Shown here one piece after another: positions 1 through 64,000 of a stretch of DNA of 64,000 bases; positions within the stretch are counted from its first letter, which is position 1; every line of letters begins with the position of its first letter. The DNA is from Candidatus Latescibacterota bacterium (GTDB lineage: Bacteria; JAAXHH01). The stretch is from the NCBI GenBank assembly GCA_022822725.1, contig JAJEAN010000007.1, positions 750,382 through 814,381 of the forward strand, in the 5' to 3' direction. A model generated the notes under the pieces. That model searched no databases. It saw only the letters and a program-made list of their open reading frames with translations, and had not been told where the DNA came from. Position numbers and translations under genes: made by a program.

Positions 1-1
1 C

Positions 2-1093
2 ATGTCCGAAAAACTCGATGTGCGCACGCTCCCCGGTACCCAGACTGTCGACGCGGCCGTGGGACAGGGCTATTTTCCCGTCATTACCCGGCTGGGTGGC
101 AGTGAACTGCTCATGGCCTACCGCGGCGGCGCCGCACACATTGGCCTGGGTGGGCGGCTGGACGTGGGGCGCTCCCTGGACGGCGGCCTGACCTGGTCCG
201 CACCCCTGACCGTGGCCGACAGCGAACGGGACGACCGCAACCCCGCACTCGGCATGGCGCCGGACGGCACGCTCGTACTGGCCTACCACTGGCAGGGTTC
301 CTACGACGAAGCGGGTGCCTGGAAACCGGAAATGGGCCGGGCCGATACCCGGGTCGTATTCTCCAAGGACGGCGGCCATTCCTGGGTGGACGACGCACTC
401 ATCGACTATACCCCGATCAACGGCGCCTCGCCCTTCGGCAAGATCATCACGGACGGCGGCGTAATGCACATGCTGATCTACGGAGGTTCGCCTTGCCTCG
501 AGCCTGGAGAGGGCACGGTCCGGGTCGGACCCGCGTCGACACCGACATACATCCTCCGGTCTAAGGACAACGGCCGCTCCTGGGGCGATCCGACCCTGGT
601 TGCGCTGGGGCTGAACGAATCGGACATGACCCTTCTGCCCGACGGACGCTGGTTGTTCGTCGCCCGTTCCGAAGACCGTGCCGAACAGGCGCTTTATACC
701 TGTGTTTCAGAGGACGGCGGGTACAACTGGCGTAAGGTCGGCCGGGTCACGGAAGCAAAGGAACATCCCCCGGACCTTACCCTGTTGCCTAACGGCTGGC
801 TGCTGCTGCTCTTCGGTCGCCGGCATCCGCCCTACGGCGTGGAGGGCCTGATCAGCCGGGACGGCGGGATGACCTGGGATGACCGCAGGATGGTGCTGGA
901 CGACTCCCTTCCCGGCGGCGACATCGGCTATCCCTCCACCGCCCTGCTGGACGATGGACGGCTGGTCTCCGCTTACTACACCGCGGGGACACCGGACAGG
1001 CAGTGGGAGATGTACCGCACCGCGGACGTAGCCTGCAAGGTCGTGATCTACGACGCTCCCAGCCTGATTTACCACTGGAACAAAAACGCGTAA
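2..1093 (+). CDS. Sialidase-fold (BNR/Asp-box) protein, possible exo-alpha-sialidase
   Basis: A 363-residue protein with at least five Asp-box motifs (SLDGGLTW near residue 58, then SKDGGHSW, SKDNGRSW, SEDGGYNW, SRDGGMTW). These mark a six-bladed sialidase/neuraminidase beta-propeller. Such proteins cleave terminal sialic acid or related glycosides, but many members are uncharacterised and I did not locate the catalytic arginine triad. No signal peptide is visible, so it is cytoplasmic unless the true start lies upstream of the window edge. The ATG at base 2 is the first one visible and the frame may extend left. The next gene, 39 bp downstream on the same strand, has the same fold, so the pair is probably one operon born from an old duplication. 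Confidence 0.8.
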   Translation: MSEKLDVRTLPGTQTVDAAVGQGYFPVITRLGGSELLMAYRGGAAHIGLGGRLDVGRSLDGGLTWSAPLTVADSERDDRNPALGMAPDGTLVLAYHWQGSYDEAGAWKPEMGRADTRVVFSKDGGHSWVDDALIDYTPINGASPFGKIITDGGVMHMLIYGGSPCLEPGEGTVRVGPASTPTYILRSKDNGRSWGDPTLVALGLNESDMTLLPDGRWLFVARSEDRAEQALYTCVSEDGGYNWRKVGRVTEAKEHPPDLTLLPNGWLLLLFGRRHPPYGVEGLISRDGGMTWDDRRMVLDDSLPGGDIGYPSTALLDDGRLVSAYYTAGTPDRQWEMYRTADVACKVVIYDAPSLIYHWNKNA

Positions 1094-1132
1094 CAAACTG
1101 TACAGGAATGGGTTACGGACCTGGAGATCTGA

Positions 1133-2299
1133 GTGCGTGTCCTTGATTTCGGCACGGTCTGCGACGGAAATCCAGTTCCTGGTCGCCGCCGCAGCTGCGC
1201 CTTCACCACCATCAACCGGCTCCATGACGGCACGATACTCGTCTCGGGCCGGTGGGGATCGGCCCGAGACTCGGTGGACGGCCACGCCTGCATATGGGCT
1301 ACCGCCGATACGGGCCGCACCTGGAGCCTTCGCTATGATGGCTACGGGAAGGGATCCTGGGACGGCACACCGGGCGAAGTAAAGGGGCTGACCAGTACGG
1401 AACTGGATCCTGGCAGGCTCACGGCTACGGCCCTGTGGGTCGACCGTTCCGACCCTGATCTTCCCTTCATCCACCCGGAAACGCAGGGCCTTCTGCCCAT
1501 GCGCATCATGCACGTCGAGTCGGCGGACGGCGGCTGCACCTGGAGCCCGCCGCGGCGCATGGACACGTCGCCCCACCTCGCCGCGTCACCCTGTTCCCAT
1601 ACCATCGTCCGGTTGCCCGACGGCGTCCTGGCGCAGCCCTACGAACAGTGGAAGGAATACGAGGATGTGTCACCCGGACGGCCCGTGGCGCGGCTGCGCT
1701 TCTCCCGGGACGGCGGCCGGACCTGGCCGGAGTTCGCCACGGTGGCCCGCCATCCGGACAACGCACTGGCCTACTGGGACCAGCGGCTGGCCGTACACCC
1801 TGGAGACGGGCGCCTCGTCGCCACGTTCTGGACCCATGATTTCAGGGCGGGGTCGGACACCGATGTCCATATCGCCTGGGGGTCGCCGGACGGACGGTCG
1901 TGGACGGTCCCGTGCGGCACCGGACTTCCCGGCCAGCACTGCCAGCCGCTGTCCCTGGGCGGCGACCGGCTGCTGGCCGCCTATCCGCGGCGGCGGGATC
2001 CTCCGGGTATCGTGCTATCCATCAGCGAGGATTTCGGGGCGCACTGGGATCGCAAGCGGGACCTCCTGGTCTACGACAGCACCGCCGGCACCGAGTCCGG
2101 CGCAGGCGGCGGGCGAACCCAGTCTGAACTGTGGGGGGACATGGAGCGCTGGCGCTTCGGGCATCCCCGTATGGTGCGTCTGCCTGCCAGCCCGGACAAC
2201 CCGGACAGTCAGGACCAACTGGGCGACGAGGTGTTCGTCGTCTACTACGCAGGAGATGATGCCATCAAGACCGCGCGGTGGGCAAGGGTGCGCGTGTAA
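1133..2299 (+). CDS. Sialidase-fold (Asp-box) protein, second copy
   Basis: A 388-residue protein of the same propeller class as the upstream gene, with Asp-box-like motifs TADTGRTW, SADGGCTW, SRDGGRTW, SPDGRSW and SEDFGAHW. The start is GTG at 1133, chosen because GGAG lies six bases upstream and no ATG sits nearby. No signal peptide is visible. It follows the first propeller gene by 39 bp and ends convergently toward the enolase-family gene. The substrate is unknown. The neighbouring sugar-acid dehydratases suggest it acts on a glycoside or sugar derivative, which is inference from context only. Confidence 0.75.
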   Translation: MRVLDFGTVCDGNPVPGRRRSCAFTTINRLHDGTILVSGRWGSARDSVDGHACIWATADTGRTWSLRYDGYGKGSWDGTPGEVKGLTSTELDPGRLTATALWVDRSDPDLPFIHPETQGLLPMRIMHVESADGGCTWSPPRRMDTSPHLAASPCSHTIVRLPDGVLAQPYEQWKEYEDVSPGRPVARLRFSRDGGRTWPEFATVARHPDNALAYWDQRLAVHPGDGRLVATFWTHDFRAGSDTDVHIAWGSPDGRSWTVPCGTGLPGQHCQPLSLGGDRLLAAYPRRRDPPGIVLSISEDFGAHWDRKRDLLVYDSTAGTESGAGGGRTQSELWGDMERWRFGHPRMVRLPASPDNPDSQDQLGDEVFVVYYAGDDAIKTARWARVRV

Positions 2300-2311
2300 A
2301 TGGGCGGTGCA

Positions 2312-2372
2312 CCGTGCCGGCGATCGCTGATGCGTTCAGCCCGGCAGTGACGCGATCCACCGATCGGCACGG
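2312..2372. terminator. Possible stem between convergent genes
   Basis: CCGTGCCG at 2312-2319 is the exact reverse complement of CGGCACGG at 2365-2372, in the gap between two convergent genes. The loop is long (45 bases) and no T-run follows, so a role as a bidirectional terminator is only possible. Confidence 0.25.
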
Positions 2373-2395
2373 CGCTTGAGGTTATCGGTCCGGTT

Positions 2396-3586
2396 TCAGC
2401 CTCGAACATCCCGCCACGGACGCGCCATGATCTGCTCGAATCCCTCCGGATCGATGTCGACTCCTAATCCCGGGCCCTCGGGCACTGCCACGCAACCGTC
2501 CTCGTCCAGCACGAAAGGCTCGGCGAAGTAGCCCTTGCCGATGTACGTCCTTCCCCCCTCGCGCCAGCAGTTCACTTCGTTGTGTTCCTGGACCAGGAAG
2601 TTCGACGCGCAGGCATCGATCTGTATGGAAGCGGCCAGGGCCAGGGGGCTCAACGGGCAGTGCAGGGCGAGTTTCGCGTAGGCGCTCTCGCCCATCACCG
2701 CGATCTTGTGGCACTCGGTGATGCCGCCGGCGTGGCACAGGTCCGGCTGCATCACGGAGAGGGCGTTCTTGCGCAGGGCGTCGTAGAAGATCCACTTGCC
2801 CATCCACCGTTCCCCTGCCGCGATGGGAATCTGGCTGTTGCGCGCGATGTCCGCGAGCACGTCCACCCGCTCTACGGGCATGGGTTCCTCGATGAACAGC
2901 GGCCTGTGGGGCGTGAGGGCGGAGATCATCTGTTTCGCCATCACGGGATGGGGATTATGGATATCCACCGCCACTTCGACGTCGGGGCCGGCGCCCTTCC
3001 GCACGGCGGCGAAGGCTTCCGCGATCCGATCGACTTCGGCGGTAGGCTCCAGCCCGGTGCCCATGCCCACGTGCAGCTTCATGCAACGGAAGCCCCATTC
3101 ATGAATGATGACCCGGGCCGCTTCCTCGTGGTCCTCAGGGAAAACGAAATCCGGTTCAAGGGCAGGATCCCAACCGGCGTCGTAGGGTTGCCCGGGTTCC
3201 ACGCACCAGGGAAGCTGGCCGCCCACGGCGCGGTACATGCGTATACGGTCGCGGCAGGCGCCGCCGAGCATTCGGTGTATCGGAAGTCCGGCGGCCTTGC
3301 CCGCCAGGTCCCAGAGCGCCATGTCGATCCCGCTGATCGCGCTCATTTTCACCGGTCCGCCGACGTAGCCCGACCCGCCTTCGTACATGGTGTGCCACAG
3401 GGATTCGACGCGGCAGGGGTCTTTGCCTACAAGCAGCGGTTCCAGGCGCCGCACCTCGGCGATGACGCTTTCCGGGTGGTTCTCAAGGTAGGGTTCGCCC
3501 CAGCCGAACAACTCGGTGTCCGTGTGGATCTTCAGCCATACCCAGCTCGGCGGTACGCGCAGTATCTCAAAATGGGTGATTCGCAT
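2396..3586 (-). CDS. Mandelate racemase/muconate lactonizing enolase-superfamily enzyme, galactonate-dehydratase-like
   Basis: A 396-residue enolase-superfamily enzyme. Metal ligands appear as D208 (in VAVDIHNPHP), E233 or E234 (FIEEPM) and E259 (AGERWMG), with candidate bases H210 and H309 (ALHCPLSP). The Asp-x-His pair plus the late His is the pattern of D-galactonate dehydratase and related acid-sugar dehydratases, which make 2-keto-3-deoxy acids. The ORF track extends to 3907, but those extra residues are out-of-frame shadow of the upstream gene. The ATG at 3586 has GGGAGG upstream and begins the typical MRITHFEIL sequence. It lies about 100 bp downstream of a mannonate dehydratase, probably in the same operon. 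The exact substrate cannot be told from sequence. Confidence 0.88.
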   Translation of the reverse strand: MRITHFEILRVPPSWVWLKIHTDTELFGWGEPYLENHPESVIAEVRRLEPLLVGKDPCRVESLWHTMYEGGSGYVGGPVKMSAISGIDMALWDLAGKAAGLPIHRMLGGACRDRIRMYRAVGGQLPWCVEPGQPYDAGWDPALEPDFVFPEDHEEAARVIIHEWGFRCMKLHVGMGTGLEPTAEVDRIAEAFAAVRKGAGPDVEVAVDIHNPHPVMAKQMISALTPHRPLFIEEPMPVERVDVLADIARNSQIPIAAGERWMGKWIFYDALRKNALSVMQPDLCHAGGITECHKIAVMGESAYAKLALHCPLSPLALAASIQIDACASNFLVQEHNEVNCWREGGRTYIGKGYFAEPFVLDEDGCVAVPEGPGLGVDIDPEGFEQIMARPWRDVRG

Positions 3587-3689
3587 GCTCGACTTGCCTC
3601 CCTGTGGTCGATGCCGGACCCGAAGCGGTACGGCCGAAGAGGTACGGCCGATGCGGCTCGCTCGAAGCGAACCATACTGTGACGCTCGC

Positions 3690-4667
3690 CTACCGGCCGT
3701 AGACCGTCTGGATCGTGGCGCGGATGTAGCCGTTCGCATAGGCCTTGCCGGCCGGACCGGCCATGGACTGAGGGAAACCCGGGGTGTGGTCCATGCCGAA
3801 GGGCCCGAAGTACCCGTTATCGCGGTAGGTTTCCATGGCCCGGCGCATGTCCACTTCGCCTTCGTCGATGAACACCTCGGCGAACCTCGGCAACTGCCCC
3901 CGGACATTCCGGAAATGGACCAGGGCGATCTTGTTCCGGGACGCCATCTCCGCGATGATACCGTATACGGCCTGGGGACCCGCCAGTTCGGTCATGCAGC
4001 CCTGGCAGAAAAGCATCCGGTGACTGTCGCTGGGCACTGCGTCGAAAATCCGCCGGAAATGATCCAGGGTGGAACATATCTGCGCAACGCCGCCCAGCGG
4101 TTCCGGAATGGGCGGATCGTCCGGGTGAAGCGCCAGGTTGACGCCGGCTTTCTCGGCGGCCGGGACCGCGGCGCGCATGAAGGAGACCATGTTTTCCCAC
4201 ATCACCGCCTCGGAGACGGGCGGATCATGGGGCGGCGGACGGTTCCGGTCGAATTCGGCATAATCGAACGTGCTGTACACCGCGCCGCCCCGTCCGATGT
4301 CGGAGGCGGTCCGGAAGTTGCCCATCGGCTTGAAATTCCAGGCCAGGGTCGGGATCCCCGCCTTCCCCAGACTTTCGATGAGCCCCAGGAAGGCGCCCAG
4401 TTCGTCTTCACGATCCTCTGTAGCCAGGGTGATCCCCTCCAGGACCGGCATGAAGACGGTCTGCAACTTCAATCCGTGAGACTCGGTCTTCTCCCGGGCC
4501 CGTTCGAAGAGTTCCGTGCTGTCCTTGCCGGACCTCACGTGCCGTTCGGCCTCGGATTTTCCCCCCGTCCTGAGGTCCAGCTGGATCATGTCCACGCTGA
4601 TCGCGCGGTAGAAGCTGAGCGTTTCATCATCGAAATCGGTCCAGTTTACGACATCGTGCAGATACAT
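3690..4667 (-). CDS. uxuA: Mannonate dehydratase family protein
   Basis: A 325-residue TIM-barrel protein with family signatures: a His-Pro-Asp-Asp-Pro-Pro motif near the middle, HFRNVRG after it, and a DEGEVDM segment. UxuA removes water from D-mannonate to give 2-keto-3-deoxygluconate in hexuronate catabolism, using a divalent metal. It is shorter than the E. coli enzyme (about 390 residues), as in other shorter bacterial homologues. The ATG at 4667 has GGAGG closely upstream. The enolase-family dehydratase follows on the same strand, and a divergent aldolase gene lies upstream, so the cluster fits sugar-acid breakdown. No uronate isomerase or mannonate oxidoreductase is seen in the window. 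Confidence 0.85.
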   Translation of the reverse strand: MYLHDVVNWTDFDDETLSFYRAISVDMIQLDLRTGGKSEAERHVRSGKDSTELFERAREKTESHGLKLQTVFMPVLEGITLATEDREDELGAFLGLIESLGKAGIPTLAWNFKPMGNFRTASDIGRGGAVYSTFDYAEFDRNRPPPHDPPVSEAVMWENMVSFMRAAVPAAEKAGVNLALHPDDPPIPEPLGGVAQICSTLDHFRRIFDAVPSDSHRMLFCQGCMTELAGPQAVYGIIAEMASRNKIALVHFRNVRGQLPRFAEVFIDEGEVDMRRAMETYRDNGYFGPFGMDHTPGFPQSMAGPAGKAYANGYIRATIQTVYGR

Positions 4668-4988
4668 CGGGTTCCTCCAATGAGGTCACGGCGTTTGGGC
4701 GCCGGGCTTGTTCAGCATGAACTCGAGAATGGCGGTCTGATGGGTCTGATGGATCTGATGGGTCTGATGTCAAGATAGATCGGCCGGAAGTCTGGGCAAC
4801 CGCGAAATGGGCAGAAGATCGTCCACATACCCAGATTGGGCTATCGAAAAGGGACATCGCACATTATAATCGTGGTTACCCGCACCGTGCAAGGATGGTT
4901 CAGACGGGACAGGCGAATCCACAGAACCTTCATATATGCAGGACCTCCATACTTCGATGAATGCAGGCCATCACGACAGGAGAAGCAA
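4668..4988. other. Divergent intergenic region with 9-bp repeats and a TATAAT box
   Basis: This 321-bp gap separates uxuA (minus) from the aldolase gene (plus). It holds the 9-bp tandem repeat at 4735-4770, a TTGACA-like hexamer on the minus strand directly beside it (TGTCAA at 4768-4773 read on plus), and a perfect TATAAT at 4865-4870 on the plus strand. No good -35 stands at the usual distance from the TATAAT. The ORF 4836 extension of the aldolase covers part of this gap but shows no protein-like conservation. Confidence 0.5.
4735..4770. repeat. 9-bp tandem repeat, about four copies
   Basis: The unit GTCTGATGG is repeated in tandem (GTCTGATGG, GTCTGATGG, ATCTGATGG, GTCTGATGT). On the minus strand one frame reads a Ser-Asp-Pro repeat, but no gene is supported there. 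Confidence 0.9.
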
Positions 4989-5714
4989 ATGGCGAAGCGC
5001 AACCTGAAACAGCGCATTGGCGCGGGCGAGCAGATCATCGGCGCCAATGTCGGCATGTCCCATACGCTGGACCAGTTGAAAAAGGTCGTCGAATCCGGAC
5101 GGTTCGATTTTCTCTGGGTGGACGGCCAGCACAGTGCCTTCAGCGAGGAACGGCTGGTGGCCTTCTGCGACAAAGCCGATACGCTAAACGCCGACGTCAT
5201 GTTCCGCATCAAGCACACCTACCAAAGTTACCTCGTCGGCAACCTGCTCGATCTCGGTCCGGCCGGGATCGAGGTGCCCCAGGTTGAAACGGAAGCGACG
5301 GTCGAGGAAGCGGTCGGCTTCTTCTACTATCCTCAGCAGGGCGTGCGAAGCTGGGGAGGCGGTGCGCGGCGCAAAGTGGACGAAGTCGGGGGCGACCGGC
5401 TGCAGTACGCCGCCTGGTGGAACAACTACGGCGTGCTGATGATGCAGCTGGAATCCATCCCGGCGGTGACCGGTGCGCGGCGGCTGGCCAGGTCGGGCGT
5501 GGACTGCCTGTCCTTCGGTCCAAACGACCTCATGTACAGTATCGAAGCACACCCGAATCACCCCTTCCGGGACGTGGACGACTGCGTCCGGCACGTGGTC
5601 GGCCAGCTCGGAGATTCGGAGACGATGGTCTGCTTCAGGAACCATGCGCCCAAGGACCGGGAGAAGTACGTGGATATGGGCGTGACGGTGTTCCTGGAAA
5701 GCCCGGATCTGTAA
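4989..5714 (+). CDS. HpcH/HpaI family aldolase/lyase
   Basis: A 241-residue class II pyruvate-type aldolase. Visible family features are VDGQHS near the N-terminus, GIEVPQVET (strand carrying a metal ligand), the arginine segment GVRSWGGGARR and FGPNDLMYS. These enzymes split 2-keto-3-deoxy sugar acids or hydroxylated keto acids into pyruvate plus an aldehyde. The ORF track starts at 4836, but AGGAGA lies five bases before the ATG at 4989 and the protein then begins MAKRNLKQRIG, the expected N-terminus. It is divergent from two sugar-acid dehydratases whose products would be suitable substrates. GPNDL departs slightly from the usual GxxDL, and the aldehyde product is unknown. Confidence 0.87.
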   Translation: MAKRNLKQRIGAGEQIIGANVGMSHTLDQLKKVVESGRFDFLWVDGQHSAFSEERLVAFCDKADTLNADVMFRIKHTYQSYLVGNLLDLGPAGIEVPQVETEATVEEAVGFFYYPQQGVRSWGGGARRKVDEVGGDRLQYAAWWNNYGVLMMQLESIPAVTGARRLARSGVDCLSFGPNDLMYSIEAHPNHPFRDVDDCVRHVVGQLGDSETMVCFRNHAPKDREKYVDMGVTVFLESPDL

Positions 5715-5727
5715 ATGACCATAGAAA

Positions 5728-5779
5728 CAGGCAAGCCCCCGGCAGTATGTACCACCGGGGGCCTGGTCCTGCTTGCCTG
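5728..5779. terminator. Nested hairpin between convergent genes
   Basis: An outer perfect 8-bp stem (CAGGCAAG with CTTGCCTG) encloses an inner perfect 7-bp stem (CCCCCGG with CCGGGGG), with a 12-base loop and a one-sided 10-base bulge. It sits between the stops of two convergent genes, so it likely terminates both. There is no clear T-run, which suggests a structural or Rho-assisted end. Confidence 0.6.
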
Positions 5780-5795
5780 AATACCGATCGTCAAT

Positions 5796-7067
5796 CTAAC
5801 CCTGGCTCGAGCCTCCCAGGATATCCTCGAGTTCATTCACGAAGACCTCGAGTTCATCGGGCTTGCCAATGGTCACCCGGAGGTGGTTGCCGAGGAGATC
5901 GACCTCCCGGGTGCGGTATCCTGATCCGGCGCGCACCATGACGCCGCGCCTGAACAGTTCGCCCGACATCCGGCGGCTGTCCCGACCGACGTCGACGATC
6001 ATGTAGTTTCCGTGGCTTGGCGTGTACGCCAGTCCCAGCCGATCGAACTCGGCGGCCAGGTAGTCCTTGCCGTCGTTCACGACCTTCAGCGTGCGCGCCA
6101 CGAATTCGTCGTCGCCCAGGGCTGCAAGCGCCGCGTGCATGCCCAGCGTGCTCAGTCCGCCCCCGAAGAATCCCATGTGCGTCATCAGCATGTCCATCAT
6201 GCGCTGGCCGCCGACGGCGTACCCGATGCGCATGCCGGCCAGGCCGTAGATCTTGGAGAAGGTGCGGGCGACCACCACGTTATCGCGCTCGAGCGCGAGT
6301 TTCACGGCGTCCTGGTAGTTCGGATCCCTGACGAAGTGGATATAGGCTTCGTCGATCAGCACGATGGCCTGCTCGGGCGCCGCATCCACCAGGGTCACCA
6401 GTTCGTCGTAAGGCACGATCGTACCGGTGGGGTTGTTGGGATTGGTCACGACGATCAGGGACGTATTCGGGGTGATGGCCGCTTTCATGGCACCGAGGTC
6501 GTGTACGAAATCACCCGTGGTCGGCACGCGGACGACGCTGACGTCCTTCCCCATCATCTGAAAACTCTGAAAACCCCGTGCGACCGATCCATATCCCGGG
6601 ACCGCCTCGATGCACGCGCCGCCGTTTCCCGCGGCGATGACGGCGAGGGCCTGAAGAATGGGACCGGAGCCGGGCGTGACCATGACCCGGTTCAGCTCAC
6701 GGAATCGCATGAACGACCGCATGTCTTCAAAACTCAGTTCGAAATCCTCGACGCCCGGGACGTTATGCATCTTGTTGAGGCGAACGGGCAGGTCGACCCC
6801 GAAGTCATACCGGTTGATCTTGTGCAGGTTCTCGGCGATGGCCGCGACAGCGCGCGGCGACGCGCCGAGTGGATTCTCATTGGAGCCGATATTGACCCGG
6901 CCCGGCTCGACACCGTATCCGCGGACGTCTTCGGCTTTCTTTCCGGTAGCCATGGCCTGCGCGATCTCCCAGGCGGAACCGGTGGCCACGGCGCCGGCAC
7001 CCAGCAGGGCGCCCTTCATGAACCTGCGCCGCGTAAACCCGTTCTTCAGTACACTCCCGAAACCCAT
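5796..7067 (-). CDS. Tat-exported PLP-dependent aminotransferase (class I/II, histidinol-phosphate aminotransferase-like)
   Basis: A 423-residue fold-type I aminotransferase with a twin-arginine signal at its N-terminus (TRRRFMKGALLGAGAVATGSA). After the signal come GSNENPLGAS, the substrate-side motif of HisC-like enzymes, then NPNNPTG, DEAYIHF, and the PLP lysine in TFSKIYGLAG near residue 240. The enzyme therefore looks catalytically intact but periplasmic. HisC itself is cytoplasmic, so a histidine-pathway role is unlikely. Two ATGs are available (7073 and 7067). GGAGG is one base from the first and seven from the second, so I chose 7067. It is followed on the same strand by other Tat-related oxidoreductase genes upstream. 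The substrate is unknown. Confidence 0.85.
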   Translation of the reverse strand: MGFGSVLKNGFTRRRFMKGALLGAGAVATGSAWEIAQAMATGKKAEDVRGYGVEPGRVNIGSNENPLGASPRAVAAIAENLHKINRYDFGVDLPVRLNKMHNVPGVEDFELSFEDMRSFMRFRELNRVMVTPGSGPILQALAVIAAGNGGACIEAVPGYGSVARGFQSFQMMGKDVSVVRVPTTGDFVHDLGAMKAAITPNTSLIVVTNPNNPTGTIVPYDELVTLVDAAPEQAIVLIDEAYIHFVRDPNYQDAVKLALERDNVVVARTFSKIYGLAGMRIGYAVGGQRMMDMLMTHMGFFGGGLSTLGMHAALAALGDDEFVARTLKVVNDGKDYLAAEFDRLGLAYTPSHGNYMIVDVGRDSRRMSGELFRRGVMVRAGSGYRTREVDLLGNHLRVTIGKPDELEVFVNELEDILGGSSQG

Positions 7068-7121
7068 GATCATGCCTCCACAGTTAAAAGTGACTAAAAC
7101 ACGTGCTATAGCCCGAACCTG

Positions 7122-8786
7122 CTACCTGATATTCAGCCTCGCCATCTGGGTGACGATGTAATCCGCGCAGCGGAAAGCCAGCGCCTGAATCGTCAGTGTC
7201 GGGTTGCTCTTGCCGCTGGTGACGAAAGAAGATCCGTCCACGATGAACAGGTTGTCCACGTCGTGGGCCTGGTTGTACTTGTTCACCACCGACGTCGCGG
7301 GATCATTGCCCATCCGGCAGGTACCCATGAGATGGGCATCGCCTCTGGGCACGAAATTCGGCGAGGCCACGACCCCGTGGGCGCCCGCGGCATCCAGCAG
7401 TTCCCGGGCGCGTTCGCGGAAGAAGTCCCCGAGTTTATGTTCGTTGGGATGCACGTTGTAGGTCACGCGCGGGACGGGCAGGTCCCACTTGTCCTTGACG
7501 TCGGGATCTAGGTCGATCGTATTGGATTCCTGGGACATGGACTGCATGCTGGTGAGGGCGACCATGTACCGGGTGTAGTTGTCCATGATCCATTTCTTGC
7601 GACGGGCGCCCCACCTGCGCAGCCGCGGCATGTTCAGATTGGCGAACGAAATGGTCTCGCCGTCGCCCCGCGGTTCGACTACGCCCCCGCCGAAGAAACC
7701 GTACTTGTCCGGGTCCGGGTCGTAGAAATCCTGAATGATCCGGGAATCCATGACCCCCTTGTACTCGTTCAGATCCTTTTCGAAGAACCCCCGCGCGGAC
7801 TGGTAGTAATTGAACATCAGGTGCTTGCCCACCTTGCCGCTGCTGTTGGCCAGGCCGTCGGGGAAGAGATTGGATTTCGACATGAGCAGCAGGCGCGGGG
7901 TATGGACGCCGTTGCAGCACACGATCACCGCGCGGGCTTCCAGCCGGTGCTCGCGCAGGTCCTTGTCTAGGTAGATGACCCCTTCCGCCCTGCCGTCCTC
8001 GTCGACGACGATCTCCCGCACGCAGGCGTCGGCCCGTATCTGGCAGTTGCCCGTCCGCAGCGCCTGCGGAATCATAGTGACCAGCATGCTGGACCGCGCC
8101 TGGATGGTACAGACGTAGCTTTCGCAGAATCCGCAGTTCATGACCGGCGACCTGCCGCCGTATTCCCGGGAGTTGATGGCCAGGGGCGCCGGATAGGAAT
8201 GCCAGCCGAGTTTCCGGGCGGCCAGGTCGGACAGCGCGCCCGAACTGGTCCGCGGCACCGGGGGCATGGGATAGGGACGGCGACGCGGAGGGTCGAAAGG
8301 ATTGGCGCCGGCCAGACCGGATATGCCGATCTCGTACTCGGCTTTTTCGTAGTAGTGTTCCAGATCCCAGTAGTCGATGGGCCAGTCCTGCACGTCGGCG
8401 CCGTCCAGGTCGCCGTAAAGGCTTCGCTCTTTGAAATCGTTCTCGTGAAGCCGCCATGAAATGCCCGTGTAGTGGAGCGTGCTGCCGCCGACGGTGCTCT
8501 GCATGTGGATCCCGTGGTCTTCGGCGGCCTGATCGTCCGCCGACTGCCGGTACGTATTGGGCTGGTCGTGGCGGTAGATGTTGGGATGGTCCGGATTGTT
8601 GCTGGCGGGATGCATGGCCTGAAGCTCGTCCTGGTCGAAATGGCGGGTCTTCAGAAAGGACCCCATTTCCATGGCGACCACCTGCAGTCCCTTCGTGCTC
8701 AACTCCTTTGCCAGGACCGCGCCCGCGGCTCCGGTACCGATGATGATTACGTCCGGCCGTCGTATGTTGGGATTGGGTAGGGACAT
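7122..8786 (-). CDS. GMC family FAD oxidoreductase (large subunit)
   Basis: A 554-residue glucose-methanol-choline oxidoreductase. An N-terminal FAD-binding loop (IIIGTGAAGAVLA) is visible, and the C-terminus carries the family HLMGTCRMG segment and the closing NPTLTIQALAFR motif. Members oxidise sugars or alcohols. This one pairs with a gluconate 2-dehydrogenase subunit 3-like protein whose gene ends 13 bp before it, so it is probably the catalytic subunit of a membrane- or periplasm-associated sugar or sugar-acid dehydrogenase. It has no signal of its own, and by analogy may be exported by hitchhiking on the Tat signal of its partner. No cytochrome subunit gene is adjacent. Confidence 0.88.
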   Translation of the reverse strand: MSLPNPNIRRPDVIIIGTGAAGAVLAKELSTKGLQVVAMEMGSFLKTRHFDQDELQAMHPASNNPDHPNIYRHDQPNTYRQSADDQAAEDHGIHMQSTVGGSTLHYTGISWRLHENDFKERSLYGDLDGADVQDWPIDYWDLEHYYEKAEYEIGISGLAGANPFDPPRRRPYPMPPVPRTSSGALSDLAARKLGWHSYPAPLAINSREYGGRSPVMNCGFCESYVCTIQARSSMLVTMIPQALRTGNCQIRADACVREIVVDEDGRAEGVIYLDKDLREHRLEARAVIVCCNGVHTPRLLLMSKSNLFPDGLANSSGKVGKHLMFNYYQSARGFFEKDLNEYKGVMDSRIIQDFYDPDPDKYGFFGGGVVEPRGDGETISFANLNMPRLRRWGARRKKWIMDNYTRYMVALTSMQSMSQESNTIDLDPDVKDKWDLPVPRVTYNVHPNEHKLGDFFRERARELLDAAGAHGVVASPNFVPRGDAHLMGTCRMGNDPATSVVNKYNQAHDVDNLFIVDGSSFVTSGKSNPTLTIQALAFRCADYIVTQMARLNIR

Positions 8787-8799
8787 GGAGGCTCCGGCA

Positions 8800-9480
8800 C
8801 TACTCCTCGCCGATGATTCGGCTTTTCATGGGTCCGTCGTAGGGTTTCCATTCGGGATATTCGGTTTCCGGGATGGTCATGTCGAATTCGCTGAAGGGCG
8901 GATCGTAGCCAAAGGGCGCCCGGCCGGGAAACCGGATCAACTTCCAGCCGGTCTCGCGGTAGTTGCCGCCGTAGGACGGATCGCTGAACATGCCCTCCAT
9001 GGTATGGGTAACCACCATCCGCAGGAAGTCCCGGGCGCCCATGGGGGCGTCCTCCGGCCAGGTCCCCGGAGACCTCGGACGGTCCATGCCCGTCAGCGCC
9101 CGTCTCCTCGTTCTTTCGTCCAGGTCCAGGAAAGGCGCTTCGTGCGCGGCAACGCAGTACCGGTCGAAGGCGGCCAGGCCCGATTCATACGCCTCCCTGT
9201 ATTCGGTCCGGTGCGTGCCCAGTGCACGGTCGATATAGACGGCTACCCGGGCTTCCGCCGCGCCGGGACCGTTGTCATCGGACGGCATGATCATCCGGGT
9301 CAGCGCGTCGACGGTACGCCCCTGGTGTGCGTCCAGGTGCTGCCAGGCGTGTTCGTAGGACGTCTCTTCCTGGGCTTCCAGCGCGCCGGCACGGGACAGT
9401 ACGCCGAGGGTGATTACGCCCCCGGTCGCCTGCGCGGTGCTGGCGATAAACGACCGGCGGGAAAAGCGCTTCTGCGTCAT
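8800..9480 (-). CDS. Gluconate 2-dehydrogenase subunit 3 family protein with Tat signal
   Basis: A 226-residue small subunit with a clear twin-arginine signal (KRFSRRSFIASTAQATGG) followed by a helical domain typical of gluconate 2-dehydrogenase subunit 3. It stabilises and helps export the GMC flavoprotein encoded immediately downstream (13-bp gap), so the two form one transcription unit. The ORF track starts at a GTG at 9543. I chose the ATG at 9480 because it places the twin arginines close to the N-terminus and has GGAG about ten bases upstream. The substrate of the complex is not determined by this subunit. Confidence 0.82.
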   Translation of the reverse strand: MTQKRFSRRSFIASTAQATGGVITLGVLSRAGALEAQEETSYEHAWQHLDAHQGRTVDALTRMIMPSDDNGPGAAEARVAVYIDRALGTHRTEYREAYESGLAAFDRYCVAAHEAPFLDLDERTRRRALTGMDRPRSPGTWPEDAPMGARDFLRMVVTHTMEGMFSDPSYGGNYRETGWKLIRFPGRAPFGYDPPFSEFDMTIPETEYPEWKPYDGPMKSRIIGEE

Positions 9481-9643
9481 GGTCTTAAGGCTCCGGATTC
9501 CGGCGTTTTCAAGGTTCGAATGCACATGCTGGAATGTATACACGATTCAGGCCGGTTTATTCAAACTATCCGCCATCCAAAATACGGTTGGCCATCGGGT
9601 TGACAACAGAATTCTACCGCGCGCAATCCGGTGGGCAAAGAAG

Positions 9644-9671
9644 TTGACGGCGATACCTGCGAATCTATATT
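9644..9671 (+). promoter_or_regulatory. Predicted promoter for ldcA, probably leaderless transcript
   Basis: TTGACG at 9644-9649 is followed after 16 bases by TATATT at 9666-9671. A start site six to nine bases downstream would fall at or within two bases of the ATG at 9680. No Shine-Dalgarno sequence precedes that ATG, which fits a leaderless mRNA. A second TTGACA at 9600-9605 lacks a matching -10. Confidence 0.45.
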
Positions 9672-9679
9672 CATTTAGC

Positions 9680-10636
9680 ATGGATATTCTGAAACCGCCG
9701 GCGTTGAAACCGGGCGCCACCATCGGGATCGTCGCTCCGGCCAGCCGTTCCGCCCTGCCGAGCGCCCTGAAGAACGGCCGCCGGTCGATCGAGGCTCTTG
9801 GATACCGCACGGTGACCGCGCCGCATCATTCGGACCGGCATGGATTCCTGGCCGGCAGGGACGACGACCGCCTGTCCGACCTCCAGGACATGTTCGCCGA
9901 TCCTGAAATCGACGGTATCGTATGCCTTCGCGGGGGGTACGGGTCCGTCCGCATGCTGCCCCACCTGGATTTCGACGTCATTCGCGCCCATCCGAAGGTC
10001 TTCGTCGGCTACAGCGACATCACGGCCCTCCACGGTGCGATGCAACGGCATACCGGACTGGTCACCTTCTGGGGGCCGATGGTCTCTTCCGACATGAACC
10101 CCGCTTTTCTACCATACAACCGGGATGCCTTTTTGAAGGCGGTTGCGGCAACAGATCCCATCGGTGAGATTCCGCACCCCGACGACATGCCGCCGGTGCA
10201 GGCCATACGCGGCGGCAGGGCCAGCGGACCGCTGATCGGGGGCACGCTTTCGCTGCTCGCGGCCGCGGTGGGAACGCCCTACGAATTCGACTACGAGGGC
10301 GCCGTCCTGTTCTTCGAGGACGTGGGCGAAGAGCCCCACCGGATAGACCGGATGCTTACGCAGCTGCTTCAGGCGGAACGACTGAGCCGTATCCGCGGCA
10401 TCGTGATCGGCGAATGCGCCGGATGCGGCAGCGCGCCGCACAACCCCGCGTTCCCCTACGGCAGTTTCAGTATAGAGGAAGTGTTCATCGACCGGCTGCA
10501 ACCTCTGGGCATTCCGGTAATCTACGGTCTGGGCATAGGGCACGGTACGTACAAGGCGACGCTGCCCCTGGGCGTGCGGGCCACGCTCGACGGGGACGCC
10601 TGCACCCTCACGATCGATGAACCGGGCGTCACGTAG
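9680..10636 (+). CDS. ldcA: LD-carboxypeptidase (peptidase family S66)
   Basis: A 318-residue S66 serine peptidase. The three catalytic residues are visible: Ser112 in GYSDITALHG, Glu213 in FFEDVGEE, and His288 in GHGTYKATLP. LdcA removes the terminal D-alanine from murein tetrapeptides in the cytoplasm during cell-wall recycling. Some relatives cleave microcin C or other peptides, so the substrate is not certain. The ORF track begins at 9410, but the upstream stretch lies over a divergent gene and looks like shadow. The ATG at 9680 gives the expected N-terminus (LKPGATIGIVAPAS) and sits right after a candidate promoter. An 18-bp tandem repeat follows its stop codon. Confidence 0.88.
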   Translation: MDILKPPALKPGATIGIVAPASRSALPSALKNGRRSIEALGYRTVTAPHHSDRHGFLAGRDDDRLSDLQDMFADPEIDGIVCLRGGYGSVRMLPHLDFDVIRAHPKVFVGYSDITALHGAMQRHTGLVTFWGPMVSSDMNPAFLPYNRDAFLKAVAATDPIGEIPHPDDMPPVQAIRGGRASGPLIGGTLSLLAAAVGTPYEFDYEGAVLFFEDVGEEPHRIDRMLTQLLQAERLSRIRGIVIGECAGCGSAPHNPAFPYGSFSIEEVFIDRLQPLGIPVIYGLGIGHGTYKATLPLGVRATLDGDACTLTIDEPGVT

Positions 10637-10653
10637 CCCATTCCGCCTGGTCC

Positions 10654-10749
10654 GGACTCTTGTCGCGTTACGGGCTCTTGTCGCGTTACGGGCTCCCAGC
10701 GCGGTCCGGACTCCCGACGCAATCCGGACTCCCGGCGCGTTCCGGACTG
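10654..10749. repeat. 18-bp tandem repeat, five copies plus a partial one
   Basis: Units start with GGACTC or GGGCTC and are 18 bp each at 10654, 10672, 10690, 10708 and 10726, with a partial sixth. The first two differ at one position; the others drift further. The array fills the gap between the ldcA stop and the next start codon. Confidence 0.92.
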
Positions 10750-10767
10750 GCATGAACAGGGAACTCC

Positions 10768-11706
10768 ATGGGCATTCACATCCTGCTGGACGTACCCCTG
10801 CCGGAATCGGTAATGGCGCTCTTCGATGCCGGGGACGAATTCCATATGCTCGACGACCTGGCCGACGGAGACCGGAGGTGGCGCCTCGTCGACGCCTATC
10901 TCACCTATGGCCATCCCCCCACGGACGGGGAGGTGATGGACCGCATGCCGAACCTGAAGGTCATCAGCAATTTCGGGGTAGGCGTGGATCATATCGATAC
11001 GGAAGCGGCCCGCAGTCGCGGGATTCCCGTGGGGAACACGCCCCACATGCTCGACGGCGCCACGGCGGACATGACCTTCGCCCTGCTGATGGCGGCGGCA
11101 CGGCGCGTCGTCGTGGGCGACCGGTTCGCCCGGAGCGCCGGGTTCACCCATTATGACCCGAGCATTCTTCACGGATACGAAGTGCACGGGAGCACCATCG
11201 GCATAATAGGCATGGGCAGCATCGGGAAGCAGGTCGCCCGGCGGGCGAACGGGTTCGACATGGAGATCGTCTATCACAACCGGAAGCCGGATCCGGACGA
11301 CCACCTGTACCGGGCCCGGTATGTCTCGCTGGAGTCGCTGCTCGAGATGTCGGATTTCGTGACGCTGAACTGTCCGCTCACGGAGGAGACGCGGGAGCTG
11401 ATCGACGAAGCCGCGCTGCGGAGCATGAAAGAGACCGCCATTCTGATCAATCTGGCCCGGGGCGCCGTGGTGGACCATGACGCCCTCCATCATGCCCTGA
11501 GCAACGGCTGGATCGCCGCGGCGGCGTTGGACGTCACCGAACCGGAGCCCCTGCCGCGGGACCACCCCCTGCTCGAACTGGACAACCTGGTGATCGCGCC
11601 GCATCTGGGCAGCGCGACCACGCGCACACGCAACGCGATGGCTCGGAGGACGGTCGAGAATCTCAGGGCGGGACTCGCCGGGCGGCCTCTCGCGAGCTCC
11701 GTCTGA
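10768..11706 (+). CDS. D-isomer-specific 2-hydroxyacid dehydrogenase (glyoxylate/2-ketogluconate reductase-like)
   Basis: A 312-residue NAD(P)-dependent dehydrogenase. The Rossmann loop GMGSIG lies near residues 148-153. The catalytic trio is Arg231 (INLARGAVVD), Glu258 (ALDVTEPEP) and His279 (IAPHLGSAT). It interconverts 2-keto acids and D-2-hydroxyacids. The residue after the second strand (HNRKPDP) suggests NADP preference, but weakly. It is followed by the Ppx/GppA gene with only a few bases between, so the two are probably co-transcribed. Among sugar-acid genes it may reduce 2-ketogluconate, glyoxylate or hydroxypyruvate; sequence alone does not decide. Confidence 0.87.
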   Translation: MGIHILLDVPLPESVMALFDAGDEFHMLDDLADGDRRWRLVDAYLTYGHPPTDGEVMDRMPNLKVISNFGVGVDHIDTEAARSRGIPVGNTPHMLDGATADMTFALLMAAARRVVVGDRFARSAGFTHYDPSILHGYEVHGSTIGIIGMGSIGKQVARRANGFDMEIVYHNRKPDPDDHLYRARYVSLESLLEMSDFVTLNCPLTEETRELIDEAALRSMKETAILINLARGAVVDHDALHHALSNGWIAAAALDVTEPEPLPRDHPLLELDNLVIAPHLGSATTRTRNAMARRTVENLRAGLAGRPLASSV

Positions 11707-11713
11707 GGTCGCA

Positions 11714-13270
11714 TTGTATTCCTTCGCACCGCTCGACCGACGTGTCGCCATTATCGATCTGGGTTCCAATACGGCCCGGCTCATGATCGCCCAGTTCACG
11801 CAGGACCGGGTCTTCAAGATCACCGACGAAGTCAGCCGGCGGGTCCGCCTGGGTGAAGGCATCGCCGGGGGCGGGCGGCTTCGCTCCCCGGCGCGGTCCA
11901 GGGCGCTGGACGCCGTCCGCATGTTCAAGTCGTTCTGTGACGCGCAGGGTATAGACCATATTCTTCCGGTGGCCACCGCGGCGGTACGGGACGCCGGGAA
12001 CGGCGCCGGCTTCCTCGAGGAGATCGCCCGCGGCACCGGGTTGAACTTCCGACTGCTCAGCGGCGAAGAGGAGGCGTTCTACAGCACCGTGGGCGTGATC
12101 AACGGCCTGGGCCTGTTCAACGGGATCATCCTCGACGTCGGCGGCGGCAGCGCGGAAATCGGGTTGATCCGGGACGGCGCGTTCTCGAAGGGGGCCTCCA
12201 CACCCTTCGGTACGGTCAGGACCACCGAGACCTACTTACCCGGTCCGGAGGTTACGACCGGACAGACAAAGCGGCTCGACGCGGACATCGACCAGGTGCT
12301 GGAGGGCATCGGCTGGCTCAAGTCCCGGGGAATGTTGCCGATCGCCGGCGTAGGAGGCGTCGTCCGCGCCCTGGTCCGCATCGACCGGATGGAACGCAAG
12401 TACCCCCTCGGGCTTGTGCACGGTTACGAACTGAAACGCCGGCGGCTGGAAAAGCTGATCGAGCGCATCGCATCCGTGCCCGTCTCCGAGCGGTCGCGGC
12501 GGATCCCCGGGTTGCAAAAGGAAAGAGAGGACATCATACTGGCAGGCGCCATGATCGTGGCCGCCGTGATGCGCAAGGCCGGCGCCCGGAGGCTGATCGT
12601 GAGCGGCCAGGGCCTGCGCGAAGGGCTGTTCTTCGAAGAGGCGTTCAAGCCCGTGTCGAGACTGGAAAGTACCGTCCGGTTGCGTCGGTTCACGATCCTT
12701 AACCTGGCGCGCCTTTACGGTTACGAGGGCGCCCACACCGGCCACGTCGCCCGATTGTCGCTTTCCATGTACGATCAGCTCCAGGAAATCCACGGGTACG
12801 GCAGGAGCGAACGGGAGTATCTGTGGGCCGCGGCCATGCTGCACGACATCGGCACGGTGATCGATTATTACGACCATCACAAGCACTCGGCCTATATCAT
12901 CCTGAATGCCGGCCTGCCCGGTTTCGATCACCGGGAAATCGTGATTATCGCCTGGCTCTGCCTCAATCACCGGCGCGGCAAACCGGGCTTCTCAAGGTAC
13001 CAGACCCTTTTGAAGAAGGAAGAACGGACCATGGTGTACCGGCTGTCTGCGCTGCTCAGACTGTCCGAATACCTGGACCGTAGCCGGTCGCAGATCGTCG
13101 AGGGTGTCACGCTGGAGGTCGGGACCGGGAAGGTGCGCATGAAAATCGTTTCCCGGGACAACCGGGACGTCACCGTCGAGTTGTCGGAAGCACGCAACCG
13201 CGTGCAACTCTTCGAAGAATGCTTCGGCAGGCGGCTCGAGATCGAGCTGGCCGGGAGATCCTTAAAATGA
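11714..13270 (+). CDS. Exopolyphosphatase / guanosine pentaphosphatase (Ppx/GppA) with HD domain
   Basis: A 518-residue protein. The N-terminal actin-like half has the phosphate motifs AIIDLGSNTARL and DVGGGSAEIGL. The C-terminal half is an HD-type domain with AAMLHDIGTVIDYYDHHKHS. This is the long Ppx/GppA architecture that hydrolyses polyphosphate or pppGpp in the cytoplasm. The start is TTG at 11714: GAGG lies five bases upstream and overlaps the stop of the previous gene, and the protein then begins directly with the actin fold. The next gene starts in an ATGA overlap with this stop codon, indicating translational coupling. Whether polyphosphate or pppGpp is the substrate cannot be told. 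Confidence 0.88.
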   Translation: MYSFAPLDRRVAIIDLGSNTARLMIAQFTQDRVFKITDEVSRRVRLGEGIAGGGRLRSPARSRALDAVRMFKSFCDAQGIDHILPVATAAVRDAGNGAGFLEEIARGTGLNFRLLSGEEEAFYSTVGVINGLGLFNGIILDVGGGSAEIGLIRDGAFSKGASTPFGTVRTTETYLPGPEVTTGQTKRLDADIDQVLEGIGWLKSRGMLPIAGVGGVVRALVRIDRMERKYPLGLVHGYELKRRRLEKLIERIASVPVSERSRRIPGLQKEREDIILAGAMIVAAVMRKAGARRLIVSGQGLREGLFFEEAFKPVSRLESTVRLRRFTILNLARLYGYEGAHTGHVARLSLSMYDQLQEIHGYGRSEREYLWAAAMLHDIGTVIDYYDHHKHSAYIILNAGLPGFDHREIVIIAWLCLNHRRGKPGFSRYQTLLKKEERTMVYRLSALLRLSEYLDRSRSQIVEGVTLEVGTGKVRMKIVSRDNRDVTVELSEARNRVQLFEECFGRRLEIELAGRSLK

Positions 13271-13995
13271 AACTGAACGATGGACAGATAAGGTTTTTCA
13301 GCGATTTCGGTTACCTCGTCCTTCCGGGCCTGCTGCGCGAAGAGGTATCCTGGATCTCCGAGGAATTCGAGCGTGTGTTCCGCGAGGCCGGGATCGTGCA
13401 CGACGGGACCGCCCGGTCGAGTGTGGGTCGCTTCATCGAACGCAACGAACGTCTCTGCACGTTGCTCGACCACCCCGGCGTCGACGGTTTGCTGTCGGGC
13501 CTTCTGGGGGAGGACTACAACTATCTGGGCAGCGGCGGCGAATTGTACGTCGGTGACGGCCTCTGGCATCCGGACTGCCACGGGGACCCGGTTCTCCAGG
13601 TGAAATGGGCGATGTATCTCGATCCCCTGACTCCCGAGACCGGCGCGCTCAGATTCGTGCCGGGCTCCCACCGGCAGGGATGGCAGGGCAATCTCGATAC
13701 CCATGCGCTCTGGGGCATAGGCATGGAAGAGGTTCCCTGCGCCGCTCCGCAGAACGAGCCTGGTGATGTCGTCGTGTTCAACCAGATGACCCTGCACAAT
13801 GCCCTTGGCGGTGCAAACCGCCGCCGCATGCTGAACCTCCTGGCCTGCTCGTCCTGCCGCTCGGAGGCCGAACTCGCCTTTCTCCGGCGCAGGCTCCCGG
13901 CCGATCGGAGCGAACTCAAGTGGGAACTGATGCGCAAGACCGCGACGCCGGAGCGGATGCGTCACCTGGAACAGCCATGGCAGATACTGGCGTAA
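13267..13995 (+). CDS. Phytanoyl-CoA dioxygenase (PhyH) family protein
   Basis: A 242-residue Fe(II)/2-oxoglutarate oxygenase. The metal triad is visible as His101 and Asp103 (LWHPDCHGDP) and His177 (MTLHNALGG), with an arginine-rich segment soon after that probably binds 2-oxoglutarate. Family members hydroxylate lipids, natural products or small acids, and this substrate is unknown. The ATG at 13267 overlaps the preceding stop by four bases (ATGA) and has GGGAG upstream, so it beats the longer ORF start. Its 3' end overlaps the following dehydratase gene by 19 bases. The tight packing suggests a four-gene operon, although the functions look unrelated. Confidence 0.87.
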   Translation: MKLNDGQIRFFSDFGYLVLPGLLREEVSWISEEFERVFREAGIVHDGTARSSVGRFIERNERLCTLLDHPGVDGLLSGLLGEDYNYLGSGGELYVGDGLWHPDCHGDPVLQVKWAMYLDPLTPETGALRFVPGSHRQGWQGNLDTHALWGIGMEEVPCAAPQNEPGDVVVFNQMTLHNALGGANRRRMLNLLACSSCRSEAELAFLRRRLPADRSELKWELMRKTATPERMRHLEQPWQILA

Positions 13996-15665
13996 AGGGC
14001 ATCGACCGCAACCTGACCCGGTACGGCGACACGGAGTTCAGCCGCTACCTCAGGCGGGCGTTCCTGTCTTCCGCGGGCTATGACGGCGAGGACCTCGACC
14101 GTCCGATCATCGGCGTCGCGGACACGTCATCGGATTTCAACACGTGCCACCGGGATATGCCGGCCCTGGTGGAAGGCGTCCGGCGCGGGATCACCCAGGC
14201 CGGCGGTCTCGCCCTGGTCTTCCCCACCATCTCGCTGGCTGAAACGCTGCTTTCGCCCACTTCCATGCTCTTTCGCAACCTGATGGCCATGGGCACGGAG
14301 GAAATGATCCGGTCGCAGCCGATGGACGGGGTCGTGCTGCTGGGGGGTTGCGACAAGACCGTGCCGGCCCAGTTGATGGCCGCCGTTTCAGCCGGCCTGC
14401 CGGCGATTTCGCTGGTGACCGGCGCCATGCGCACGGGGAGCTGGCAGGGCGAACGGCTCGGTGCATGCACGGATTGCAGGCGGTACTGGCTCCGGCACCG
14501 GGCGGGCGAGATCGGCCGGGAAGAAATCGGCGAAATCGAACAGTCTTTGTGCCCCACGGGCGGCACGTGCATGGTCATGGGTACGGCCTCTACCATGGCC
14601 TGCCTCACGTCGACGCTGGGACTGATGCTGCCCGGCGGCGCCACACCGCTCTCCGGATCGGGGGACCGGCTCCGGCAGGCGGTGATGTCGGGCAGGCGCA
14701 TCGTCGAACTGGCCAAAAGCGGAGAAGTACCGCTCAAGTTCCTCACGCGGGCGTCATTCCACAACGCGTCGGTCGTGCTCGCGGCACTGGGCGGGTCCAC
14801 CAACGCCGTGATCCACCTCATCGCCATCGCCCGCCGCGCCGGTGTCGCCCTTTCGCTGGAAGACATCCATGAGGCGGCGCGGGAAACGCCCGTGCTGGTA
14901 AACTGCAAGCCCGTGGGTACGGGATACATGGAGGACTTCCACAAGGCGGGCGGCCTCCCCGTACTGTGGAAGGCCCTGGAATCCAGGCTGGATCCCGATG
15001 CCATGAACGTGATCGGCACTTCTCTGGGAGAGATCCTGGCGGACACGCCCCCGCCGGCCGCCTGGCAGGATACCATCGGCACCCTGGAAGCGCCCGTCGG
15101 TCCACCGGGCGCCCTGGTCGTCCTGCGCGGCAGCCTGGCGCCCGACGGAGCCTTGATCAAACGGGCCGCTTCCGCTCCGGACCGCCAGCGCCACCGGGGA
15201 CCGGCCGCCGTGTTCGAATCCCCTGACGACGTGGCCGCGCGGATCGACGACCCGAAACTGGGACTGACCCCCGATCACGTGCTCGTCCTTCGGAACGCCG
15301 GCCCCGTTGCCATGGGCATGCCTGAAGCCGGTTCGCTGCCCATTCCGGCCTACCTGGCCAAAGAGGGTGTCGTGGACATGGTGCGCGTCTCCGATGCGAG
15401 GATGAGCGGCACGGCCTACGGCACGGTCGTGCTGCACTGTTCTCCCGAGGCGGCGGTAGGCGGCGCACTGGCACTCGTGCGGGACGGAGACCCGATCGAA
15501 CTTGACGTGGAGGACCGCCGGCTTGACCTCTGTGTGCCGGCGGAGGAACTGGCCCGGCGGAGGACCGAACACGTACCTCCCTCGACGCCCGACCGGGGTT
15601 GGCGCCGATTATACGCAGAACACGTCCTGCCCGCCCACCTGGGCGCCGACCTTGATTTTCTATGA
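13977..15665 (+). CDS. IlvD/Edd family sugar-acid dehydratase (arabonate/xylonate type)
   Basis: A 562-residue dehydratase with iron-sulfur ligand cysteines in NTCHRDMP (Cys57), GGCDKTVP (Cys125) and CPTGGTCMVMG (Cys192 and Cys198). The C-terminal signature reads DARMSGTAYG rather than the DGRFSG of dihydroxy-acid dehydratase. That form is typical of L-arabonate and D-xylonate dehydratases, so I assign sugar-acid dehydration to a 2-keto-3-deoxy acid rather than branched-chain amino-acid synthesis. The ATG at 13977 lies inside the end of the PhyH gene; the ORF track start at 13920 is a GTG deeper inside it. No ilvC or ilvB is nearby, which supports the catabolic reading. Confidence 0.87.
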   Translation: MADTGVKGIDRNLTRYGDTEFSRYLRRAFLSSAGYDGEDLDRPIIGVADTSSDFNTCHRDMPALVEGVRRGITQAGGLALVFPTISLAETLLSPTSMLFRNLMAMGTEEMIRSQPMDGVVLLGGCDKTVPAQLMAAVSAGLPAISLVTGAMRTGSWQGERLGACTDCRRYWLRHRAGEIGREEIGEIEQSLCPTGGTCMVMGTASTMACLTSTLGLMLPGGATPLSGSGDRLRQAVMSGRRIVELAKSGEVPLKFLTRASFHNASVVLAALGGSTNAVIHLIAIARRAGVALSLEDIHEAARETPVLVNCKPVGTGYMEDFHKAGGLPVLWKALESRLDPDAMNVIGTSLGEILADTPPPAAWQDTIGTLEAPVGPPGALVVLRGSLAPDGALIKRAASAPDRQRHRGPAAVFESPDDVAARIDDPKLGLTPDHVLVLRNAGPVAMGMPEAGSLPIPAYLAKEGVVDMVRVSDARMSGTAYGTVVLHCSPEAAVGGALALVRDGDPIELDVEDRRLDLCVPAEELARRRTEHVPPSTPDRGWRRLYAEHVLPAHLGADLDFL

Positions 15666-15694
15666 AGCGGAATCACCGGCACCCGGCCTGCAAA

Positions 15695-15796
15695 GCGCAC
15701 AATCAGGTCGAACTTACGCACTAGGGGCTCGATCTTGTGCACAAACTGTCCGGTCTTGCGCACTAAAGGCTCGATCTTGCGCACAAGGGCTTGCCC
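15695..15796. repeat. 21-bp tandem repeat, four copies plus a partial one
   Basis: Units begin at 15695, 15716, 15737, 15758 and 15779, each opening GCGCAC, ACGCAC or GTGCAC and mostly closing with TCGATCTT or GGTCTT. The array takes up most of the 148-bp gap between the dehydratase stop and the next gene. On the minus strand it reads as a seven-residue repeat, but no gene is supported. Confidence 0.93.
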
Positions 15797-15813
15797 GAGG
15801 AAGGAATGCTGCC

Positions 15814-16560
15814 ATGGCAGATAACCCGCTTGACCTGAAACTGCGCCGCCAGGAGCTGGCGCGTGACGACGGCTTTGCCGTGTGGCACACGATCACGGTG
15901 GAAACCCGCTGGGATCCGGAGCGTACCGCGCTGGTGCTGTGCGACGTCTGGGACGCCCACTGGTGCCGCGGCGCGGTCGAGCGGCTGAACGCGCTGACAC
16001 CGCGGATGAACGAGGTGGCGGCCGCCTGCCGTTCCCGCGGCGTCCAGATCGTGCACGCCCCGTCCGATACCCTGGATTTCTACCGGGATACACCCGTGCG
16101 TAGAAGAGCCGAATCCGTGCCGTCCGTGGATCCGCCGCCGGACCGCGACCTTCCGGACCCTCCGCTCCCCGTGGATGCGTCCGACGACGGCGCGGATACG
16201 GGCGAATCGAAGGCCTTCCGTGCCTGGTCACGGCAGCATCCGGACATCGACATCGACCAGGAACGCGACCTGATGTCCGACAGCGGCGCGCAGATCCACG
16301 CCTGTTTCCGGCACTACGGGATCCGCAACATGCTGATGATGGGCGTGCACACCAACATGTGCATCCTGCACCGGACCTTTGGCATAAAGCAGATGGTCCG
16401 CTGGGGCGTTCCCGTGGCACTGGTACGGGATCTCACCGACGCCATGTACAATCCCGCCATGCCGCCTTACGTCAATCATGAAGAAGGCACCCGCCTGGTG
16501 GTGTCTTTCATCGAAAAGCACTGGTGTCCCACGGTACACAGTTCGGACCTTCTGCCGTGA
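15814..16560 (+). CDS. Isochorismatase-like cysteine hydrolase
   Basis: A 248-residue protein of the isochorismatase/nicotinamidase fold. The nucleophilic aspartate region is LVLCDVWDAHW and the nucleophile cysteine region is MGVHTNMCILHRTFGIKQM. Relatives hydrolyse isochorismate, nicotinamide, N-carbamoyl compounds or ureas. Between the two motifs is an unusually long Asp/Pro-rich loop (about residues 105-135), so the substrate pocket may differ and I give no narrower name. The ATG at 15814 has AGGAAGG about ten bases upstream. The longer ORF runs back into the dehydratase gene and through the 21-bp repeat array, and is not supported. Confidence 0.8.
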   Translation: MADNPLDLKLRRQELARDDGFAVWHTITVETRWDPERTALVLCDVWDAHWCRGAVERLNALTPRMNEVAAACRSRGVQIVHAPSDTLDFYRDTPVRRRAESVPSVDPPPDRDLPDPPLPVDASDDGADTGESKAFRAWSRQHPDIDIDQERDLMSDSGAQIHACFRHYGIRNMLMMGVHTNMCILHRTFGIKQMVRWGVPVALVRDLTDAMYNPAMPPYVNHEEGTRLVVSFIEKHWCPTVHSSDLLP

Positions 16561-16585
16561 ACCCAATGATCGGACCAGGCCCCGG

Positions 16586-16672
16586 TTCCGCATGGATACG
16601 GATCCTTCCGGATACGGCCCTTTCCGCATACGGACCCATCCACACGGCCCACACGGGCAGCACGGCCCAACG
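16586..16672. repeat. Degenerate GGATACGG-type tandem repeat
   Basis: The 133-bp gap before the PfkB gene holds irregular copies of a CCGGATACGGCCC-like unit at a spacing of about 13 to 20 bases (TTCCGCATGGATACGG, TTCCGGATACGG, TTCCGCATACGG, then CACACGG versions). It is more eroded than the neighbouring arrays. Confidence 0.65.
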
Positions 16673-16693
16673 GTCCGGTTACCAGGTGATGCC

Positions 16694-17653
16694 ATGAATC
16701 GTGCATTGGACGTGCTGTCCGTGGGGGACGGCAACCTCGACGTCTGGATGCGGGTACCGCGCCATCCCGATCGGCGCACGGGCGATGTTCGGGGAACCGG
16801 CGTCGTCGGTAACGCCTGCCGTGTCGGTCCGGGAGGCGCCGCGGCCAACGTGGCGCTGGGTGTTGCCCGATTGGGAGGTCGCGCGGCTTTCGTCGGCGCA
16901 GTCGGCGACGACACGCCCGGCGTTCAGTTCGCGGACCGCATGCGTTCCGGCGGAGTGGACGTATCCCATCTCCACGTCATGACGGGACAGCCGACCTCCC
17001 TGGCCTGCATGTTCGAGACGCCCGACGGCGAGTACGAATTCTATGTGTGCCCGGGACCGAGGACCATACCGGCCCACTGCCTGGCGCACGATTTCGTCCG
17101 GTCGGCGCGCATTCTCTATCTTACCGGGCATGTACTGACCGAGGACGAATCGACCTGCCGGAACATGCTCGACGCGATGGCCGTCGCGCGCAAAGGCGGC
17201 GGGACAGTAGCCTTTGGTCCGGGCAAGTACTGGCTGAATCCCGACCTGGAATCCCGGGTGCACGAGGCTTTGAAATACACGGACATTATCGTTTCGAACG
17301 AATTGGAAGCGGAACGGCTTACCGGCCGGAAGTCACTCCGGGACGCCGTCGGGAAGCTGCTGGATACGGGTATCGGGATCGTGGCGGTTACGATGGGCGG
17401 CCGCGGCAGCCTGCTGGCAACCGAAGACCGCATGATCGAGCAGCCGGCCAGCCACTCCGGATCCGGGTCCATGGTCGGCGCGGGTGACGCGTTCACCAGC
17501 GGACTGCTTTACAGTTTTCTATTGAAGGAGAACCTGGAAGAAATGGCGGCTTTCGCCAATGCCGTGGCGTCCATCAAGATCGGCACGCCCGGTGCGTCAG
17601 AGGGCCTTCCCCGGGCGGATGAGGCGAGGGCGTTTCTTCGGGAAAACGCATAA
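16694..17653 (+). CDS. PfkB family carbohydrate kinase
   Basis: A 319-residue ribokinase-fold kinase. The glycine-rich GPGGAAANVALGVARLG lies near residue 50, and the catalytic aspartate lies in MVGAGDAFTSGLLYSF near residue 275. It phosphorylates a sugar or sugar acid with ATP. Given the 2-keto-3-deoxy acid pathway genes around it, a 2-keto-3-deoxygluconate kinase role is plausible, but PfkB specificity cannot be read from sequence. The ATG at 16694 gives the expected N-terminus (LDVLSVGDGNLD). The ORF track extends back to 16478 into the hydrolase gene and the repeat array, which I reject. It ends 20 bp from the convergent gcvT. Confidence 0.85.
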   Translation: MNRALDVLSVGDGNLDVWMRVPRHPDRRTGDVRGTGVVGNACRVGPGGAAANVALGVARLGGRAAFVGAVGDDTPGVQFADRMRSGGVDVSHLHVMTGQPTSLACMFETPDGEYEFYVCPGPRTIPAHCLAHDFVRSARILYLTGHVLTEDESTCRNMLDAMAVARKGGGTVAFGPGKYWLNPDLESRVHEALKYTDIIVSNELEAERLTGRKSLRDAVGKLLDTGIGIVAVTMGGRGSLLATEDRMIEQPASHSGSGSMVGAGDAFTSGLLYSFLLKENLEEMAAFANAVASIKIGTPGASEGLPRADEARAFLRENA

Positions 17654-17672
17654 GCTGAACAGGCCGGTCTGC

Positions 17673-18770
17673 CTACTTTCTGCTTCCGGCATAGAATGGC
17701 AGTTTCACCACTTCGGCGGCGATGTGCCGGCCTCGGATGCCGATCGCCAGTCCTGTACCGGGTTCCGCCAATTCGACAGGAACGAATCCCGTACCGATTC
17801 CGTGACCCAGCGTAGGTGATATAGCTCCACTGACGACCCGGCCGATCGGGACCCGGTCGTGGAGGATCTCATAGCCCTGCCGGGGTATCCCCCGCTCCAG
17901 CAATTTCAGTCCGACCAGCTTCCGCTCCACGCCTTCGCGACGGACCCCCATCAGGGCGTCCCGGCCGATGAAATCCGGTTTCTTCAGCTTGACCGTCCAT
18001 CCCAGACCTGCTTCGATCGGATTGATCGATTCGTCGATCTCGTGCCCGTAAAGCGCGAGTCCGGCTTCCAGGCGCAGGGTATCTCTTGCCCCGAGTCCGC
18101 ACGGTTTCAAGCCCTTTGAAGCGCCGGTTTCCAGCAGGAGGTCCCACAACGCGGACGCATGCTCCGCCGGACACCAGATCTCGAAGCCGTCCTCGCCCGT
18201 GTATCCGGTACGAAAAACCCGAGCATCGATGTCCCCGATCCGGGTTACGACAAAACCCTGAAACCTGAGTGAATCCAACCCGGCCTCCGCCAGCGGATCG
18301 AGGATCTGCTCGCTCAAGGGTCCCTGTATCGCGATGAGCGCGCTTTCCTGGCTCAGGTCCCGGATCTCGACGTCGTACGCGACGGCATGGCCGCGGAACC
18401 AGTCCAGGTCCTTCTCCCGGTTGCCCGCGTTGGGAACGACCAGCAGCCGGTCCGGCATTCGGTATACCAGGAAATCATCGATGACGCTGCCGTCGGGCCG
18501 GCAGGCCATGGTATACTGAGACCGATAGGGCTTGAGCCGTTCGACGTCATTTACCGTGATGTGGTTTGCGAAGGCGACCGCGCCCGGTCCGGATAACTCG
18601 ACGCGGCCCATGTGGGAGACATCGAAGAGACCGGCCGCCGTGCGGACTGCGTGATGTTCAGCCAGAATCCCCTCGTACTGGACCGGCATCTCCCAGCCGC
18701 TGAAAGGCACCAGCCTCGCACCCAGCGCCAGGTGGCGGTCGTATAGCGCGGTTTTCTGTAGTTCGGCCAT
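17673..18770 (-). CDS. gcvT: Aminomethyltransferase, glycine cleavage system T protein
   Basis: A 365-residue T-protein of standard length. Family landmarks include FDVSHMGRVELSG, IQGPLSEQIL, RTGYTGEDGFEIW, and LEAGLALYGHEID, followed by the C-terminal barrel with GHGIGTGFVP. It transfers the methylene group of aminomethylated H-protein to tetrahydrofolate and releases ammonia. The ATG at 18770 matches the conserved MAELQKTALYDRHLALGARLVPFSGWEMP-type N-terminus. No gcvH or gcvP lies in the window, so the complex must be completed elsewhere. A strong promoter-like pair lies just upstream. I looked for a glycine riboswitch there and did not find one. Confidence 0.95.
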   Translation of the reverse strand: MAELQKTALYDRHLALGARLVPFSGWEMPVQYEGILAEHHAVRTAAGLFDVSHMGRVELSGPGAVAFANHITVNDVERLKPYRSQYTMACRPDGSVIDDFLVYRMPDRLLVVPNAGNREKDLDWFRGHAVAYDVEIRDLSQESALIAIQGPLSEQILDPLAEAGLDSLRFQGFVVTRIGDIDARVFRTGYTGEDGFEIWCPAEHASALWDLLLETGASKGLKPCGLGARDTLRLEAGLALYGHEIDESINPIEAGLGWTVKLKKPDFIGRDALMGVRREGVERKLVGLKLLERGIPRQGYEILHDRVPIGRVVSGAISPTLGHGIGTGFVPVELAEPGTGLAIGIRGRHIAAEVVKLPFYAGSRK

Positions 18771-18810
18771 GCAACCATCCCCTTGCAGGATTTCGGTTTA
18801 TACCCATCGC

Positions 18811-18840
18811 ATTTAACGCCTGGGATTCCCTCGATGTCAA
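18811..18840 (-). promoter_or_regulatory. Predicted promoter for gcvT
   Basis: Read on the minus strand, TTGACA (plus coordinates 18835-18840) is followed after 18 bases by TTAAAT (18811-18816). It lies about 40 bases upstream of the gcvT start in an AT-rich patch of an otherwise GC-rich gap. Confidence 0.55.
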
Positions 18841-18926
18841 TACAAAAACGAGATTCATCAAACGGTATCGACTGATTCGAAAAGGCATTTTTCGAGGGTC
18901 GAACAACACGAATCATCATCCACAAA

Positions 18927-18938
18927 AGGAGTACTCCT
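18927..18938 (+). promoter_or_regulatory. Palindrome containing the ribosome binding site
   Basis: AGGAGTACTCCT is a perfect 12-base palindrome containing the Shine-Dalgarno AGGAG of the next gene, ten bases before its ATG. A local hairpin would have almost no loop, so control through duplex formation is only a possibility. Confidence 0.4.
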
Positions 18939-18941
18939 CTC

Positions 18942-20729
18942 ATGATACGAAAACACCATATCGCAAGTGCCATGCTGTGCCTCTGTTTCGCGGGGAAAGC
19001 CTTGGGTGCGGGGATCGTCATTTCCGAGGTGCTGGCCGATCCCCATTCGGAATCCAAAGGAGAGTTCGTCGAGCTCTACAACGCGGGGGACGAACCGGTG
19101 GATCTCGAAGGTTGGCCCCTCGGCGATTCGAGGGATGTGAACGACACGATTACGGACTTCACCGGTCTCCATGACGCCGGCCTCGCGGGTACGGTGCTGG
19201 CGCCAGGTGCATACGCGCTTGTCGTCGATCCGGATTACGAAGGCGCATACAACGACCGGATTACTGCGGAGGGCGATCCCGCGCGTTTTCTGATGCTGAC
19301 GGTAAAAGGAGACCGAACGCTGGGGAATGGACTCGGAAACAGCGGAGACCTGGTCTTCCTGAGAAGAGACGACGTTACAATTGACCAGTTCACATGGACC
19401 GAATCGGCGGGGGGAAACGGCATCTCGTGGGAGCGGCCGCGATTCGACCTGCCCGTGGACGAGTCCAACCTGATGCCGTCCATACATCCCGACGGATCCA
19501 CCCCGGGGTATCGGAACAGCACGGCGAGCGATCCTCCAGCCACGCCCGGACCGGAGCAGCCCGCGGAGCCCGACGAACCCGTGCAGCCAGAGCAGCCAGA
19601 TCAGCCGGAGGAACCCGAGGAACCCGCGGAGCCCGACGAACCGGAAGAACCTGCAGCGCCGGCCGAGCCGGAAGAACCTGCGGAACCTGCGGAACCCGAG
19701 GAACCGGTCGAACCGGGCGAACCCACGGAACCGGAGGCGCCCACGGAACCGGAAGAGCCCACGGGACCAGAAGAACCCGCCGAACCTGCAGCGCCTGCCG
19801 AGCCGGAAGAACCTGCGGAACCCGCGGAGCCTGAGGAACCCGACGCGCCTGAGGACCCCGAGGAACCTGCGGTACCCGCTCCCCCTTCAGATCCCATGGC
19901 CCCTCAAGGCCCCGGAAGCTCGATGAGAAACGTGGTCATTAATGAGATCATGTTCAACCCCGGCCCCAACCGGACCGAATGGATCGAATTGCACAACAGG
20001 GGTAGCGGTGCAGTCGATCTTGCCGGCAGTGCACTGCGGCTGGATCACGTGGAACGGGCGCGTCTCATTTCCCCCGGCGGCCTCTCGATCGAAGGCGAGG
20101 GCTATCTCGTCATCGCCCATGACACCGTACTGTTTCGGGAAACGCATCCCGGCTTCGGCGGTACCGTGGTGGAAGCGACGGGCGGCTGGGAAAGGCTTCG
20201 GAACAGCGGCGCGAGGATCTGGCTGCTGGACGCAATGGGCAATCCCGTCCATGATGCGGAATACGACGAAGCCTCGAATCCCGATCCCGGCCGTTCGATG
20301 GAGCTGGTCAATCCGGACTTCGACCCACCGGTCTGGGGACCGTCCGCCGATGCGGGCGGCGGCACTCCGGGCCGGAGGAACTCACTCTATGTGTCCCGCA
20401 TACCGGACGGCGTCTCTGTGCATTTCAGCAACAATCCGTTCTCCCCCGATGGCGACAACTTCGAAGACGTCTGCCTGGTGACGGTCGACCTGCCCGCACC
20501 GCACGGGATACTTCACGTTATGGTTTTCGATATCCACGGCCGGTTTCTCCGAACGCTCATCGACCAGACGACGGTAGCCAGCCGGCATGTCTTTACCTGG
20601 GACGGAACGGATCAGCGCGGACGCGGACTGCCCGCCGGCCCGTACATTCTATACGTTGAACAGATGCTGCCCACACTCGACAGGCTGACTGCATCCAAGC
20701 ATCTGGTCGTGATCGCCGCTGTTCCATGA
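18942..20729 (+). CDS. Secreted lamin-tail-domain (LTD) protein with Glu/Pro repeat linker and FlgD-Ig-like C-terminus
   Basis: A 595-residue exported protein. A Sec signal covers about residues 1-23 (AMLCLCFAGKALGAG). The first LTD domain follows (IVISEVLADP, GEFVELYNAG). Then comes a linker of about 130 residues built of Glu-Pro-x triplets, roughly residues 197-325, and a second LTD domain (VVINEIMFNPGPNRTEWIELHN). The C-terminus (NNPFSPDGDNFEDV, then a beta sandwich ending GLPAGPYILYVEQ) resembles FlgD-Ig or CHU_C-type domains used for surface anchoring or secretion sorting. LTDs occur with exported nucleases and surface proteins. No enzyme domain is seen, so a structural or binding role is likely. 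The start has AAGGAG upstream. Confidence 0.88.
   Translation: MIRKHHIASAMLCLCFAGKALGAGIVISEVLADPHSESKGEFVELYNAGDEPVDLEGWPLGDSRDVNDTITDFTGLHDAGLAGTVLAPGAYALVVDPDYEGAYNDRITAEGDPARFLMLTVKGDRTLGNGLGNSGDLVFLRRDDVTIDQFTWTESAGGNGISWERPRFDLPVDESNLMPSIHPDGSTPGYRNSTASDPPATPGPEQPAEPDEPVQPEQPDQPEEPEEPAEPDEPEEPAAPAEPEEPAEPAEPEEPVEPGEPTEPEAPTEPEEPTGPEEPAEPAAPAEPEEPAEPAEPEEPDAPEDPEEPAVPAPPSDPMAPQGPGSSMRNVVINEIMFNPGPNRTEWIELHNRGSGAVDLAGSALRLDHVERARLISPGGLSIEGEGYLVIAHDTVLFRETHPGFGGTVVEATGGWERLRNSGARIWLLDAMGNPVHDAEYDEASNPDPGRSMELVNPDFDPPVWGPSADAGGGTPGRRNSLYVSRIPDGVSVHFSNNPFSPDGDNFEDVCLVTVDLPAPHGILHVMVFDIHGRFLRTLIDQTTVASRHVFTWDGTDQRGRGLPAGPYILYVEQMLPTLDRLTASKHLVVIAAVP
19545..19890. repeat. In-frame 9-bp degenerate repeat coding for Glu-Pro-x
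   Basis: About 115 consecutive codons follow a Glu-Pro-x triplet pattern, a 9-bp period in DNA (GAACCCGCG-like). The opposite strand reads as an open Ser/Gly-rich frame of 98 codons, which I treat as a shadow. Confidence 0.9.
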
Positions 20730-20807
20730 ATGGCCGGAAAGTGCCCGGGACGGTCCGGATATCTTCATGAACGGCCGGAAAGCGCCGTGAACGGCCGGAT
20801 ATTGTAC
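20727..20807. repeat. 20-bp tandem repeat beginning at a stop codon, four copies
   Basis: Units of 20-21 bp begin at 20727, 20748, 20768 and 20788, with the shared core ACGGCCGGA. The first unit starts with the TGA stop of the LTD gene, and units three and four also start with TGA. The array ends against the TTGACA of the next promoter. Confidence 0.85.
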
Positions 20808-20838
20808 TTGACACGGGGACCTGGGATATCTTGATTAT
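20808..20838 (+). promoter_or_regulatory. Possible promoter for prs
   Basis: A perfect TTGACA at 20808-20813 directly follows the repeat array. The -10 is weak: TTGATT at spacing 17, or GATTAT at spacing 19. The prs start codon is about 70 bases downstream. Confidence 0.4.
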
Positions 20839-20908
20839 GGTGGCTTCACGCAGCATCGCTTCAGGCCGCCCGCAGCATGAATCGGGTCGCGCGTACAGAG
20901 ACGGATAC

Positions 20909-21856
20909 ATGAACAGTATCGTGGTATTCAGCGGCTCCTCCCATCCCGCGCTGTCGGAAGAGGTATGCCACTACCTGAACGAACCGCTGAAAGCCAGTAC
21001 CCTGACGCGATTCAGCAACGACTGCCTCCAGGTCCAGTTGAATGCAAACTGCCGGGAAGGCGATGTCTTCATCATTCAACCGCTGGGTCCCCCGGTGCAG
21101 GAGAACCTGGTTGAACTGCTGTTGATGCTGGATGCCGCTCGTGGGGCGTCGGCGGCGCGCACCACCGCCGTGCTGCCGTATTACTCCTACTCGAGATCCG
21201 ACAAGAAGGATGCACCCCGCATATCCATCGCCGGCCGTCTGGTTGCCGATCTGCTGGGGACGGCCGGTGCCAATCGCATACTCACCCTTCAAATGCACGA
21301 ACCGCAGGTGCACGGTTTTTTCAGTATCCCGGTAGATCATCTGAATGCGATCAAGGTACTGGCCCAGCATTTCCAACAGCGGGATCTGAGCAATACGGTG
21401 GTGGTCTCTCCGGACCTGGGCAACGCGAAGAAGGCGGCCCATTTCGCACGGCAGCTGATGTTGCCGGTAGCGGCGGGCAACAAACGCCGCATCTCGGATG
21501 AAAAGGTCGTTATCGACATGATCGTGGGAGACGTTTCCGGCAAGAACGCGATCATCATGGACGATGAGATCGCGACCGGCGGCAGCATCATCGAACTGAT
21601 CCAACGGCTGGAAGAACGCAACGTGCAGCGGGTTTCCGTCGTTTGTACACATGGCATTTTCAGCGGCCGTGCCATTGAACGGTTCAGAGACTGTTCCCGG
21701 ATCGACGAAATCGTCACGACGAACACGGTACCCATCGGTGAAGACAAGCGGCTTCCCCACATGGTCATCCTCTCCATCGCTCCGCTGCTGGCGGAGACGA
21801 TTCGAAGGATCCACAACGGAGAATCGGTGAGCAGCCTGTTTGCCGATACGATGTAG
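20909..21856 (+). CDS. prs: Ribose-phosphate pyrophosphokinase (PRPP synthetase)
   Basis: A 315-residue PRPP synthetase of normal length. It has the flexible ATP region PYYSYSRSDKKDAPRISIAGRLVADLL, the metal-binding histidine in LQMHEPQVHGFF, and the ribose-5-phosphate/PRPP loop IIMDDEIATGGSI. The loop departs from the common DDxxDTAGT form. It should make PRPP from ribose 5-phosphate and ATP in the cytoplasm. The ORF track begins at 20831, but the ATG at 20909 gives the typical MNSIVVFSGSSHPAL N-terminus. The Shine-Dalgarno is weak. It lies alone between a surface-protein gene and a TRAP binding-protein gene. Confidence 0.9.
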   Translation: MNSIVVFSGSSHPALSEEVCHYLNEPLKASTLTRFSNDCLQVQLNANCREGDVFIIQPLGPPVQENLVELLLMLDAARGASAARTTAVLPYYSYSRSDKKDAPRISIAGRLVADLLGTAGANRILTLQMHEPQVHGFFSIPVDHLNAIKVLAQHFQQRDLSNTVVVSPDLGNAKKAAHFARQLMLPVAAGNKRRISDEKVVIDMIVGDVSGKNAIIMDDEIATGGSIIELIQRLEERNVQRVSVVCTHGIFSGRAIERFRDCSRIDEIVTTNTVPIGEDKRLPHMVILSIAPLLAETIRRIHNGESVSSLFADTM

Positions 21857-21954
21857 TGTGCGTCCGGGAGGGCCGCTCCCGGCCTTACGCGCGATGAATG
21901 ACGAGGTTTTTAAAATCAGACACGCGGGACCAACCTGATTCATGGAGGCATAGG

Positions 21955-23073
21955 ATGGACAAGATCAAGCGGCGCGAGTTTCTGAAGACGGCATCCACGG
22001 CCGGATTGGCCGGTGGGGCCGCGCTGATGGCTGGTTGCGGATCCGGGCAGGAGAGCAGCGGGCCCGCCATCCGCACGGACAGGACCTATGAATGGAAAAT
22101 GGTCACCACCTGGACGCCGAATCTGCCCATATTGCAGGAGAGTGCGCGACTCCTCTCCCAATGGGTGGAGGAAATGTCCGAGGGGAGGATGAAGATCACG
22201 GTGTATGCGGGCGGCGAGTTGATTCCCGCCCTCGAGGGATTCGAAGCAGTCAGCCAGGGTGTGGCGGAAATGGGACACGGCGCCGCATACTACTGGGCGG
22301 GCAAGGCACCCGCCACGCAGTTCTTCTCTTCGGTGCCCTTCGGGATGAACGCGCAACAGGTCACCGCCTGGCTCTACAGCGGCGGTGGGCTGGAGCTATG
22401 GGAGGATATCTACGCCCCCTTCAACCTGATCCCCATGCCCGCGGGCAACACCGGCTTCCAGATGGGGGGCTGGTTCAGGAAGGAAATCAACACCGCCGAC
22501 GACCTTCAGGGACTCAAGATGCGTATTCCCGGCCTGGGGGGCGACGTGATCAAGCGGGCGGGCGGCTCGGCCATTCTGTCCCCCGTGGGCGAAATCTACA
22601 CCAACCTCGAACGCGGCGTCATCGACGCGACCGAATGGATCGGTCCTTACCACGATTACCTCATGGGTTTCTACCGGGCGGCGCAGTACTACTACTATCC
22701 GGGTTGGCATGAGCCGGGCACCGTGACCGAACTCATGGTTAACAAGAGCGCCTTCGAGGAGCTCCCGGCCTATCTGCAGACGGTGATCCGGACCGCGGCG
22801 GCCCGTTCGACGCACTGGGTGCTGTCCGAATTCGACGCGCGGAACAACGAGTACCTTCAGAAGCTGGTCAATGAAGAAGGGGTTCAGCTCAGGCGCTTTC
22901 CGGACTCCGTGCTCACTACGCTCAAGGGATACTCGGAAGAAGTCATCGCCCAGTTGATCGAAACGGACGAAGACAGCAAGCGGGTATACGAGTCCTTCAC
23001 TTCATTCCGTAATACGGTCACCGGATGGACGGACCTTGGAGAGAAGATCTACTACTCGGGAGCCATGGGGTAG
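21955..23073 (+). CDS. TRAP transporter substrate-binding protein, DctP/TakP type
   Basis: A 372-residue periplasmic binding protein. The N-terminus carries a twin-arginine-like motif (KRREFLKTASTAGLAGG) followed by LMAGCGSG, so it may be a Tat-exported lipoprotein. The mature part has the family pattern WTPNLPILQ, then AGGELIPALEGFEAVSQG, GLKMRIPGLGG and ERGVIDATEWIGPYHD. The last resembles binding proteins for alpha-keto acids and other carboxylates. The ATG at 21955 has GGAGG six bases upstream. No dctQ or dctM membrane gene lies on either side, so it is an orphan that must use membrane subunits encoded elsewhere. The ligand is inferred only by family. Confidence 0.88.
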   Translation: MDKIKRREFLKTASTAGLAGGAALMAGCGSGQESSGPAIRTDRTYEWKMVTTWTPNLPILQESARLLSQWVEEMSEGRMKITVYAGGELIPALEGFEAVSQGVAEMGHGAAYYWAGKAPATQFFSSVPFGMNAQQVTAWLYSGGGLELWEDIYAPFNLIPMPAGNTGFQMGGWFRKEINTADDLQGLKMRIPGLGGDVIKRAGGSAILSPVGEIYTNLERGVIDATEWIGPYHDYLMGFYRAAQYYYYPGWHEPGTVTELMVNKSAFEELPAYLQTVIRTAAARSTHWVLSEFDARNNEYLQKLVNEEGVQLRRFPDSVLTTLKGYSEEVIAQLIETDEDSKRVYESFTSFRNTVTGWTDLGEKIYYSGAMG

Positions 23074-23084
23074 GGCGGCTGGGC

Positions 23085-23116
23085 GATAGGCCGGCAGCGC
23101 GATGAGCCGGCAGGGC
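23085..23116. repeat. 16-bp tandem duplication after a stop codon
   Basis: GATAGGCCGGCAGCGC (23085-23100) is followed directly by GATGAGCCGGCAGGGC (23101-23116), filling the gap between two convergent genes. Confidence 0.75.
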
Positions 23117-23117
23117 G

Positions 23118-23837
23118 CTATCCGTCGAAAACGCCTTCGATCCGTGCGATCCAGCCCGTCGTCGCGTCGCAGTACAGCAGGTCTTCTCCGCAACGCGCCA
23201 GACCGTGCGGTTCCGGATGATCCGGACCGATATGGATCTCGTCGCGCACATCGCCGGTCTCGACATCCAGTTTCGCAATAACGCGGTCCACCTTGAATAC
23301 CATCCACAGGGCGTCGTCACCGGTCCTCACAACGCCGTGGCCGGCCTTGTATGGCAGCGGAATGACCCGCTTTACCGACCAGTCCGGGATGCGGACCTGC
23401 GTGAGCGTCTTCTCCTGGAGCGTACTCAGCCAGATCGTGCCTGTTTCCACGTAATCGTAGTCCAGGCCGTGGGTGCCTCCGGGGGCGGGAAGCGGCCGGC
23501 GAAGCAGCGTAGCGCCGGTCCGCGGATCGACCTTGAGGATCTCGCCCGTCCCGGGCGACGCGTCGGTTTCCTTTGTGAAACGCCAGCGGTCGCCCGAGCC
23601 GTTCGCAGCCAGCCACAGCCCGCCTTCACCGTAAGACATCCCGCTCGTGTTGGAGGATTCCGTCGGCAACTCGCGCAGTATCCTCGTGACGCCGTACTCA
23701 TCTTGGGGTGTTTCCAAAGCGAGAAGCGCGATACGATCGGTCAGTTGATCCACGACCCACAGGCCTTCATCGGTGACCTGCAGACCGTTGGGCGCGCTGT
23801 ACGGCGCCCGTATATACCGTGTAATGCTGGGGTTCAT
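23118..23837 (-). CDS. Beta-propeller protein, SMP-30/YncE-like
   Basis: A 239-residue protein made of short repeated strands such as NGLQVTDEGLWVVDQ, GGLWLAANGSGDRW, HGLDYDYVETGTIWLS, HGVVRTGDDALWMVF and HGLARCGEDLLYCD. These read as blades of a small propeller of the NHL/SMP-30/Vgb type. No signal peptide is seen. Its start codon overlaps the stop of the PhyH gene upstream by four bases (ATGA), so the two are translationally coupled. The pairing of PhyH-type oxygenases with propeller proteins suggests a shared small-molecule substrate, but the reaction is unknown. Confidence 0.75.
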   Translation of the reverse strand: MNPSITRYIRAPYSAPNGLQVTDEGLWVVDQLTDRIALLALETPQDEYGVTRILRELPTESSNTSGMSYGEGGLWLAANGSGDRWRFTKETDASPGTGEILKVDPRTGATLLRRPLPAPGGTHGLDYDYVETGTIWLSTLQEKTLTQVRIPDWSVKRVIPLPYKAGHGVVRTGDDALWMVFKVDRVIAKLDVETGDVRDEIHIGPDHPEPHGLARCGEDLLYCDATTGWIARIEGVFDG

Positions 23838-24808
23838 GCCGGTTTCCTGTCCTTGAGACGGGTCCAGCCCCTGCCGGGATTGTAGGGTTTCGCCTCGTGG
23901 TAACGGTCCCGCAGTGCTTTGAAGGCTTCAGGCGTCGTAATCTCCCGATCGGGATGGTTCGAATCGCGGATCACGAAGTCGGCCTCGCTCGGATAGCAGG
24001 CCATGGTGACCGGGTCCCGTTCCGGCGTGTAGGTCGCCGGATCCTCCTCCGAGTTGTTCGGCGCGTCCATGGACTGGTACCGCAGGTCGATACTCCAGCG
24101 AACGGTCCCAGAACGGTTCTCGAAGGAGGCGTGGGGGGTCAGATTGGTCATGAACAGGACATCGCCCCGATTCATTTCCAGGGGAATGGGCTGGTTCTCC
24201 GGCAATTCGTCCCCGGGAATCTCCAGGTAGCCACCGTGCCCGCCCGTGTAATGCCGGAACACACCGCCCTTGTGGACCCCGGGAATCACGTGAAGGCAGC
24301 CGTTTTCCACCGTCGTGTCGACCAGCGGGATCCAGCAGGTCACGATCAGGTGCCGGTCGCAGTGGGGCAGGAAGTAGCCGGAGTCCTGGTGCCAGGGCAC
24401 TTCCGTACGCGTATGTCCCGGAAGCTTCGGACGGATACGATAGGCGGAGGCACCCACGATGTCCGGTCCGATCAAGTCTGAAACACAGTCTACCAGGTCC
24501 GTATTCCGCAACAACTCCAGCATCGCCTCGCCGTTGAACTGACCTCCGCCCCGGCCCATGATCATCCCAAGGACGGCCTCGCCGGCTTCTTCGGATTCCT
24601 TGTGGATGTGCGCCAGCCGGGTCTCGAATCCTTCTCCGGTGTGGGGACTTTCCAGTTTTCCTTCGCCGTGTAGACGGCGCGCGCCTTCGTCCACTATGTC
24701 ACTCAGGGCGTGGATCAGCGGCCGCAGCGTGGTTTCGGACAGCAGCCCGGCTTTGACCAGGTATCCCCGCGTTTCGAATTGCGTGGTTTCTTTCTTTGTA
24801 AAACCCAT
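23834..24808 (-). CDS. Phytanoyl-CoA dioxygenase (PhyH) family protein, second copy
   Basis: A 324-residue Fe(II)/2-oxoglutarate oxygenase. The metal-binding His-x-Asp is in EVPWHQDSGYF, the distal His in LTPHASFENRSG, and the 2-oxoglutarate arginine probably in WSIDLRYQ. It is longer than and clearly different from the PhyH protein at 13.3 kb. The ATG at 24808 has AGGAGAGG upstream. The propeller gene follows with an ATGA overlap. It lies downstream of ptsI on the same strand, after a repeat-filled gap of 173 bp. The substrate is unknown. Confidence 0.87.
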   Translation of the reverse strand: MGFTKKETTQFETRGYLVKAGLLSETTLRPLIHALSDIVDEGARRLHGEGKLESPHTGEGFETRLAHIHKESEEAGEAVLGMIMGRGGGQFNGEAMLELLRNTDLVDCVSDLIGPDIVGASAYRIRPKLPGHTRTEVPWHQDSGYFLPHCDRHLIVTCWIPLVDTTVENGCLHVIPGVHKGGVFRHYTGGHGGYLEIPGDELPENQPIPLEMNRGDVLFMTNLTPHASFENRSGTVRWSIDLRYQSMDAPNNSEEDPATYTPERDPVTMACYPSEADFVIRDSNHPDREITTPEAFKALRDRYHEAKPYNPGRGWTRLKDRKPA

Positions 24809-24847
24809 TTTATGCCTCTCCTCTTACCTGGTCCTCACCCGGCGCTC

Positions 24848-24919
24848 CGGGATGTCCCTGTGGCGGCACGCCGACCGCACCGGCCGCACCGGCCGCTTCG
24901 GGATGTCCCTGTGGCGGCA
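24848..24919. repeat. 21-bp direct repeat 51 bp apart, within proline/arginine-like GC repeats
   Basis: CGGGATGTCCCTGTGGCGGCA occurs exactly at 24848-24868 and again at 24899-24919. Between and after them are short CCGCACCGG repeats. The repeats occupy most of the gap between ptsI and the PhyH gene. Confidence 0.9.
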
Positions 24920-24981
24920 GCCGGCCGCGTCGACCAGGCCGGCCGCACCGGCCGCTCCAGTCGCTCCGAACAGGCTGACCA

Positions 24982-26742
24982 TCAGATTCGCATCATGTCC
25001 GATACGTCCAGCTCGGTCTTCGGCTGGTGGGGTTTCATGAAACGCATGATTTCTTCAGACGTGGACAGGTCCAGCGCCTCGCGGGTGATGGTCTTGAGCT
25101 CCTGGTAATCCGCCGAGCGGATCAGGCTTTTGATCTCGGGGATGTCGATGGGGCTCATGCTGAGTTCGTCAACACCGAGACCGAGCAGTATGCAGGCCGC
25201 AAGGGGATGCGCGGCCATGGCGCCGCACACGCCCACCCAGATATCGTTGTCGTGCGCGGCGTCGATTACCGACGCAACCAGGCGGAGCACGGCCGGGTGA
25301 CACGGATTGTACAAGGAGGCGATACTCGGATTGCCCCGGTCGGCGGCCACGGTGTACTGGATCAGGTCGTTCGTGCCGATGCTGAAAAAGTCCACCTCCT
25401 TCGCCAGGTCGTGGGCCGTCAGTGCGGCCGAAGGGATTTCAACCATGATGCCGATCGGCATCTTCCGGTCGATGGGCACCCCGGCCTCCAGTAGTTCATT
25501 CCGCGCCTCTTCAAAAAGCGCCTTTGCCCGCCGGAGTTCCTGCAAACCCGATATCATGGGAAACATAAGACTCACGTTTCCCTCAACGCCGGCCCTCAGA
25601 ATGGCACGCAACTGTACCTTGAACATTTCCGGCCGGTCAAGACAGAGACGGATACCCCGCTGGCCCAGGGCGGGGTTGGCCTCGTCCGGCATCTGCTTCG
25701 GCATCTTGTCCGCACCGAGGTCCAGCGTCCGGATAATTACCTGGTTCGGGGCCATGCGCCGGGCGATGCGTTGATACGTCCGGGTCTGATCTTCTTCAGG
25801 AGGCAATTCGTTGCCGACCAGGTAGAGGAACTCGGTACGGTACAGGCCGATGCCGTCCGCGCCGTGGTTCAGGACGTCTTCCAGTTCAGCCGGCAGCTCT
25901 ATGTTGGCCGACAGTTCGATGCGCCTTCCGTCCCGCGTCTCCGCGGGCAGGTCGTGGAGTTCCTGCAGCTCATGTCCCAGCACCGATAACCGGGACTGGG
26001 TCTCCCTGTAGCGCCTGATCGTATCGGCGTCCGGATCGAGATGGACCATCCCGCTGTTGCCGTCGATGATGATCATCATGCCGTCCGATATGGCCTGGGT
26101 GGCGATGTTGGTACCCACCACCGCCGGCACGGCCAGGCCCCGGGCGACGATCGCCGTATGCGACGTCTGACCTCCGGCGTCGGTGATGAAGCCGCAGACC
26201 GCATCCCGGTCCAGTTCCGCGGTATCCGAAGGGGACAGGCTGTGCGCTACGAGCACGATCTCCCCGTCAGCGGCCTCTATCCCGGTTTGCGCATTTCCAG
26301 TGAGCTTCGCCAGCACCCGGTAATGCACGTCTTCGAAATCGGCGGTCCGTTCACGGAAGAATGGATTCTCTATCGATGAATAATTGGCGATCCATCCTCT
26401 CATTACATCGTCGAAAATATACTCCGCGTTGGTCAGTTCACGCCGGATGCGCACGATGGTGACATCCACCACTTCCGGATCTTCGAGTACGGCCTGATGC
26501 GCGCGGAAGATCTTCACGATGTCCTGATCAAAATCCACCGCGATGCGGCGCTGCAACCGGGTCAGGTCGTTCATCGCCTCGTCGACGGCGGTGCGGAATC
26601 GACTGATTTCCGCCTCCACACGGTCGGCGGGGATCGGACGCTGGTTTATGGCGGCGAAGCGTCGATTATAGACAAAGGCGCGTCCTATGGCGATGCCCGG
26701 CGATGCCGGTATGCCTTTCAGCACGCGGCGTTCTTCGCTCAT
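24982..26742 (-). CDS. ptsI: Phosphoenolpyruvate-protein phosphotransferase (Enzyme I)
   Basis: A 586-residue Enzyme I of normal length. The swivelling domain carries the phospho-histidine in GGQTSHTAIVARG near residue 190. The C-terminal PEP-binding barrel has LYRTEFLYL, MFPMISGLQELRRAK, EIPSAAL, FSIGTNDLIQYT, and the cysteine loop GVCGAMAAHP. It transfers phosphate from PEP to HPr. The start lies two bases after the HPr stop, with AGGAG inside the HPr gene, so they are coupled. No sugar-specific EII gene is present here, which suggests the set serves regulation, though EII genes could lie elsewhere. Confidence 0.95.
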   Translation of the reverse strand: MSEERRVLKGIPASPGIAIGRAFVYNRRFAAINQRPIPADRVEAEISRFRTAVDEAMNDLTRLQRRIAVDFDQDIVKIFRAHQAVLEDPEVVDVTIVRIRRELTNAEYIFDDVMRGWIANYSSIENPFFRERTADFEDVHYRVLAKLTGNAQTGIEAADGEIVLVAHSLSPSDTAELDRDAVCGFITDAGGQTSHTAIVARGLAVPAVVGTNIATQAISDGMMIIIDGNSGMVHLDPDADTIRRYRETQSRLSVLGHELQELHDLPAETRDGRRIELSANIELPAELEDVLNHGADGIGLYRTEFLYLVGNELPPEEDQTRTYQRIARRMAPNQVIIRTLDLGADKMPKQMPDEANPALGQRGIRLCLDRPEMFKVQLRAILRAGVEGNVSLMFPMISGLQELRRAKALFEEARNELLEAGVPIDRKMPIGIMVEIPSAALTAHDLAKEVDFFSIGTNDLIQYTVAADRGNPSIASLYNPCHPAVLRLVASVIDAAHDNDIWVGVCGAMAAHPLAACILLGLGVDELSMSPIDIPEIKSLIRSADYQELKTITREALDLSTSEEIMRFMKPHQPKTELDVSDMMRI

Positions 26743-26743
26743 A

Positions 26744-27028
26744 TTACGGCTCCTGATCCTGGTCGAACATGTCGGTAATGGCCTTCAGCGCATCCGTTTC
26801 GTCCGGCCCGTCGGTCTCCACCGTAATGGAACTTCCGTGCTCGGCGGCCAGCATCATGACCCCCAGGATGCTCTTGCCATTCACCGGTATGTCGTCCTTG
26901 ACCAGCGTGACTTCCGACTTGAACCTGGACGCCGTGCGAACCAGTTGCTCGGCGGGTCGCATGTGCAACCCTTTCCTGTTTTTAACGGAAACGGTTTTCC
27001 TTACCAAGTCGCTGCCCGATCCATTCAT
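26744..27028 (-). CDS. ptsH: Phosphocarrier protein HPr
   Basis: A 94-residue HPr with the active histidine His22 in KGLHMRPAEQLV and the regulatory serine Ser53 in NGKSILGVMML. Both phosphorylation sites are therefore intact: the histidine for Enzyme I and the serine for HPr kinase, whose gene lies 17 bp upstream. It is a cytoplasmic phosphate carrier and regulator. It has a seven-residue N-terminal extension compared with typical HPr, and the true start could be internal. The gene order hprK-ptsH-ptsI makes a compact regulatory operon downstream of rpoN and hpf. Confidence 0.95.
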   Translation of the reverse strand: MNGSGSDLVRKTVSVKNRKGLHMRPAEQLVRTASRFKSEVTLVKDDIPVNGKSILGVMMLAAEHGSSITVETDGPDETDALKAITDMFDQDQEP

Positions 27029-27045
27029 ACCTGCGTGATATGCTT

Positions 27046-28032
27046 CTACTCGTAGTCTTCCCTGCGATACCGGACCTTTTCGCCTTCCTTCATGACCTCC
27101 AGCACCCGCTGATTCAGAATCGACGCCGGGTTGATTCCGACGACTTTAAGGAGATGTCGGAGTGCGACGACCTCGGAAATGACCGTCAGGTTCTTGCCCG
27201 GATTGATGGGAATACGGACATAGGGCAGTTCCGCGTCGAGCAACGTCGTGGTCTTCTCATCGAGCGCCGTCCGTTCGTAGACCTCGTCGCTGTTCCAGTC
27301 CTCAAGGTTAACGACGACTTCAATCCGCTTGCGCACGCGGATGCTGCGTATGCCGAACATGCTGGTGACGTCGATAATGCCGACGCCGCGTATTTCCATG
27401 AAATGCTGCGTGATCGTGTTGCTCGTCCCCATGATGACGCCGCGCCGCATCCGGTATGCGGTAACCACGTCGTCCGCAACCAGCCTGTGTCCCCGTTCCA
27501 CCAGGTCCAGGGCCGTTTCGCTTTTGCCGATTCCGCTGCGTCCCGTGAACAGCAGCCCCACGCCGTACACGTCGACCAGCGCGCCGTGCACGGTAGTCAT
27601 CGGTGCGAAGTAGGGTTCCAGGTACTCGATCAGGGATTGCCCAAACGCATCCGTAGTCAGTGAAGTAACCAGGACGGCGGTATCGAACCGTTCGGCGGAT
27701 TCGGACAATTCCCGCGGCGGATCCATGCCCTTCGTAATCACCATGCAGGGAAAGCCCAGGCCGAACAGTCGATCCAGCGACGCGCGCCGCTGGTCCGAAG
27801 GCAGGCTGTTAAGGTAGGTTAATTCGGTCTCCCCCAGAATCTGAATCCGGTTGCTGGAGAACCTCTCGACGAAACCCGCCAGTGCGAGACCGGGCCGGTT
27901 CGTCTCCGCGTTCGCAACCTTCCTGGACAGTCCCGTTTCACCTGTCAGCGGGGACAGTTTCAGGTCGACCTGCTCTACCAGGTTCTTGATCAGCAGGACG
28001 CGCGATTTCAAGGGAGATGTCGAGGCCATCAT
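27046..28032 (-). CDS. hprK: HPr kinase/phosphorylase
   Basis: A 328-residue HprK/P of standard length. The Walker A loop GRSGIGKSE lies at residues 164-172, preceded by the conserved VHGALVDV with the catalytic His149. The family signature follows (EIRGVGIIDVTSMFG, then VVVNLEDW). It phosphorylates and dephosphorylates HPr on serine in response to metabolites, acting as a carbon-status sensor. Two adjacent ATGs are possible at the start (28032 or 28029). It is placed between hpf and ptsH on the same strand. Such an hprK next to rpoN is common outside Proteobacteria, where ptsN usually occupies this place. Confidence 0.95.
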   Translation of the reverse strand: MMASTSPLKSRVLLIKNLVEQVDLKLSPLTGETGLSRKVANAETNRPGLALAGFVERFSSNRIQILGETELTYLNSLPSDQRRASLDRLFGLGFPCMVITKGMDPPRELSESAERFDTAVLVTSLTTDAFGQSLIEYLEPYFAPMTTVHGALVDVYGVGLLFTGRSGIGKSETALDLVERGHRLVADDVVTAYRMRRGVIMGTSNTITQHFMEIRGVGIIDVTSMFGIRSIRVRKRIEVVVNLEDWNSDEVYERTALDEKTTTLLDAELPYVRIPINPGKNLTVISEVVALRHLLKVVGINPASILNQRVLEVMKEGEKVRYRREDYE

Positions 28033-28060
28033 TCGCTTCAGGGGGCATGCCGCCCGCTTC

Positions 28061-28363
28061 CTAGTGACGCCGGTTTCTGTGATCGTGCAGCTTGCCGTTG
28101 TGCTTTTTCAGCTGGCTTTCCATCTTGTTGACCGCCTGATCGAGCGCCGTGTAGGCTTCGGCGTTCTCCTCTTTACTGGTCAGGACGTGCCCGCCGACGT
28201 GCACGTTCAGTTCAACCATGAAGCGGTATTTTTCCTGCGAGACGATAAGATCCGCACTCAGGATATGGTCGCTGTATCTGTTCAAGCGGTCGATCTCTCT
28301 GTCCGCATGCTCCTTGTAATCTTCTGCCAGTTCACAGTGTCGGGCCGTCATGGATTTCTGCAC
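28061..28363 (-). CDS. hpf: Ribosome hibernation promoting factor (HPF/RaiA family)
   Basis: A 100-residue short HPF with the family pattern AEDYKEHADREIDRLNRY, then a beta strand YRFMVELNVHV and EENAEAYTALDQAVNKMESQLKK. It binds the 30S ribosomal subunit in resting cells and blocks translation or favours dimer formation. The start is GTG at 28363, supported by GGGAGG six bases upstream. It follows rpoN by 32 bp on the same strand, the classical rpoN-hpf arrangement. The short form lacks the C-terminal dimerisation domain of long HPF. Confidence 0.93.
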   Translation of the reverse strand: MQKSMTARHCELAEDYKEHADREIDRLNRYSDHILSADLIVSQEKYRFMVELNVHVGGHVLTSKEENAEAYTALDQAVNKMESQLKKHNGKLHDHRNRRH

Positions 28364-28395
28364 GTTCGCCTCCCTTCGCCGTATGGCCGATCGGG

Positions 28396-29979
28396 TCAGA
28401 TCCTTCTGCGCATTCGCGCAATGGGAATTCCCAGGTTCTCACGGTACTTCGCCACCGTCCGCCGCTTGATCTGCACGCCTTCCTTCGTACGGAGGATTTC
28501 CTCTATCGCCTGGTCGCTCAGCGGCGCGCGCGCGTCTTCTTCTTCGATGATCCGCGCGATGCGGTCTTTGACCGTCTTGGTCGCCAGTTGGCCCGCCGCG
28601 GCTTTCCCGGCCTGCTCGTCCGTCTTTTTCTTCAACCTCCCGTCGAAGAAGAACCTCAGCGCAAAAATGCCCCGGGGCGTCTGTACGTACTTGCCTTGGG
28701 TGGCCCGGCTGACGGTCGTGACATGCAGGCCCACCTCGTCGGCCACATCCTGCAGAATCATCGGCTTGAGGCCGGACAGGCCCGTATCCAGGAACTCGCG
28801 CTGGGCCTTGACAATACTGTTCGTCACCTTCAGCAGCGTGGACCGCCGCTGTTCGATGGAGTTGACGAAGTGGTTCGCCTCGGTCAGCTTGCGCCTCACG
28901 TAACGACGGTCTTCTTCAGAGGACTGTCCGCCCCGGTTCAGGATCGACTGGTAGGCATGGCTGACACGCACCCTGGGCAGGTTGCGATCGTTGAGGTAGA
29001 CGAGGTATTCCCCGTCCACTTTCTCGACGACCAGGTCGGGATGTATGGCCATAACCGAGGAATCGCCGACGGCCAGCCCCGGGTGGGGATTGAGTCCGGC
29101 GATCACGTTCAGGGCGTCCCCGATCTCCTGCTCGGACGCCCTTATCTTCTTACGGATCGACGAGATGCGCCGCAACTTGACGTCGCGCCAGTGTTCCGAA
29201 ATCATCCTGTAGGCGAGCGAATCTCTCAAGTGCAATGCTTCCAGTTGAAGCATGAGACTCTCTCGCAGGTCCCGCGCGCCAACACCGGTAGGTTCGAGGG
29301 TCTGTACGACCTTCAGTACCCGTTCCGCCTCGTCGAACGGCACGCTCGATTCCAGCGCCAGGTCCAGCAGCGGTACGTCGAGGAGACCGCTTTCATTCAG
29401 GTTTCCGATCAGGTATTCGCCGATTTCACGGTCCCGGTTGGACAGGTCGAGAAGGCGCAATTGCTCGATCAGGTACTCGGTCAGCGTCGGATCCGACTTT
29501 CCCTCGCGTTCCAGGATGTGCTGATCTTCCCTTTTCTCCGTCTCTTCCCGGGCATCCATCTGGTTGTGCATACCATCCTGAATATAGGCATCCCAATCGA
29601 TGCTGTTCCGATCTGACGCCAGATCCCCGAGATCGTCCTCCCGCACCGTGCCCGGTTCCTCGCGCGCTACTTCCGACTCCTCACGCGCTACTTCCGACTC
29701 CTCGCGCGCCGCGTCCAGTTCCTCGCGCGCCGCGTCCGGTTCCTCCGCCAGGGACTCCTCGTTGGGTTCCTCCGCCAGGGGCTCCTCGGCGAGGTTTTCC
29801 GCCAGGGGCTCCTCGGCGGGGTCTTCCGACTCCTCCTCCAGTTCCAGCAGCGGATTCTCCTCGATTTTCTCCTTGATCTCCTGCTCGAGTTCCAACGTCG
29901 AGAACTGCAGCAGTTTGAGCGCGTACATCAACTGGGGAGAAAACTGCTGTCTGGTCTGGGGCTGAAGTTGAAATTCCAT
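28396..29979 (-). CDS. rpoN: RNA polymerase sigma-54 factor
   Basis: A 527-residue sigma-54. Region I is the glutamine- and leucine-rich N-terminus (QPQTRQQFSPQLMYALKLLQ). The core-binding region follows, then a helix-turn-helix (DVADEVGLHVTTVSRATQGKYV) and the C-terminal RpoN box (RRTVAKYRENLGIP). It directs RNA polymerase to -24/-12 promoters and needs AAA+ activators. The acidic region II (about residues 50-120) is expanded by seven-residue repeats of the AAREE/VAREE type. This region is variable in the family, so function should be kept. It follows lptB by 15 bp in the long minus-strand run. Confidence 0.96.
   Translation of the reverse strand: MEFQLQPQTRQQFSPQLMYALKLLQFSTLELEQEIKEKIEENPLLELEEESEDPAEEPLAENLAEEPLAEEPNEESLAEEPDAAREELDAAREESEVAREESEVAREEPGTVREDDLGDLASDRNSIDWDAYIQDGMHNQMDAREETEKREDQHILEREGKSDPTLTEYLIEQLRLLDLSNRDREIGEYLIGNLNESGLLDVPLLDLALESSVPFDEAERVLKVVQTLEPTGVGARDLRESLMLQLEALHLRDSLAYRMISEHWRDVKLRRISSIRKKIRASEQEIGDALNVIAGLNPHPGLAVGDSSVMAIHPDLVVEKVDGEYLVYLNDRNLPRVRVSHAYQSILNRGGQSSEEDRRYVRRKLTEANHFVNSIEQRRSTLLKVTNSIVKAQREFLDTGLSGLKPMILQDVADEVGLHVTTVSRATQGKYVQTPRGIFALRFFFDGRLKKKTDEQAGKAAAGQLATKTVKDRIARIIEEEDARAPLSDQAIEEILRTKEGVQIKRRTVAKYRENLGIPIARMRRRI
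29640..29745. repeat. In-frame 21-bp repeat inside rpoN, five copies
   Basis: The codons for the heptads EPDAARE, ELDAARE, ESEVARE, ESEVARE and EPGTVRE stand in tandem, a 21-bp DNA period. A second, less regular LAEEP repeat lies upstream in the protein. The period keeps the reading frame. Confidence 0.9.
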
Positions 29980-29994
29980 GGGCGTGCCTTCAGG

Positions 29995-30738
29995 TTACTC
30001 CAGGCGGAACCGCTCGCCAAGGTAGATACGACGCGCTTCAGGATCATCGGCCAGGTCCTTGGCCGTACCCGATATGTATATCCGGCCGTCGGCCATGATG
30101 TAGGACCGGTCCGTGATCTGCAACGTTTCCCGAACCATGTGATCCGTGACCAGTATGCCCAGTTTTCTTTCCTTCAGGCGTCCGATGACTTCCTGGATGT
30201 CCTCAACGGCGATGGGATCAATGCCGGCGAAGGGCTCATCGAGAAGGATGAACTTCGGTTCGGTCACCAGGGCGCGGCTGATCTCGGTTCTTCGCCGTTC
30301 ACCGCCGGACAGGGTGTAGGCTTTGTGCTTGGCCAGATGCGCAATGCCGAAATCCTCCAGCAGTCCTTCCATTTTACGGCGCCGGTCCTTGCGGGACATG
30401 GGCAAAGTCTGGAGAATGGACATCAGGTTCTGTTCCACCGTCATCCTTCGGAAGATCGACGGTTCCTGGGCCAGATAGCCGATTCCCACGCGAGCCCGTC
30501 GATACATCGGCCACCGCGTGATGTTCCGGCTCTGCCCGGTTTCCTGGTCATCGATGAGCACCCGTCCCGACCCCGGTTTGATCATGCCGACGATCATATA
30601 GAACGAGGTGGTCTTCCCCGCCCCGTTGGGCCCGAGCAGTCCGACCACCTCGCCCTGGTCTACACGCAGGCTCACATCGTCGACGACGCGGTGATTCTGA
30701 TAGGATTTAACAAGGTTCTCAGCACGCAGGCACTGCAC
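29995..30738 (-). CDS. lptB: Lipopolysaccharide export ATP-binding protein LptB
   Basis: A 247-residue ABC ATPase. It shows Walker A ([16 protein letters not shown]), the signature [15 protein letters not shown], Walker B ([20 protein letters not shown]) and the switch histidine ([10 protein letters not shown]). The wording of these motifs matches LptB closely. It powers extraction of LPS from the inner membrane with LptFG and LptC. The start is GTG at 30738, with GGAGG five bases upstream. lptA- and lptC-like genes lie directly upstream and rpoN directly downstream. lptF and lptG are not in the window. Confidence 0.95.
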
Positions 30739-30750
30739 GGATCCTCCGCT

Positions 30751-32148
30751 TCAACGGTTGCCGTCTTCATCTTCCGGATTGAGATAGGACCCGTCCACGC
30801 CGCCGTCCGCGGTCACCTTTACCGGTTCGCCTTCATTCAGTTCGATTACGATTTCCTTCGCCCGGACCACATTGTGTCCGGAAGGACCGCTTTCGAGCGT
30901 AGAAGGATTGTAGGTACTCACCGCGTTCCCCTGCGCAGTAATCAACCTGACCGATTCACCTTCGAAGTCAACGATCATGCTGCGGCCTTCAATGGTGCTG
31001 CGGCCCGCTTCGTCCGCCTGGTCCGCTTCGTCCGCCTGGCCCGCTTCGTCCGCCTGGCCCGCCTGGTCCGTCATATTGTCCAAGCGACCGGTCCCTTCCG
31101 ACCTGTCCGCGGTATAGGAACCCCTGGCGTTACCCGTAACCAGGGCGCGTGCAACTTCGCCGCCCTCCATTTCGAGGATGATCTCATCCCCGGTGATCTC
31201 GCTGTGAGGGCTTCGAATCTCCGGATTGCCGAGAAGATCGATCTGCTCACCTTCGCTGTCGTAGCGCAATGTATCGCAAATCCCCTCCAGCGATCCCTTC
31301 CTGACACGGACCGAATCGAAGACGTCCGCGGTCCGGTCTTCGAAGGCGTAGGTCATGCCTTTCCCTGTCGCTATGATCTCGCTCTCATCGTCTTCCAGCC
31401 GCTTGACCAGCCGGGGATCGCCGCTGAATCGAGCGCTGTCCGTCGTCTTGTAATACTCCGCATGTTCACAGTAGATGGTCACGCCTTCGCCCTCGTCCAC
31501 CACGATGACGGATTCCTTTGCCAGCGCTTTCAGCAGGGTGTTGGTCTCGGTGAAGTAGTACTCCAGGCGAAAGCCCTCGATGTTGATCCTGCTATCGTTC
31601 TGCTGCCAGGTCATGTTCGGCTTGCCCGTCGCCACGGCGAGGTGAGGTTCCTGGGTGAATACCATGCGGTCGCCCGTCAGCACCACGCCGTCCAACGCGT
31701 CTTCGAGACTTACCCGACCCGCTCCGATGGCTCGCTCGTCCTCCTCGTAGTACACTGCGACGTCGGCGGTGAGCGTGGTAGTACCGCGGATCATGCGTAC
31801 GTTGCCGAAAAGACGCACGATGCCGTTCAAGCGATCATAGTTCACCCGGTCACTCGTCAGTTCGGTATTTCCGTGCTTAAGCCGCACATTCCCGGAAAGG
31901 TCGAAAACCTCGTCTCCACCGGTAGACTGGAAGCTGCCCGCTTCCTCGATCTGTACCGGTTCGCGACGCTCCTGGCCCTTCGCCTGAGCAGCGGAAAGCA
32001 CGATGAAACAGCAGACCGAAACCAGCCACCTGACGGGCCCTGTTCCACGATACAATATACCGGATTTACCGTTGGACGTCAAGGATGCGTCCCCTCCGAA
32101 TCGGCGGTCCGGACACTGCGCGGCGAAGGCGTCATTGCGACTGCGCAT
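30751..32148 (-). CDS. LptA/OstA-like LPS transport periplasmic protein, extended form
   Basis: A periplasmic protein of up to 465 residues with repeated OstA/LptA-type strands (DLSGNVRLKHGNTELTSDRV, LFGNVRMIRGTTTLTADVAVYY, DLLGNPEIRSPHSEITGDEI, VTADGGVDGSYLNPE). It is longer than LptA of Proteobacteria (about 185 residues), consistent with several OstA units. It should form part of the LPS bridge across the periplasm. A signal segment WLVSVCCFIVLSAAQA lies near the N-terminus. The start is uncertain: the ATG at 32148 overlaps lptC by 17 bases, while a TTG at 32055 would give a shorter signal peptide. A Gln-Ala-Asp-Glu-Ala repeat lies near the C-terminus. Confidence 0.85.
   Translation of the reverse strand: MRSRNDAFAAQCPDRRFGGDASLTSNGKSGILYRGTGPVRWLVSVCCFIVLSAAQAKGQERREPVQIEEAGSFQSTGGDEVFDLSGNVRLKHGNTELTSDRVNYDRLNGIVRLFGNVRMIRGTTTLTADVAVYYEEDERAIGAGRVSLEDALDGVVLTGDRMVFTQEPHLAVATGKPNMTWQQNDSRINIEGFRLEYYFTETNTLLKALAKESVIVVDEGEGVTIYCEHAEYYKTTDSARFSGDPRLVKRLEDDESEIIATGKGMTYAFEDRTADVFDSVRVRKGSLEGICDTLRYDSEGEQIDLLGNPEIRSPHSEITGDEIILEMEGGEVARALVTGNARGSYTADRSEGTGRLDNMTDQAGQADEAGQADEADQADEAGRSTIEGRSMIVDFEGESVRLITAQGNAVSTYNPSTLESGPSGHNVVRAKEIVIELNEGEPVKVTADGGVDGSYLNPEDEDGNR
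31003..31074. repeat. In-frame 18-bp repeat inside the lptA-like gene
   Basis: GCCCGCTTCGTCCGCCTG-type units stand at 31003, 31021 and 31039, with a diverged fourth at 31057. They encode QADEAG or QADEAD. The period is a multiple of three. Confidence 0.9.
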
Positions 32149-32758
32149 CCGGCAGAAACCGGCCTTTGACGTTGCGTCGTATGATATACCGGCGCATGCC
32201 GGGATCGGCTTCAAACCCATCGCCCGCAATGACATCCGTATCCCCGGTCAGTCGGACGGCTGCGTCGGTAACGATGAGATTCGTCGCATTCCGCCAGGTC
32301 AGGGAATCAGTTTCCAGGGTGCCGCGCTCCGAGCTGTGTACCGATACGTTGCCCCGTACGCGCAGGTCGTGGGTCCGCCCGTCGATCTCGCCCCAATCCG
32401 CTTCGAGCGTCGAGGCCAGGCTGCCGTCCTCGTCGAAGAACTCGACGTAGATGCCCTCATCAATGACTGTGCGGTTGGTTTGCGAGAAATAGAGGCGGTG
32501 CCCGGCCCGGATCATGGCTTCCTGCCGGCCGTCCTGGCTCAGGTAAATGGTCGCGTTCCACGCTTCCTGGTCCGGCAGCTCGTCCTGCGTGTCTTCTTGA
32601 GGGAGCGGTTGATCGACGGGCTGGCATGCCATCGGGAACAGGACAGCCGCGGACAGGACGAAGGCCATGACAAGACGCCTCGGCCGGCAGCGGATAAGCC
32701 TTCTGGATGCGGTGTGATTCAGGCGGGGCGAAACACGCGGATTGCGGGTAGTCGGCAT
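32132..32758 (-). CDS. lptC: LPS export protein LptC
   Basis: A 208-residue protein with an N-terminal membrane anchor (LVMAFVLSAAVLFPMAC) and the LptC fold signatures ATIYLSQDGRQEAMIRAGHRLYF, EFFDEDGSLASTLEADWGEID, LRVRGNVSVHSSERGTLETDSLTW, and VIAGDGFEADPGMRRY. LptC anchors the periplasmic bridge to LptBFG. The anchor ends at a cysteine, so lipid modification is conceivable, although PMAC is a poor lipobox. The arginine-rich 28-residue leader before the anchor may be longer than the real protein, and an internal ATG at MAFVLS is possible. The following lptA-like gene overlaps its end. Confidence 0.88.
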   Translation of the reverse strand: MPTTRNPRVSPRLNHTASRRLIRCRPRRLVMAFVLSAAVLFPMACQPVDQPLPQEDTQDELPDQEAWNATIYLSQDGRQEAMIRAGHRLYFSQTNRTVIDEGIYVEFFDEDGSLASTLEADWGEIDGRTHDLRVRGNVSVHSSERGTLETDSLTWRNATNLIVTDAAVRLTGDTDVIAGDGFEADPGMRRYIIRRNVKGRFLPDAQSQ

Positions 32759-32817
32759 GACTGATTATACCTGATTTCGTCCGTCCGGGCAAGATCAAGT
32801 TGAGGTGCGCAAGTAGT

Positions 32818-32881
32818 GTCAAGCCTCCTTTGACGCCTTGTCAGGACTCCACCATTGTCAGGTCAAGCCTCCTTTGACGCC
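32818..32881. repeat. 20-bp direct repeat copying the 3' end of the acyltransferase gene
   Basis: GTCAAGCCTCCTTTGACGCC occurs at 32818-32837 and 32862-32881. The second copy contains the last codons and stop of the acyltransferase gene (Ala-Ser-Lys-Glu-Ala-stop on the minus strand), so the first is a duplicate lying in the downstream gap. TTGTCAGG is also repeated between them. Confidence 0.9.
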
Positions 32882-33759
32882 CTCCATCGATCGTGCATCC
32901 ATACCCACTGCGCCGGCGCATTTCGGATGAACCGTTCCAGTTCCCCGGTATACGCCCTCGTCGTTTTCTCCACGTCTTCCGGCGTCCGTCCGGCGGGACG
33001 GATCGGTGATCGGACCGTCACGAGGTGCGTGTCGTCCGGCAGGCGGTGTATGGCCATGGGCACGATGGGCGCACCTGCCCGGTCCGCCAGTACCGCCGGT
33101 CCGGTCGGGGTCTTGGCCGGGTGGCCGAAGAAGGGTACGGCGATGCCGGCGCCCCGCGTATCCTGGTCCACCAGGAGCCCCACCACATGCCCCTTTCTCA
33201 GCGCGCGAAGTATGGCGGACGTCGCCCGGTCGCGGGCTACCACTTCCAATCCGCCCCGCACCCGGTTCTCCTGCAGGAGCGCGTCCAGACGGGGGTCGTA
33301 AAGCGGAGCCGCCACCACGGTTACCCTGAACCCCTTGAGCGCCAGGAACGCGCCCATCAGTTCGAAGTTGCCGAGGTGGGCGCTCACCGCTACCACGCCC
33401 TTCCCCGCGCCATAGGCCGATTCCAGGTAGGACAGGCCGTCGGCCCTGACCAGGGCGTCCACGTTCTCCGCCGTGACCCGGGGCAGCCGGGCGACATCCA
33501 CGACGTTCCGGCCCATTTCCCGGAAGACGGTCCTGCCCAGCCGCCTGATCTGCCTGCGGGACTGCGCTTCGCCGTAGACCAGCTTCAGATTGGAAATCGC
33601 AAGGCACCTTGGACCACGAGCGGCCAGGTAAGCCAGTCCGCCGATCCAGCCGCCGAGGGACAGCGCATGCCGCCGCGGTAACGCGTTCATCAGGCCGATG
33701 AGCGCGCACACCGCCCGATAGATCGCGGCATTCCGCAGGCGCTTGATCAAAGAGGCCAC
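32863..33759 (-). CDS. Lysophospholipid/lipid A acyltransferase (LpxL/HtrB family)
   Basis: A 298-residue acyltransferase by my start. The catalytic HX4E motif is AHLGNFE near residue 128, followed by the usual KGHVVGLLVDQDTRGAGIAVPFFGHPAKTPTGPAVLA segment. It adds a secondary acyl chain to lipid A at the inner membrane. The ORF track runs back to 33927 inside kdsA, but those residues are arginine-rich shadow. No ATG fits, so I chose GTG at 33759, which gives normal family length; a TTG at 33750 is also possible and the Shine-Dalgarno is weak. It lies 32 bp after kdsA, so lipid A and Kdo steps are together. Confidence 0.85.
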   Translation of the reverse strand: MASLIKRLRNAAIYRAVCALIGLMNALPRRHALSLGGWIGGLAYLAARGPRCLAISNLKLVYGEAQSRRQIRRLGRTVFREMGRNVVDVARLPRVTAENVDALVRADGLSYLESAYGAGKGVVAVSAHLGNFELMGAFLALKGFRVTVVAAPLYDPRLDALLQENRVRGGLEVVARDRATSAILRALRKGHVVGLLVDQDTRGAGIAVPFFGHPAKTPTGPAVLADRAGAPIVPMAIHRLPDDTHLVTVRSPIRPAGRTPEDVEKTTRAYTGELERFIRNAPAQWVWMHDRWRASKEA

Positions 33760-33791
33760 GGTTGCACTCGCATGGATGCCAATCCGCCGCG

Positions 33792-34610
33792 TTAAGGCCG
33801 TACGACTTCGTCGATCGCGTTGAGGCTTTCCAGCAGAGGTTCCAGTCGGTCGAGCGGCAACATGCTCGCGGCGTCGCACAATGCCTCGGAAACCCTGGGA
33901 TGGGTTTCGATGAAAACAGCATCGCATCCCGCGGCCACCGCGGCGCGGGCAAGGGGTTCGATGAATTCGGGCGTACCGCCGCTCGCGTCGCTGCTCGGAC
34001 GACCGTACAGCCTCACCACGTGGGTGGCGTCGAATACCACGGGATATCCCGTCCGGCGCATGATGGCCAGCGACCGCATGTCGGCGACCAGGTCGTGGTA
34101 TCCGAAAGAGACGCCCCGTTCAGTCAGGAGGATGTCCCGGTTGCCTTCGCTTTCGATCTTGGAGACGACCGACGCCACGTCTTCCGGCGCAAGGAACTGC
34201 CCCTTCTTTACGTTGACGGGCTTTCCGGTCCGGGCAAGGGCCAGGGTAAGCTCGGTCTGCATGGACAGATGCGCGGGAAGCTGCAGTATGTCCAGGACCT
34301 CCGCGGCCTCGTCGACCTCCTGCAACGCGTGAACATCCGAAAGTACGGGCACGCCGAGGTCTCGAACCTTCCGGAGCACGCGCAACCCCTCGCGCAGCCC
34401 AGGTCCCGCGAAATAGGCTGCCGAAGAGCGGTTCGCCTTCGCGTAGGAGGATTTGAACACGAGCGGGATCCCCAGCCGGCCGGTTACCTCGATCAGGCGT
34501 TCCGCGGTCTCCATGACCACGGCCTCGCCCTCGATCACGCATGGCCCCGCGATCAATGCCAGCGGCCGTCCGCCGCCTATGGCCACGTCTCCCACGGCAA
34601 CTTCTCTCAC
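33792..34610 (-). CDS. kdsA: 2-dehydro-3-deoxyphosphooctonate aldolase (Kdo-8-phosphate synthase)
   Basis: A 272-residue KDO8P synthase with LIAGPCVIEGE at the N-terminus, FKSSYAKANRSSAAYFAGPG, LSDVHALQEVDEA, NVKKGQFLAPEDV, FDATHVVRLYGRPSSDASGGTPEFIEPLARAA and FIETHPRVSEALCDAASMLPL. It condenses arabinose 5-phosphate with PEP in LPS core synthesis. The start is GTG at 34610, overlapping the kdsB stop by four bases (GTGA) with GGAGGAAG upstream. The 482-codon ORF in the track adds a shadow of kdsB and is rejected. It keeps SDASGG where many enzymes have Q-containing loops, and no other oddity was seen. Confidence 0.95.
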   Translation of the reverse strand: MREVAVGDVAIGGGRPLALIAGPCVIEGEAVVMETAERLIEVTGRLGIPLVFKSSYAKANRSSAAYFAGPGLREGLRVLRKVRDLGVPVLSDVHALQEVDEAAEVLDILQLPAHLSMQTELTLALARTGKPVNVKKGQFLAPEDVASVVSKIESEGNRDILLTERGVSFGYHDLVADMRSLAIMRRTGYPVVFDATHVVRLYGRPSSDASGGTPEFIEPLARAAVAAGCDAVFIETHPRVSEALCDAASMLPLDRLEPLLESLNAIDEVVRP

Positions 34611-35377
34611 GATGCATCTTCCTCCGCGGCCAGCCTGAGGTCCGCCTTCACCAGGTCTTCGGGCACATCGACGCCAAGGGGGGCGTAGTCGGTTTGCCGT
34701 ACGGTGATGCGGTATCCGTTTTCCAGGGCCCGCAACTGTTCCAGCCGTTCGATCCGCTCCAGGGGCGTCGGTTCGAGCCCGGCGAACGTGAGCAGGAAAG
34801 CCCGCCGGTACCCGTAGAGACCCACGGTATTGTAGAACCGGTGTTTGCGCAGGAATGCCCGGTCCGGCCGTTCCCCAGGCCAGGGCAGCGGTGAGCGGGA
34901 GAAGTACAGCGCCTGGCCCTGCCTGTCGAAGACCACCTTGCCCATGTGGGGATTGAGCAGGTCCTCCGTTTTGGTGATCCGGTGCGCGAGGGTCGTCATC
35001 GGCAGGTCCGGATCGTCGACCAGGGGCTTCACCACTGTTTCGATGGCTTCGGCCGTGATCAGCGGTTCGTCTCCCTGGATGTTGACGACCACGTCCGTAT
35101 CCATGTCCCGAACAACCGCGGCCAGCCGGTCCGTACCGCTCGGGTGCTCCGGCGCGGTCATGATCGGTTCGCCGCCGAACCCGCGGACCGCGTCCGCGAT
35201 GCGCCGGTCGTCGGTCACCACGTACAGCTCGGTGAGACACCGCGCGCGGCTGGACCGCTCATAGGTGTGCTGTATCATCGGCTTGCCCCGCAATGGCGCC
35301 AGCGCCTTGCCGGGGAAACGCGTCGAAGCGTAACGGGCCGGTATGAGACCCGTGATTCTCGGGATATCAGACCCCAT
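34607..35377 (-). CDS. kdsB: 3-deoxy-manno-octulosonate cytidylyltransferase (CMP-Kdo synthetase)
   Basis: A 256-residue enzyme with the nucleotide-binding N-terminus GLIPARYASTRFPGKALAPLRGKPMIQHTYERS, VVTDDRRI, MTAPEHPSGTDRLAAV, VNIQGDEPLI, YFSRSPLPWP and HRFYNTVGLYGYRRAFL. It activates Kdo with CTP for transfer to lipid A. Its stop codon overlaps the kdsA start, so the two are coupled. It starts eight bases after the gatC stop. All common family motifs are present. Confidence 0.96.
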   Translation of the reverse strand: MGSDIPRITGLIPARYASTRFPGKALAPLRGKPMIQHTYERSSRARCLTELYVVTDDRRIADAVRGFGGEPIMTAPEHPSGTDRLAAVVRDMDTDVVVNIQGDEPLITAEAIETVVKPLVDDPDLPMTTLAHRITKTEDLLNPHMGKVVFDRQGQALYFSRSPLPWPGERPDRAFLRKHRFYNTVGLYGYRRAFLLTFAGLEPTPLERIERLEQLRALENGYRITVRQTDYAPLGVDVPEDLVKADLRLAAEEDAS

Positions 35378-35384
35378 ATGGTCT

Positions 35385-35669
35385 TCAGATTACCTTGGGC
35401 ACCGTGAAATGGCCGCGATCGGACGCCGGAGCGTTCCGCAGCGCTTCTTCCTGGCTCAGTGACGCGCCAGCTTCGTCGCTGCGAAAGACGTTCTTCAGCC
35501 GCAACACGTGGGAAGTCGGATCAATGGCCGTCGTGTCGAGCGTATTGAGCTTCTCCATGTACGCGAGGATGGCGTTCAGCTGATCCACCATCTGTTCCCG
35601 TTCTTCTTCCGAGAACTTCAGGTGGGCCAGTGCCGCGACATGGTCCACGTCCCTGACGGTTACCGTCAT
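35385..35669 (-). CDS. gatC: Aspartyl/glutamyl-tRNA amidotransferase subunit C
   Basis: A 94-residue GatC with the family pattern VDHVAALAHLKFSEEEREQMVDQLNAILAYMEKL, then TSHVLRLKNVFRSDE and APASDRGHFTVPKVI. It is the small belt subunit that holds GatA and GatB together in the amidation of misacylated Glu-tRNA(Gln) or Asp-tRNA(Asn). gatA and gatB are not adjacent. The gene sits alone between pcrA and kdsB in the long minus-strand run. The ATG at 35669 has AAGGG upstream. Confidence 0.94.
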   Translation of the reverse strand: MTVTVRDVDHVAALAHLKFSEEEREQMVDQLNAILAYMEKLNTLDTTAIDPTSHVLRLKNVFRSDEAGASLSQEEALRNAPASDRGHFTVPKVI

Positions 35670-35743
35670 GGTCTGCCGCCCTTTCTCGTGCGCCGGCTCA
35701 ACCGGAGCGTATACGGTAAATCAACAGGTCGATTTACCATTAG

Positions 35744-35773
35744 TTCATCTTCAGGATTATATCATCTCCAGGA

Positions 35774-35788
<15 letters not shown>
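35744..35788. repeat. 17-bp tandem repeat copying the end of pcrA, three copies
   Basis: ATCATCTCCAGGATTAT at 35761-35777 is preceded by a near copy at 35744 and followed by a partial copy at 35778 that is the coding end of pcrA. On the minus strand each unit reads Leu-Glu-Met-Ile-stop, so the gene end with its stop codon has been copied downstream. Confidence 0.92.
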
Positions 35789-37984
<2,196 letters not shown>

Positions 37985-38077
37985 TCACCGTTCCCAAACG
38001 GCCAAGAGAGAAGGACAGTACACCCGGAATTCAGCCCGCTTCATCCATCTGGAAATACCGGTGAGCAGCGCGATATC

Positions 38078-38107
38078 AAAATACACGGCCAAATTCGGCC
38101 CTGTCAA
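38078..38107 (-). promoter_or_regulatory. Predicted promoter for pcrA and the following minus-strand genes
   Basis: On the minus strand TTGACA (plus 38102-38107) is followed after 18 bases by TATTTT (plus 38078-38083), about 90 bases before the pcrA start. The spacer holds the inverted pair GGCC-AAATTC-GGCC. Confidence 0.55.
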
Positions 38108-38160
38108 TAGAATCATGGTCCGGTCGATGACCGCCTGAGCCCGTCCATGCCAAAGTTTCG

Positions 38161-38190
38161 TTGAATCTCCGGGGCAGTCGGCTATATTAT
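38161..38190 (+). promoter_or_regulatory. Predicted promoter for the GHMP kinase operon
   Basis: TTGAAT at 38161-38166 is followed by TATATT at 38183-38188 (spacing 16) or TATTAT at 38185-38190 (spacing 18). It is divergent from the pcrA promoter. The TTG that opens the ORF in the track is this -35 element. Confidence 0.5.
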
Positions 38191-38244
38191 GGCGGATCGA
38201 ATCCAACCCGTCTGTCCGGAGCATATGCCACGGGATCACTGCTG

Positions 38245-39702
38245 ATGCTGGAATGTCTGTCGGAACGTGGAATCCTGTCGGCCGACGCGGATGCCTTCGA
38301 GTACGCGCTGGCCTGCGCGCCTGAGAGTCCGTACGGCCCGCTGGGGGCGCGGTTCTCGGCGGGGAAACCGATCTACGTCGTCCGGTCGCCCGCGCGGCTG
38401 GACTGCATGGGCGGCATCGCGGACTACAGCGGTTCCCTGGTCTGCGAGATGACCCTCGACCGTGCCGTTCTGATGGGTCTACAGGCCCGGGACGACCGGA
38501 AGGTGGTCGTACACAGCGCCGGCGTGGACGAACTGGGCCTATCGCCGGACGTTGCGCTGGGTCTCGACGACCTGGCGCCAGGTTCGGGCGCCGTGGATTA
38601 TGATACCATAGGACGGCGTTTCTCCAGCGCGCCGGAAACCTCCTGGGCGGCCTACGTTGCCGGGGCTTTCAGCGTGCTGCAGGGCGAAGGGCACGTGGAC
38701 CGTTTCCCCCACGGCGCCACGATCGTGCTGGCAAGCAACATACCGTTCCGGGTGGGCGCGTCCTCGTCGGCCGCACTGGAAATCGCCGCCATGCATGGCC
38801 TGAACCTGCTCTACGGAACCAATCTGGACGGGATGACGCTGGCCGTACTTGCCCAGAAGGTGGAGAACCGGGTGGTCGGCGCGGCCTGCGGCATCATGGA
38901 CCAGGTCACTTGCGTGATGGGAATCCGGGGCCACCTGCTTTCCCTGCTCTGCCAGCCCCATACCGTGCGGGAACAGATTCCGATTCCGGACGGCATACGC
39001 TTTATCGGCATCAATTCCGGCATCCGACGGGAGATCAAGGCGGCGAGATATACGAACAGCAGAATCGGCGCGTTCATGGGCCTGGCGATCTTGCGGGACC
39101 GGCTGCGGTCCGGCAACGGAGCCGCCGGGATTCTCCCCCTGGACTACCTGTGCGACCTGCCCACGACCGAATACGTGCAATCCTGCCGGTCCCTGCTGCC
39201 GTCGAGCATTTCGGGCCGGGTGTTCAGGCAGCGCTACGGAAGCACCCCCGATCCCGTGACGACCGTCGATCCGGAGGTCGTGTACAAGGTGCGCAGCCGC
39301 GTGGAACACCCGGTCTACGAACACCGCAGGGTGACCGACTTCACCGAGTGCATCCGCGCGGCGGAGTCTTCCGATCGACCGGAACTTCTCGAACGGGCTG
39401 GAAGGCTGATGTACGCCTCAGACTGGAGTTACACGCACCGGTGCGGGCTCGGGTCCGCCGAAACGGCCTGGATCGTCCGCGAAGTAAGGAAACTGGGGGT
39501 GGAAGCGGGATTCTACGGCGCCAGGATCACGGGCGGCGGAGCGGGCGGGACGGTCGCCGTGGCCGGAAACGACCGCATGTTCGACCACCTGGACGATCTG
39601 CTTGAACGTTACTTCGAAGCGACCGGGATCAAGCCCGGGTTGTTCGCGGGCACTTCTCCCGGCGCCCTCGAGTTCGGGCACCGCGTCTACCGCAAAACCT
39701 GA
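38245..39702 (+). CDS. GHMP sugar kinase, L-arabinokinase/galactokinase-like
   Basis: A 485-residue GHMP kinase. Motif 1 reads SPARLDCMGGIADYSGS (about residues 48-64), motif 2 SNIPFRVGASSSAALE (164-179), then VVGAACGIMDQVTCVMG, and motif 3 ITGGGAGGTVAV near the C-terminus. Galactokinases carry GEHTDYNGG at motif 1. The MGGIADYSGS form is the one I know from plant L-arabinokinase, so the substrate may be L-arabinose or a similar sugar, phosphorylated at C1. The TTG at 38161 is rejected because it is a promoter element; the ATG at 38245 is kept. A nucleotidyltransferase gene follows, as expected for a sugar-1-phosphate product. Confidence 0.85.
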   Translation: MLECLSERGILSADADAFEYALACAPESPYGPLGARFSAGKPIYVVRSPARLDCMGGIADYSGSLVCEMTLDRAVLMGLQARDDRKVVVHSAGVDELGLSPDVALGLDDLAPGSGAVDYDTIGRRFSSAPETSWAAYVAGAFSVLQGEGHVDRFPHGATIVLASNIPFRVGASSSAALEIAAMHGLNLLYGTNLDGMTLAVLAQKVENRVVGAACGIMDQVTCVMGIRGHLLSLLCQPHTVREQIPIPDGIRFIGINSGIRREIKAARYTNSRIGAFMGLAILRDRLRSGNGAAGILPLDYLCDLPTTEYVQSCRSLLPSSISGRVFRQRYGSTPDPVTTVDPEVVYKVRSRVEHPVYEHRRVTDFTECIRAAESSDRPELLERAGRLMYASDWSYTHRCGLGSAETAWIVREVRKLGVEAGFYGARITGGGAGGTVAVAGNDRMFDHLDDLLERYFEATGIKPGLFAGTSPGALEFGHRVYRKT

Positions 39703-39736
39703 GCATTCGCGGCGTCATGGAAGGAGCTGGAACGGG

Positions 39737-40657
39737 TTGGAACGCATTCGAAAGGCGGTCATACCCCTGGCGGGACACGGCGTACGCATGATGCCGGCGA
39801 CCCGCGCCGTGCGCAAGGCGCTCTTTCCCATCGTGGACGTCCGGGGACGGGTATGCCCCGTGCTCCAACTGATCGTAGAGGAAGCGGTCAACGCGGGCAT
39901 CGAGGAAATCGGCCTGGTGATCGCGCCGGAAGACGAGGTCGTGATACGCGCCTACTTCTCGCGGTTGCCCGGTCCATTGAAATCCGCGATCGGGAATCGC
40001 GCGGACTTGCTTGCCGTGGCCGAATTCCCCGGCGAACTCGAGGAGAAGCTGAGTTTCATCACGCAGGATCGGCCCCGGGGGTTCGGCGATGCGGTCCTCC
40101 GCGCGAAGTCCTGGGCCGGCAGTGACCCGGTCCTGGTCATGCTCGGGGATCACCTTTACCTCAGCGGCGAAGACCGGTGCTGCGCGCGTCAGTTGCTGGA
40201 CGCCTTCGTGGAACTGCAGGCGCCGGTCTCGGGCGTGATCCGGAAATCCGTCGACGAAATCAGCCGCTTCGGTACGGTTTCGGGTCGCCCCGTGCCCAGG
40301 TGGCGCGGGCTTTACAAACTCGACACCGTGGTGGAAAAGCCCGGACCGGGACCGGCGCGGGAACGGCTGCGCGTGAAGGGCCTCCCGGCGGACACCTACC
40401 TGTGCTGGTTCGGCCTGCACGCCATGACGCCCGATATCTTCGACTGCCTGGAACGGATGGCAACGGACGGCGCCGCGGAAGGCGGCGAACTGCAGCTGAC
40501 CGGGGCACAGGCCATGCTTTCGACGCAACGGACCTACTTCGCCCTGGAGATGAACGGCGATCACTTCGACACGGGTTCGCCGGAAGGGTTTGTGGAGGCC
40601 GTCGCGGCCTTCGCCGGAGGGGTTCGTGGAGGCCGTCGCAGCCTTCGCCGGTCCTGA
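39737..40657 (+). CDS. Sugar-1-phosphate nucleotidyltransferase, GalU-like
   Basis: A 306-residue nucleotidyltransferase with KAVIPLAGHGVRMMPATRAVRKALFPIVD (a diverged GxGTRxxPxTK loop), PVLQLIVEEAVNAGIEEIGLVI, GFGDAVLRAK, VLVMLGDHLY, VEKPGPGPA and FGLHAMTPDIFD. It should make UDP- or other NDP-sugars. The loop has HGVRM in place of the usual GLGTR, so the substrate may be unusual. The start is TTG at 39737 with AAGGAG ten bases upstream, avoiding overlap with the kinase gene. Its last 11 codons are read from a frameshifted copy of a 34-bp duplication. It is coupled in position with the GHMP kinase, 34 bp away. Confidence 0.85.
   Translation: MERIRKAVIPLAGHGVRMMPATRAVRKALFPIVDVRGRVCPVLQLIVEEAVNAGIEEIGLVIAPEDEVVIRAYFSRLPGPLKSAIGNRADLLAVAEFPGELEEKLSFITQDRPRGFGDAVLRAKSWAGSDPVLVMLGDHLYLSGEDRCCARQLLDAFVELQAPVSGVIRKSVDEISRFGTVSGRPVPRWRGLYKLDTVVEKPGPGPARERLRVKGLPADTYLCWFGLHAMTPDIFDCLERMATDGAAEGGELQLTGAQAMLSTQRTYFALEMNGDHFDTGSPEGFVEAVAAFAGGVRGGRRSLRRS
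40582..40649. repeat. 34-bp tandem duplication at the end of the nucleotidyltransferase gene
   Basis: Copy one (40582-40615) and copy two (40616-40649) share GGAGGCCGTCGC and TTCGCC and differ at a few positions. The period is not a multiple of three, so the second copy is read in another frame, giving the tail GVRGGRRSLRRS. Confidence 0.92.
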
Positions 40658-40701
40658 TTTCGCCGGCCCGGCCGGCATACACAACAAGCGAAAGGGAAAC
40701 C

Positions 40702-41418
40702 ATGTCTGAACAGCAAGCACCATCGCGGGAAACCCTCGAATCCCTGCTCATTCCGAGTACGGCCACGCTGACCTCCGTACTCACGGAATACGGCCTGTAC
40801 AACACCTTCATGCAGGACGTCGCGCCCCTGGCTCCGGGCATGCGCATGGCCGGGCCCGCGTTTACCCTGCGGTACATACCCGGCCGGGAAGACATCACGC
40901 ACGTGCCCGTGGACAACCTTACGGACATGCAACGCATCGGCATCGAAAGCATCGGACCCGGCGAGGTGCTCGTGATCGACGCGCGGGGCGACACCCGGGC
41001 CGGCGTCATGGGCGACATCCTCGCCACGAGGATTCTGCAGCGCGGCGCCGCGGGGGTGGTGAGCGACGGCGCGTTCCGTGATACGCCCGCCATCGTCGAA
41101 GCAGGGCTTACCGCATACGCGAAGGCCAGGAACGCCCACAACAGCAAGAGCGTGCACTACCCGAGCGATATACAGCGTCCCATCGCCTGCGGCGGCGTCG
41201 CCGTGTTCCCCGGCGACGTCATCGTGGGCGATGCGGAGGGCGTCGTGGTGATCCCGCGCCACCTTGCCGATGAAGTGGCTGCAAAGGCCGTTGCGCAGGA
41301 GGACCGCGAAGTCTTCATCCTGCAGAAGATCCAGCAGGGAGCCAGCATCATCGGCGTTTACCCGCCCGATGAAAATACCCTGGCCGAATACGAGACCTGG
41401 AAGGCGAAAAAGGGCTGA
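40702..41418 (+). CDS. RraA family protein (4-hydroxy-4-methyl-2-oxoglutarate aldolase-like)
   Basis: A 238-residue RraA-fold protein. Characteristic segments are GPAFTLRYIPG, VLVIDARGDTRAGVMGDILATRILQRGAAGVVSDGAFRDTPAI and GDVIVGDAEGVVVIPRHLADEV. The Arg-Asp pair in DGAFRDTP is the usual catalytic/metal site. Members are aldolases for 4-hydroxy-4-methyl-2-oxoglutarate or oxaloacetate, or regulators of RNase E. This type, with GDAEGVVVIP, is usually a catabolic lyase. The ATG at 40702 has AAAGGG upstream. The 413-codon ORF in the track reads back through the nucleotidyltransferase and is rejected. Its link to the two sugar genes upstream is positional only. Confidence 0.85.
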   Translation: MSEQQAPSRETLESLLIPSTATLTSVLTEYGLYNTFMQDVAPLAPGMRMAGPAFTLRYIPGREDITHVPVDNLTDMQRIGIESIGPGEVLVIDARGDTRAGVMGDILATRILQRGAAGVVSDGAFRDTPAIVEAGLTAYAKARNAHNSKSVHYPSDIQRPIACGGVAVFPGDVIVGDAEGVVVIPRHLADEVAAKAVAQEDREVFILQKIQQGASIIGVYPPDENTLAEYETWKAKKG

Positions 41419-41422
41419 TTCC

Positions 41423-43678
41423 TCAGTCGGTGGCCAGGTCCGCCATGCGCTGAAAGGCCACTACCGCCAGCAGTCTCTCCTCGGCGTGCAGGGTCCTGTT
41501 CCTGCCTTCCGATTCCAGGTCCGACAGGATCCTGTACGCCAGTTCGACCTCGTCCGTACCCGCTTCCGCGGCCACGTCCCGGGCGACCTCCACGAGCCGA
41601 TTCAGCATCTCACCGGCCCGCTGGCGCTCGAAGGCGCCCATGGCTCGGTCGACGGCCGCCGTGAACCTGTCCCTGGCATCCCTTTCGACTCGCGACCAGC
41701 CGCCCAGTTGCCGGCGGACGGTCCGGAATATCCGCACCGTCGCCCGGTCCTGGTCCATCTCGCCGGACTGGAGCAACCGGTACAGCGGATCCGGCGCGCC
41801 GAGGAGATGCCCCGCCGACATGACCAGCACACCCCGCTGGAGGCTGGTTTCGCTGGTCCGAATGAGGTCCTGCAGCCGTCCCAGGATGCCGGTATTGCCC
41901 ATCCTGGCCAGCGTTTCCAGGGTGGACTGGGCGATCGCGGGGTCCCGCTCATGCTCGAGCAGCGCTTCCAGCCCGGCTTCCGCGCGCCGGTCCCCGATTC
42001 GATCCAGGGCGAGCACGGCGCTTCTCCGGATGCCCGGACGATCATCGTGCAGCAGGGTTACCAGGATGTTGAGGCTGAGCGACGACGGCACCGCGCCCAG
42101 GGCCTCCACTGCCTCTTCGGCGATGTCCGACGACGGGTTGCCCACGCATTCAAGCAGGGGATTCACGGCCTCAGCCGCGCCGATCCTGCTCAAAGACTGT
42201 ACGGCCTCCTTGCGCACGTTGCGGTCGCTGTCCTCCAGCAACGCGATCAGTTCGTCCACGGCCAGGTGACTGCCCGTTTCACCCAGTTCGCGGGCGGCCC
42301 GGGCCCGGACCGAGGGATTGCTCGATTTGCCCATGCGCACCAGGTGCCACAGGGTCGTGATGGGATTTCCCTTGCGCACGCGGTTGATCACGTCCCGGGA
42401 AGAAACCTGCGAATCGGAGGTCACACGGGCGAGCAGGCCCATGTAGGCGATACGAAGCGCACCGTTGGCCAGGAACAGGTACTGCAGACCCGCGAAGGTG
42501 TAGCCGAGGATGGAGACGGCGGGGATAGAGGTACACAGGTCCGCGGCAATGCCGCCCAGTATGGCGCCGCAGGCCGCGCACCCTCGCGATACCGCGGCGA
42601 AGCACCCCAGGAACGCGGAACGGTTGAGTGCCGGGGCTGTCTTGACGATGAGATTGAACCGTGCGGTGCCCCACCCCGCGCTCATGATACCGCCCCAGAC
42701 CTGTACGAGCGGCACCATGATCCAGTAGTTTTCGAGGGTCACGAATCCCCATCCCAGCGGGAACAGGGCCAGTCCCGCCGCGGTGAGCGACATGACCGGC
42801 TTGTACCCGTACTTGTCCGCCAGGTAGCCCCAGAAGGGATTCATGATGATCGTGGCGATGGTCTGAATGGCCGAGTAGATCGCGATCTGGGCGTAGGAGA
42901 CCTCCAGCGTCCGCAGCATGTAGACCGTGAAAAAAGGCGCGGCGATCTGGGCGATGAGGAGCCGCCCCGACACCAGGAACATCAGTCTGCGGAAAGGAAC
43001 GTGCCGGAAGGGCAGGCGAAGCAATTGGTTCGAAGGGACGTGTTCTCCCCGGCTCTTCTGCGGTTCGGGAATGCGGGACCAGGCCCAGACCCCGAAGCCG
43101 GAGAAGACGACGGCCGTGATGAACAGGGTGGTGAAGCCTTCCTGCTCATCTCCCGCGGCGTACGTACTCAGGAAGAACCCCGCGCAGACCGACGTGATCA
43201 GGCCGGCGGACGCCGTCAGGCTGCGCTGGCGGGCGACGAAGCGGCCGCGTATCTCGCCGGGCACCAGATCGGTCAGCCAGGACTGGCGCGCCGGGGAGAC
43301 CAGGGACATGGCCGTCTTTGAAAGGGCGATGCAGCCCATGAGCGCCAGCACCTGGTATCCCTCGAAGAAGAGGAAGGGGATGAAGGCGATGGGCAGCCAG
43401 AGCGACGAACTGACGGCATTGGCGGACAGGCACAGCGTCTTGCGCCGTTGCAGGCGCTCGATCAGCAGCGGCGAGAAGGCCTGAAGCAACTGGCCGATGG
43501 AAATGGACGCGGAGATGAATCCGATCATGGCGCTGGACGCGCCGAGATGCAAAGCGTAACCCGTTGTATAGACGCCCGTGGTAATGGCCGAATGAACCGA
43601 CTCGAGCATACCGTTCACGTTCCACATGCGCATCCCGCGCGCCGTCTGCAGCCGGGTCAGTTTTTTATCCTGTTGCAT
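41423..43678 (-). CDS. MFS transporter fused to C-terminal HEAT repeats
   Basis: A 751-residue fusion. Residues 1 to about 425 are a 12-helix major facilitator (WNVNGMLESVHSAITTGVY, LVPGEIRGRFVARQRSL, FWGYLADKYGYKPVMSL). The remaining 300 residues are helical HEAT-like repeats (ARAARELGETGSHLAVDELIALLEDSDRNVRKEAVQSLSRIG and several more). The C-terminal part should lie in the cytoplasm and could bind a partner or sense a ligand. Two ATGs are possible: 43693 and 43678. I chose 43678, which has GGGAA upstream. Both overlap the end of the symporter gene, so the two are coupled. The transported substrate is unknown. It converges on the RraA gene with four bases between. Confidence 0.85.
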   Translation of the reverse strand: MQQDKKLTRLQTARGMRMWNVNGMLESVHSAITTGVYTTGYALHLGASSAMIGFISASISIGQLLQAFSPLLIERLQRRKTLCLSANAVSSSLWLPIAFIPFLFFEGYQVLALMGCIALSKTAMSLVSPARQSWLTDLVPGEIRGRFVARQRSLTASAGLITSVCAGFFLSTYAAGDEQEGFTTLFITAVVFSGFGVWAWSRIPEPQKSRGEHVPSNQLLRLPFRHVPFRRLMFLVSGRLLIAQIAAPFFTVYMLRTLEVSYAQIAIYSAIQTIATIIMNPFWGYLADKYGYKPVMSLTAAGLALFPLGWGFVTLENYWIMVPLVQVWGGIMSAGWGTARFNLIVKTAPALNRSAFLGCFAAVSRGCAACGAILGGIAADLCTSIPAVSILGYTFAGLQYLFLANGALRIAYMGLLARVTSDSQVSSRDVINRVRKGNPITTLWHLVRMGKSSNPSVRARAARELGETGSHLAVDELIALLEDSDRNVRKEAVQSLSRIGAAEAVNPLLECVGNPSSDIAEEAVEALGAVPSSLSLNILVTLLHDDRPGIRRSAVLALDRIGDRRAEAGLEALLEHERDPAIAQSTLETLARMGNTGILGRLQDLIRTSETSLQRGVLVMSAGHLLGAPDPLYRLLQSGEMDQDRATVRIFRTVRRQLGGWSRVERDARDRFTAAVDRAMGAFERQRAGEMLNRLVEVARDVAAEAGTDEVELAYRILSDLESEGRNRTLHAEERLLAVVAFQRMADLATD

Positions 43679-45185
43679 GATTCGATTTCCCATTCCGGGC
43701 CAGAATCCAGCTGACCGCCGTGCCGATCCCCAGGTTCACGGCCAGGGCCACGGGACTGATCCACATGAAGCTGACCGGGTCGTTTCCATCGGGCAACATG
43801 CCGAAGAGCGGACCGGAAAAGGCGATCAGCGAGGCGGTGAGGACGCCGCACACCGCGCCCGCAACGACGCCGGCCGGGCGGGCGAAAGGCACGAACAGCG
43901 CGAAGAAGAACAGGGCGAATATGGGCGTCGTCAGCAGGTTCGAGGTCTTGTTGGTCACCGCCGTGATATTGCCGGGTACCAGTTCCATCAGCGAACTCGC
44001 GCCCACGGCAATGGCGCCGATGACGAAGGCGAGTGTTTTCGCTGTCTGCGTCAGTTGTTTCTCGCTCGCAGGCGACTTTCTGAACCGGTCGATGAAATCC
44101 GTTGAAACCACCGCCGTAATCGCGTTGACGCCCGAATCCATGCTCGACATGGCGGCCGCGAACATGGCGGCGACCACGAAACCGGATACGCCCGGCGGCA
44201 GGTAGTAGGCGATGTAGTGGGGGAACACGTGGTCGGCCTGTCCGTCCAGGTCGGCGCCGGCGGGCAGCAGGCCGGGCTGGTCCTGGAAGAAGCCGAGGAG
44301 GGCGAACCCCGCGACCCACAGGGTGATTCCGATGCAGAGTCCCACCAGTTGCTGGACCAGGTAGGACCGCCTGGCCGCGCGGGCGTCGGTGGTCGCCATG
44401 AAACGCTGCACCACGGTCTGGTCGCCCCCGGCCGTGGCGATCGCCCACGTCATGGACGCCAACATGGATCCGAGGACGGTCAGCCGTACGGATGGGTCCA
44501 GGCTGAAGACGGGCTGTGCGTCCCAGTGGGGCTGCCAGGCGCCCGGAATCCAGCCGAACCCGTCGAAATGCAGGGTAACCGTGACGATCACCAGTATGGC
44601 GCCACCGAGCATGAGCAGGGTCTGGAGCGTGTCGGTGATCACGACGGCCCGCAGACCACCCAGCGAGGTATAGATGACCGCGACGAGCCCGGTAACCAGG
44701 GTGATGACGGGGATCCAGTCATCACCCACGCCCAGCATGACGGTCATGGCCTTGGCGGACAGGTAGATCAGCAGGGCCATCCAGACCAGCCGGAGGAGGA
44801 TAAACATCACCGCGCCCAGCAGGCGGATGCCCACGCCGAGTCGGTCCTCCAGCAGTTCATAGGCGCTCGTCACGCGCGTCCGCATGTAAACGGGAATCAG
44901 TCCGTAGCCCACCACCACGAAGATGATCGGAATCGTCAGGTAGTTGAGCATCCAGACGGGTCCCTTGCCGATGGCCTCGCCCGGTATGGAAAGGTAGGAG
45001 ATGGTACTGAGCAGCGTGGCGAACAGCGAGAACCCGATCAGCGTCGGCGGCATGCGGCCCCCGCCGGTGAAATACTCGCTGACGGTGCTTTGCCTGCGGC
45101 TGTAGTAATAACCCAGCGATATCGTCGCGAGGGCGTAACCGATGATGATGGTCCAGTCGACGGGCGTCAGTCCGCCGGGAGTCAT
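43665..45185 (-). CDS. Sodium:solute symporter (SSS family)
   Basis: A 506-residue membrane protein with 13 or so hydrophobic helices and SSS landmarks: LGYYYSRRQSTVSEYFTGGGRMP near the N-terminus, SIPGEAIGKGP, TSLGGLRAVVITDTLQ, TAGGDQTVVQRFMATTDARAARRSYLVQ and AAMSSMDSGVNAITAVVSTDF. It takes up a solute, often a sugar, sugar acid or sialic acid, with sodium. The ATG at 45185 has GAGGATCC upstream. The MFS-HEAT gene overlaps its end. The sugar context suggests a carbohydrate substrate, but specificity is not readable. Confidence 0.92.
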   Translation of the reverse strand: MTPGGLTPVDWTIIIGYALATISLGYYYSRRQSTVSEYFTGGGRMPPTLIGFSLFATLLSTISYLSIPGEAIGKGPVWMLNYLTIPIIFVVVGYGLIPVYMRTRVTSAYELLEDRLGVGIRLLGAVMFILLRLVWMALLIYLSAKAMTVMLGVGDDWIPVITLVTGLVAVIYTSLGGLRAVVITDTLQTLLMLGGAILVIVTVTLHFDGFGWIPGAWQPHWDAQPVFSLDPSVRLTVLGSMLASMTWAIATAGGDQTVVQRFMATTDARAARRSYLVQQLVGLCIGITLWVAGFALLGFFQDQPGLLPAGADLDGQADHVFPHYIAYYLPPGVSGFVVAAMFAAAMSSMDSGVNAITAVVSTDFIDRFRKSPASEKQLTQTAKTLAFVIGAIAVGASSLMELVPGNITAVTNKTSNLLTTPIFALFFFALFVPFARPAGVVAGAVCGVLTASLIAFSGPLFGMLPDGNDPVSFMWISPVALAVNLGIGTAVSWILARNGKSNHATG

Positions 45186-45217
45186 GGATCCTCGCTTTCA
45201 ATACGTAGTGTATACAT

Positions 45218-45281
45218 TGTATCTACAGGACGATGTGTCTACAGGACGATGTATCTACAGGGCGATGTATCTACAGGACGA
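45218..45281. repeat. 16-bp tandem repeat, four copies
   Basis: TGTATCTACAGGACGA stands in tandem at 45218, 45234, 45250 and 45266 with one substitution each in copies two and three. It lies in the 111-bp gap between pyk and the symporter gene, just upstream of the latter. Confidence 0.95.
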
Positions 45282-45296
45282 TGGGCAACACTGCGG

Positions 45297-46712
45297 CTAG
45301 GGCACGGCGGCGACCCGGACAAAATCCGTGTGGCCCGGTCCGGCCGAAGGCGATCCGCCGACGATGACGATGTGGTCTCCCCGGGTGAGGCCGCCGGCCT
45401 GCCGGGCCGCGTCGAGCGACGTGCGGATCATCCCGTCCGTCGTATCGAACTCGTCGCATAGCACCGGTTTGACGCCCCATACCAGGGCGAGACCGCGGAC
45501 GGTCGCCACCTCCGGGCTGACGGCGATGATCGGCACGCTGATCCGGTGTCGTGCAGCCACCCGGGCGGTGTGACCCGACCGCGTGCAGCAGACGATGGCT
45601 TTCGCGCCTGCTTCCAGGGCCAGTACGCAGGACGCATGGCTGATTGCCTCCGAAACGCCGGGATTCCCGCGACGCTCCGGGTATCCACTCGCCGTCCGCT
45701 GAAACAGCCTGGCTTCGGCCTGCTCAGCAATGGACGCCAGCGCGCGCACGGCCTCCACCGGATAGGCGCCGATGGCGCTTTCTTCGGAAAGCATCACCGC
45801 GTCCGATCCATCGAGGACCGCGTTGGCCACGTCGGCGGCCTCCGCCCGCGTAGGGCGCGGACTCTCGACCATGGACCGCAGCATCTGCGTGGCCGTGACG
45901 ACCGGCCGCGCGGCCCGCAGGGCCTTGCCGATGATGTCCTTCTGCACCAGCGGGACATCCTGGTAAGGGATTTCCACGCCAAGGTCTCCCCGGGCGACCA
46001 TGAGCGCGTCCACGGCCGGGAGGATGTCGTCCAGCGCGTCCACGGCTTCCGGTTTCTCGATCTTCGCCATCAGAGGCAGGCTCGACCCCCGGTCGTCCAG
46101 CAGCTTACGTGCGCGCAGCACGTCATCCCGGTTGCGGACAAAGGAAAGCGCGGCCATTTCCACGCCCATATCGAGCCCTTCCAGCAGCAGGTCCCGGTCT
46201 TTTTCGGTGAAAGCGTTGATACCCGTCGCACCGCGCGGTACCGTGATACCCTTGTAATCGGAAAGCGAACCGCCGAGGAGTACCTTGCATCGAATATCGG
46301 GTGGTACCACCGCCTCTATTCGCAGTTCGATCAGGCCGTCGGCAAGCAACAGGCGCTGTCCCCGCCGTACCTCCTTCGGAAGGCCTGCGTAATTCACCGA
46401 CACCCTGGCCTGGTCGCCGGGTACCGGTTCCGAAGTCAGGGTGAAATCATCGCCCACTGCGAGCCTGACGGGACCGAGCTGAAACGTACCGATGCGGATC
46501 TTCGGACCGGGCAGGTCCTGGAGGATCGCGACGGGCTTGCCGAGATCTTCCGCGGCGGACCGGATGCGGTGGACGCTGCGCCTGTGGTCGTCCGGGGCGC
46601 CATGGGAGAAATTCAGACGGAAGACGTCTACGCCTGCCTCGAGTACCTGGCGGAGCATCTCGGGCGAACTGATGGCGGGGCCCACGGTGCAAACGATTTT
46701 GGTACGTCGCAT
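45297..46712 (-). CDS. pyk: Pyruvate kinase
   Basis: A 471-residue pyruvate kinase with TKIVCTVGPAISSPEMLRQ, FRLNFSHGAPDDH, LQDLPGPKIRIG, the catalytic lysine region LPLMAKIEKPEAVD, VMVARGDLGVEI-type sequence (ALMVARGDLGVEIPYQDVP), ATQMLRSMVESPRPTRAEAADVANAVLDGSDAVMLSEESAIG. It makes pyruvate and ATP from PEP. The second helix motif has LRSM where most have LESM. The ATG at 46712 has AAGGA upstream. It stands between ileS and the transporter genes, all on the minus strand. Confidence 0.96.
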   Translation of the reverse strand: MRRTKIVCTVGPAISSPEMLRQVLEAGVDVFRLNFSHGAPDDHRRSVHRIRSAAEDLGKPVAILQDLPGPKIRIGTFQLGPVRLAVGDDFTLTSEPVPGDQARVSVNYAGLPKEVRRGQRLLLADGLIELRIEAVVPPDIRCKVLLGGSLSDYKGITVPRGATGINAFTEKDRDLLLEGLDMGVEMAALSFVRNRDDVLRARKLLDDRGSSLPLMAKIEKPEAVDALDDILPAVDALMVARGDLGVEIPYQDVPLVQKDIIGKALRAARPVVTATQMLRSMVESPRPTRAEAADVANAVLDGSDAVMLSEESAIGAYPVEAVRALASIAEQAEARLFQRTASGYPERRGNPGVSEAISHASCVLALEAGAKAIVCCTRSGHTARVAARHRISVPIIAVSPEVATVRGLALVWGVKPVLCDEFDTTDGMIRTSLDAARQAGGLTRGDHIVIVGGSPSAGPGHTDFVRVAAVP

Positions 46713-46795
46713 CGGTCCGTCCTTTCACGGGACGGGCGCAGCAGCGAAGGATGGGACGGTCCGCGCCGGGGCTGACCACACCGGACCAACGGGGT

Positions 46796-49700
46796 TTACT
46801 TCAATACGCCGATGCGGGCGACGTGATCGCCGAGTCTGAGTTCGCCGGAGTGGACATCCCCGGGTACGGGTTCGTCGCGCAGAACCGTCGACAGCGTTTC
46901 CGTCCTGATGTAGTCGGCGTGGGTATGTATGGCCTCGGCCAGGTCGCCTTCCGCCTCGTAATAGAGCGTGATTCGGTCGTCCACGTTGAAATCGGCTTCC
47001 TTGCGGAGATTCTGCACGTGGCGGACGAAGTCCCGCATCATTCCCTCCAGCAGCAGATCGCGGGTTATCGTCGTGTCGACGGCGACCGTGCATCCGAAGT
47101 CCGAGGTCACGGACAGTCCGTCCGCGTCTATCCGTTCCACCTCGAGCTCTTCAGGCGACAGATCGACCCGTTCACCATCCACCTCCAGCGTAAGGCCCTC
47201 GCCGCCCGCGACGAAGGCGCCGGCCTCGGCGCCGTCCAATGCCTCGAGCGCATTTCGCACCGCGTTGAGCCGCTTGCCGAATCGGGGACCCCACTTCGAG
47301 AAAACCGGCTTCACCGCGTACCCGCGAAACGCATCGTCGCTGTCGACCAGGTCCAGAGATTTCACATTCAGTTCTTCCAGCACCTGGGAGCGCAGCCGAT
47401 CGATGGTTTTGCCCTGCCGGGCGGTCGCGGGTTTCACCAGTAGCCGGGACGCCGGCTGGCGGACCTTCATCCGGGCTTCGTTGCGCGCGGAGCGGCCCAG
47501 TTCGATCACCAGCATCAGGTCATCCATGTCGTCCATGAGATCCTGGTCGATGAGTTCGCCGGATGCTTCCGGGTACGCGCAGAGATGAACGCTTTCCGGC
47601 GCCGATGCGTCGACGGGAGGGACCAGGCTCCGGTAGAGTTCCTCCGACGAGAAGGGCAGGATGGGCGCAATCAGCCTGCTCATCGTCACCAGCACTTCAT
47701 AGAGCGTCTGGATGGCCGACTGCTTGTCCCTGTCATCGCCGCTCTTCCAGAACCTGCGCCTGCTCCGGCGTACGTACCAGGTGGAAAGCACGTCGATGAA
47801 CCGTTCCGTTTCGCGGACCACGGCCGCCGAATCGAAATGGTCCATCCGGTCGTTGCAAAGACGGATCAGCTGATGAAGCCGCGAGATCACCCACCGGTCG
47901 AGTTCGCTGCGGTCCGTTGCAGGGGCGGATGTGGAAATCGGCGGACAGTCCGGCAGGTTGGCATAGGTCACGAAGAACGCGTAGACGTTCCACAGCCTCA
48001 GCATCTTCCGGGTCACCTCTTCGGCGGGTCCGTAGCCGAAACGGAAGACCATGTTCAGGGGCGCTCCGGCGTACTGCCATCTCATCACGTCGGCGCCCAT
48101 TCGCGCCGTGGCATCCTCCACGGCGATCGCATTGTCGCCGCTCTTGCTGAATGGCTCGCTGTTTTCGTCTCTCATCTCTTCGTAGGTGAGCACGGCCTTG
48201 AACGGCGACCGGTCATAGAGGGTCACCGACATGAACAACTGGGAGTAGAACCAGAGCCGGATCTGCTCCCGCATCTCCGTAATCCAGTCCGCGGGGAACC
48301 AGGATTCCCAGGTGGATTCGGGACCGGTCGCAACAGCCCCGACCTTGTCTCTTTCCGCCTCCGGTCCGCGTTCCGACCGGATCGTGCCTTCGATCGCGCG
48401 GTGTTCCGGCAGGTAATTCAGGGTCGAGAAGGGCACGATCCCGGCATCGAGCCAGCAGTCGCCCACTTCGGTCACCCTGCTGGCGGCCGCGCCACAGCGC
48501 TCGCAGGTGATCTCGATCTCATCGATCCACGGGCGGTGAAGCTCAGGCAGGTTATCGACGAGCGCGGGATCCACAGCCCGCTCACGCAGTTCGGCCGTGC
48601 TGCCCAATACGTTTACATGGCCGCAGCTTTCGCAACAGTAGAAGGGCAGGGGGAGTCCCCAGAAACGGCGGCGCGATATGCACCAGTCCCCCATGTTGTC
48701 CAGCCAGTCCTGCATCAGGAGTCCGCTGTACTCGGGCACCCACCGGACCGTGGAAGCGGCCTGCTTCATGGGCGCCCTGATCTCGTCGGCGGAAATGAAC
48801 CACTCGTCGGCAAGGCGGAAGACCAGGGGGGTCTTGCAACGCCAGCAGTAAGGATAACGGTGCGTATAGTCTTCCCAGCGGAACAGCACGCCCCGGGATT
48901 CCAGCTCCCGCCGGACGCCCTCGGCCGATTCCCGGACATGGGTTTCAGCGAGCGGCCCGATATCGGCCGTGAAATAGCCGTTTTCGTCGATCGGAACGAT
49001 GATGTCCAGTCCCAGTTCCTGTCCGAGCTGGTAATCCTCCGCGCCGCAACCCGGCGCGATATGGACGATCCCCGTGCCTTCCTCGTCCGAGACCATGTCC
49101 CAGGCCACGGTGGTCCGGTTGACCTCCTGCTGCGCGGGGAGATCTTCCAGGGGACCGTGGAACGGCAGTCCGATCAGGTCTTCTCCCTTCACGGTCTCTA
49201 CTACCTCGGCTTCCTGCGGCAGGACGGTCTCGACGAGCGTTTTCATCAGGTAGTACTGTTCGCCGTCCAGGCTCGCTTTCGCGTATTCGGCCTCGGGGTG
49301 CAGCGCCAGGGCCGTATTGGCGGTGAGGGTCCACGGCGTGGTGGTCCAGACCAGGAAATACTCGTCATCGCGTCCCCCGACGCGGCAACGGAAGAAACAG
49401 GAGGGGTCGGTCTGTTCCTGGTAGGAATCCACGAGTTCGTGCTGGCTGAGACTGGTGCCGCAACGCCAGCACCAGGGCATGGACCGGTGACCGCGGTAGA
49501 GCCATTTCCGGTCGTCGCAGGCCTTGAGAAAGTGCCAGATATGTTCGATGTTGTTATCGTCCAGCGTGAAGTAGGACGCCGGATGGCCGTCTTCATGGTA
49601 CCACTGCATCCAGTGGCCCATGCGGATGGACTGCCGCGTGATCCGCTCCGCGTATTCGTCCACCCTCGCGCGGCACGCCCGGGAGAATTCCGCAAGGCCG

Positions 49701-50032
49701 TAGGTCTCGATATCCCGCTTCGAATCGAATCCCAGGGCGCGCTCGACCTCGACTTCCACCCAGAGTCCCTGGCAGTCGAACCCGTTCTGCCACCGCTGGT
49801 TGAACCCCTTCATGGCCTTGTAGCGGCAGTACATGTCCTTGTAAGTCCGGCCCCAGGCGTGGTGGACGCCCATGGCGTTGTTGGCGGTAATCGGTCCATC
49901 GATGAAGGACCAGGTGGGACGGTCCGCCAACTGTGCGCGCAACTTGTCGAAAATCCTGTGCTCCGCCCACCATGCGAGAATGCGCTCCTCCATGGCGGGG
50001 TATTCCATCTTACCGTCAAAGGGCTTGAACAT
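46796..50032 (-). CDS. ileS: Isoleucyl-tRNA synthetase
   Basis: A 1078-residue class I synthetase of the long (type 2-like) form. The HIGH-equivalent is VHHAWGRTYKD, the editing domain has VWTTTPWTLTANTALALHPE, and the region around NGFDCQGLWVEVEVE is typical. The usual KMSKS loop is diverged to EPFSKSGDNAI. It charges tRNA(Ile) in the cytoplasm. The track begins at a GTG at 50044; I chose the ATG four codons in (50032), since the family usually starts MFKPFDGKMEYPAMEERIL-like. Type 2 enzymes are often mupirocin tolerant, a general family remark only. It is followed by pyk, 84 bp away. Confidence 0.93.
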   Translation of the reverse strand: MFKPFDGKMEYPAMEERILAWWAEHRIFDKLRAQLADRPTWSFIDGPITANNAMGVHHAWGRTYKDMYCRYKAMKGFNQRWQNGFDCQGLWVEVEVERALGFDSKRDIETYGLAEFSRACRARVDEYAERITRQSIRMGHWMQWYHEDGHPASYFTLDDNNIEHIWHFLKACDDRKWLYRGHRSMPWCWRCGTSLSQHELVDSYQEQTDPSCFFRCRVGGRDDEYFLVWTTTPWTLTANTALALHPEAEYAKASLDGEQYYLMKTLVETVLPQEAEVVETVKGEDLIGLPFHGPLEDLPAQQEVNRTTVAWDMVSDEEGTGIVHIAPGCGAEDYQLGQELGLDIIVPIDENGYFTADIGPLAETHVRESAEGVRRELESRGVLFRWEDYTHRYPYCWRCKTPLVFRLADEWFISADEIRAPMKQAASTVRWVPEYSGLLMQDWLDNMGDWCISRRRFWGLPLPFYCCESCGHVNVLGSTAELRERAVDPALVDNLPELHRPWIDEIEITCERCGAAASRVTEVGDCWLDAGIVPFSTLNYLPEHRAIEGTIRSERGPEAERDKVGAVATGPESTWESWFPADWITEMREQIRLWFYSQLFMSVTLYDRSPFKAVLTYEEMRDENSEPFSKSGDNAIAVEDATARMGADVMRWQYAGAPLNMVFRFGYGPAEEVTRKMLRLWNVYAFFVTYANLPDCPPISTSAPATDRSELDRWVISRLHQLIRLCNDRMDHFDSAAVVRETERFIDVLSTWYVRRSRRRFWKSGDDRDKQSAIQTLYEVLVTMSRLIAPILPFSSEELYRSLVPPVDASAPESVHLCAYPEASGELIDQDLMDDMDDLMLVIELGRSARNEARMKVRQPASRLLVKPATARQGKTIDRLRSQVLEELNVKSLDLVDSDDAFRGYAVKPVFSKWGPRFGKRLNAVRNALEALDGAEAGAFVAGGEGLTLEVDGERVDLSPEELEVERIDADGLSVTSDFGCTVAVDTTITRDLLLEGMMRDFVRHVQNLRKEADFNVDDRITLYYEAEGDLAEAIHTHADYIRTETLSTVLRDEPVPGDVHSGELRLGDHVARIGVLK

Positions 50033-50044
50033 CTGGCCGGACAC

Positions 50045-50357
50045 AGGTAACTCTACACTCCAAAGTTCATAGGGATTACGTCACGCCCTGCTTTTACAAA
50101 GCCACCGGGCACGCCGGAACCGCCGCCTGAAGGCATATTGGCCGATCCGGAACGCCGGTCTGAAAATAGCCGTTAGGGGTGTGTAGCACAAGGTAATTCT
50201 GGCTAGCGGCAAGGCAGGCGGCAAGGCTGGCGATCGGGCCGAAGAGTGGGCCTGCTGCCAGGTTGAAGACAGGGCTGAGACAGGATAGGCAACCGGGCTC
50301 AAAACCGGGTGGACGGCAACGATCTCAGGGCTGGCGATCCAGTCCCAGGGCGGGAAT
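50045..50357. other. Gene-free gap with degenerate 12-bp repeat
   Basis: This 313-bp gap between ileS and the metallopeptidase gene has no supported gene. From about 50204 to 50290 it contains worn copies of a 12-bp GGCGGCAAGGCT-like unit (AGCGGCAAGGCA, GGCGGCAAGGCT, GGCGATCGGGCC, GAAGAGTGGGCC, later GAAGACAGGGCT). The rest is unremarkable. Confidence 0.6.
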
Positions 50358-51185
50358 TCAGTCCTCGCCATCCATGACAGGGAACCGGTTCAATTCGTCC
50401 CTGCGCGCGCGCCAGTCGGGCATGTGACGGTCGAGGATGTCCCAGAATCGGCGACTGTGCGAAGGCTCGATCAGGTGTGCCATTTCGTGGACAATCACGT
50501 ATTCGAGGCAATGCGCCGGCTTCTTGGCCAGTTCCAGGCTTAGCCAGATCCGGCCCTTTCGGAAGCTGCAACTCCCCCAGCGGGTCTTCATCTTCCGGAT
50601 ACGCCATTCCTTTACCGTCACGCCCATGAACGGTTCCCAAGCCGCGATCAGGCGCGGGATGCTCGTCCTCAGCCGTTCGCGGTACCACGCGTCGAGCAGG
50701 TCCGCCCGTTCATCCCGGCCGGTACCCGGTCGGACGCGCATTTCCAGCGTAGCGTTGTCCAGCAGACCGATCCGCGGCGGCCCCTCGTGGGTGGTGACGT
50801 TCAGTACGCGGTCGATCCCCTCCACGAAATGGCGCTCGCCCGATGCGAAGGCCCGGTCGGATTCCCGCTCCCGCTGGCGCTGTCTTTCCTGCTGCCGCCG
50901 GACCCAGGGCAACCGTCTCTCCACGGCCTGCCGGATCGCATCATCACCGATGCGGAGCGGCGCGGAGACCTTCAGGCGACCGTTGGGCGGCCCCACCCTG
51001 AGGTACAGGTGCCTGATCCGCTTCCGGTGGACTTCCACCTCGATATCGTCCACGTGCAAACGATATACCCTCGATGTCTTTGCCGCGGCGATAGGTTGCT
51101 CGCTTTCACGTGATGTGCTTTGCGGACGGGTTCCGTCGAATCGGACCCACCGTACAGGTCCGAGATCTTGCTGGCTCTTGCGCAA
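50358..51185 (-). CDS. YgjP-like (DUF45/WLM-type) zinc metallopeptidase
   Basis: A 275-residue protein whose C-terminal half carries the family signature KTRWGSCSFRKGRIWLSLELAKKP and the zinc motif HEMAHL (HExxH) with a later histidine in SHSRRFW. The N-terminal part has VEVHRKRIRHLYLRVGPPNGRLKVSAP, also typical of the YgjP family. These are predicted metal-dependent peptidases of poorly known role, often found next to restriction or repair genes, but not here. The first 40 residues look unconserved, so the start may be internal. The divergent sulfatase gene lies 160 bp away. Confidence 0.85.
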   Translation of the reverse strand: MRKSQQDLGPVRWVRFDGTRPQSTSRESEQPIAAAKTSRVYRLHVDDIEVEVHRKRIRHLYLRVGPPNGRLKVSAPLRIGDDAIRQAVERRLPWVRRQQERQRQRERESDRAFASGERHFVEGIDRVLNVTTHEGPPRIGLLDNATLEMRVRPGTGRDERADLLDAWYRERLRTSIPRLIAAWEPFMGVTVKEWRIRKMKTRWGSCSFRKGRIWLSLELAKKPAHCLEYVIVHEMAHLIEPSHSRRFWDILDRHMPDWRARRDELNRFPVMDGED

Positions 51186-51248
51186 TATAGGACGGAAGGC
51201 GGACCAATAAAAGGAGAACCAGGCGTTTTCCCCGGCCGATTTACCGGT

Positions 51249-51277
51249 TTGACTTTGATCATGCCAACCCGTTAATT
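51249..51277 (+). promoter_or_regulatory. Possible promoter for the sulfatase gene
   Basis: TTGACT at 51249-51254 is followed after 17 bases by TTAATT at 51272-51277, about 70 bases before the sulfatase start. The -10 is a poor match. Confidence 0.3.
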
Positions 51278-51345
51278 GCCAGTGCTACGACACATCCTTC
51301 GGGGCCTGCAGCCGCAGGGACCGTTCGCCCGGAAAGGGACGAGAT

Positions 51346-52746
51346 TTGAGCCGCGGCAAGCCCAATATCCTGTTCTTCTTTACCGACGACCAGCGCTTCG
51401 ATACGTTACACGCGCTGGGGAATCCGCTTGTCCACACCCCCGTCATGGACCAGATGGTCGACCGGGGCGTGTCATTTACGCACGCCCATATTCCCGGGGG
51501 CACGTCGGCCGCCGTATGCATGCCCAGCCGGGCCATGCTGCATACCGGCCGGACCCTCTTCCGTCTCGACGGCGCCGGCGCGGACATTCCGCCGGAGCAT
51601 ACGCTCATGGGGGAATACCTGCGGTCCCACGGCTACCGCACCTGGGGCACGGGCAAGTGGCACAACGGCGCCCCGTCCTTCGCCCGCAGTTTCTCGGACG
51701 GCGCGGAGATCTTCTTCGGGGGCATGGACGACCACTGGAACGTGCCGGTCTTCGATTTCGACCCGGAAGGAAAGTACGAGGGTACGCTGCCCCAGTGCCC
51801 GGATGCCTTCCGCTCGAATGAATTGAATATCCGAAAAGGGGACCATGTACACGCCGGGCGGCACTCCAGCGAGATCTTCGCTGACTGTGCCGCGGAATGG
51901 CTGAATGGCTATGATTCCGAAGAACCCTTTTTCATGTACGTCTCGTTCATGGCGCCTCACGATCCCCGGACGATGCCCCGGGAGTTCCTGGATCTGTATG
52001 ACCCCGGGGCCATCCCGCTGCCGCGGAATTTCATGGGCGGCCATCCCTTCGATAACGGCGACCTGAAGGTGCGGGACGAAGTCCTGGAGACGTTCCCGCG
52101 CGATCCGGCGAGCGTGCGGCGCCACATCGCCGAATACTATGCGATGATTTCCCACCTGGACGCGCAGATGGGCCGGGTCATGCAGGCGCTGGAAGACCGC
52201 GGCATGGCGGACGACACCATCGTCGTCTTCGCCGGGGACAACGGACTGGCCATCGGCCAGCACGGGCTGTTCGGCAAGCAGAACCTGTACGAGCACAGCA
52301 TACGCGTGCCCCTGGTATTTTCCGGCCCGGGCATCCCCCGCGGTGTCCGGCGCAGTGCTTACGCGTACCTGCTCGATATCTTTCCCACCCTGTGCGATCT
52401 GTCCGGACTGGATACGCCCGGTTCCGTGGAGGGGGTGAGCCTGGCGCCTACGTTCGAAGATCCCGGCGCGCATCCGAGGGACACGCTGTTCGCCGCCTAC
52501 CGCCAGTGGCAGCGCATGGTGAAGGACGGCAGGTACAAGCTGATAGAGTACGTGGTCGACGGGCGCCGGACGACCCAGCTGTTCGACCTGGAACGCGACC
52601 CGCTGGAATGTCGCAATCTGGCCGGCGAAGCCGCGCAGGCCGGCAGGCTTGCGGACCTGCGATCCAGGCTATGTGACTGGCGGGACGAATGGGGCGACGC
52701 GGACAGCGAATGGGGCCGGACCTTCTGGACCGGGTACGGCTCGTGA
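51346..52746 (+). CDS. Sulfatase (type I, alkaline-phosphatase superfamily)
   Basis: A 466-residue sulfatase. The N-terminal metal site is NILFFFTDDQRFD, and the formylglycine motif is CMPSRA in AAVCMPSRAMLHTGR. The latter is the C-x-P-S-R type activated by formylglycine-generating enzyme. Later come GKWHNG, FFMYVSFMAPHDP, FAGDNGLAIGQHGLFGKQNLYEHSIRVPL and KLIEY. It hydrolyses a sulfate ester, perhaps of a carbohydrate or choline. No signal peptide is seen, so it may act in the cytoplasm on imported substrate. The start is TTG at 51346 with AAAGGGAC upstream; no ATG lies in reach. Confidence 0.92.
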   Translation: MSRGKPNILFFFTDDQRFDTLHALGNPLVHTPVMDQMVDRGVSFTHAHIPGGTSAAVCMPSRAMLHTGRTLFRLDGAGADIPPEHTLMGEYLRSHGYRTWGTGKWHNGAPSFARSFSDGAEIFFGGMDDHWNVPVFDFDPEGKYEGTLPQCPDAFRSNELNIRKGDHVHAGRHSSEIFADCAAEWLNGYDSEEPFFMYVSFMAPHDPRTMPREFLDLYDPGAIPLPRNFMGGHPFDNGDLKVRDEVLETFPRDPASVRRHIAEYYAMISHLDAQMGRVMQALEDRGMADDTIVVFAGDNGLAIGQHGLFGKQNLYEHSIRVPLVFSGPGIPRGVRRSAYAYLLDIFPTLCDLSGLDTPGSVEGVSLAPTFEDPGAHPRDTLFAAYRQWQRMVKDGRYKLIEYVVDGRRTTQLFDLERDPLECRNLAGEAAQAGRLADLRSRLCDWRDEWGDADSEWGRTFWTGYGS

Positions 52747-52788
52747 GGGTACCCGGTCCCACCGCTACGGACGTCACTTCTTAGGACG

Positions 52789-54468
52789 TCACGCCGCGAC
52801 CGCCCGGTTCCCGGCGTTCTGGTACAACGCTTGCCCCATGGCGCCCAGGCCGATGATGACCAGCAGCAGATTGATGACCCAGCCCACATAGGGCAGGCTG
52901 ACGGCGATCAGGACCAGCACCAGGCCGGCGAGCAGGGGCAACAGCATAGAACGGACGTCCCGTTGTTTCGGTCGCAGCAGCGCGTTGCCCAGGAAGTGGG
53001 CCACGACGATCTTGGAAACGTAAAGGCTCAACGCCCACGTGGCGGCAATGACCAGTCCGGCGGGCAACCCGATCAGCGTCACGGCGAGCACGACCGCCAG
53101 GACCGGCGTGGCCGTGACCAGCACGAACCCGAGCCCCGCGGAAGTGAGGATTCCGGTCAGGCTGTCCAGCGGCACGCGCCGGAGCGCGGGAATCGCCCAG
53201 AGCAACAGCAGGCCCGACAGGAACGCCGTGACCAGCCAGAGGGCTGTCCATGCAATGTTCCAGACGGACAGCATCCCATCCTCTTCCTCCTCCTCCTGGT
53301 CCGGCTGGGGAAAGTCCATGATGGTTTCGCCGGCAACGGTCGCGGCGGAATGCACCGCCAGGTTCCCCTCGTCGGGCAGCCTCACGTCGAGATTCCCGCC
53401 GATGGAAGCGGAAGACTGAACCGTTGCCAGCCGGCCGCCGAAGGTTACGTCCCGCATCACCGCGCCCGATATCGTCAGCGTACTGCCGAACACCGTGACG
53501 TTTCGGCCGATCGAACCGCCCACGTTGATGTTTTCACCGAACGCGAAGAGGTCTCCCTCGATCGTTGCGTCATGGCTGGAGCGTATCGACTGCCCGAATC
53601 CGTAGACGCTTTGACCGATCGAGTCTCCTATGCGAATGACCTGGCCGAACCCACCGAACCCGCCGCCCACCCGTCCGTCTGCCTCGATGGTCCTGCCGAA
53701 CGCGTAGATGTCCCCCAGGACCGCTCCGTTGATTTCGATCGACTGGGCGAAGACAATCAGGTCTCCTGTCACCTCGCCGTCGATCCTGACCGTGCGTCCG
53801 AAGGCAACGAAGGTGTCGTCGACGATCTCTCCGGCATTCACCGAGATGTTCTCGTCGGACCGTATTTCGATGGCTTCCGCGGGTTGGGCGTATCCCAGCA
53901 GCAGCAGCAACCCACCGAGCACGGCCAGCGCGCTGGCCGGCCTCCGCAACAGAAGGTACAGTGAAGCCAGCAGCATGATGAACCCGACAGTCAGTCCTAC
54001 ATTGCCTATCAGCGTAACCATGGTCGTACCTCCATTCTGGTAGTATTCGATGAAATACGCTCCGGTGCTGAACAGCATGGACAACTGTCCCGAAACGTTC
54101 AGTGGATTCAGCCACTCAATACTCCATGGAAGTTCCAGTCCCATCACCCAGCCGATTCCCACCCGCATCAGCGCCGCCAAGCCGATGACGAGTCCCAGCA
54201 GCTTCAACGTGTGGATGGGCGAAGGCGCGGAGACCGGAGCCGGCTGTGTTTCAAGAAGAAAGGCCTCGGCGTTACCCATGACTTCGAAGAGCGCGGCCCT
54301 TTCCCTTTGGAACGCATGCACGAGGCCCCGGCACCGGGGGCAGTTTACCAGGTGTGCGGTGAACGCGCGTGCTTCGGGCTCGGGCAACTCGCCGTCAGCA
54401 AAGGTCGAGCAGACGATTTCCGATGGACACGCGTCCTGGTGCACCGATTCGTTGGTCATGGTTGGCAT
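52789..54468 (-). CDS. Anti-sigma-like zinc-finger protein fused to bactofilin-like repeats and membrane helices
   Basis: A 559-residue protein. Residues 14-50 form a zf-HC2-type anti-sigma zinc finger (CSTFADGELPEPE, then HLVNCPRC, the HxxxCxxC form). Several transmembrane helices follow. Residues of about 195-370 are short beta repeats like bactofilins (EITGDLIVFAQSIEINGAVLGDIYAFGRTIEADGRVGGG). After an acidic spacer (PQPDQEEEEEDG) come four more helices. It is encoded directly after an ECF sigma gene, overlapping its end, so it very likely binds and holds that sigma at the membrane. Start 54468 or 54459; the latter gives an exact ATGA overlap. Confidence 0.85.
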   Translation of the reverse strand: MPTMTNESVHQDACPSEIVCSTFADGELPEPEARAFTAHLVNCPRCRGLVHAFQRERAALFEVMGNAEAFLLETQPAPVSAPSPIHTLKLLGLVIGLAALMRVGIGWVMGLELPWSIEWLNPLNVSGQLSMLFSTGAYFIEYYQNGGTTMVTLIGNVGLTVGFIMLLASLYLLLRRPASALAVLGGLLLLLGYAQPAEAIEIRSDENISVNAGEIVDDTFVAFGRTVRIDGEVTGDLIVFAQSIEINGAVLGDIYAFGRTIEADGRVGGGFGGFGQVIRIGDSIGQSVYGFGQSIRSSHDATIEGDLFAFGENINVGGSIGRNVTVFGSTLTISGAVMRDVTFGGRLATVQSSASIGGNLDVRLPDEGNLAVHSAATVAGETIMDFPQPDQEEEEEDGMLSVWNIAWTALWLVTAFLSGLLLLWAIPALRRVPLDSLTGILTSAGLGFVLVTATPVLAVVLAVTLIGLPAGLVIAATWALSLYVSKIVVAHFLGNALLRPKQRDVRSMLLPLLAGLVLVLIAVSLPYVGWVINLLLVIIGLGAMGQALYQNAGNRAVAA

Positions 54469-55034
54469 AGTCCGGTCAACTCCTCTCGCAATCGTCTCCT
54501 GGCGCGGTAAATCAACGTCGCCACCGTGTTCCGGTTCAGTTTGAGCGTATGGGCGATTTCGTCGTAAGTGAACTCGTTGTAGTAGGCCAGTACGAGCGGC
54601 ACGCGGTACCGGTCCGGGAGCGACTGTATCGCCGAACGTACCCGGTCTCCCTTTTCCGCCCGAACCATGGTCTCCAGCGTATCCTCGGAGACCTTCGACG
54701 GGCCGACCTGGTCGGGATCGGCGGATGCATAGAAATTCACCTCGCGGTTTCGGCGCCGCAACCGGTCGAGACAGTGGTTGGTCGCGGTCTTGAGCAGCCA
54801 GTTCAGGGGCGACTTCGTCGCGTCCATGTTGGACCGGTTCCGGTATGCCCGGAGAAAGACTTCCTGGGTCGCGTCCTCGGCCTCGTAAACGGACTTCAGG
54901 AGATATCTGCTAAGTGCGAGAATCCGCCGGTAATGCGTCCGGTACGTCTCGTCGAACTCGAATCCCGTTGCGCTTTCGCCGCTCTCGGTCGTGTTCACAA
55001 CCCTACTACGAATGGCGGAACGAGATAGTTTCAT
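54456..55034 (-). CDS. ECF-type RNA polymerase sigma factor
   Basis: A 192-residue sigma-70 family protein with region 2 (FDETYRTHYRRILALSRYLLKSVYEAEDATQEVFLRAYRN) and region 4 (LPDRYRVPLVLAYYNEFTYDEIAHTLKLNRNTVATLIYRARRRLREEL). It directs transcription in response to an envelope signal released by its anti-sigma partner, encoded immediately downstream and overlapping. The first 22 residues are poorly conserved and the start could be internal. AGGAA precedes the ATG at 55034. The target promoters are unknown. Confidence 0.92.
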   Translation of the reverse strand: MKLSRSAIRSRVVNTTESGESATGFEFDETYRTHYRRILALSRYLLKSVYEAEDATQEVFLRAYRNRSNMDATKSPLNWLLKTATNHCLDRLRRRNREVNFYASADPDQVGPSKVSEDTLETMVRAEKGDRVRSAIQSLPDRYRVPLVLAYYNEFTYDEIAHTLKLNRNTVATLIYRARRRLREELTGLCQP

Positions 55035-55074
55035 TTCCTGTTCCCCGGACCGGACGCCAGGCGCGTCACAGCCC

Positions 55075-55116
55075 GCGAAGCGGCGAGGCGGAACCGCGAA
55101 GCGGCGGAGCGGAACC
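55075..55116. repeat. 21-bp tandem duplication
   Basis: GCGAAGCGGCGAGGCGGAACC (55075-55095) is followed directly by GCGAAGCGGCGGAGCGGAACC (55096-55116), then GCGA. It lies upstream of the ECF sigma gene in a 119-bp gap. Confidence 0.9.
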
Positions 55117-55153
55117 GCGATGTATTGTGTTGGCGAATTGAGCGAAGTGCCTG

Positions 55154-57979
55154 CTAATCACGGGCCGGCACAGGCTTTACGGCCACCGCGCAGAACTTGA
55201 ACTCGGGGATTTTTCCGTCGGGGTCCAGGGCATCGTTGGTCAGGACGTTGGCCGCGGCTTCCTTGAAGTGGAAGGGGATGAAGACGTTGCCGTCGGCAAC
55301 GCGGCCGGAAGCCTTCGCCTTGAGCGTAATGGCGCCCCGGCGGGAGGATACGGACACCAGGCCGCCCTCTTCGACGCCCAGGCGTTCCAGGTCCCCGGGC
55401 GTCATCTCGACGAAGGGCTCCGGCGAAATGGCGTCGAGGGCCCGGGCGCGGCGTGTCATGGTGCCCGTGTGCCAGTGCTCCAGGACGCGGCCCGTATTCA
55501 GTACGAAGGGATATGCGTCATCCGGCAGTTCGTCCGGCGGGGCAAAGGATACGGGCGTGAACCTGCCCCGGCCCAGGGGAAAGGAGCCGGTGAACAGCAC
55601 GGGTTCTTCAACGGGCCAGACCACGGTTTCCCGTTCCATCGCCTCGTAGGTGATCCCATCGAATATCGGGGTCAGCGCGACGATTTCCTCCCAGACCGAT
55701 TCCGGTCCGTCGTATTCCCAGCGCGGACCGCTTTCCCCCTCATCCATGCGGATCATACGATTGGCCAGGTCGATCAGGATGTCCCCGTCCAGGCGGGCCT
55801 CGCCGGGCGGCTCGATCGCCTGCCTGCCGATCTGCACCATGCGGTTCGTGTTGACGTAGGTACCTCGCTTCTCCGCCGCGGTGGAGGCGGGCAGGATCAC
55901 GTCGGCGAATTCCGCGGTCTCCGTGAGGAAGACGTCCTGCACGACGAGGAACGAGAGCTGCTGCAGGGCCTTTCTGACCTTGTTCATGTTCGGGTCCGAA
56001 AGGAAGGGATTCTCCCCCATCATGAACATGCCCGCGACGCTCCCGTCGAGCGCGCCTTGCATGATCTCCACGACCGTGAGGCCGGAGCGGGGATCGAGCG
56101 CGGTATCCCATGCCTCCTCGAAACGGTTTCTCACCGCAGGATCGTCCGCGGGCTGGTAACCCGGATAGAATTGCGGTACCAGTCCCACGTCGGAAGCGCC
56201 CTGCACGTTGTTCTGCCCCCTTAGCGGGTGCAGGCCCGTACCCCGCCGGCCGATGTTGCCCGTCATGAGGCAGAGGGAGATCAGCGCTCTCGCATTGTCC
56301 GTGCCGTTGACGTGCTGGCTGATGCCCATGCCCCAGAAGATCATCGCACGCTCCGCGCGGCCATACTCCCGGGCCACTTCCTCGATCACCGAAGGCGGAA
56401 CGCCCGTGATCCGGGATGCCATCTCGGGCGTATAGCGAGCCAGGAAGGGTTCCAGGTTCTCGAAGCGTTCGGTCCGGCGCGCGATGAAGTCCCGGTCCTG
56501 CAGGCCGTCGCGCAGGATCACGTGCATCATCCCGTTCAGTAGCGCGATGTCCGTGCCGGGCTTGAACCGGACGTACCTGGTAGCGTGGTCGGCGATGGTC
56601 GGCCGCCGTGGATCGAGCACGATCATCCGGACGCCCCGGTCCACGGCCTGTTTCATGTAGGTTGCGGCAACGGGGTGGTTGTCTTCCGTGTTGGAACCGA
56701 TCACGAAGATGACATCGGTTTCAAGGACTTCCTGAAAGGCGTTGGAAACCGCCCCGCTGCCGATCGCCTCGGTGAGGGCCGCCACGGACGAGGCGTGGCA
56801 GAGGCGCGTGCAGTGGTCGACGTTGTTGGTGCCGAAGACCACCCGGATCAGTTTCTGAAAGAGGTAGGCCTCTTCATTGGTCACCTTGGCCGATCCGAAT
56901 CCCGCCAGCGCGCCCGGACCGAGCGTGGTTTTGATTTCCAGCAGCCTGCGCGCCGCCAGGTCCAGCGCCTCATCCCATTCGGCCTCGCGGAACACCTCGC
57001 GGATGCGTTCGTTCCATTCCGGTGACCGGAGCGAGCGGCGGAAGTCGCGGTAGTCTTCGAAGTCTGCCGACAGCGGCTGTTTCGGATAGGCGTCTTCCCG
57101 GCGGACGAGGGGCTTTGTGAGCCGCTGGGGATGGTGCGCGTAGTCGTATCCGTACCGCCCCTTGACGCAAAGCCGGCCCTCTGTATGGGTATCGTCCCTT
57201 CCGGTGACGCCCTCGATACGGCCGTCACGCACGTGGTACGAGATCCCGCAGCCCACGCCGCAATAGGGGCAGACTGAATCGATCCGCCGGGTACCGGACC
57301 CGGTTTCCACGGGGACTTTCGCACCGGTTTCGACCAGTCGTTTGTCGGTGAGTGCGCCGGTGGGACAGGTGGCTACGCATTCGCCGCAGGACACGCAGGA
57401 AGACCCGCCCAGGGGCAGGCCGTTATCGAAAGCGATACGTGTTTCGCATCCCTTGCCCGTCCGGCCGATGACGTCGTTCACCTGCACGTCGTCGCAAGCA
57501 CGGATGCACCGGTCGCACAGGATGCACGCGTTCAGGTCCACCGCGATGACGGGCGAGGAAAGGTCATTCCGCATCGGCGGATTTGAGCAAGTGGCGGCGA
57601 ACCGGGAAGGATCGGATCGAAGCTGGACACCCAGGTGCGCGAGTTCGTCCTGTTCGCGTGCCTTGCGGCGGTCCTCCACGGGCGGCTGGGCGGCTTCCAT
57701 CAACTCCACGAGCGTGCGACGCGCCCGGCGCACCCGGTCCGTATCCGTGCGCACGGTCATGCCTTCTTCGATCTTTCGGATGCAGGCCGCCGGCAGCGTG
57801 CGGGCGTTCTCCACGTCGACCACGCAGACGCGGCACACGGCGACCGGTTCCAGTTTGGGATCGTGGCACAGGGTGGGGATGTCTATACCGGCGGAGCGGG
57901 CCGCTTCCCAGATCGTGGCGCCGGCTGGCGCGGTAAGGTTTTTGCCGTCGATCGTCAGCGTGACGGTGCGATTATTCAT
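55154..57979 (-). CDS. NAD-dependent formate dehydrogenase alpha subunit (molybdopterin, FdsA/FdhA type)
   Basis: A 941-residue Mo/W-bis-MGD enzyme. Domains in order are a 2Fe-2S ferredoxin (CHDPKLEPVAVCRVC), a NuoG-type His/Cys iron-sulfur part, two 4Fe-4S sites (CILCDRCIRAC, CVSCGECVATC), the Mo domain entry CPYCGVGCGISYHV, the active-site region DHCTRLCHASSV and the C-terminal dinucleotide-binding domain (VLNTGRVLEHWHTG). The active site appears to be cysteine rather than selenocysteine. It oxidises formate to CO2 in the cytoplasm and passes electrons to the NuoEF-like partner, whose gene stop overlaps its ATG by eight bases. Confidence 0.92.
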   Translation of the reverse strand: MNNRTVTLTIDGKNLTAPAGATIWEAARSAGIDIPTLCHDPKLEPVAVCRVCVVDVENARTLPAACIRKIEEGMTVRTDTDRVRRARRTLVELMEAAQPPVEDRRKAREQDELAHLGVQLRSDPSRFAATCSNPPMRNDLSSPVIAVDLNACILCDRCIRACDDVQVNDVIGRTGKGCETRIAFDNGLPLGGSSCVSCGECVATCPTGALTDKRLVETGAKVPVETGSGTRRIDSVCPYCGVGCGISYHVRDGRIEGVTGRDDTHTEGRLCVKGRYGYDYAHHPQRLTKPLVRREDAYPKQPLSADFEDYRDFRRSLRSPEWNERIREVFREAEWDEALDLAARRLLEIKTTLGPGALAGFGSAKVTNEEAYLFQKLIRVVFGTNNVDHCTRLCHASSVAALTEAIGSGAVSNAFQEVLETDVIFVIGSNTEDNHPVAATYMKQAVDRGVRMIVLDPRRPTIADHATRYVRFKPGTDIALLNGMMHVILRDGLQDRDFIARRTERFENLEPFLARYTPEMASRITGVPPSVIEEVAREYGRAERAMIFWGMGISQHVNGTDNARALISLCLMTGNIGRRGTGLHPLRGQNNVQGASDVGLVPQFYPGYQPADDPAVRNRFEEAWDTALDPRSGLTVVEIMQGALDGSVAGMFMMGENPFLSDPNMNKVRKALQQLSFLVVQDVFLTETAEFADVILPASTAAEKRGTYVNTNRMVQIGRQAIEPPGEARLDGDILIDLANRMIRMDEGESGPRWEYDGPESVWEEIVALTPIFDGITYEAMERETVVWPVEEPVLFTGSFPLGRGRFTPVSFAPPDELPDDAYPFVLNTGRVLEHWHTGTMTRRARALDAISPEPFVEMTPGDLERLGVEEGGLVSVSSRRGAITLKAKASGRVADGNVFIPFHFKEAAANVLTNDALDPDGKIPEFKFCAVAVKPVPARD

Positions 57980-59645
57980 CCGGGCCGCCCCCGATGTTGT
58001 CCTTACGGCCTTCCGGTGGACAGCCGTGCGATGCGAAGTCGGAGGGAAAATGCCGTAACACCGAGGTGAGGGGCAGTGCGGCGGCCTGGCCCAGGCCGCA
58101 GATCGAGGTGAGTTCCATCGCCTCGGCGACGTCCGCCACAGGATCCATCGCCCCCGGCCGGGCGTCTCCTTCCAGAACCGTGTCCAGCAACCGGACCAGG
58201 TGCTCCGTGCCCGTCCGGCAGGGCACGCACTTGCCGCAGGATTCGTTGCGGAAGAACGTTACCGCGTTCCGGGCAACGTCGACCATGTCCGACCCTTCGG
58301 CCAGCACGATGACCGCCCCGGAACCCAGCATGGAACCGGCATCGGCGAGTGGCCTGAAATCCAGGGGGATATCCGCCATGGAAGCCGGAAGGAAACCCGA
58401 CGACGTGCCCCCGGGAGAGAAGGCCATGAGCTCGCGGCCCCCGGAGACGCCGCCGCCATACTCCCGGATGAGGTCGCAGACCCTCGTCCCGAGAGGGATT
58501 TCATATACACCGGGCCGGTTGACGTGGCCGCTCAGCGCGACGTATTTGCGTCCAACCGCGCCGTTTACTCCCTGGGACCGGAACCAGTCGGCGCCGCGCC
58601 GCAGGATGGCGGGCACCCACGCGAAGGTTTCGACGTTGTTGATCAGCGTGGGCCGCCCGTGAAGCCCGTGCGTGCCGGGAAACGGCGGCTTGTTGCGAGG
58701 CTCGGCCCTCTTCCCTTCCATCGCTTCGAGCAGGGCCGTCTCCTCGCCGCAGATGTATCCGCCGGGACTGTCGAAGATCTCCAGCTGAAACGAATGCGCC
58801 GAATTCAGCAGGCCGCCGCCCAGGTATCCGGCCGATTGGAACGCTTTGATCGTCCGCTCGAGCACTTCGCGCTCACGGTCGTATTCGTGGCGCAGGAACA
58901 GGAATCCCTTTTCCGCCCCGACGGCGAGACCGCCCAGGATCAGGCCCTCGACGACGAGATGGGGATAGTGGAAGAGAATCTCGCGGTCCTTGAACGTGCC
59001 CGGTTCGCTTTCGTCCGCGTTGCAGATCACGTATTTGATGTCGGACTCGGTCTTTCGTACGAGGTCCCACTTGACGCCGGTCGGGAATCCGGCGCCGCCC
59101 ATACCGCGCAGGCCACTATCCTTGATGGCTTGCACGAGCCCTTCCGCGTCGCCGTGCGAAACCCACTGTTTCAGGGATTCCGCGTCCAGGTGATGATCAT
59201 GGGGATCAATGCATCCCGGGTTGGCCTTCCGCCGGACGGGCTGACGGCCGATCTTTTCGCCGGCGGCCAGGCGGGCGACGTGCCGGGCAAGCCGTTCCCC
59301 GGCCATGGACCGGTAGCTTCGGCCGTTGATCGATACCGCCGGCGCGCCGTCGCACTGTCCGAGACAGGAAACCCCGGAGACCTTCCACTGGTCCGGGCCG
59401 GCATGGCGCGCGGTATCCCGCAGGGTCTCCAGCACGTCGCAGGCCCCGTGGAGATGGCAGGAGAGATCGGTACAGACCTGCAGGGAGACCGCGGGAGGAG
59501 GTTCAAGCCTGAAGTGCGGGTAAAACGTGGCCACGCCCTGGATTTCGTAAAGGGGAATGCCCTTGCTTTCCGACAGGGATTTCAATTCCTCTTCGGGCAA
59601 AAAGCCGTGACGCGCCTGTATTGCTCTCAGATCATCGATCAACAT
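57972..59645 (-). CDS. NuoE-NuoF fusion, formate dehydrogenase beta/gamma subunit
   Basis: A 557-residue fusion. The N-terminal part is NuoE-like with the thioredoxin-fold 2Fe-2S cysteines CTDLSCHLHGAC and CLGQCDG. The rest is NuoF-like with the FMN/NAD segment GMGGAGFPTGVKW, CNADESEPGTFKDRE, GAYICGEET-type sequence (GGYICGEETALLEAMEG), and the 4Fe-4S cysteines in ESCGKCVPCRTG and SICGLGQ. It reduces NAD+ with electrons from the alpha subunit encoded next to it. The fusion of the two Nuo parts replaces separate FdsG and FdsB. fdhD, needed for activation, is not in the window. Confidence 0.92.
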   Translation of the reverse strand: MLIDDLRAIQARHGFLPEEELKSLSESKGIPLYEIQGVATFYPHFRLEPPPAVSLQVCTDLSCHLHGACDVLETLRDTARHAGPDQWKVSGVSCLGQCDGAPAVSINGRSYRSMAGERLARHVARLAAGEKIGRQPVRRKANPGCIDPHDHHLDAESLKQWVSHGDAEGLVQAIKDSGLRGMGGAGFPTGVKWDLVRKTESDIKYVICNADESEPGTFKDREILFHYPHLVVEGLILGGLAVGAEKGFLFLRHEYDREREVLERTIKAFQSAGYLGGGLLNSAHSFQLEIFDSPGGYICGEETALLEAMEGKRAEPRNKPPFPGTHGLHGRPTLINNVETFAWVPAILRRGADWFRSQGVNGAVGRKYVALSGHVNRPGVYEIPLGTRVCDLIREYGGGVSGGRELMAFSPGGTSSGFLPASMADIPLDFRPLADAGSMLGSGAVIVLAEGSDMVDVARNAVTFFRNESCGKCVPCRTGTEHLVRLLDTVLEGDARPGAMDPVADVAEAMELTSICGLGQAAALPLTSVLRHFPSDFASHGCPPEGRKDNIGGGPDE

Positions 59646-59669
59646 GTACCGGGTCCGGATTAGAGGCGG

Positions 59670-60437
59670 TTACAAGACGAGCTGGTGTATCGAGGTCTTC
59701 CAGCGCGGACCGTCTATGTCGACGATGCGGAAAGCCGCGGGCTCGTCCGTCGCGATGACGCGGGAACCGTCCGGCATGATCACAGGGTCCTTCCGGAACT
59801 GCAGGCCCACACTCGGCGCCGTCAGGACCGTGGCGTGTTCCAGGTCCATGCGGAAGTCATGGTGCACGTGGCCGCACAGGATCAGTCGCAACGAGGCCGC
59901 GGCCCCGCAGATCTCCAGAAACCGAGTATTATCCAGCAGAATCAGTTCATCCATCCAGGCGACGCCGACCGGTACCGGCGGGTGATGCATGCAGATGACC
60001 GACGGCAGGCCGGAGGACAGTTCCTGCTCCAGCCAGTCCAGCTGGCCGTCGTCGAGCCTTCCCGAAACCTCGCCCTCGTCCTGGGTATCGAGCACGATAA
60101 TGCGGTAGCCCGATCGGTCCAGGGTATAGTAATAGGGGGCCGATCCCGCACCGGATTCTCCCAGCATGACACGGCGGAAGACCGGCCTGTAATCGTGATT
60201 GCCCGTGGCCATGTAACAGGGAAAGCGAAGGGGGGAGAGGACGTCCTTCAATGCCCGGTAGGATGCTTCGGTCCCGTCGTTGCTCTGGTCGCCCGTCATC
60301 ACGACGATATCGGGCGAGGGATCCAACCGGTTGACGGCGTTCACGGCAGCCCGCAGCCGTTCCAGGGTATCCTGGCCGTGCACGGGCTGTTTTGCCGCCG
60401 GAACGACGTGGGGGTCGGAAAGTTGCACGATGCGCAT
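59670..60437 (-). CDS. Metallophosphoesterase, CpdA-like
   Basis: A 255-residue calcineurin-type phosphoesterase. The metal motifs are QLSDPHVV (DxH), MTGDQSNDG (GDxxxxG), GNHDYR (GNHD), CMHHPP and CGHVHHDFR. The order matches class III cyclic nucleotide phosphodiesterases such as CpdA. It could hydrolyse cAMP or another phosphodiester; sequence does not decide. The gene begins three bases after the pepA stop, with its Shine-Dalgarno inside pepA, so the two are coupled. The formate dehydrogenase genes follow 24 bp later. Confidence 0.88.
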   Translation of the reverse strand: MRIVQLSDPHVVPAAKQPVHGQDTLERLRAAVNAVNRLDPSPDIVVMTGDQSNDGTEASYRALKDVLSPLRFPCYMATGNHDYRPVFRRVMLGESGAGSAPYYYTLDRSGYRIIVLDTQDEGEVSGRLDDGQLDWLEQELSSGLPSVICMHHPPVPVGVAWMDELILLDNTRFLEICGAAASLRLILCGHVHHDFRMDLEHATVLTAPSVGLQFRKDPVIMPDGSRVIATDEPAAFRIVDIDGPRWKTSIHQLVL

Positions 60438-60440
60438 GGA

Positions 60441-61973
60441 TCAGCTCTTCCAGTCCTCTACCAGTTGCAGCAGCAGTCGTACCCCCACTCCAGTGGCTCC
60501 TTTCGGGCAATATGGCTTGCTCTTGTCGGTATACGCGGTTCCCGCGATGTCCAGATGCACCCAGGGACGTTCGACGAACTTCTCCAGGAACGCGCCCGCG
60601 GTCAGTGCGCCGGCCCAACGTCCCCCGGTGTTCTTCACGTCGGCGATATGGCTGCTGATCTGGTCGTGATAGTCCTGCCATAGCGGAAGCGGCCAGACCC
60701 GCTCTCCCGCGGTTTCTCCGGACGCCCGGACCCGGTCCTGCAACCCGTCGTCATTGCCCATCATCCCCGTTGCGGCGGAGCCCAGGGCGACCACGCAGGC
60801 CCCCGTCAACGTGGCCAGGTCGATTACCGCGGCCGGGCTGTACCGTTCCGCGTACTCCAGGGCATCGGCAAGTACCAGGCGCCCTTCGGCATCGGTGTTG
60901 ATTACTTCTATCGTCTTGCCCGAGCGGGTCGAAATGATGTCGCCGGGCTTCAGCGCCCTGCCGTCCGGGAGGTTCTCGGTTGCCGGAACGAGTCCCACCA
61001 CGTGCAGGGAGGGTTTTGCCATGGCGATGGACCGCATCGCGCCGATCACGGCGGCCGCACCGGACATGTCGTGTTTCATTTCCTCCATGCCGCCGCTCGA
61101 TTTGATGGATATGCCGCCACTGTCGAAGGTGATGCCCTTGCCGATGAATACCAGTGTATCCACCCCATCGGACGCCTCACCGTGTTCGAGCACGATGAAG
61201 CGAGGCGGCTCCTCGCTTCCGGCGTTGACGGCAAGCAGGGCGCCCATGCGCTCCTTCGCGATGTCCTTCCGCGTCAGGATCCTGCATTTCAGTCCGGTCT
61301 GCCCGGCCATTTTTCGTGCCGCGGCGGCCAGCTTGCGCGGGGTCATCGCATTGCCGGGCGCGTTGGAAAGGTCCCGTGCCAGGGTCGTACCCGCGGCGGA
61401 TATCCGGCCTGCTTCGATCCCGTCCCTGACTTCATAGGCCTGCGCACGCTGCGGCGTCACTACGGCCACCGACTCGAGCGCGGTTCGGTCCGAATCGCCG
61501 GTCTTGAATCCGTCGTAGCGGTATGCACCCAGTAACAGCCCTTCCACCGTGGCCTGTGCGCAGTCCCTCAGCTCAAATCCCGCTGCGACCGACCCGCCCG
61601 GTCCGTCCGGCGCGACCGACCCGCCCGGTCCGTGCACAGCCGTGTACAATTCGGATACGCCGAGCTTCAGCGCCCTTCTGACGGCGACGCCCGATGCGCG
61701 CCGTGCCGTTTCAAGAGAGAATTCGACGCGCGGCCCGAGTCCCACGAGGATAACACGGCCCGGCGGCGCCTGGTCGAGCGGATACAGCACCGCGACTTCC
61801 TGGTCTTCGCCCTTGAAATCTCCCAGGTCCAGCACGGCTCGCAGATACCGGTGCAGGGAGGCGTCCATGAACGCCGCGTCGCTTTCCTCCAGCCGTTCTT
61901 CCTTGAACAGCCCGATGATCACGGTGGCGTCGACTTCCGATCCGATCCGTCCGATTTGGACGTCTGTTTTCAT
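60441..61973 (-). CDS. pepA: Leucyl aminopeptidase (M17)
   Basis: A 510-residue cytosol aminopeptidase. The dinuclear metal site lies in LVFIGKGITFDSGGISIKSSGGMEEMKHDMSGAAAV and VINTDAEGRLVLADALEY, with the catalytic lysine and arginine present. It removes N-terminal residues from peptides in the cytoplasm; some members also bind DNA. A 27-bp in-frame repeat adds GPGGSVAPDGPGGSVA to the N-terminal domain, which is variable in the family. It is upstream of the CpdA-like gene in one unit. Confidence 0.95.
   Translation of the reverse strand: MKTDVQIGRIGSEVDATVIIGLFKEERLEESDAAFMDASLHRYLRAVLDLGDFKGEDQEVAVLYPLDQAPPGRVILVGLGPRVEFSLETARRASGVAVRRALKLGVSELYTAVHGPGGSVAPDGPGGSVAAGFELRDCAQATVEGLLLGAYRYDGFKTGDSDRTALESVAVVTPQRAQAYEVRDGIEAGRISAAGTTLARDLSNAPGNAMTPRKLAAAARKMAGQTGLKCRILTRKDIAKERMGALLAVNAGSEEPPRFIVLEHGEASDGVDTLVFIGKGITFDSGGISIKSSGGMEEMKHDMSGAAAVIGAMRSIAMAKPSLHVVGLVPATENLPDGRALKPGDIISTRSGKTIEVINTDAEGRLVLADALEYAERYSPAAVIDLATLTGACVVALGSAATGMMGNDDGLQDRVRASGETAGERVWPLPLWQDYHDQISSHIADVKNTGGRWAGALTAGAFLEKFVERPWVHLDIAGTAYTDKSKPYCPKGATGVGVRLLLQLVEDWKS
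61587..61632. repeat. In-frame 27-bp repeat inside pepA
   Basis: GACCGACCCGCCCGGTCCG occurs at 61587 and again at 61614, a 27-bp period, coding for two GPGGSVA segments. The frame is kept. Confidence 0.9.
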
Positions 61974-62078
61974 GCGCTTTTGTCCGTATTGGAGCGGTCC
62001 CCGGCTTCGTGCCGCAATTCGGGATATCGGCCCGAACAGACCGGCGACCCGCGAAGGGTGTTCATGGGATACATGGAA

Positions 62079-62303
62079 TTAATGATGGCATCCGCAGGCT
62101 GGTCCGCAAGGTGCGGAGGGAACGGGTGCCGGGGTTGCCACGGCGTCAATTGCCGATCCGGCCGTTGCGAATGAGGAGAACTTCCTGACCACGTCGTCTT
62201 CCGAGCACGTGGGACAGGAAATGTCTTCCGAAGTGGCCGCGTTCATCACGAGCAATTCGAAATCATTCTCGCAGTGGGCGCAGTGGTATTCATATATCGG
62301 CAT
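62079..62303 (-). CDS. FmdB-family zinc ribbon protein
   Basis: A 74-residue protein beginning MPIYEYHCAHCENDFEL, with a second CxxC pair in ISCPTCSEDDV. This is the small FmdB-type regulatory zinc ribbon. It ends in a Cys/Gly/His tail (CGPACGCHH). Its role is not well known; some relatives sit near amidase or methanogen formylmethanofuran genes. The ATG at 62303 is chosen because the family begins exactly there and AGGAG lies upstream. The longer ORF in the track runs into the glcF gene. It follows glcF by 61 bp on the same strand. Confidence 0.88.
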   Translation of the reverse strand: MPIYEYHCAHCENDFELLVMNAATSEDISCPTCSEDDVVRKFSSFATAGSAIDAVATPAPVPSAPCGPACGCHH

Positions 62304-62364
62304 GGAGGATAACGCTCCTGTGAATATGCGGCGCCGGGCCGGTACCCGTTCGCCGGTGAGCCTG

Positions 62365-63696
62365 CTAGGCTTCCTCTGATACGGCCGGTTGAACGTTTGC
62401 TTCTTCTTCGCGCCTGAGGCGGTAGGCCCGGTCAAGCAGTTCTACCGGGTGAAGGACCTCGATCCCCCCGCCGTCCCGGTTTACGCCATGCCTGATCTGC
62501 AGGATGCAGCCGGGATTGCCGGTGGCCACGACGTCGGGCGCAGCTTGCCTGACGTGGTTCATCTTGCGCGCGAGCAGCCTGTCCGCCATGGCGGGATGGG
62601 TTATGTTGTATATGCCGGCGCTGCCGCAACACCAGTCCGATTCCTCCAGTTCGACGAGTTCGAGACCGGGAATCAGGTTCAGCAGGTCCCGGGGCTCTTC
62701 GTGGATGCGCTGTCCGTGGGCGAGGTGGCAGGCGTCGTGATAGGCGACCCGTGCCCGGACCGGACCCATGTCCTCATTGACGGGTATCCCGGCTAGAAAC
62801 TCGTGCACGTCTTTGACCTTGCCTGCGAAGTTTCGGGCACGTTCGCGATAGTCGGGATCCCCGGCCAGAAGGTCGCCGTATTCCTTTAACTGCGCGCCGC
62901 ATCCCGCGGCGTTGATGATGACGGCATCCACCTCCGCCTCTTCAAAAGCGTCGATGTTGCTGCGGGCCAGTGTTTCGGCCACCCCGCGCTCGCCGCTGTG
63001 TACTTGAAGCGCGCCACAGCAGGTCTGGGCTTCGGGAAGGACCACGTCGCACCCGTTTTCGTTCAACACGCGGACCGTCGCGGTATTCACGGGGGTGAAC
63101 ATCTCGTTCATCACGCATCCCGTAACCAGACCCACGCGATAGGCCGCCGCCCCCCGAGCCGGGGCGAAGGGCCGAAGCTCCGCCTTCATCGAAGCGTCGG
63201 GCATGTCGGGCATCATGGCCTCCATGCCGCGCAGGCGCGCAGGAAGCCATTTCGTGAGACCCAGTTTTCGTGCGAGTTTTTGAATGCCGAGTGCCTGGTA
63301 CCAGCGTAAAGGCATGAAAACGACGGAGAGCAGGAAACGCGACGGCAGCAGTCGTTCGAACACCAGGTTCCGGAACAGCCGGCCGAGTAACGGTCGAGGC
63401 CGTTTCTCGACGATCTCCGCACGGGCCGCCTCCACGAGACTGCCGTAGTGGACTCCAGCGGGACAGGCCGTCTCACAGGCCCGGCAGTCCAGGCATCCGC
63501 TGATATGTGTTTCGAAGTGATCCGTCAGATCGATACGCCCGTCCGCGTAGGCCCGCATGAGATGGATACGGCCGCGGGGGGAGTCCATTTCCACGCCGAG
63601 TTCGGTATAGGTCGGACAGGCCGGAAGGCACAGTCCGCAGTGCACGCAATCCAGGAACTTGTCGTATTCGTGTACCAGTCTGTTCTGCGTGCTCAT
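62365..63696 (-). CDS. glcF: Glycolate oxidase iron-sulfur subunit GlcF-like
   Basis: A 443-residue iron-sulfur protein. Two 4Fe-4S motifs (CVHCGLCLPACPTY and CLDCRACETACPAG) are followed by two CCG domains (CCGALQVHSG and WCCGSAGIYN) and by the usual DACHLAHGQRI. GlcF accepts electrons from the flavoproteins GlcD and GlcE in glycolate or lactate oxidation. glcD and glcE are not within the window, so they may lie elsewhere or the protein may serve another 2-hydroxyacid oxidase. The ATG at 63696 follows an AT-rich patch that may hold its promoter. Confidence 0.88.
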   Translation of the reverse strand: MSTQNRLVHEYDKFLDCVHCGLCLPACPTYTELGVEMDSPRGRIHLMRAYADGRIDLTDHFETHISGCLDCRACETACPAGVHYGSLVEAARAEIVEKRPRPLLGRLFRNLVFERLLPSRFLLSVVFMPLRWYQALGIQKLARKLGLTKWLPARLRGMEAMMPDMPDASMKAELRPFAPARGAAAYRVGLVTGCVMNEMFTPVNTATVRVLNENGCDVVLPEAQTCCGALQVHSGERGVAETLARSNIDAFEEAEVDAVIINAAGCGAQLKEYGDLLAGDPDYRERARNFAGKVKDVHEFLAGIPVNEDMGPVRARVAYHDACHLAHGQRIHEEPRDLLNLIPGLELVELEESDWCCGSAGIYNITHPAMADRLLARKMNHVRQAAPDVVATGNPGCILQIRHGVNRDGGGIEVLHPVELLDRAYRLRREEEANVQPAVSEEA

Positions 63697-63947
63697 GCTG
63701 TGCGGATTCCGATCTTGCGCGGGCGGATGTATCGGCCGGTTTATGATCGTAGTATACCTATAGTTTAACCGTATATTGTCAAGCAGTTTATGGCCGTCCC
63801 GGAAGGCGAAATAATCCTACCGAAATCCTCCGTTCTATTTACCTTACCGTGATACGCGCACACGCATCGATACGCGCGCACACGCATCGCTTGGCAAAAA
63901 ACATCCGGCCCACAGAACCCTCAACCTGACAGGAAGGAGCCGTTGGC
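63697..63947. other. Divergent gap with AT-rich patch and short tandem repeat
   Basis: The 251-bp gap between glcF (minus) and the DapA-family gene (plus). From about 63740 to 63800 it is strikingly AT-rich. On the minus strand it holds a perfect TTGACA (plus 63777-63782) and a TATACT (plus 63751-63756), but at 20-base spacing. The repeat at 63851 lies nearer the plus-strand gene. Confidence 0.5.
63851..63888. repeat. Tandem duplication of 18 and 20 bp
   Basis: GATACGCGCACACGCATC at 63851-63868 is followed directly by GATACGCGCGCACACGCATC at 63869-63888; the second copy has two extra bases. Confidence 0.9.
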
Positions 63948-64000
63948 ATGCCCGCGTTCGAAGGTATCCTGCCCGCCATCATCACCCCGATGCACAACGA
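63948..64000 (+). CDS. Dihydrodipicolinate synthase (DapA) family protein, partial
   Basis: The first 17 codons of a gene cut by the window edge. The visible start MPAFEGILPAIITPMHN matches the N-terminus of the DapA/N-acetylneuraminate lyase/KDG aldolase family. AGGAAGGAG lies about nine bases upstream of the ATG. Family members form a Schiff base with pyruvate. With sialidase-like and sugar-acid genes at the other end of the window, a sugar-acid or sialic acid aldolase is as likely as lysine synthesis, but too little is visible to choose. Confidence 0.75.
   Translation, partial: MPAFEGILPAIITPMHN

Follow-up and report, generated by a model that had tools for sequence, protein, structure and literature searches.

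A predicted zinc anti-sigma factor fused to a bactofilin-like beta-solenoid membrane protein beside an ECF sigma gene of Candidatus Latescibacterota

Why should the partner of an ECF sigma factor carry a beta-repeat segment between two sets of membrane helices? ECF sigma factors are a main route of bacterial signalling, and the signals of many of them are unknown. In the window, the 64,000-nucleotide stretch of a Candidatus Latescibacterota genome analysed here, the open reading frame listed for such a sigma gene (54456-55034, minus strand) has directly downstream of it a frame of 559 codons (listed as 52789-54468, minus strand), which a sequence-only reading took for a zinc-finger anti-sigma fused to bactofilin-like repeats. 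The sigma product matches sigma-70 region 2 (Pfam, 8e-16) and region 4 (Sigma70_r4_2, 2.5e-14), with no match to region 3; by the definition used, regions 2 and 4 without region 3 in about 180-190 residues, it belongs to the ECF factors, as that reading had it. The features of the locus are these:

Positions 55005..55033, minus strand: probable ECF-type promoter of the sigma/anti-sigma operon, TGAAACT-N16-CGTAGT, within the 5' end of the listed sigma frame (genus conservation and pattern searches).
Positions 54456..54998, minus strand: ECF sigma factor gene, likely GTG start.
Positions 52789..54459, minus strand: fused anti-sigma / beta-solenoid membrane protein, likely start Met4 (listed frame start 54468).
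Positions 54331..54429, minus strand: zinc anti-sigma motif C14-x24-H39-x3-C43-x2-C46.
Positions 54145..54219, minus strand: predicted transmembrane helix 1, residues 84-108 (hydropathy; model helix 84-103, low confidence).
Positions 53944..54027, minus strand: predicted transmembrane helix 2, residues 148-175 (hydropathy; model helix 148-175, low confidence).
Positions 53872..53940, minus strand: predicted transmembrane helix 3, with PAEA (residues 196-199) at its end; probably once the signal peptide encoded by the ancestral third gene.
Positions 53305..53871, minus strand: beta-solenoid domain of 17-residue turns, residues about 199-388, predicted extracytoplasmic.
Positions 52819..53259, minus strand: C-terminal multi-helix membrane domain, residues 404-550 (hydropathy; conserved with unfused relatives).

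The fused product, 556-559 residues long by choice of start, consists in order of a zf-HC2 domain, three predicted N-terminal membrane helices, the beta-solenoid and the C-terminal membrane domain. Its zf-HC2 match in Pfam (residues 22-47, E 1.4e-7) scores 31.9 bits, over the cut-off of 22.2, and across an alignment of 10 copies the ligands C14, H39, C43 and C46 are invariant and C20 is variable; the proposed zinc finger is supported. The solved proteins closest in sequence include 3hug_B and the anti-sigma factor DdvA (8rlz), both reached through the zinc domain. Class I zinc anti-sigma factors (ZAS; RsiW, RslA type) share this layout: an N-terminal H-x3-C-x2-C domain, a gene that directly follows and overlaps that of an ECF sigma, and membrane helices next. 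The fusion has the C...H-x3-C-x2-C motif of the class, its gene overlaps the sigma gene by ATGA in the window, and the sigma gene is adjacent in all congeners. The zinc domain is predicted to bind the sigma factor and to inhibit it. Unlike the class, the window protein continues in a C-terminal extension made of the apparently signal-peptide-derived helix, the solenoid and the multi-helix membrane domain. The text of a survey of class I anti-sigma groups (PMC7406223) makes no mention of bactofilin or cytoskeletal domains.

Hydropathy places helices near residues 84-108, 148-175 and 177-193, followed by a long polar segment and a C-terminal helix cluster at 404-550; hydrophobic segments do therefore stand before and after the repeats, as first noticed. 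The Arg-rich loops, RRP after helix 2 and RRVPL after the first C-terminal helix, fit the topology that we predict, with the N-terminus in the cytoplasm and the repeats outside it. An extracytoplasmic solenoid is also predicted because the unfused relatives described below have signal peptides. Modelled alone with AlphaFold2, residues 196-392 gave a strand repeat every 17 residues (pLDDT 95.5, pTM 0.88), which turns the suspected beta-repeats into a confidently predicted solenoid of about 10 turns. In the AlphaFold model of the full-length protein it is the repeats that are confident, with the N-terminal domain and the helices at a pLDDT of about 30-60.

All 11 sampled congeners have the fusion, one of them on an interrupted contig, and the frame is intact in the 10 aligned full-length copies, which are 61-84% identical. 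These genomes are MAGs of Candidatus Latescibacterota or 'Gemmatimonadetes', and their isolate names suggest an association with sponges. The fusion is absent from the four relatives of the same family or order, and a search of about 970 further genomes with solenoid profiles showed no other among the loci inspected; the domain order is as unusual as had been supposed. The long frames of L215, L224, L239, L240, L242 and L168/L169, in other phyla, turned out to be frames extended upstream or single proteins with a signal peptide, and not fusions. Apparent fusions in G012-G014 (L108, L107 and L106, respectively) have a signal peptide, solenoid repeats and a C-terminus resembling an outer-membrane barrel (Omp85 match of 1.2e-6 for L107), with no anti-sigma; they look like a similar repeat placed on a different envelope protein.

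Outside the genus, relatives of the solenoid are separate proteins composed of a signal peptide, the solenoid and a C-terminal membrane domain. Many of their genes stand alone and others are preceded by an ECF sigma gene, as in the Acidobacteria MAGs L036 and L037 and the Verrucomicrobia MAG L038. Between the sigma gene and the solenoid gene there is often a second gene of 140-270 codons, with membrane helices and often a zinc motif. Sequence comparison thus reveals a recurrent operon of three genes, in the order sigma, membrane anti-sigma, and a protein with signal peptide, solenoid and membrane domain; the fusion unites the last two. Next to other ECF sigma genes, the same fusion is found in all congeners sampled, and in the other genomes its parts occur as separate genes. 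A sigma gene was nearby in 46 of 133 solenoid loci from three samples, a count that is not independent, since L074 seeded the search alignment and related genomes are included; in all 46 it lay upstream on the same strand, never downstream and never on the opposite strand. In the phylum of G144, 9 of 10 genomes encode a solenoid protein, and a sigma gene plus a frame with a zinc motif precede the solenoid gene in 9 of 9. Of the second-gene domains scanned, 6 of 13 matched zf-HC2, presumably with the window's own among them.

Since an ATGA overlap links the second gene to the third in several operons (read for L221 and L229), we infer that a single small indel could have fused them. Among the relatives outside the genus that were examined, L221 is the one that the solenoid half of the fusion matches best (2.5e-43). 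L221 lies third in an unfused operon of sigma, zinc anti-sigma and solenoid genes; the second gene of that operon matches the N-terminal part weakly (4e-4), and its sigma matches at 1.4e-19. The best matches of the window sigma are module sigmas as well (L021/L074, L083, L248, L249), and of the 17 module genomes, 9 have the module sigma as its top match, where the number of ECF genes per genome would lead one to expect about 2.6. By these matches, the sigma/anti-sigma/solenoid module looks partly co-inherited. Exchange of its parts is likely too, because solenoid relatives with no sigma nearby (L204, L212) score nearly as high as L221. The majority of the closest solenoid relatives lack a nearby sigma, so the solenoid protein would also have a role independent of it. 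In L041, L179 and L180 the sigma gene directly overlaps or precedes the solenoid gene, and no anti-sigma is recognised in between; here the solenoid protein or some unseen protein may be the regulator.

Some solenoid proteins of these operons, placed by their sequences at L046, L088 and L078, carry an extra N-terminal domain: STN (secretin/TonB N-terminus) in two, and a sugar-binding domain of glycosyl hydrolase family 2 in one. The NCBIfam matches were confined to flanking extra domains in relatives. By their family assignments, the additions hint at contact with the wall or with glycans.

How the operon is switched on is suggested by the DNA at its head. The motif TGAAACT-N16-CGTAGT (55033-55005) is strongly conserved across the genus, and the DNA upstream of it is divergent. 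In 10 of 11 genomes the strict pattern has a single match, always at the start of the sigma gene; the reversed pattern, used as a control, occurs nowhere in the 11, and at zero mismatches the 64-kb window holds the sigma-start copy only. ECF promoters of the sigma-W kind have TGAAAC at -35 and CGTA at -10, which the site resembles. Because the listed ATG at 55034 falls inside this conserved site, the true sigma start is probably the GTG at 54998, which aligns with the ATG of sister species and would probably leave a very short leader or none. The anti-sigma probably starts at the ATG at 54459 (Met4), whose ATGA overlaps the sigma stop. As a conserved ECF-type promoter-like site precedes the sigma gene, the sequence suggests that the operon is autoregulated. 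A wider search for the regulon used the relaxed pattern TGAAACT-N14-17-CGTA and found several matches per genome, somewhat more than its reversed control; the recurrent ones have a spacer of 14 and look like conserved coding sequence, and we claim no further targets from them.

The computed results, namely the domain content, the conserved zinc ligands, the solenoid fold, the reappearance of the parts as separate genes and the promoter-like site that is confined to the sigma start, are the basis from which we infer sigma binding, topology, sensing by the solenoid, the release mechanism and the signal. We now propose, as the reading that is probably correct, that the ECF sigma is held by a membrane-anchored zinc anti-sigma that absorbed its operon neighbour, and that the solenoid is an envelope sensor controlling release of the sigma. 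The N-terminal zinc domain would bind the sigma in the cytoplasm; three helices would span the membrane, the third having once been the signal peptide of a separate protein; and the solenoid, outside the membrane and anchored by the C-terminal domain, would be the sensing arm. An envelope signal would alter the state of the solenoid through a ligand, contact with wall or membrane, self-assembly or proteolytic access, upon which the zinc domain would free the sigma. The freed sigma would use the conserved promoter to transcribe its own operon, and might transcribe other genes as well. The link from envelope to transcription raised by the sequence-only reading is then a plausible one. Fusion and three-gene recurrence in several phyla would tie a large set of bactofilin-resembling proteins to a specific regulatory role, and they point to a little-studied envelope-sensing switch. 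A bolder form, to which we give little credence, has the bactofilin-like solenoid self-assemble or engage the wall outside the inner membrane, so that its assembly state directly gates the ECF sigma in a widespread switch; if true, envelope architecture itself would be the signal, and the fusion of the sponge symbionts would render the coupling covalent.

The fusion argues for joint action of the solenoid protein and the anti-sigma, and it leaves sensor versus output unproven. A membrane-tethered anti-sigma factor is expected to take extracytoplasmic input, and every full-length congener has retained an intact fusion at the identities given above. Both points tell against the main rival, in which the solenoid protein is an output, an envelope protection made by the sigma response, that became fused through the overlap of operon genes, with sensing located elsewhere. 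We hold this to be unlikely; in its favour, solenoid proteins often occur alone, with no sigma, ATGA overlaps ease accidental fusion, and some operons carry a gene for the DUF4097 'Toastrack' domain, which is tied to envelope stress (PMC11237479). Fusion and recurrence together offer a concrete test of whether membrane-anchored solenoids sense the envelope or protect it.

The work on Toastrack also holds the nearest published idea, that beta-helical, membrane-linked proteins feed an operonic sigma factor (PMC11237479). The resemblance of these Lia-type envelope-stress modules to ours lies in beta-helical proteins encoded in membrane-linked operons, some with a sigma gene, and in the DUF4097 genes of some relatives of the window module. 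In sigma-solenoid operons of other phyla, Pfam identifies such genes at L058 (1538-2593) and L062 (3467-4537), and L082 looks alike. The window protein itself has no Pfam match to PF13349 (Toastrack), whose matches are confined to the neighbouring genes of L058 and L062. Toastrack is moreover predicted to be intracellular (PMC11237479), whereas the window solenoid is predicted to lie beyond the cell membrane and has an anti-sigma as its partner. A search of titles and abstracts on bactofilins or polymer-forming proteins together with anti-sigma or ECF sigma factors, which left the ECF group classification outside its scope, found no description of the module, and we provisionally regard it as new.

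The junction helix raises a further alternative, that the fusion is a polyprotein in which signal peptidase cuts after PAEA199 and restores the two ancestral proteins. The end of helix 3 is indeed signal-peptide-like: a conserved A/S/V-x-A motif puts A, S or V at -3 and an alanine, A199, invariant in the 10 aligned copies, at -1, and the junction is colinear with the signal peptides of unfused relatives. However, it is uncommon for an internal signal-peptidase site to follow a third helix, and with unfused genes existing elsewhere a cleaved fusion would gain little; we judge such processing improbable.

There remains the bactofilin label. Bactofilins (PF04519; BacA 2n3d, Thermus 6rib) share with the window protein a short-turn beta-solenoid, for which turns of 17 residues are expected, and a weak sequence relation: in a profile search with the solenoid, BacA 2n3d was the best match (E 0.0017). 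The Pfam Bactofilin match of the fusion (E 0.0042) stays below the curated cut-off, at 17.7 bits, or 19.8 for the fragment, against 27.9. Foldseek against the PDB returned beta-helices, none significant (best E 0.05), with bactofilins 2n3d and 6rib at E about 1.1-1.2 and low probability. Bactofilins are cytoplasmic, whereas topology prediction and the signal peptides of unfused relatives place the window solenoid outside the cytoplasm, with about 10 turns and membrane helices on both sides. We therefore reject membership of the family and keep the distant relation; of the original label, the fold and a remote kinship stand, and by sequence and model the repeats form a solenoid that is like a bactofilin without demonstrably being one. 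That the repeats are a polymerising bactofilin whose polymer state the anti-sigma reads, as the earlier reading had it, is very improbable: the profile match to BacA, the weak Pfam match and the 17-residue turns favour it, but the family cut-off, Foldseek and the predicted location stand against it, as does a separate, typical bactofilin encoded in the same genome (PF04519, 1.1e-20). Bactofilin genes usually lie beside a gene for an M23-type peptidase, and that typical gene (L093, 3510-4941) adjoins one that by eye resembles a membrane-anchored peptidase of this type.
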